Source: a virus
Direction: 5' to 3' (one strand)
Virus record (IMG/VR): IMGVR_UViG_3300045999_007693
Location: 1 to 20,180 of that record
DNA length: 20,180 nucleotides
The notes beneath the pieces were generated by a model. That model searched no databases. It had not been told where the DNA came from and saw nothing but the letters and a program-made list of their open reading frames with translations. Of this stretch, positions 1 through 20,180 are shown one piece after another. A program made the position numbers and the translations under genes. Numbering within the stretch: the first letter of the stretch is position 1; the number at the start of each line of letters is the position of its first letter.

Positions 1-156
1 GAGAGGAGGGGAAGAGGAGAAAGGGACAACCCAAATCTCTGGGACCCCCGCTGCGCCCGCTTCCTCGCCAAACAGGCCGTCATCGCCGTTACCCCCGCAA
101 AAACCAAAAAAGAAGTCGCCCTTGCACTGGAACTCGTCGAAGAAATCATCAACTAA
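1..156 (+). CDS. C-terminal end of an unidentified upstream gene (partial)
   Basis: Frame 1 is open from the window edge to TAA at 154-156 and gives 51 codons. The readable part runs from DNPNLWDPRC to ELVEEIIN and looks like real protein: amphipathic, with many C-ending codons like the genes that follow. I do not recognise the family. Its place just before tail tube genes suggests another structural or packaging gene, but nothing in the residues shows this. The first 28 bases are almost pure purine and would encode ERRGRGERD. They look unlike the rest and may be low-quality contig-end sequence rather than true coding sequence. Confidence 0.5.
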   Translation, partial: ERRGRGERDNPNLWDPRCARFLAKQAVIAVTPAKTKKEVALALELVEEIIN

Positions 157-159
157 ACT
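154..159 (+). promoter_or_regulatory. TANACT box (TAAACT) 34 bases before the first tail tube gene
   Basis: TAAACT overlaps the stop codon of the preceding gene and lies 34 bases upstream of the GTG at 188. It resembles a -10 element (TANNNT) and recurs as TANACT before four other starts in this window. There is no convincing -35 hexamer. Because half of it is the TAA stop codon, this copy is the weakest with the one at 8682. Confidence 0.25.
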
Positions 160-187
160 CAAAACATCCCCTACTGCATAACGACCC

Positions 188-604
188 GTGGCTTTTTATC
201 GCGGCGAGGAGGGCTCCATCAGCTTCAAGGACAGCTCCGGCGTCGTGGCCGCGGTCTCGTCCACCCGCAGCTGGAGCTTCACCATCAACAAAGACACCCT
301 GGACGTAACCGACCACGGTTCGACCAGCCGTGAGTTTATCGGCAGCCTGCTCTCGGGCAGCGGCAGCGCCGAAGTCATGTACACCGCCCCAGGCTCGGGC
401 GAAACCCTCAACTTCATCGACGACGTCCTGACCACCCGGGACCAAACCGACGCCCAGTTCGAACTCTTCTTGGACACCACCGGCACCAAGAAAATCACCT
501 TCACCGGCATCATCACCAGCGCCGATTACAGCGCCACCGTCGGCGAACTGGAAGTCGTCACCGTCAACTTCATCAGCTCTGGCGCAATCACCGCTTCTAT
601 CTAA
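188..604 (+). CDS. Major tail tube protein, copy 1
   Basis: This 138-residue protein should form the stacked rings of the phage tail tube around the tape measure. The pattern fits the phage major tail protein families of the TP901-1 and lambda V fold: an N-terminal strand region with RSWSFTINKDTLDVTDHGS, then a central segment, then GIITSADYSATVGELEVVTV and a final GAITASI. Such proteins are usually 130-200 residues, so it is full length. The start is GTG at 188, with no Shine-Dalgarno sequence ahead of it. The next gene is a paralogue with 96 of 138 identical residues and no length change. Tail tube genes normally lie between the tail terminator and the tail chaperone; here both copies precede the portal. 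The tail tube assignment is confident; how the two copies share the job is unknown. Confidence 0.85.
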   Translation: MAFYRGEEGSISFKDSSGVVAAVSSTRSWSFTINKDTLDVTDHGSTSREFIGSLLSGSGSAEVMYTAPGSGETLNFIDDVLTTRDQTDAQFELFLDTTGTKKITFTGIITSADYSATVGELEVVTVNFISSGAITASI

Positions 605-631
605 TAACTAAACACCCCTCGACTTAGGCCG

Positions 632-637
632 TAGACT
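632..637 (+). promoter_or_regulatory. TANACT box (TAGACT) before tail tube copy 2
   Basis: TAGACT lies 30 bases before the ATG at 662 in a 57-base intergenic gap. It fits a -10 element. TAAACA at 609-614 is a weak -35 candidate with 17-base spacing. If it is a promoter, copy 2 could be transcribed separately from copy 1. Confidence 0.3.
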
Positions 638-659
638 GGAGCAAAGCACCCCGCTCCAG
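636..659 (+). other. Hairpin directly before the start of tail tube copy 2
   Basis: CTGGAGC (636-642) and GCTCCAG (653-659) form a perfect 7-base-pair stem with a 10-base loop that ends two bases before the ATG at 662. No T-run follows, so it is not an intrinsic terminator. It lies where a ribosome would bind and could tune initiation. No Shine-Dalgarno motif is present. Confidence 0.4.
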
Positions 660-661
660 CT

Positions 662-1078
662 ATGGCCTTTTTTCGCGGCGAAGAGGGCTCCGTCAAATTC
701 GAAAACGACGGCTCCACCCCTGCTGCTATCACCTCAACCCGCAGCTGGTCCCTGACCATCAACAAGGACACGCTCGACGTTACTGACCACGGCTCCACCA
801 GCCGCGAGTTCGTCGGCGGCCTGATCTCGGGCTCTGGCACGGTCGAACTGATGTACACGGCCTCCAGCGCCGACGAAACCGCCGCCTTCCTCCAGGACGT
901 CCTCACCACCGAGGACAATGCCAACGCAGCCTTTGAGCTGTACTTGGACACCAGCGGCGGCAAAAAGATCGCCTTCTCGGGCATCATCACCAGCGCCGAC
1001 TTCACCGCCACGGTGGGCGAACTCGAAGTCATCACCTGCAACTTCATTACCAGCGGCGCCATCACCGCCTCCATCTAA
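662..1078 (+). CDS. Major tail tube protein, copy 2
   Basis: This is a full-length paralogue (138 residues) of the preceding gene. The block from TINKDTLDVTDHGSTSREF and the end GAITASI are identical in both, while residues 11-24 and 67-90 differ most. There are no gaps between the two proteins. At DNA level many third positions differ, so the duplication is not recent. The start is ATG at 662. Either both subunits build a mixed or regional tube, or one is a minor form, for example at the tail end or under different expression. A swap between the two at different stages is also possible. The sequence does not decide between these. Confidence 0.85.
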   Translation: MAFFRGEEGSVKFENDGSTPAAITSTRSWSLTINKDTLDVTDHGSTSREFVGGLISGSGTVELMYTASSADETAAFLQDVLTTEDNANAAFELYLDTSGGKKIAFSGIITSADFTATVGELEVITCNFITSGAITASI

Positions 1079-1086
1079 CTCCGCTG

Positions 1087-1290
1087 GTGCGAATGACTAT
1101 CCAAACAGTCACCGGCAACTGCATCCACGTCGAAATCGACGGCGAGGAGGGTATCACGCACGCTACCTTCCTCTTCAAAACCCCGTCTGTACCCGAAACA
1201 TTAGGTAGCTTTATCAAAATGCTCGCCATGGGCATCGAAGTGCTGGTGCCCATCGACGACCCTGCCGACGAGGAGGACGACGATGATTGA
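1087..1290 (+). CDS. Small acidic-tailed protein of unknown function
   Basis: This 67-residue ORF starts at GTG 1087; ATG at 1093 is an alternative start. It begins MRMTIQTVTGNCIHVEIDG, has a mixed strand and helix look, and ends in an acidic run (DDPADEEDDDD). I do not recognise the family. It begins 8 bases after tail tube copy 2 ends and overlaps the next gene by 8 bases. The codons of its acidic tail (GAGGAGGAC) also supply the Shine-Dalgarno site for that gene. This packing, and codon use like its neighbours, argue that it is a real gene, probably a small virion or assembly protein. Confidence 0.6.
   Translation: MRMTIQTVTGNCIHVEIDGEEGITHATFLFKTPSVPETLGSFIKMLAMGIEVLVPIDDPADEEDDDD
1271..1276 (+). 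promoter_or_regulatory. Shine-Dalgarno site AGGAGG inside the previous gene
   Basis: AGGAGG lies 6 bases before the ATG at 1283 and encodes part of the acidic tail of the upstream protein. It is one of the few strong ribosome binding sites in the window and supports the start at 1283 and translational coupling of the two small genes. Confidence 0.6.
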
Positions 1291-1555
1291 GTACCGTGGC
1301 GAAAAATTTGACGGCTACAACAAGCCCAAACGCACCCCAAAACACCCCACTAAATCACACGCTGTCCTTGCAAAAGAGAACGGCGAAGTAAAACTAATCC
1401 GCTTCGGCCAACAAGGCGTCTCCGGCTCCCCCAAATCTGCTGGAGAATCCGACGCCGACCGCAAACGCCGCGAGGCGTTCAAAGCTAGGCACGCGGCTAA
1501 CATCAAGAAAGGAAAAATGTCAGCCGCTTACTGGGCGGATCGCACCAAGTGGTGA
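1283..1555 (+). CDS. Small conserved phage protein of unknown role
   Basis: This is a 90-residue, strongly basic protein. Its features match a small family I recall from phages, especially marine ones: a lysine and proline-rich start (YNKPKRTPKHPTKSH), a strand pair around VKLIRFGQQGVSGSP, then RRKREAF-like basic residues and the end KARHAANIKKGKMSAAYWAD with a final Trp. The family has no firm function; a nucleic-acid-binding, packaging or virion role would fit its charge. It overlaps the upstream gene by 8 bases, and the portal gene begins 4 bases after its stop. The family resemblance is from memory and would need a profile search. Confidence 0.65.
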   Translation: MIEYRGEKFDGYNKPKRTPKHPTKSHAVLAKENGEVKLIRFGQQGVSGSPKSAGESDADRKRREAFKARHAANIKKGKMSAAYWADRTKW

Positions 1556-1559
1556 CTAA

Positions 1560-3110
1560 ATGACCTACGCAGTACCCGGCCAATTTCCCACTCACATCGT
1601 CTCCACCACGTACCAAAACGGTGGCGACAGTCCCTTTATCCGCACAGCGGCTGTGCTGGACATGATGAAGGGCTGGGAAATCATGAAAGCCGTCACCCGC
1701 GGCACCGAATACCTGCGCGAAAACAGCGAAGCCTTCCTCCCCCTGGAACCCCGCGAGGACTACCGGGCTTACATGAGCCGGGTTAGCCGTGCCGTCTTTT
1801 CCCCATACACACAACGCCTAATCCGCGCCGCCGCCGGCCTGATTCTGCGTAAACCCATCGCCCTCGAAGGCGACCCCTACTGGCGCGAAATTTTTGCCCG
1901 CGACGTTGACGGCCAAGGCTCCGATCTCGACGAATACGCCCGCCGCCTCCTTATCTGCAGCCTGACCTACGGCCAAGCCCACACCCTGGTGGACTTCCCC
2001 GCACCCACCGAAATCCGCAGCCTGGCCGAAGAACGCGCCCTCGGCCGCCGCCCCTACTGGGTAGAAATCGACCCCTACAACATCTACGGTTGGCGCCTGG
2101 ACCGCGACGCCGCCTACGGCACCTTGACCCAGGTCCGCATCTACGAAAAAGCGATCGTTCCCGAGGGCCGTTTCGGCGAAAAAACCTACGAACAAATCCG
2201 CGTCATCGAACCTGGCCGCTACGAGGTTTACCGCCAAAAGCAAGCCCTCCAACCCCTCGGCCCCGGCTTCCTGGAACCCAACGCCCAAACCGCCGATTAC
2301 GAACTGGTCGACTCCGGCACCTACACCCTGGGTCAAATCCCCCTAGTCACCACCTACTCCAACAAGGTGGACAACATGACCAGCCGCCCACCGCTGATCG
2401 ACGTCGCCTACCTCAACCTGGCCCACTTCCAGCGCCAAGCCGACCTCATCCACAGCCTCCACATCGCCTCCCAGCCGATGCTCGTCCTTGAGGGCTGGGA
2501 CGACCAGACCAAGGACATGGCGGTCAGCGTTAACTACGCCATGGCCACCGCCCCCGGCAACAAGGTCTATTACGTGGAGCCCGCGTCCAGCGCCTTCGAA
2601 GCCCAATCCAACGAGATCCGCGAACTGCAGCAGCAAATGGCCACGCTGGGCATCAGCACGCTGAGCCAGCAAAAGTTTGTCGCCGAGTCTGCCGACGCCC
2701 GCCGCCTGGACCGCGTCGACACCAACTCAATGCTGGCCGCCGTCAGCCTCGACCTCGAACAAACCCTCCAAAAGGCTTTCGACCTCGCTGGCGCATACCT
2801 CGGCATCGAACCACCCGAAGTCAGCATCAGCCGCGACTTCGACATCGACCGCCTTATCGGCCAAGACGTCACCGCCATCACCGCCCTATTCGACAAGGGC
2901 GTCATCACCCTGGAAGAAGTCCGCGCCATCCTGACCCAAGGCGAAATCCTCCCCTCGATGGAACTCGGCAGCCTTCCCGACGAAGAACCCGGCGAACTGG
3001 AATCCGCTGACGACGAATCCGAAGACGAAGAATCCCCCGGCGAAGAAAACGACGAAGAAGAACTGACCCCCGACCGCATGGAGCAACTCCTCAATGCCCT
3101 GCTCCAGTAA
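1560..3110 (+). CDS. Portal protein (DUF4055-type)
   Basis: At 516 residues it is the right size for a portal subunit, twelve of which form the DNA entry ring at one capsid vertex. The N-terminal half shows the DUF4055 pattern: a Trp-centred helix (MKGWEIMKAVTRGTEYL), then a segment ending in AAAGLILRKPI, then SDLDEYARRLLICSLTYGQ and a strand HTLVDFPAP. A later stretch, around residues 270-320, is rich in helices and fits the portal stem region. The last 50 residues include a very acidic tail (about residues 470-500) ending in a short helix. The start is ATG at 1560, 4 bases after the previous stop. DUF4055 proteins are treated as portals in many lambda-like siphophages. The upstream tail tube genes are unusual neighbours; the downstream scaffold and capsid are expected. 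Confidence 0.8.
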   Translation: MTYAVPGQFPTHIVSTTYQNGGDSPFIRTAAVLDMMKGWEIMKAVTRGTEYLRENSEAFLPLEPREDYRAYMSRVSRAVFSPYTQRLIRAAAGLILRKPIALEGDPYWREIFARDVDGQGSDLDEYARRLLICSLTYGQAHTLVDFPAPTEIRSLAEERALGRRPYWVEIDPYNIYGWRLDRDAAYGTLTQVRIYEKAIVPEGRFGEKTYEQIRVIEPGRYEVYRQKQALQPLGPGFLEPNAQTADYELVDSGTYTLGQIPLVTTYSNKVDNMTSRPPLIDVAYLNLAHFQRQADLIHSLHIASQPMLVLEGWDDQTKDMAVSVNYAMATAPGNKVYYVEPASSAFEAQSNEIRELQQQMATLGISTLSQQKFVAESADARRLDRVDTNSMLAAVSLDLEQTLQKAFDLAGAYLGIEPPEVSISRDFDIDRLIGQDVTAITALFDKGVITLEEVRAILTQGEILPSMELGSLPDEEPGELESADDESEDEESPGEENDEEELTPDRMEQLLNALLQ

Positions 3111-3113
3111 GCG

Positions 3114-4067
3114 ATGGCCACTAAGCAGGAATACCTAACGCTTGCCCAGGTCACAGCGCTGGTCAAGCTGGCGCGTGACATCAAACAATTCCACAACCTG
3201 CTTTCCGGCGACGGTCCCCCCACCACCGAAGGCCGTCCAGGCGACTGGTACATCAACACCCGCACCGCCGAGCTGTACGGCCCCCGCACCAGCACCGGCT
3301 GGAACGACAGCCCCCTGGCACTAGCCGGCCGAGCCCGCAACTCCGAACTACTAATCAACGGCAACTTAAGCACCGAAACCGCCAACAACGGAGGCGGCGG
3401 TGGAGGAGGCGAAGGCGGCGCCACCATCGCCATCGGCACCGTCACAACTGGCGACGCTGGCACTTCCGCCACAGTCACCAACGTCGGCACATCCAGTGCC
3501 GCCATCCTGAACTTCGTCATCCCTCGCGGCTCCACCGGCCAGACCGGCCCCGCCGGCTCAACAGGCGCTACCGGAGCCACGGGAGCCACCGGAGCCACAG
3601 GCCCCGCCGGCCCGACTGGAGCGACTGGTCCCCAAGGTCCCCAGGGTGAAACCGGCCCTCAAGGTCCACAAGGCACCACCGGCCCCCAAGGTGCAACCGG
3701 CCCTCAGGGCGAAACAGGTTTAACCGGCCCTACTGGCCCCAAGGGCGACAAAGGCGATAAGGGCGACACCGGCGAGCAAGGCCCTCAAGGTCTCACTGGC
3801 GCCACCGGCCCCGCTGGTTCCAACGCCAGCGTCACCGCCGGCACCGGCATCACGGTCTCCAGCGGCGTCGTCTCCCTCGCCGCCTCCTTCTATACAACCA
3901 ACCAATACATCCAAGCCCCCACCGGCACCACCGAACAGCGCCCTGGAACACCCGCCACCGGCATGATTCGCTTCAACACAACTGCCGGCTGCTTCGAGGG
4001 CTACACCGGCAGCGCCTGGGTAAATCTCTCGCCCGCCACCGTCGACGACGTTGGGGCGACCATTTAA
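3114..4067 (+). CDS. Collagen-like virion protein
   Basis: This 317-residue protein has four parts. Residues 1-95 hold a helix and a [15 protein letters not shown] segment, common in phage fibre proteins to mark a short 'parameter' strand unit. Residues 100-138 form the strand unit that often precedes phage collagen repeats ([13 protein letters not shown], then NFVIPRG). Residues 139-237 are 33 unbroken Gly-X-Y triplets. Residues 238-317 are a small globular end with [20 protein letters not shown], as seen at the tips of tail fibres. The repeats should make a trimeric triple helix. It begins 3 bases after the portal gene and precedes the scaffold, so it more likely decorates the head or neck than the tail tip. 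That placement is inferred from gene order only. Confidence 0.75.
3528..3824 (+). repeat. Gly-X-Y (collagen-like) coding repeat, 33 triplets
   Basis: Each 9-base unit encodes Gly-X-Y. Threonine is frequent in the Y position (GAT, GPT, GET), as in bacterial and phage collagens that lack hydroxyproline. GDKGDKGDT near the end gives a charged patch of the kind that stabilises triple helices. The codons are varied, so this is not a pure DNA tandem repeat. Confidence 0.9.
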
Positions 4068-4069
4068 TT

Positions 4070-4105
4070 CTTTTGTTGTAGACTACAAAAGTAGTTGATA
4101 CTTTT
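4070..4105 (+). promoter_or_regulatory. Nested, mutually exclusive hairpins before the gene at 4110
   Basis: Two perfect 7-base-pair stems overlap: CTTTTGT (4070-4076) with ACAAAAG (4085-4091), and AAAAGTA (4087-4093) with TACTTTT (4099-4105). They share AAAAG, so only one can form at a time. Inside the first lies the 13-base palindrome TTGTAG-A-CTACAA (4076-4088). This could be an operator, a terminator and antiterminator pair, or an RNA switch; the T-run is inside a stem, so it is not a standard terminator. Confidence 0.4.
4079..4084 (+). promoter_or_regulatory. TANACT box (TAGACT) before the gene at 4110
   Basis: TAGACT lies 31 bases before the GTG at 4110, within the palindrome at 4076-4088. 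It matches the box at 632 exactly. It fits a -10 element; no -35 element at the usual spacing is visible. Confidence 0.35.
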
Positions 4106-4109
4106 AGCA

Positions 4110-4295
4110 GTGAAAACACTTGCTGAAGTCATCCAACCCGACGGTTCCACTCGCTGGGAAATGGTCGAACTGGATGAAGCGGCACAGGCCAAGCCGGAAC
4201 CCGTGACCGAGGACAAGCCTAAGCGCACGCGCAAAGCCAGCGCCGAGCCCGCTTCTTACGAAGCCCCCGAAACCACCGAAACCCCCGAGTTCTAA
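4110..4295 (+). CDS. Small disordered protein of unknown function
   Basis: The protein has 61 residues if GTG 4110 is the start; TTG 4095 in the same frame would add five residues but lies inside the hairpin. The first 22 residues (MKTLAEVIQPDGSTRWEMVE) look folded. The rest is rich in Glu, Lys, Pro, Ala and Thr and probably disordered, with a basic patch KPKRTRKA. I do not recognise a family. It stops 3 bases before the scaffold gene and is likely co-transcribed with it. A head-associated role is a guess from position. Confidence 0.6.
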   Translation: MKTLAEVIQPDGSTRWEMVELDEAAQAKPEPVTEDKPKRTRKASAEPASYEAPETTETPEF

Positions 4296-4298
4296 TTC

Positions 4299-5006
4299 AT
4301 GGAAGAGCAAGTCATCCAGGAGACGCCCGTGGCGACTCCTGCCCAGCCCGTGGCTGGAACCGACGCTCCACAGCCCGACTTCCGAGCCGAATACGAGGCT
4401 CAGATTTCCGCGCTAAAAACCCAAGCCCTTGAAGCCGAGGAACGTTTCCAAGGCATCAAAACCAAACTGGACGAGGTCTACAAAAAACAAGACGAACAGC
4501 GTAAAAAGACGCTGGAAGACCAAGGCCAGTGGAAAGACCTCTGGGAAGAGGCAAACCGCACCGCCCAAGAAAAGGACCAGCAAATCCTCGACCTCCAAAA
4601 ACAGCTCGAAGATTTACGCCAGTCCAACGAAAACGCCGCCATTCGTACACGCGCAATGGCCGCAATCAGCCAAGCCGGCGCTATTAACGCCGAGCAAATG
4701 CTGCAGTTGGTGCAAAACAACCTTCGCAAAAACGACTCAGGCGCCGTCGTCGTGCTTAACGGCGGCGTGGAGCAGGATCTCACGACCTATCTAGCCACCC
4801 TGAAAGCCCCTGGTTCGGGTTACGAGCACCACTTCAAACCCAGCTCCGCCGCTGGCATGGGCGCCAAGCCCATCCCCGTCGGAGTTGCCTCGACTGGAGT
4901 AGCAAACCCCTGGAAAGAAGGTTCTATCAACCTTACCCAGCAGATGCTAATTTCTAGTCAGGACCCTGATCTCGCAGCTGTGCTGAAGAGAGAAGCAGGA
5001 CTCTAA
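4299..5006 (+). CDS. Capsid scaffold protein
   Basis: This 235-residue protein is a typical phage scaffold, which guides capsid subunits into a correct shell and then leaves. Residues 1-27 are Pro/Ala-rich and disordered. Residues 28-112 form a long charged coiled coil rich in Glu, Lys and Gln. Residues 113-175 are helical (AMAAISQAGAINAEQML), followed by a Gly/Pro linker. The C-terminus (residues 203-230, NPWKEGSINLTQQM then DPDLAAVLK) resembles the capsid-binding ends of other phage scaffolds. It lies directly before the major capsid gene, as scaffolds do. No maturation protease is visible in the window, so the scaffold may leave intact or the protease may lie elsewhere. The start is ATG 4299, without a clear Shine-Dalgarno site. 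Confidence 0.8.
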   Translation: MEEQVIQETPVATPAQPVAGTDAPQPDFRAEYEAQISALKTQALEAEERFQGIKTKLDEVYKKQDEQRKKTLEDQGQWKDLWEEANRTAQEKDQQILDLQKQLEDLRQSNENAAIRTRAMAAISQAGAINAEQMLQLVQNNLRKNDSGAVVVLNGGVEQDLTTYLATLKAPGSGYEHHFKPSSAAGMGAKPIPVGVASTGVANPWKEGSINLTQQMLISSQDPDLAAVLKREAGL

Positions 5007-5027
5007 ATCGCGTCTGTGGCGCTTCAC

Positions 5028-5044
5028 CCTAGTCCGTGACTAGG
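5028..5044 (+). other. Short strong hairpin in the leader of the capsid gene
   Basis: CCTAGTC (5028-5034) and GACTAGG (5038-5044) form a perfect 7-base-pair stem with a CGT loop. It lies in the 70-base gap between scaffold and capsid, 33 bases before the capsid ATG. No T-run follows. It could be an mRNA processing or stability element that sets capsid mRNA apart from the upstream message. No TANACT box is found here, only TAGGAC at 5041. Confidence 0.4.
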
Positions 5045-5076
5045 ACCCCGCAAACCCCAATCCCTGGTACTCAGAA

Positions 5077-6174
5077 ATGGCCGCACCATTTCAGAACTAT
5101 TCCGGCGGTGTCCTTCTCGCGGACATCGTCAAGCGCAATAACCTCAGCACCTATGTGTCTGAGGCCATCAAAGAGCGCAGCCTCTTCCTGAAGAGCGGCG
5201 CTGTGGTTCGCAACAGCCTGCTGGATGCCCGCGAAGGCGGCACCCGCATCCAAGTCCCCGAATTCAACCCCGTGTCTCCCACTGAGGAGATCATGAACGG
5301 GACGGCCACCTGGGGCACCAGCAACGCCGGTTACCTGACCCCTCAGAAAATCGGCACCGCCACCCAAATCGCCACCATCTGCCACCGCGGTTTCGCGTAT
5401 GCAGTGGACGACGTGGCAATGCTGGCCGCCGGTGAAGACCCCATGCTTCACATCCGCAACCAGCTGGCCGACGCCATCAACAAACTGAACAGCCAGCGTC
5501 TGTTCAGCCACCTCTACGGTCTGTTTGGTGCTTCCGACACCAACAACGGCCCTCTGGGTGCCAACGGCATGTATAAGGCCAAGGGCACCGCTTCCGGCGC
5601 CACCGAAGCCAACTTCCTGACCGGCGCCACCATCGCTGAAGCCCGCGCCAAGCTGGGCGAACGCGGCGACGAGCTGGACACCCTGGTGGTTCACCCGTCC
5701 GTGGGCTACTACCTGTACCAAGTGGGTCTGCTGACCTTCTCCACCTCGGCTCTGGCTGCTGCCGGCTCCGTGGTGTGGGGCGGTGGCGGTGTGGGCATCG
5801 GTGCCCGCAGCATCGGCGAATTCGCCGGCTGCCGCGTGATCATCGACCCCCTGGTCAACACTGTTGCCCCTGGCGACGCCGGTGACCAGCGCGAGTTCAA
5901 CTGCTATCTCACCAAGTCCGGCACCATCCTGGAAGGTGTGCAGCAGGATCTCCGCATCGAGGCTGACCGCAACATCCTGTCCAAGCAGGACGTGCTCTCG
6001 GTGGATTACCACAGCGCCTACCACGTGATGGGCACCAAGTGGATCTCCGCTTCCGACAACCCGACCAACGCTCAGTTGTACGACAAGGACAACTGGTCGG
6101 CCACCTACGACATCGACCTCATCCCCCTGGTGCGGATCGTTGTCAACAGCCCCCTCGACACCTCCACCATCTGA
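5077..6174 (+). CDS. Major capsid protein
   Basis: This 365-residue protein forms the icosahedral head shell. The pattern fits the gp13-like branch of HK97-fold capsid proteins: an N-terminal helix with LLADIVKRNNLSTYVSEAIK, then GGTRIQVPEF, then the conserved QIATICHRGFAYAVDDVAML followed by a long spine-like helix (LADAINKLNSQRLFSHLYGLFG). Later come LDTLVVHPSVGYYLY, a Gly-rich loop and a C-terminal DVLSVDYHSAYHVMG strand. It follows the scaffold by 70 bases and is followed by a strong terminator. It uses more CTG and CGT codons than its neighbours, as expected for the most abundant virion protein. The start is ATG 5077, with no Shine-Dalgarno site. Confidence 0.9.
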   Translation: MAAPFQNYSGGVLLADIVKRNNLSTYVSEAIKERSLFLKSGAVVRNSLLDAREGGTRIQVPEFNPVSPTEEIMNGTATWGTSNAGYLTPQKIGTATQIATICHRGFAYAVDDVAMLAAGEDPMLHIRNQLADAINKLNSQRLFSHLYGLFGASDTNNGPLGANGMYKAKGTASGATEANFLTGATIAEARAKLGERGDELDTLVVHPSVGYYLYQVGLLTFSTSALAAAGSVVWGGGGVGIGARSIGEFAGCRVIIDPLVNTVAPGDAGDQREFNCYLTKSGTILEGVQQDLRIEADRNILSKQDVLSVDYHSAYHVMGTKWISASDNPTNAQLYDKDNWSATYDIDLIPLVRIVVNSPLDTSTI

Positions 6175-6195
6175 TAATCAGACCGTGGACGACCC

Positions 6196-6222
6196 AAGCC
6201 CCACCTTCGGGTGGGGCTTTTT
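6196..6222 (+). terminator. Intrinsic terminator after the capsid gene
   Basis: A 10-base-pair GC-rich stem (AAGCCCCACC with GGTGGGGCTT) with a TTCG tetraloop runs into five T's. It begins 21 bases after the capsid stop. This is the clearest terminator in the window. It would reduce read-through from the head genes into the connector and tail genes. Confidence 0.9.
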
Positions 6223-6231
6223 CATTGCCGC

Positions 6232-6237
6232 TACACT
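6232..6237 (+). promoter_or_regulatory. TANACT box (TACACT) between terminator and connector gene
   Basis: TACACT lies 29 bases before the GTG at 6261 and 9 bases after the T-run of the terminator. A new promoter at this point would make sense, because genes after a strong terminator need their own start. No -35 hexamer is recognisable; the expected place is within the terminator stem. Confidence 0.4.
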
Positions 6238-6260
6238 GCAATAAAGAATGACTAGTTGCT

Positions 6261-6791
6261 GTGGCCGCGACAATTAACGCCACCTTGAGTAGCGCCACGG
6301 CCAACAGCTACGTCACGCTGGCCGACGCCAACTCCTACTTCGAAACGGTCCCCGACTCCGCCACCTGGACCAACAAAACCGACGACCAGAAAAATCGCGC
6401 CCTGATCTCCGCCACCCGCTGGATCGACAGCCTCAACTACTTGGGCGATCGCTGCGACGAAGACCAAGCCCTGAAGTGGCCGCGCAACAACTACGACGTC
6501 GACGGCGTGGAGCTGGAGTGCTCTTTAATCCCCAACCAAATCAAATACGCCACCTACGAGCTGGCACGCGCCCTCGCCAACGACACTGGTGCAATCACTG
6601 ATAGCACTGGAACCACCGGCCTCTACGACGAAGTCAAACTGGGCGATCTCCAAGTCAAGTACAGCAAAACCAGTCAAGCCGTCGGAACCATCAACAACGT
6701 CTTCGATGTTTACCCTTGGCTCCAGACTTACCTCGGCCCCTACTGCTTAGGCGGCTCGGGCTCCTACCAAATCCGCGTATTCCGAGGCTGA
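6261..6791 (+). CDS. Head-tail connector (adaptor) protein
   Basis: This 176-residue protein matches a phage family that databases sometimes name 'DnaT-like ssDNA-binding', but whose gene position is that of a head completion adaptor. The features are NSYVTLADANSYFETV near the start, a Trp a few residues later, NRALISATRWIDSL, then LGDRCDEDQALKWPRN, and a helix with NQIKYATYELARAL. Adaptors of this sort bind below the portal. It is first after the capsid terminator and begins with GTG 6261, lacking a Shine-Dalgarno site. A HIP1 octamer (GCGATCGC), common in many cyanobacteria, lies at 6445-6452. The connector role is an inference from position and family. Confidence 0.75.
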   Translation: MAATINATLSSATANSYVTLADANSYFETVPDSATWTNKTDDQKNRALISATRWIDSLNYLGDRCDEDQALKWPRNNYDVDGVELECSLIPNQIKYATYELARALANDTGAITDSTGTTGLYDEVKLGDLQVKYSKTSQAVGTINNVFDVYPWLQTYLGPYCLGGSGSYQIRVFRG

Positions 6792-6792
6792 C

Positions 6793-7179
6793 ATGGCCGG
6801 CGCCCTCGATTCCCTCTTCAAATCCGTCGCAAAAGACGTCGTAGCCGAGCTTGGCACGTCCCTCGACACCACCATCACCTACACCCGCAAAGCCACCCCC
6901 ACCTACAACACCAGCACTGGCGCACTAACCACAACCAACACCAACTATTCCAATATCAAAGTTCCCATCGAATTTGTGGTCTCCGAAGAAGAGGAAGGCC
7001 GCGAACAACGCCAAGCCAAGATTTACATAACTCCAGATCTAATCGGAAATAACCAGCCCACCCTTGGCGACGAAGTCAGCTTTACCTACGCCGGTTCCAG
7101 TCGCACTGCCCAAATCACCGACATCCGCACCTATCGCGGCGGTCAAACCTACCTCTTCATCCTGCTGGTGCGCTTCTGA
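6793..7179 (+). CDS. Head closure (neck) protein
   Basis: This 128-residue protein starts with a helix (LDSLFKSVAKDVVAEL). It continues as strands: TTITYTRKATPTYN, IKVPIEFVVSEEEEG, KIYITPDL, DEVSFTYAGSSRTAQITDIRTY and YLFILLVRF. That layout and size fit head-closure or stopper proteins of siphophages, which cap the portal after DNA packaging. A GAGG site lies 5 bases before the ATG at 6793, and the gene overlaps the next by one base. The assignment rests on layout and position between adaptor and gp10-like protein more than on a strong motif. Confidence 0.65.
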   Translation: MAGALDSLFKSVAKDVVAELGTSLDTTITYTRKATPTYNTSTGALTTTNTNYSNIKVPIEFVVSEEEEGREQRQAKIYITPDLIGNNQPTLGDEVSFTYAGSSRTAQITDIRTYRGGQTYLFILLVRF

Positions 7180-7682
7180 TGGCAAGACGCGGCCTGCGGG
7201 ACATTTTGCCCGACCTCAACAAAAAACTCAGCGCCGACTACAACACCTTCATCCAGCTGGCACTTGAAGGTCTTGCCAGCAAAAACCACAGCCCTGTCTA
7301 CACAGGCTTTTTCGCCTCTAGCTGGAAGGCATCGACACAACGCACCAAGCCAACAGATCGCGTCGAAGATTTCGAGCCCTGGGCACAACTCAAAAAACGC
7401 CGCGACAAAGGCGACACAACCGCCTACAAAATATCGCCACGTTTTGCCGTCCCTTCTTTTCGGTATACCGACAAAGTATTTATCGGCAACAGCACCAAGT
7501 ACGCCGCCTACGCTCTGGAAAATCCCAAAGTTGCCACATTCGTCCAAAGCCAATTACGTCCACTTCTCCAAGCCAGTTTCAACGAAAAACGGGCCCCGCA
7601 AGTCCTCGTTGGAACGACTCGCGGCACAGGCGGCTTGGGCTTCTTGGGCGGACGCGATTATGTTTCTTACGAGAGGATTTAA
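7179..7682 (+). CDS. Tail completion/neck protein (HK97 gp10-like)
   Basis: This is a 167-residue protein. The family signature is a helical start, the segment SPVYTGFFASSWKAS (a variant of the 'tGrLr.S' turn of HK97 gp10-like proteins), and the strand VFIGNSTKYAAYALE, where 'Y...E' is the conserved part. The C-terminal end is basic and Gly-rich. Members of this family join heads to tails or complete the tail. ATG 7179 overlaps the previous stop by one base (TGATG), which implies translational coupling. It stands between neck and tail terminator, the normal place. Confidence 0.75.
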   Translation: MARRGLRDILPDLNKKLSADYNTFIQLALEGLASKNHSPVYTGFFASSWKASTQRTKPTDRVEDFEPWAQLKKRRDKGDTTAYKISPRFAVPSFRYTDKVFIGNSTKYAAYALENPKVATFVQSQLRPLLQASFNEKRAPQVLVGTTRGTGGLGFLGGRDYVSYERI

Positions 7683-7685
7683 CCA

Positions 7686-8114
7686 ATGGCACTTGTAAAC
7701 GCCCGCGCCGCATTTGAAAAAGCCGTCACCGACGCCGTGGCCGCCGTCGATCCCACAGTGACCATGGTGTACGACAACGTCCCCTACACCACACCCAGCA
7801 AAACCACCAAGTACGTGGCGATGACGGTGAACTTCACCCAAGCCACCATGCAAAACATGGGCGCCGCCTCCGACTTCTACAGCGGCGTTGTCCAGTGCAA
7901 CATCTACGTCCCCAAAAACGCTGGAACAGCCACCCTCTCATCCCTGTGCGAAGCCGTGATTGACGGCCTCACCTCCGTTAACGCCTCGGGTTATACCGAC
8001 ACCTTTACCTGCAAACCCAAGGTCCGCGACATCACAGGCCCAACACCGTTGGACATTGAGGACCGGTCACACTTTGTGGGCATTGTGTCTTGCCAATTTA
8101 CGGCAAACGCCTAG
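7686..8114 (+). CDS. Tail terminator protein (lambda U-like/DUF4128-type)
   Basis: This 142-residue protein should cap the head-proximal end of the tail tube and stop its growth. The start is a helix (ARAAFEKAVTDAVAAVD), then VTMVYDNVPYTTP, where 'yeN.p' is the conserved motif of such proteins, then strands with YVAMTVNF and GVVQCNIYVPKNAG, a helix (LSSLCEAVIDGL) and final strands. The ATG at 7686 has a GAGAGGA site 8 bases upstream, one of the better ribosome sites here. In most siphophages the tail tube gene comes next, but here the tail chaperone follows directly. Confidence 0.75.
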   Translation: MALVNARAAFEKAVTDAVAAVDPTVTMVYDNVPYTTPSKTTKYVAMTVNFTQATMQNMGAASDFYSGVVQCNIYVPKNAGTATLSSLCEAVIDGLTSVNASGYTDTFTCKPKVRDITGPTPLDIEDRSHFVGIVSCQFTANA

Positions 8115-8143
8115 TGTATTATTGAACAACCTGCACTTGCTCC

Positions 8144-8494
8144 ATGCGAGCCGTTGAACTGCTCCGCAACAACTTCGGAGTCAGCCAGCTTTACAAACAC
8201 GAAGTCAAAGCCGGCGACGAGACCCTGCTGGAGATCTACTGGCACCCGCTGACCATCGCCGAGCGCGAGTCCATCCAGAAAAAGTCTGGCACTGACGACG
8301 CCGGCGATTTTGCGTTGAGCCTGATGATCGAAAAAGCACTCGACAAGGAGGGCAAGCGCCTGTTCCAAGACGGCGACCGCGCTGCCCTCCGCCGCGAAGT
8401 CGAAGCCAGCATCCTCCAAGAAATCCAGCTGGCAATGCTGACCTCCGGTTCCGAAACCAAGGTGGAGGAAGCGAAAGCTGCCCTAAAAAGCTAA
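8144..8494 (+). CDS. Tail assembly chaperone, short form (lambda G-like)
   Basis: This 116-residue protein is mostly helical and charged. It starts with MRAVELLRNNFGVSQLYKHE, then LEIYWHPLTIAERESI, a segment typical of gpG-like chaperones. It should bind the tape measure and recruit tail tube subunits during tail assembly, and is absent from the finished virion. It stops at TAA 8492, right after an A-run where part of the ribosomes are expected to change frame and make a longer form. The start ATG 8144 has no Shine-Dalgarno site. TAGTGT and TATTAT at 8112-8122 could form a promoter, with TTGCCA at 8090-8095 as a possible -35. Confidence 0.75.
   Translation: MRAVELLRNNFGVSQLYKHEVKAGDETLLEIYWHPLTIAERESIQKKSGTDDAGDFALSLMIEKALDKEGKRLFQDGDRAALRREVEASILQEIQLAMLTSGSETKVEEAKAALKS
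8483..8494 (+). promoter_or_regulatory. Probable translational frameshift site (CTA-AAA-AGC-TAA)
   Basis: The short chaperone frame reads CTA AAA AGC then stop TAA. The downstream T-like ORF is in the +1 frame and is open only from 8487, because TAA at 8484-8486 closes it upstream. So the shift must occur within these few bases. A Lys tRNA on AAA (8486-8488) can move forward one base to another AAA (8487-8489) with full pairing, then read GCT AAC TCC. A -2 shift would give the same frame but poorer pairing. GGAGG at 8464-8468 might stimulate, though its spacing (17 bases) is longer than in known cases. Confidence 0.6.
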
Positions 8495-8684
8495 CTCCGA
8501 CTGGTACTTCATCTTTTTCCTCGCCAGCGAACTGGGCATGACCGTTGCCCAGCTCTCAACCCAGCTCACCCAAGAAGAGCTGACTGCATGGGCAGGGTTC
8601 TTTGCTCTTAAAAACGAGGAGGAAGATAAGGCCATGGAACGCGCTAGGCGTAAAAGCCAGACTGGAACGATGCAAGGCAGGTAA
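8490..8684 (+). CDS. Tail assembly chaperone extension (lambda T-like), made by frameshift
   Basis: This +1-frame ORF ends at TAA 8682-8684 and adds about 64 residues to the 115 residues read before the shift, giving a fused protein of about 179. The extension starts ANSDWYFIFFLASELGMTV, then AQLSTQLTQEELTAWAGFFAL and a charged helix with NEEEDKAMERARRK. This is the classic T-part pattern ('LA.ELGMTV', 'EW..yf'). The pattern begins before the first in-frame ATG (8538), so independent initiation would lose conserved residues; that supports fusion. The long form is thought to contact the tape measure in lambda. Confidence 0.7.
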   Translation, partial: ANSDWYFIFFLASELGMTVAQLSTQLTQEELTAWAGFFALKNEEEDKAMERARRKSQTGTMQGR

Positions 8685-8687
8685 ACT
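8682..8687 (+). promoter_or_regulatory. TANACT box (TAAACT) before the tape measure gene
   Basis: TAAACT overlaps the stop codon of the chaperone extension and lies 32 bases before the GTG at 8714. It is another copy of the box seen before other starts that follow a gap. As with the copy at 154, the TAA stop codon supplies half of the match. Confidence 0.25.
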
Positions 8688-8713
8688 GATGACAGACTCT
8701 TCTACGCACCGCC

Positions 8714-11014
8714 GTGGCCAACTACAGCGTAGACATTGAATTAGCCGTAAAAGGTCAAGGACAACTTAGAGCGCTTGAGCAGCAAATAAATTCTATTGAA
8801 CAAGCCGCAAGAAAAATAAGAACTATTGAAGTCAGTGGAGCAACACGTTTAACAACTAGCGAACTTGAAAAACAAGCAGAACTGTACAAAAAGTCAGGTG
8901 CGACTAGACGCGAGGCGCTCCTGTTAGCCAACCGAGAACTCGAAACTGAAAGAAAAATAAACGAAGTCCTCGATAAAAGAACAGCACTACAAGAACAACA
9001 GAAAAAATCCAGCCAAAGAGCAGAGAGCCTTGCACTTGGCGCAGGTTTCCCTTTGCTGTTTGGCGGTGGTGCAGGCGCGGTGGCTGGCAGTATCGCCGGG
9101 TCGTTTGTTGGTAGCGGTTTCGGAGGTCAGATTTTAGGCAGCGCCATCGGTCAATCCATAGATCAAGCCATCCAAAAAGCAGCCCAACTCGGGTCCGCTC
9201 TACAGAGCGTAAGTCTTACTGCTCTGGAGGAGAGTGGTTACAGAGTAAACAGCACCCTTACAACTCAAGTAGGAATACTGAAACAGATCGGTGATATTCG
9301 TGGGGCTCAAATTGCAATCGAAGAAGATATTTTACGCAAAACAGGTGCCATCCCAGGTACCATCGGAGGCATTACTGATGCCGTCAATATCCTTAACACA
9401 GCTTGGGCCGATTTTACAACAGCTGTATCCACGCTTCTAGGAATAGTAGGGTCACCGTTTGCTGCCGCACTCGGGGCGCTAATAAACGCTGTAAACGTAC
9501 TTATCAAAGGTATAAACGTAATACTTTCCTCTGTAGGCGCTGTACTTAAAAGCGCCGGAGAACTCGTTGTAAAGTTTATCGCTGGAGACGACGCGGTTCG
9601 GCGCATAAACGACGGACTGAAAGATAACAATCGCGAACTGGAGCAAGCTCGTGTTTTGTTCGCTGACATTCTTGCCGCATCTAACGCCGAAATTTTATTA
9701 AACAAACAGTTAATACAGATTGAAAAACAGCGGACAACAGGACGCACAGAAGCCGACAAACTACGAAATACCCAGCTGGATCTGGAAGCAGAAAAAACAC
9801 GTATAAACGCAAAATTTGATAATCAACGCATTGAAATAAATAAAAAGCTGACTGAAAACAACAAGCAACTTGTTGATGAGCGGCTGCGACAAAATGAAGT
9901 CCTACGTAGACAAAGTTTAGAACTCGCGAACATTCAAAATACACGGGCTCAAGCAGTTATTGTTGCTACTGAGCAGGAGAGAAGAGACCGCGAAGTAGCT
10001 CAGAACTTAGAACGACAGCGTAAAGAGCTGGAGCGAATTGCCAGGTTACGCGTACAACAGTTGTCGGATGCTCAAGATAACTATGTCCAAGCATCAGCAA
10101 GTTTGGAAGTTGCAGCAGCTAGCACCAACGAAGAACGAATTATCGCTGAATATAACAAAGCACGTGTTCAAAGAATGCAAACATTTAGAGACCTGTTTAG
10201 TAAGTCTTTAAGCGATCAAGAACGAGCTACTCATATTGAAACCATGCGTATGCAAATTATGGAAGCAGAGTTAAATCTAGTCAGAGCGCTTAATGCAGAG
10301 GAAGAGGATGCAGCAGCTAAAACCTTGGAGAGTGTTTCAAAGCTATCCCAGGGCTACGTCGCTGGCATAAGCGCTTTAACTGAATTAAACAGACAACAGG
10401 CACAACAACGAGTGCTAGCTGAAGGCATCGCTGGAACAATAGGCCAGACTATGACATCAGCTTTCCAAGCACTAATCATCGGTGCTGAAGGATTTAACGC
10501 AAGCCTGCAAGGTATTGCGTCCGGTGTACTTATTGAAATTGCTAACCAGCTTCTCCGCATATTTGTTATTGAGCAAGCCATATCCGGTATTAGATCATTT
10601 TTGTCACCAATAACCGGGGCAGGTGTACCGAGTTACGCCTCGGGTAAGGTCGCTACAAACGCTTTCGGGCTTAGCACCGGCGGCTTTGGTGGACCTTCTG
10701 TAGCCGGCAATCCACTCGGAGCCTTCTTTGGTGGAACGTTCGGAACTCGCGCAGCCGGCGGTCCAGTTTCCGCCGGATCTCCCTATCTAGTCGGTGAACG
10801 CGGCCCAGAACTCTTTATGCCACGGACCAGTGGCAGCATCTACCCCAGTGATGCCCTTGGCATGAGCGGCGCTAATGTAGTAGTAAACGTCGATGCAAGC
10901 GGTTCCAGCGTGCAAGGTAACCAGCCCGATGCCACTGCCCTGGGACGTGTTGTTGGCGCTGCTGTCCAGGCAGAATTGATCAAGCAGAAGCGTCCCGGAG
11001 GCTTGCTGGCGTAA
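8714..11014 (+). CDS. Tape measure protein
   Basis: This 766-residue protein sets tail length and fills the tail tube until DNA release. It has a coiled-coil start (residues 4-103), then a Gly/Ala-rich hydrophobic stretch (about 104-150, GAGFPLLFGGGAGAVAGSI). A second hydrophobic region follows at about 235-280, then a long charged coiled coil (about 290-540). It ends in a Gly-rich domain with AAGGPVSAGSPYLVGERGPE, the usual end of lambda-like tape measures. At about 1.5 angstroms per residue the tail would be near 115 nm. The GTG 8714 start lacks a Shine-Dalgarno site. Bases 8714 to about 10600 are AT-rich (two 60-base samples at 37% and 30% GC) with ATA, AGA and TTA codons, but the end after about 10600 returns to about 65%, a sign of mosaic origin. 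Confidence 0.9.
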   Translation: MANYSVDIELAVKGQGQLRALEQQINSIEQAARKIRTIEVSGATRLTTSELEKQAELYKKSGATRREALLLANRELETERKINEVLDKRTALQEQQKKSSQRAESLALGAGFPLLFGGGAGAVAGSIAGSFVGSGFGGQILGSAIGQSIDQAIQKAAQLGSALQSVSLTALEESGYRVNSTLTTQVGILKQIGDIRGAQIAIEEDILRKTGAIPGTIGGITDAVNILNTAWADFTTAVSTLLGIVGSPFAAALGALINAVNVLIKGINVILSSVGAVLKSAGELVVKFIAGDDAVRRINDGLKDNNRELEQARVLFADILAASNAEILLNKQLIQIEKQRTTGRTEADKLRNTQLDLEAEKTRINAKFDNQRIEINKKLTENNKQLVDERLRQNEVLRRQSLELANIQNTRAQAVIVATEQERRDREVAQNLERQRKELERIARLRVQQLSDAQDNYVQASASLEVAAASTNEERIIAEYNKARVQRMQTFRDLFSKSLSDQERATHIETMRMQIMEAELNLVRALNAEEEDAAAKTLESVSKLSQGYVAGISALTELNRQQAQQRVLAEGIAGTIGQTMTSAFQALIIGAEGFNASLQGIASGVLIEIANQLLRIFVIEQAISGIRSFLSPITGAGVPSYASGKVATNAFGLSTGGFGGPSVAGNPLGAFFGGTFGTRAAGGPVSAGSPYLVGERGPELFMPRTSGSIYPSDALGMSGANVVVNVDASGSSVQGNQPDATALGRVVGAAVQAELIKQKRPGGLLA

Positions 11015-11355
11015 TGGCTACTTTCCCCGCACTAACCCCGTCATACGGCGCCCAAAAAACCAGCCAACCATCAGTCCGTAACGTCAAATTCGGCGACGGT
11101 TACAGCCAGCGTTTGCGCTTCGGTCTCAACCAGGACGCAAAGCAGTGGGACCTAACTTGGCAAAACATAAGCGAGACAAATGCCGACACAATCGAAACCT
11201 TCTTAGAAGCCAGAGCTGGCGCAGAGTCCTTTGACTGGACACCTCCCGACTCCGCAACGTCCTACAAATGGATCTGTCAGCAGTGGAGCAAAACAATACC
11301 TTACGTAAACCGGGCCACAATTACCGCAACTTTTGTGCAGGTATTTGAGCCATGA
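11014..11355 (+). CDS. M: Minor tail protein M-like
   Basis: This 113-residue protein is close in length to lambda gpM (about 109). The family pattern is visible: FPALTPSYGA, then VRNVKFGDGYSQRLRFGLN, where 'fgdGy.qr...G' is the hallmark, then WDLTWQNIS, a helix (ADTIETFLEA) and the end TITATFVQVFEP. It should form part of the ring at the lower end of the tail tube. ATG 11014 overlaps the tape measure stop by one base (TAATG), and the next gene overlaps it by 4 bases, so translation of the tail-tip genes is likely coupled. Confidence 0.85.
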   Translation: MATFPALTPSYGAQKTSQPSVRNVKFGDGYSQRLRFGLNQDAKQWDLTWQNISETNADTIETFLEARAGAESFDWTPPDSATSYKWICQQWSKTIPYVNRATITATFVQVFEP

Positions 11356-12920
11356 GCGAAATGTTCAAGGAGCTACTTAGCTCCAATCCTTACGCGATCA
11401 TTGAATTATTCGAGCTGCACTTGGATCTTGATTTGCACGGCAGTGCGGAGGTTGTGCGTTTTCACGCTGGCGTCAATAAGAAAACACCAGCGGGCGATAT
11501 TTACTGGCAGGGCGAACCATACCAGCCGCTGCCCATTGAAGCCGAGGGATTTGAGTACAACGGCAACGGCCAGCTTCCGCGTCCACGTATCCGCATCTCC
11601 AACTTGCTTGGCAGCATCTCGGCATTGCTGCTTGGCGTCAATGAGATCACACCCGGCAACGACCTGACTGGCGCCAAGCTGATTCGTATTCGCACGCTCA
11701 GCCGTTTCCTCGATCCGGTCAACTTCACTGGCGGCACCAATCCTTACGGCACACCAGCGAACGAGGAAATGCCGCGTGAGGTATATTACATCGACCGCAA
11801 ATCAGTTGAAAACCGCGAGATCGTCGAGTTCGAGCTTGCCGCCGTCTTCGACCTAGCTGGTGTGCGCGCACCGAAGCGTCAAGTCATCGCCAACATCTGC
11901 CAGTGGAAATACCGCAGTGCTGAATGTGGTTACACAGGGACAAATTACTTTGACGAATACGACAATCCCCTTGGCGCGACTCCTGCCGTCAACTTTGCCG
12001 CCAGTGCTTTTGGCAACCAGCTAACCGCTGGCGAGACACTCAGCAATGGCGATTACATCACATCCGCCAACGGCTGGTACAAAGGCATCATGCAAAACGA
12101 CGGCAACTTTGTCGTCTACAAAAAGCCTGGTCCGCAAGGCATCCCTGGCAACAATGCCGTCTGGGCAACCAACACTGTTCGGGGCAGTGGGTCGTACCAG
12201 CTCAGGATGCAAACCGACGGCAACGTTGTCCTCTATAGAAATGGCAGCGAAGTGCTGTGGGCAAGCAACACCGCTTCCACAGCCTCCCCCACTACCGTCT
12301 CGTTTATTGACTGGTATCCCACCGATGTAAGCGTTGGCCGCAGCGGCGGCTTTGGCTACCAAATGGTCGGATCCTCCCCTAGCGCACTGGGACAAACCCA
12401 GTCTGTAACTTACACCTTCACGATCAGCACCGGCAAGACAATCCAGTTGACGATTGGATTTGATTCGTTTGAAGTACCTGCCGGCCACTACTCCGGCCAG
12501 TCCTTTGGCTGGGGCGCCAGCTCCTACACAATCGTCAGCTCGACGGGCATCTGGTATCTAAACGAAGTCTTCAATGCCACCCGCACCCTCAGCGACGGCA
12601 ACCCGTTCAAGTACAACAACCCCGACGTGGGCACGTTGACATCTGCCGGTCCTCAACTTCAAGTCACAGGCGTTACCGGCAACGTAAACAACCGCTTGAC
12701 CCTCAACGCTGACGGCGGCTTGACCGTTTACACCAACACAAACACCGTCTTGTACGCCTCTGGCTACAGCAACAGCAACGAACCTTTGGTGACCACTGGC
12801 ACGGTCGACCCACTGCGGGATGTATGCGGCAAGCGCATCAGCTCCTGCAAAAAGCGTTTCGGCGATTATGCCGACCTACCGTTTGGGTCATTCCCCAGCG
12901 CCGGCACGTTCTACGGATGA
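11352..12920 (+). CDS. L: Tail-tip protein L-like with inserted B-lectin module
   Basis: At 522 residues this is more than twice the length of lambda gpL (about 232). Residues 1-204 and 488-522 make up the L-like part: FHAGVNKKTPAGDIYWQG, then PRPRIRISNL, VYYIDRKSVENREIVEFELA and finally LPFGSFPSAGTFYG. Exactly four cysteines exist: 183, 192, 492 and 499. The spacings C-x8-C and C-x6-C match those I recall for the four ligands of the iron-sulfur cluster in lambda gpL. Between the second and third cysteine lie 299 residues instead of about 22. The insert (about 205-487) contains a bulb-type lectin. The frame is open throughout, so this is one protein. It overlaps gene M by 4 bases and gene K by 4 (ATGA). 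Confidence 0.9.
   Translation: MSEMFKELLSSNPYAIIELFELHLDLDLHGSAEVVRFHAGVNKKTPAGDIYWQGEPYQPLPIEAEGFEYNGNGQLPRPRIRISNLLGSISALLLGVNEITPGNDLTGAKLIRIRTLSRFLDPVNFTGGTNPYGTPANEEMPREVYYIDRKSVENREIVEFELAAVFDLAGVRAPKRQVIANICQWKYRSAECGYTGTNYFDEYDNPLGATPAVNFAASAFGNQLTAGETLSNGDYITSANGWYKGIMQNDGNFVVYKKPGPQGIPGNNAVWATNTVRGSGSYQLRMQTDGNVVLYRNGSEVLWASNTASTASPTTVSFIDWYPTDVSVGRSGGFGYQMVGSSPSALGQTQSVTYTFTISTGKTIQLTIGFDSFEVPAGHYSGQSFGWGASSYTIVSSTGIWYLNEVFNATRTLSDGNPFKYNNPDVGTLTSAGPQLQVTGVTGNVNNRLTLNADGGLTVYTNTNTVLYASGYSNSNEPLVTTGTVDPLRDVCGKRISSCKKRFGDYADLPFGSFPSAGTFYG
11964..12812 (+). other. Insert in the L-like protein: bulb-type (mannose-binding-like) lectin lobes
   Basis: This stretch encodes residues 205-487 of the L-like protein. 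Lobe 1 has Q248-x-D250-x-N252-x-V254-x-Y256 and then VWATNT. Lobe 2 has Q287-x-D289-x-N291-x-V293-x-Y295 and then VLWASNT. Both are perfect copies of the Q-x-D-x-N-x-V-x-Y motif that binds mannose in plant and bacterial bulb lectins. A third lobe, about 140 residues later, has D454 and Y460 and then VLYAS, but lost the Q and N. Residues about 312-403 between lobes 2 and 3 look like a separate strand-rich domain. Sugar binding is inferred from the motifs, not shown. Confidence 0.85.
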
Positions 12921-13627
12921 CCCACTGGAAACACGACGCACAGGAGCACGCGCTACAGGAAGCGCCACGGGAGGCGTGCGGCTTGGTGTTGGTTGTCAAA
13001 GGGCGCGAGCGTTATTGGCCATGCAAAAACCTTGCCGCCGACCAAGACTTTTTTGTCATTGACCCAGAGGACTATGCCGCCGCCGAGGATGCTGGCGAAA
13101 TAACGGCAATCTTCCACAGCCACCCGCGCAGTCCCGCGCAACCCAGTGAAGCCGACCGCATGTCCTGCGAAAAGTCAGGCTTGCCTTGGTTCATCTGCAA
13201 TCCCGGCACCCAGATGTGGTGCGAGATCAAGCCATCCGGCTACACAGCATCGCTGATTGGACGGCAGTGGGTGTGGGGCGTCAGCGACTGTTGGACGCTG
13301 GTGCGCGACTGGTACAAGGAAGAGCTGGATCTTGACCTACCGGATTGGGATCGCCCGGCATCCATGATGGACTTCCACCAGGCGCCCATGTTCGAGGAAT
13401 GTTTTGCCGAGGCTGGCTTCGTGGACATGGGACTGGAGCTGCCTGAATACGGCGATGCAATCCTGATGCGCCTTGATGGATCACCGGGTCTCAACCACGT
13501 TGGTGTGTACCTTGGCGACCAACTGTTTCTGCATCACTTGCGGGGTCGACTCAGTAGCCGCGACCTGTGGGGTGGCTACTATCAGAAGAGCACAGGCTTG
13601 ATTGTTCGGCATACCAGCAGGTGTTGA
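12917..13627 (+). CDS. K: Tail-tip peptidase K-like: MPN/JAMM plus NlpC/P60
   Basis: This is a 236-residue protein with two domains. Residues 1-110 hold a JAMM-type metallopeptidase motif with Glu19 in PREACG and H67-S-H69-x7-S77-x2-D80, complete for zinc binding. Residues 115-236 form an NlpC/P60 cysteine peptidase with C125 in GVSDCWTLVRDWY and H194 in GLNHVGVYLG. Lambda gpK has the same order; such proteins process tail parts or cut cell-wall peptides during entry. ATG 12917 overlaps the stop of the L-like gene by 4 bases (ATGA). A longer frame upstream to 12824 exists, but would run far into the L gene and is rejected. Both active sites look intact. Confidence 0.9.
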   Translation: MTHWKHDAQEHALQEAPREACGLVLVVKGRERYWPCKNLAADQDFFVIDPEDYAAAEDAGEITAIFHSHPRSPAQPSEADRMSCEKSGLPWFICNPGTQMWCEIKPSGYTASLIGRQWVWGVSDCWTLVRDWYKEELDLDLPDWDRPASMMDFHQAPMFEECFAEAGFVDMGLELPEYGDAILMRLDGSPGLNHVGVYLGDQLFLHHLRGRLSSRDLWGGYYQKSTGLIVRHTSRC

Positions 13628-13628
13628 A

Positions 13629-14279
13629 ATGTTCCGGGTCATCAAGGTCTACGGCAAGCTGGCAAAGCACCTGGGACAGCGGAGTTTCAAGGCTGCGGTG
13701 AAGTCACCGGCTGAGGCAATCCGTTTCCTGCTGGCCAATTTCCCCAGCCTTCGTGGCGTGATGAGCGAAGGTGAATACCAAGTAACTGTTGGCCGGCTTG
13801 GTTTGCAGCTTGCAGATGAGCCAATGCAACTGCACTACCCAGCCGCACCACAAGAAGCCATCAGGATCGTGCCCGTCGTTGGTGGTGCTGGCAGCGGCAC
13901 TGGCCAAATTTTGGCTGGCGTCGGTTTGATTGCAGCCGCGATCCTGCTTGGTCCAGTAGGCGGTGGCTTCCTTGGGCTTGGCGCCGGATTAAGCGGAACG
14001 GCCGGCGGCGTTGCTGTTTCCGGCCTTGTTGGTGGCGCGTTTGCCTCTGCTATTGGCGCAGTAGGTGCAGCCTTGGTACTTGGCGGTGTCGCCCAACTTT
14101 TGACTCCGACCTCAACAATCAGTTCTGGAACTGACAGCGCAACCGATCCGCGTCGATCGTATAGCTTTAGCGGCATCCAAAACGTCAGCCGTCAAGGTGT
14201 ACCAGTTCCTGTTATTTACGGCGAAGTGTTAACCGGCAGCGTGATTATTTCTGCCGGCATCAACACCGAAGAAGTTTGA
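13629..14279 (+). CDS. I: Tail assembly protein I-like
   Basis: This 216-residue protein is near the length of lambda gpI (about 223). The first 80 residues look like a ubiquitin-like fold (FRVIKVYGKLAKHLGQRSF, then SPAEAIRFLLANFPSL). Residues about 85-155 are a Gly/Ala-rich hydrophobic stretch with the look of membrane segments (AGVGLIAAAILLGPVGGGF, then SAIGAVGAALVLGGVAQLL). The end holds RQGVPVPVIYGEVLTGS, the usual last part. Lambda gpI is needed for tail assembly but not found in the virion. ATG 13629 begins 1 base after the K stop. A TTG at 13602 in frame is an unlikely start. Confidence 0.85.
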   Translation: MFRVIKVYGKLAKHLGQRSFKAAVKSPAEAIRFLLANFPSLRGVMSEGEYQVTVGRLGLQLADEPMQLHYPAAPQEAIRIVPVVGGAGSGTGQILAGVGLIAAAILLGPVGGGFLGLGAGLSGTAGGVAVSGLVGGAFASAIGAVGAALVLGGVAQLLTPTSTISSGTDSATDPRRSYSFSGIQNVSRQGVPVPVIYGEVLTGSVIISAGINTEEV

Positions 14280-14280
14280 T

Positions 14281-17200
14281 ATGGAAAAGCGTCTGATTGC
14301 TGGTGCAGGTGGCGGCGGCGGTGGAGGCGGCGGCAAGGGCGGTGGTGGCGGTGGCGGTGGTTCGGCCAATGTCACTCGCGACAACCTTGACTCCCGCCAA
14401 GTTGCACGCATTATCGACCTTTTAGGTGAAGGCGAAATCGAGGGATTCCCTTCCGCCAAGGATTACGCCGTTGGCACGACGAACTACAACGTCGCAATGT
14501 TGAAGGATGTTTATCTCAACAACACACCAATTCTCCGTGGCGATGCCGACCCAACCAACGCCCAGGCATCCGATTATAACTTCGACATCACAAACGCTGT
14601 TTTCGAGTTCCGCACTGGCACGCAAAATCAGACCTACACCCAAAACGTAGGTGACGCCAACCAAAGCACGACGCTGGTCAATACAAAAGTCACGCAGGCG
14701 TCAGCGGTAACCAGATCCATCACTGACACCGATGTCAATGCAGTTCGCGTAACGATTGGCACGCCCGCACTGCAGAAATTTAAGAACAACGGCGACGTCG
14801 AGGGCGCTGTAATCCAATACCGCATCCAAACCTCATACAGCGGTGGTCCGTTTTCAACTGTTATTGAGCAGGAAATTCGCGGCCGTACCGCTGACTTATA
14901 TCAACGCATCCACCGCATTGATCTAACCGCAGCACCGCCTGTTGACATTCGCGTGGTGCGTGTCAATGCTGACGCTGCACCATCGGGCAATGAAACCGAA
15001 AACAGCGACTTCTATTGGTACGACTACACCGAAAAAATTAACGCCAAAACGACATACCCAAATAGTGCACTATTTGCCGTCAAGCTCAATGCCGAACAGT
15101 TCAGCAGTATCCCGTCGCGTGCTTACAAGATTCGCGGCATCAAGGTACGCATCCCCAACAATGCAACCGTCAACCCACAAAACGGTCGCCTGATTTACGC
15201 AGGTACCTGGAACGGCACGTTTGCTGCAGCGCAATGGACAACTGATCCCGCTTGGATCCTGTGGGATTTGCTGGTCAGTAAGCGTTACGGCTTTGGCGAT
15301 CACGTCGACGCGGCACAACTCGACAAGTGGAGCTTTCTAGCCGCCAGTCAGTATTGCGCGGAGGTTGTCGCTGATGGCAAAGGTGGTCAGGAACCGCGCT
15401 TCGCCTGCAACGTTGTCATACAGACGCAAGAAGAAGCGTTCAAACTGATCAACGATCTGTGCTCAGTGTTCCGTGCAATGCCGTTCTGGTCGGCTGGTGC
15501 ACTGGAAGTTTCGCAGGATCGCCCGCAGGATTATTCCTACATCTTTAATCAAACCAACGTCACCGAGGAAGGCTTTACCTACAGCGGCAGCAGCCTCAAA
15601 ACTCGCCACACCGTTGCAGTGGTGCAGTATTTCGACATGGACCTGCGCGACCTTGCTTATGAGGTCGTCGAAGACAAGGAAGGCATCGACAAGTTTGGCG
15701 TTGTCAAAATCGAGGTTTCTGCCTTTGCCTGCACCAGCCAAGGACAAGCGCGGCGTGTTGGTGAGTGGCTGCTTTACACCGAACAAAACGAGACTGAAAT
15801 CGTCAGCTTCAGCACTGACATTGCCGCCGGCATCACAGTCCGCCCTGGCGACCTGATCAAGATCGGCGATCCAGTTCGTGCTGGTGTGATGCGCTCTGGC
15901 CGTTGCACCACCGGATCAACCACCACCCGCGTCCGCCTAGATCGCACAGACGTTGATCTGTTCCCCAGCGGTCCGCCTGCCAGTTTCACCTTTAACGTCC
16001 TGCTGCCTAGCGGTCAGCTTGCCATCAACGAAGCCTCCTCGCTGGTGGGTAACTCTGTCTTTACCGGCAGCACCTTGACCGAGGCACCTGCTGCTGGTGC
16101 GCCGTGGACGATTGGCACAACAGAAGTCCAGATGTCGACTTGGCGCGTGCTGAACGTCAAGGAAACAGATGGCGCAACCTATGACATCACCGCCGTTGCT
16201 TACAACTCCACTAAATACGACTACGTGGAGCGGGATGTTCCACTCGGCACCCGCGACGTTTCTGACCTAAACGAACCGCCGCTGGCACCAACCAACTTGA
16301 TTGTCAACGAGGTTCTCTACGAAAGCAACGGCCAGGTGCTGGCCAAGTTGATTGTTGGCTGGCGTGCTGCTGAGCGTGCCCTTACCTATGAGGTGCGCTA
16401 CCGCTACAACAACGGCAACTGGGTCACCACCAACGTCCGCTCTGTTGACTTTGAGATCCAGAACAGTGACGTGGGGCGCTACGAAATCGAGGTAACCGCC
16501 GTTGGTGCGATCAACAGCAAGCGATCCACTGCTGCCACCCAGACCTATGACGCCATTGGCAAAACGGCACCCCCGGAAACCATCCCGGATCTGTTCATCG
16601 CCCCGATTGATGAGCACACCGCTGAGCTGTACTGGCCACAGGCGGTTGACCTTGACGTGAAGATCGGCGGCAAAGTCCGCATCCGCCACACCCCGCTGAC
16701 CGACGTAACCGCCACATGGGGGCGCTCGAACGACATCGTGCCTGCAGTTGCCGGCAGCAGCACCCGCAAAATCGTCCCACTGCTGGAGGGCACCTACTTC
16801 ATCCGTGCCGTTGACTCCCTCGGCAACGAATCTGCCGATACGGCCAGCGTGGTGGTTGATCTGCCCGCACCACAGGATCTGTTTTTGGTGCAGGAATACC
16901 GCGAGGAGGACAACAGTCCGCCCTTTAACGGCGCCGCCACTGACATGTACTACAACGAGACCGAGGTCGGTCTGGTGCTGTCAGCGGATGAGTTAATTGA
17001 TGACATGGCCACCGACAACAACTGGGACGGCTTGGGTCTGATCGACTACATCGGTGGTGCGGTTAGCGAGGGCGAGTACCAGTTCGCTGAAACCCTTGAC
17101 CTAGGCGCTGTCTACGACTTGGGTCTGCAGCAAATCCTCAAGACACGCTCCTACGAACCCGGCAACACTTGGGATGAGCGCCTGGAGTTGATCGACCTGT

Positions 17201-17667
17201 GGGACGACATCGACGGCGACGACCTTGGTGCGGCCAACTGCCAACTGTTTGTCCGTACAACATCCGACAACCCATCAAGCACCCCGACTTGGCGCGACTG
17301 GCAGCCATTTGTCAACAACAACCACCGTGGTCGCGGCTTCCAGTTCAAGTTGGTGGCCACCAGCAGCAACCCAGCGCAGAACGTGGTGGTGGAGGAGCTG
17401 GGCGTCAAGGCTAACTTTGAGCGCCGCACCGAACAGCAGCGCAACCTCAGCAGTGCTGCTGCAGCTTATAGCGTGACCTTCCCAACCGCTTTCTATGGCA
17501 CACCAAGCGTGGGCATCACGGCGCAGGATATGGCCACCGGCGACTACTTCACCCTTTCCAGTATTAGCCGCACCGGATTCACAGTGACCTTCAGAAACAG
17601 TGGAGGTAGCATGGTGAGTAAGACCTTTGACTACCAAGCCGTTGGCCACGGCAGGCAGATCACCTAA
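14281..17667 (+). CDS. J: Central tail-tip/host specificity protein J-like
   Basis: This 1128-residue protein (lambda gpJ has about 1132) should form the trimeric tail-tip hub and carry receptor specificity. Residues 10-27 are a Gly tract. Next comes DNLDSRQVARIIDLLGEGEI, matching the lambda start, then FEFRTGTQNQ, VNTKVTQASAVTRSITD, the segment YPNSALFAVKLNAEQF, IRGIKVRIPNN, GTWNGTFAAAQWTTDPAWIL and FGDHVDAAQLDKWSF, all easy to align with gpJ by eye. Two fibronectin-III-like domains follow (about 665-757 and 765-860). The final 70 residues are strand-rich (AYSVTFPTAFYGTPSVGI to FDYQAVGHG) and resemble small sugar-binding or fibre-end domains. The last part, where receptor contact is expected, does not resemble lambda. 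It begins 1 base after gene I. Confidence 0.92.
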   Translation: MEKRLIAGAGGGGGGGGGKGGGGGGGGSANVTRDNLDSRQVARIIDLLGEGEIEGFPSAKDYAVGTTNYNVAMLKDVYLNNTPILRGDADPTNAQASDYNFDITNAVFEFRTGTQNQTYTQNVGDANQSTTLVNTKVTQASAVTRSITDTDVNAVRVTIGTPALQKFKNNGDVEGAVIQYRIQTSYSGGPFSTVIEQEIRGRTADLYQRIHRIDLTAAPPVDIRVVRVNADAAPSGNETENSDFYWYDYTEKINAKTTYPNSALFAVKLNAEQFSSIPSRAYKIRGIKVRIPNNATVNPQNGRLIYAGTWNGTFAAAQWTTDPAWILWDLLVSKRYGFGDHVDAAQLDKWSFLAASQYCAEVVADGKGGQEPRFACNVVIQTQEEAFKLINDLCSVFRAMPFWSAGALEVSQDRPQDYSYIFNQTNVTEEGFTYSGSSLKTRHTVAVVQYFDMDLRDLAYEVVEDKEGIDKFGVVKIEVSAFACTSQGQARRVGEWLLYTEQNETEIVSFSTDIAAGITVRPGDLIKIGDPVRAGVMRSGRCTTGSTTTRVRLDRTDVDLFPSGPPASFTFNVLLPSGQLAINEASSLVGNSVFTGSTLTEAPAAGAPWTIGTTEVQMSTWRVLNVKETDGATYDITAVAYNSTKYDYVERDVPLGTRDVSDLNEPPLAPTNLIVNEVLYESNGQVLAKLIVGWRAAERALTYEVRYRYNNGNWVTTNVRSVDFEIQNSDVGRYEIEVTAVGAINSKRSTAATQTYDAIGKTAPPETIPDLFIAPIDEHTAELYWPQAVDLDVKIGGKVRIRHTPLTDVTATWGRSNDIVPAVAGSSTRKIVPLLEGTYFIRAVDSLGNESADTASVVVDLPAPQDLFLVQEYREEDNSPPFNGAATDMYYNETEVGLVLSADELIDDMATDNNWDGLGLIDYIGGAVSEGEYQFAETLDLGAVYDLGLQQILKTRSYEPGNTWDERLELIDLWDDIDGDDLGAANCQLFVRTTSDNPSSTPTWRDWQPFVNNNHRGRGFQFKLVATSSNPAQNVVVEELGVKANFERRTEQQRNLSSAAAAYSVTFPTAFYGTPSVGITAQDMATGDYFTLSSISRTGFTVTFRNSGGSMVSKTFDYQAVGHGRQIT
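14308..14361 (+). repeat. Poly-glycine coding tract at the start of J
   Basis: Nine Gly codons, one Lys and eight Gly codons (GGN) follow each other. The third bases vary (GGT, GGC, GGA), but GGCGGCGG stretches could still slip in steps of three bases and change the tract length without breaking the frame. Flexible Gly starts are common in J-like proteins, though usually shorter. Confidence 0.85.
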
Positions 17668-18476
17668 TGGCACAGGCAACTGATTACAACCTTGCTAACC
17701 AGTCCGGTGCAAATTTCCGGGCGGAGCTGAACACGATCCTGGCGGCAATCGTCAGCCAAAACTCTGGCTCTACTGCCCCCACCACCACTTACGCCTATCA
17801 GCTCTGGATCGACACCAGCGTCAGTCCCAACCCACTGCTGAAACTGCGTAATGCGGCCAACAGCGCCTGGATCACTATCGGCGATGTGACCGTCGCCAAC
17901 TTGGGTCTGGCTGCCCTCTCTGGCGCGACCTTCACCGGCGACATCACCCTCAACGCCCAGTCCGACCTGCGTTTTGCGGATTCGGACAGCAGCAACTGGG
18001 TGGCACTGCAGGCACCCTCCACGATCAGCACCAACGTCACATGGACGCTACCTAGTGCTGATGGCACCAGCGGCCAAGCACTGAGCACCAACGCCTCTGG
18101 TGTTCTGTCATGGGCAAGCTACGCCGCACTGGCCACGGCGCAGACCTTCACGGCACAACAGCGTGGTGCAATCTCTGCTCTGACCGACGGCGCCACGATC
18201 ACGCCTGATTTCAGCCTTGCCAACAATTTCAGCGTGACACTCGGCGGCAACCGCACCCTCGCCAACCCGACCAACCTGACTGCTGGAGCTAGCGGTTGTA
18301 TCTGGATCACGCAGGATGGCACGGGCAGCCGTACTTTGGCGTATGGATCGCAGTGGGACTTCACCGGCGGCACAGCACCAACGTTGACCACCACTGCCGC
18401 TGCTGTGGATTGCTTGGTGTATTCGGTCCAGTCCAGCACGAAGATCACCGCTACCCTGATCACCAACCTGAGCTAA
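17667..18476 (+). CDS. Fibre-like virion structural protein
   Basis: This 269-residue protein has a pattern frequent in fibres of marine cyanophages: MAQATDYNLANQSGANFRAE and LNTILAAIVSQNSGSTAP at the start, a short strand unit (YAYQLWIDTSVSPNPLLKLR, NSAWITIG), LSGATFTGDITL, and RFADSDSSNWVALQAP with TWTLPSADGTSGQALST. A second strand-rich unit follows, GNRTLANPTNLTAG and QDGTGSRTLAYGSQWDF. Such proteins are trimeric fibre or tip parts. ATG 17667 overlaps the J stop by one base (TAATG). The exact place in the virion is unknown; a side fibre or a J-associated fibre is likely. Confidence 0.75.
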   Translation: MAQATDYNLANQSGANFRAELNTILAAIVSQNSGSTAPTTTYAYQLWIDTSVSPNPLLKLRNAANSAWITIGDVTVANLGLAALSGATFTGDITLNAQSDLRFADSDSSNWVALQAPSTISTNVTWTLPSADGTSGQALSTNASGVLSWASYAALATAQTFTAQQRGAISALTDGATITPDFSLANNFSVTLGGNRTLANPTNLTAGASGCIWITQDGTGSRTLAYGSQWDFTGGTAPTLTTTAAAVDCLVYSVQSSTKITATLITNLS

Positions 18477-18479
18477 GCA

Positions 18480-20180
18480 ATGGGAGTTCCCGGAAACGCA
18501 AACCCGCTGCTTCTGCGGACTGTTACTGCTGCCGCTACAGGGATTAGTAGATCACTACGCTTCAATGCTGGCGACAGTGCCTACTTGTCCAGAACAATGA
18601 GTTCTGCCAGCACAACATACACCTTTGCTGCATGGGTCAAAAGATCTACATTCCCCGGCTACCAATACCTGTTCAGTAGCGGAAGCGGGGGCTTTGCTTT
18701 TTTAGACACTACAAGCACCATCTACGTCTACTCCCCTGCTGGAGGTGCGCAGGAAACCACGGCTGTATTCCGCGACCCTTCGGCTTGGTACCACATTGTC
18801 TTTTCGGTCAATAGTCTGTCCACAACTGTGTACGTAAACAACGTCGCAGTGAAGACAGGGGCTACCGCAGCAGCACTTTCGACCTCTACAAACGGCACGT
18901 CCATTGGCCGGTACGACGGTGGCGGATCACCTGATTACTACTTCAACGGCTACCTCGCCGACATCTACTTCATCGACGGCCAAGCGCTGACCCCCAGCAG
19001 CTTCACCGAAACCGACGCCACCACCGGCCAGCTCATACCCAAGGCATACAGCGGCAGCTACGGCACTAACGGAGCACATCTTGAGTTCGCGGACAACAGT
19101 GCAGCAACCGCGACCACATTAGGGAAGGACACTTCTGGCAACGGTAATAACTGGACGCCGAATAATCTTTCCGTCACCGCTGGTGCAGGCAACGACTCCC
19201 TCGTAGACGTTCCCACTAACGGGGCGCAGACGGATACGGGCGTGGGTGGGGAAGTGCGGGGGAACTACTGCGTTCTCAACGCTCTAGATACAACAGCGAC
19301 TCTATCAAACGGAAACCTCGATGTAACTAGAAGTGCTGCTACTGCCCACCTTGGAACCAGAGCAACCTTTGGCATTACTTCGGGTAAATGGTACTGGGAA
19401 GCAACATACGGCGCAGGAAATACCGCTGGCAGCAGCGCTATCGGAGTCGCCCTTACGACTTGGGCGCAAAACGATTATTGTGGGCAAACAGGTTCTTGGT
19501 CTTACCACGCCAATGGCGATAAATACTTAAATGGAGCAGCAGGGACATCATACGGCGCAACGTACACAACTGGAGATGTAATTGGTATTGCTTTTGACGC
19601 TGATGCAGGGACAATCACTGCATACAAAAACGGGGCTTCTCAAGGGCAGCTAGTAAGTGGTTTAACTGCTGGTCCTTATTTCCCGGCGTCTTCTGTTTAT
19701 AACGCATCTTCGTGGACTTATAACTTCGGCCAACGCGCCTTCGCCTACACCGCTCCCAGCGGCTTCAAGGCGCTCTGCACAGCAAACCTGCCCGCCCCAT
19801 CAGTCACAAAGGGTTCTAGTGCGATGGACGTGGCACTGTGGACAGGAAATAACGTCAACAATCGTCAAATTACTGGCTTGGGATTTTCGCCAGATCTTGT
19901 ATGGATCAAGTCAAGGTCCAGCGCCGCCTTCCATAATCTTACGGACATCGTTCGTGGCACGGGTTTAATTATTCAATCAAACACGACCTCTAGCGAGCAA
20001 AATTCATCTTCGCATAACGGTGCTGTTGGCGCTTTTAACAGTGACGGATTTACCCTCACCCAAGGTCTTAGTCTTGATGACGTAAATGCCAGCGCAACCA
20101 CCTATGTCGGCTGGGCGTTTGACGGAGGATCGAGCACCGTCACGAACACAGCAGGCTCCATCTCTAGTCAGGTGCGAGCT
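18480..20180 (+). CDS. Large fibre/adhesin with LamG-like and SPRY-like domains (3' end cut off by window)
   Basis: From ATG 18480 the frame stays open for 567 codons to the window edge, so it is partial. Residues about 22-176 are a concanavalin/LamG-like domain (SLRFNAGDSAYLSR, FAAWVKRSTF, WYHIVFSVNSLSTTVYVN, GYLADIYFIDGQALTPSSF). Residues about 275-424 are SPRY-like (GKWYWEATYG, IGIAFDADAGTITAYKNG, YFPASSVYN). From about 448 comes a phage unit with ALWTGNNVNNRQITGLGF then SPDLVWIKSRS. This combination is common in putative tail fibres of marine phages, and the folds often bind glycans or proteins on the host. It lies 3 bases after the previous fibre gene and is somewhat less GC-rich than the head genes. 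Confidence 0.8.
   Translation, partial: MGVPGNANPLLLRTVTAAATGISRSLRFNAGDSAYLSRTMSSASTTYTFAAWVKRSTFPGYQYLFSSGSGGFAFLDTTSTIYVYSPAGGAQETTAVFRDPSAWYHIVFSVNSLSTTVYVNNVAVKTGATAAALSTSTNGTSIGRYDGGGSPDYYFNGYLADIYFIDGQALTPSSFTETDATTGQLIPKAYSGSYGTNGAHLEFADNSAATATTLGKDTSGNGNNWTPNNLSVTAGAGNDSLVDVPTNGAQTDTGVGGEVRGNYCVLNALDTTATLSNGNLDVTRSAATAHLGTRATFGITSGKWYWEATYGAGNTAGSSAIGVALTTWAQNDYCGQTGSWSYHANGDKYLNGAAGTSYGATYTTGDVIGIAFDADAGTITAYKNGASQGQLVSGLTAGPYFPASSVYNASSWTYNFGQRAFAYTAPSGFKALCTANLPAPSVTKGSSAMDVALWTGNNVNNRQITGLGFSPDLVWIKSRSSAAFHNLTDIVRGTGLIIQSNTTSSEQNSSSHNGAVGAFNSDGFTLTQGLSLDDVNASATTYVGWAFDGGSSTVTNTAGSISSQVRA

Follow-up and report, generated by a model that had tools for sequence, protein, structure and literature searches.

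A predicted bulb-type lectin inserted within the iron-sulfur domain of a lambda gpL-like phage tail-tip protein

The gpL-like gene and its tail-module neighbours

The DNA analysed here (hereafter, the window) comprises positions 1 to 20,180 of the IMG/VR virus record IMGVR_UViG_3300045999_007693. The tail genes around the gpL-like gene of the window follow the lambda order M-L-K-I-J (Table 1), and the stop codon of this gene and the start codon of the gpK-like gene overlap as ATGA (in the sequence at 12900-12935). The product scores above the curated cut-offs of both PF05100 (195.7 bits, cut-off 25) and TIGR01600 (214.2 bits, cut-off 70.75) and matches phrog_18 at 1.4e-84; Phage_tail_L, TIGR01600 and phrog_18 each match it in two separate stretches. 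In comparisons with the three closest relatives, dN/dS was 0.02-0.03 for the flanks of the insert described below and 0.06-0.09 for the insert itself, so that the open reading frame represents a real gene, and the insert values, being below 1, give no sign of positive selection.

Table 1. Predicted genes and domains at the tail-tip locus (window coordinates).
Feature	Coordinates	Strand	Evidence
gpM-like minor tail protein (distal tail)	11014..11355	+	Phage_min_tail 1.2e-28
gpL-like tail-tip (hub) gene	11352..12920	+	522 aa; Phage_tail_L 7.2e-58, TIGR01600 1.3e-63; dN/dS 0.02-0.09 against closest relatives
HDI beta-sandwich domain (last tail ring), aa 1-166	11352..11849	+	alignment with lambda gpL; pLDDT of the AF2 model mostly 75-91; best Foldseek match 8iyk_L
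Iron-sulfur domain, first half, aa 174-202; Cys183 (11898-11900), Cys192 (11925-11927)	11871..11957	+	cysteines conserved in 91/91; 5' cassette crossover at codons 195-203
Lectin lobes 1 and 2, aa 222-309	12015..12278	+	phmmer to gastrodianin, pyocin L1, GNA; Foldseek
Nested beta domain, aa ~310-441 (~130 aa)	12279..12674	+	pLDDT 92-98; exchanged, together with lobe 3, in L228/L232
Lectin lobe 3, aa ~442-475; motif at 452-460 degenerate (NADGGLTVY)	12675..12776	+	Foldseek gastrodianin alignment over 256 columns
Iron-sulfur domain, second half, aa 490-522; Cys492 (12825-12827), Cys499 (12846-12848)	12819..12917	+	F2-pyocin hub and lambda gpL alignments; 3' crossover in or beyond
gpK-like JAB + NlpC/P60 protein	12917..13627	+	Prok-JAB, NLPC_P60
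gpI-like tail assembly protein	13602..14279	+	phrog_32 3.5e-45
gpJ-like central tail fibre protein	14281..17667	+	phrog_31 8.9e-202, FNIII-A_GpJ 3.2e-30

The iron-sulfur domain in two parts

An earlier reading of this DNA without database searches (the sequence-only reading) had called the protein lambda L-like, an identity that the Phage_tail_L match and the gene order support, and had counted exactly four cysteines in the spacing of the lambda gpL ligands. The count is correct: the only cysteines of the 522-aa protein are those at 183, 192, 492 and 499, in the arrangement C-x8-C, 299 residues, C-x6-C. The spacing given for lambda was also right, the cluster ligands of lambda gpL being Cys173, Cys182, Cys205 and Cys212 (PMC10721106). 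The four window cysteines align with these ligands, and the residues between ligands number 8, 22 and 6 in lambda gpL versus 8, 299 and 6 in the window gpL. All four cysteine columns are invariant across the 91 aligned gpLs, insert-bearing and plain, and the surroundings, CQWKYR..C.YTG and DVCGKR..SCK.RFG, are near-invariant among the insert-bearing proteins. The two matched parts adjoin in the F2-pyocin hub (query 12-207 on chain residues 11-193, query 486-519 on 195-228), and the iron-sulfur domain is found in uninterrupted form in the plain gpLs of cyanophages S-H1 and KBS-S-2A. An iron-sulfur cluster is presumably present in the window gpL. In lambda, gpL is trimeric and has its iron-binding domain in an outer position; the role of the cluster on the tip surface was described as still to be characterised (PMC10721106).

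Anatomy and predicted structure of the insert

Two perfect QxDxNxVxY motifs noted in the sequence-only reading lie at 248-256 (QNDGNFVVY) and 287-295 (QTDGNVVLY). At least one such motif arises in only 0.035% of shuffles of the window gpL and in none of 60 insert-free gpLs. In sequence comparisons with the PDB, the two lobes carrying these motifs match gastrodianin (2e-14), pyocin L2 (3e-13) and snowdrop agglutinin (3e-12). The motif of a third lobe is degenerate in the window's subclade and intact in distant relatives, 10 of 31 representatives keeping it; the beta domain is therefore nested between lobes 2 and 3. At least one perfect motif is retained in 27 of the 31 insert-bearing representatives, in lobes that differ by lineage; five carry three perfect motifs, and four have none intact.

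In a first AF2 model, built with 14 close sequences, only the insert was modelled well and the gpL part badly. With 91 diverse sequences, the mean pLDDT was 83, with values mostly of 84-98 in the insert and about 59-72 in the cysteine-bearing segments; the arrangement of the domains is uncertain, given a pTM of 0.51. The best PDB match of this model in Foldseek was lambda gpL (8iyk_L, 6e-15), followed by T1 gpL, and mannose-type lectins were matched as well. Gastrodianin (1xd5_A, 112 residues) was aligned over 256 columns spanning all three lobes (target TM 0.87), so that the lectin appears to run around the nested domain. Taken together, the sequence matches and the model establish a predicted three-lobed bulb-type (beta-prism II) lectin fold for the insert. 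The nested domain had no match in Pfam or PHROG, and nothing convincing was found among plasmids or in the PDB; its single PDB match, 6xi1, was a weak repeat match and was rejected as spurious.

The proposal of a lectin between the cysteine pairs therefore stands as to the fold, but the lectin accounts for only about half of the insert, the degenerate third lobe and the nested domain having been overlooked. The B_lectin profile of Pfam, suggested as a check on the lectin region, does match the window gpL, but at 23.5 bits, under the gathering score of 32.4 (29.3 bits in the relative L232); the score is lowered because the nested domain splits the lectin. Lectins of the bulb-type fold bind mannose, and pyocin L1, which has the same fold, binds D-rhamnose (4led). 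The mannose motif is kept in lobes 1 and 2; given the binding of D-rhamnose by this fold, the "mannose-type" specificity named in the sequence-only reading is only one candidate.

Spread and origin of the insert

Relatives of gpL were collected by scans of viral contigs, yielding a sample biased towards the queries. In this sample, the 149 distinct gpLs with both cysteine pairs fall into 71 with a short linker and 78 with the lectin insert, in which the motif ends are separated by 286-318 residues; there are no intermediates. The 78 insert-bearing proteins come from many metagenomes; on their number and the low dN/dS, an assembly or reading-frame artefact was rejected as the source of the insert. 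In a tree of gpL with the insert removed, all 28 representatives that carry it group in a single clade (SH-aLRT 99) and one change suffices, which indicates that the lectin insert was gained once. When the insert was compared by tblastn with 50,697 phage records, there were no matches; a mobile lectin found elsewhere in phages was rejected on this search, which identified no donor.

Cyanophages S-2L, S-H1, KBS-S-2A and MED4-184/P-HS2, along with the marine virus particle AG-345-A17, have the closest structural genes among isolates. A psbA-type gene, a PurZ-type gene and tRNAs are all absent from the contigs of the relatives, and the host is likely cyanobacterial, as judged only from the cyanophage-like structural genes.

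One apparent gpL variant, on contig L065 of a metagenome-assembled genome (a species-representative genome), was discarded as a chimera in which a phage gpL, 97% identical up to residue ~303, is joined near position 2300 to unrelated sequence; the non-phage part reads like an outer-membrane receptor.

Exchange of the insert as a cassette

Across the set of full-length relatives, mean identity is 85-89% in the flanks of the insert and 61-66% within it. Individual pairs are more extreme: flank and insert identities are 98.2% and 54.9% between the window (L001) and L013 (99.1% and 54.9% between the window-type L003 and L013), 99.1% and 64.2% between L038 and L039, and 100% and 76.4% between L228 and L232. 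The pattern is reversed for L013 and L021, with 85.4% in the flanks and 98.2% in the insert. At the DNA level, the window and L013 are 92-94% identical in the N-domain of gpL; most values within the insert are 46-65%, and most of those across K, I and J are 92-100%, apart from a stretch around 14555-15054 where identity falls to 82-88%. At informative sites, L013 is window-like in the 5' flank (135 of 152, 135:17), L021-like in the insert (314 of 333, 314:19) and again window-like in gene K (154 of 162, 154:8; Fisher 3e-78 and 8e-95). These comparisons indicate that the insert is exchanged whole, as a cassette, among close relatives, and that the L013 insert came from a third lineage, of the L021 type.

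The 5' crossover lies just past Cys192, within an exact match of 22 nt. The 3' crossover is less well defined, and falls between codon ~494, where there is a 20-nt exact match (codons 494-499), and the start of gene K. L228 and L232 share 96-100% identity over the first ~900 nt of the gene and diverge from the end of lobe 2 onwards, the nested domain and lobe 3 having been exchanged.

The tape measure and gpM genes (8714-11355) are also replaced between relatives that are otherwise near-identical, L013 among them, with a break at the start of gpL.

Proposed function and alternatives

In a lambda-like tail tip, the product of this gene would be the gpL-type hub subunit; it retains the HDI domain and the two-part iron-sulfur domain, and its linker between the cysteine pairs holds a three-lobed lectin, itself carrying a beta domain between lobes 2 and 3. 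Because the lambda iron-sulfur domain occupies the outer face of the tip, the insert, looped out between the two halves of this domain, most likely projects outward, in three copies per tip. There it would grip a surface glycan of a cyanobacterial host (O-antigen, capsule or exopolysaccharide), ahead of engagement by gpJ and the fibres. The conserved codons flanking the insert would serve as recombination seams, either for the insert as a whole or for the nested domain with lobe 3, and exchange between phages would fit a part that sets surface specificity. The insert is thus probably an outward-displayed accessory adhesin on a gpL-type hub, exchanged as a surface-specificity cassette; this is the best reading because one to three pockets are intact in 27 of the 31 representatives and because of the cassette exchange. 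The sequences show the order of the domains, the conserved cysteines, a predicted lectin fold, one origin of the insert and its exchange as a cassette; we infer the cluster, the outward position in the window gpL, the sugar binding, the ligand, the host and the effect on host range.

Alternatively, the lectin fold could be a structural decoration that stabilises the tip or acts as a spacer and binds no sugar, as might be suggested by the four representatives with no intact motif and by the degenerate lobe 3 of the window's subclade. We consider this unlikely, because the great majority of the representatives have a perfect five-residue motif in one lobe or more, the lobes varying by lineage, and because cassette exchange suits a specificity element better than a spacer. 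The insert might instead bind glycans other than receptors, such as extracellular polysaccharide in the water, and retain the phage near its hosts, with receptor specificity residing in the nested domain and in gpJ or the fibres; nothing specific speaks against this, all its structural predictions being common to the adhesin explanation, and we regard it as improbable. That the insert abolished the iron-sulfur cluster, leaving the cysteines to hold another metal or to form disulfides, might be argued from the 299 residues that part the cysteine pairs and from the moderate confidence of the model there. This, too, appears quite improbable, given the near-invariance of the four cysteines and their surroundings in insert-bearing gpLs and the fact that a domain of ~80 aa at the same site leaves the cluster in place in the hubs of RcGTA and roseophage R4C (PMC7296036, PMC10276861). 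Finally, although the L013-type and L039-type recombinants were each found in a single metagenome assembly and contig L065 is truly chimeric, it is extremely improbable that the insert or its exchange is an assembly chimera, considering the number and spread of the distinct insert-bearing gpLs, their dN/dS well below 1, the recurrence of the L232 arrangement in a second metagenome (L237, for the stretch that was compared), and the shortness, for assembler joins, of the exact matches near the seams between the window and the donor-type L021, taken here as stand-ins for the true parents in the sample.

Read as an accessory adhesin, the insert is a likely determinant of host range in these probable cyanophages, which are uncultured and widespread; it also brings in a nested beta domain of no known family.

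Comparison with known systems

The window gpL resembles lambda gpL, T1 gpL and the F2-pyocin hub, relatives within PF05100, in its HDI domain and C-terminal four-cysteine domain, and lambda also in gene order. Unlike it, these proteins have a short linker between the cysteine pairs and neither a lectin nor a nested domain.

A sugar-binding-type domain at the cysteine-pair linker is already known. In the RcGTA hub g13, ion-binding segments 143-167 and 250-263 flank an "oligosaccharide-binding" domain at 168-249 (PMC7296036), and in the R4C hub, segments 142-161 and 244-266 flank a putative saccharide-binding domain at 162-243 (PMC10276861); the R4C cysteines in these segments are 147, 157, 244 and 251. 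These hubs differ from the window gpL in belonging to another family (PF09931 + PF09356) and in carrying a domain of another type, which has been likened to an insertion domain of the LKA1 tailspike, with no bulb-type lectin and no nested domain. At E<=1, the window gpL has no profile match to PF09931 or PF09356; the C-termini of its relatives match PF09356 weakly (0.008-0.018), and in a profile comparison with the RcGTA/R4C hub family the Cys3-Cys4 segment alone was aligned.

With gastrodianin, snowdrop agglutinin, pyocins L1 and L2 and putidacin, the insert shares the three-lobed beta-prism II fold and the QxDxNxVxY pockets; in contrast to these lectins, it is embedded in a tail protein, is split between lobes 2 and 3 by the nested domain and has one degenerate lobe. 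"Evolved" Dit proteins and other siphophage tail-tip insertions are likewise described as placing carbohydrate-binding modules within a conserved tail-tip scaffold, but in another scaffold protein and at another insertion site. The sequence-only reading, which knew of no lectin in this position, was thus preceded by the RcGTA and R4C hubs as regards the site; a bulb-type lectin there, the nested domain and the cassette exchange are, as far as we searched the open-access literature, undescribed.

A broader reading, which we put forward tentatively as a serious possibility, is that the linker between the iron-sulfur halves may be a general plug-in slot, the four-cysteine site closing around any insert and the conserved codons providing seams for the swapping of whole adhesion modules that leaves the tip unbroken. 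Its contents would be the lectin here, an oligosaccharide-binding-type domain in RcGTA and R4C, and an insert of ~110 residues in a gammaproteobacterial gpL. If so, the surface iron-sulfur cluster would gain a role as a structural clasp: modules inserted between the cluster ligands and swapped as cassettes suggest a clasp for interchangeable adhesins.

Further gpL variants and other features of the window

The gammaproteobacterial gpL (L379, 1-1110, minus strand) carries its different insert between Cys2 and Cys3, and this insert has no Pfam match. The HDI loop after "YLDA.NF" is a second insertion hot-spot, with an insert of ~430 aa in L067 (5001-6974, Thermomonas haemolytica) and of ~190 aa in L378 (80-1348); in both gpLs, the iron-sulfur domain is intact and uninterrupted. 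The gpL of Marine virus AG-345-A17 (L052, 3001-3975), the nearest isolate-type relative in its structural genes (portal segment 83% and capsid 73% identical), lacks the iron-sulfur domain and has an insert of ~130 aa in the HDI loop, after "YLDAVNF", that by eye looks cupredoxin-like. The MED4-184 gpL (L054) likewise lacks the iron-sulfur domain. A 73-kb viral contig (G006, the contig of L211) contains two different gpL genes (22611-23306 and 66508-67221), reflecting either two phages joined or a duplicated tail module.

In the window, the C-terminus of the gpJ-like protein (aa 1064-1112) has a sub-threshold match to an H-type lectin (1.1e-4) and may give the tip a second part that binds sugar. 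A collagen-like Gly-x-y protein is encoded at 3114-4067, with the portal on one side and, on the other, the genes that lead to the major capsid protein. Two similar 138-aa proteins are encoded in tandem (188-604 and 662-1078), possibly a duplicated tail-tube-like gene. A probable fibre gene runs from 18481 to the end of the window at 20180; in the corresponding place, the relative L375 (16048-18429) encodes SPRY and DUF7483 domains.
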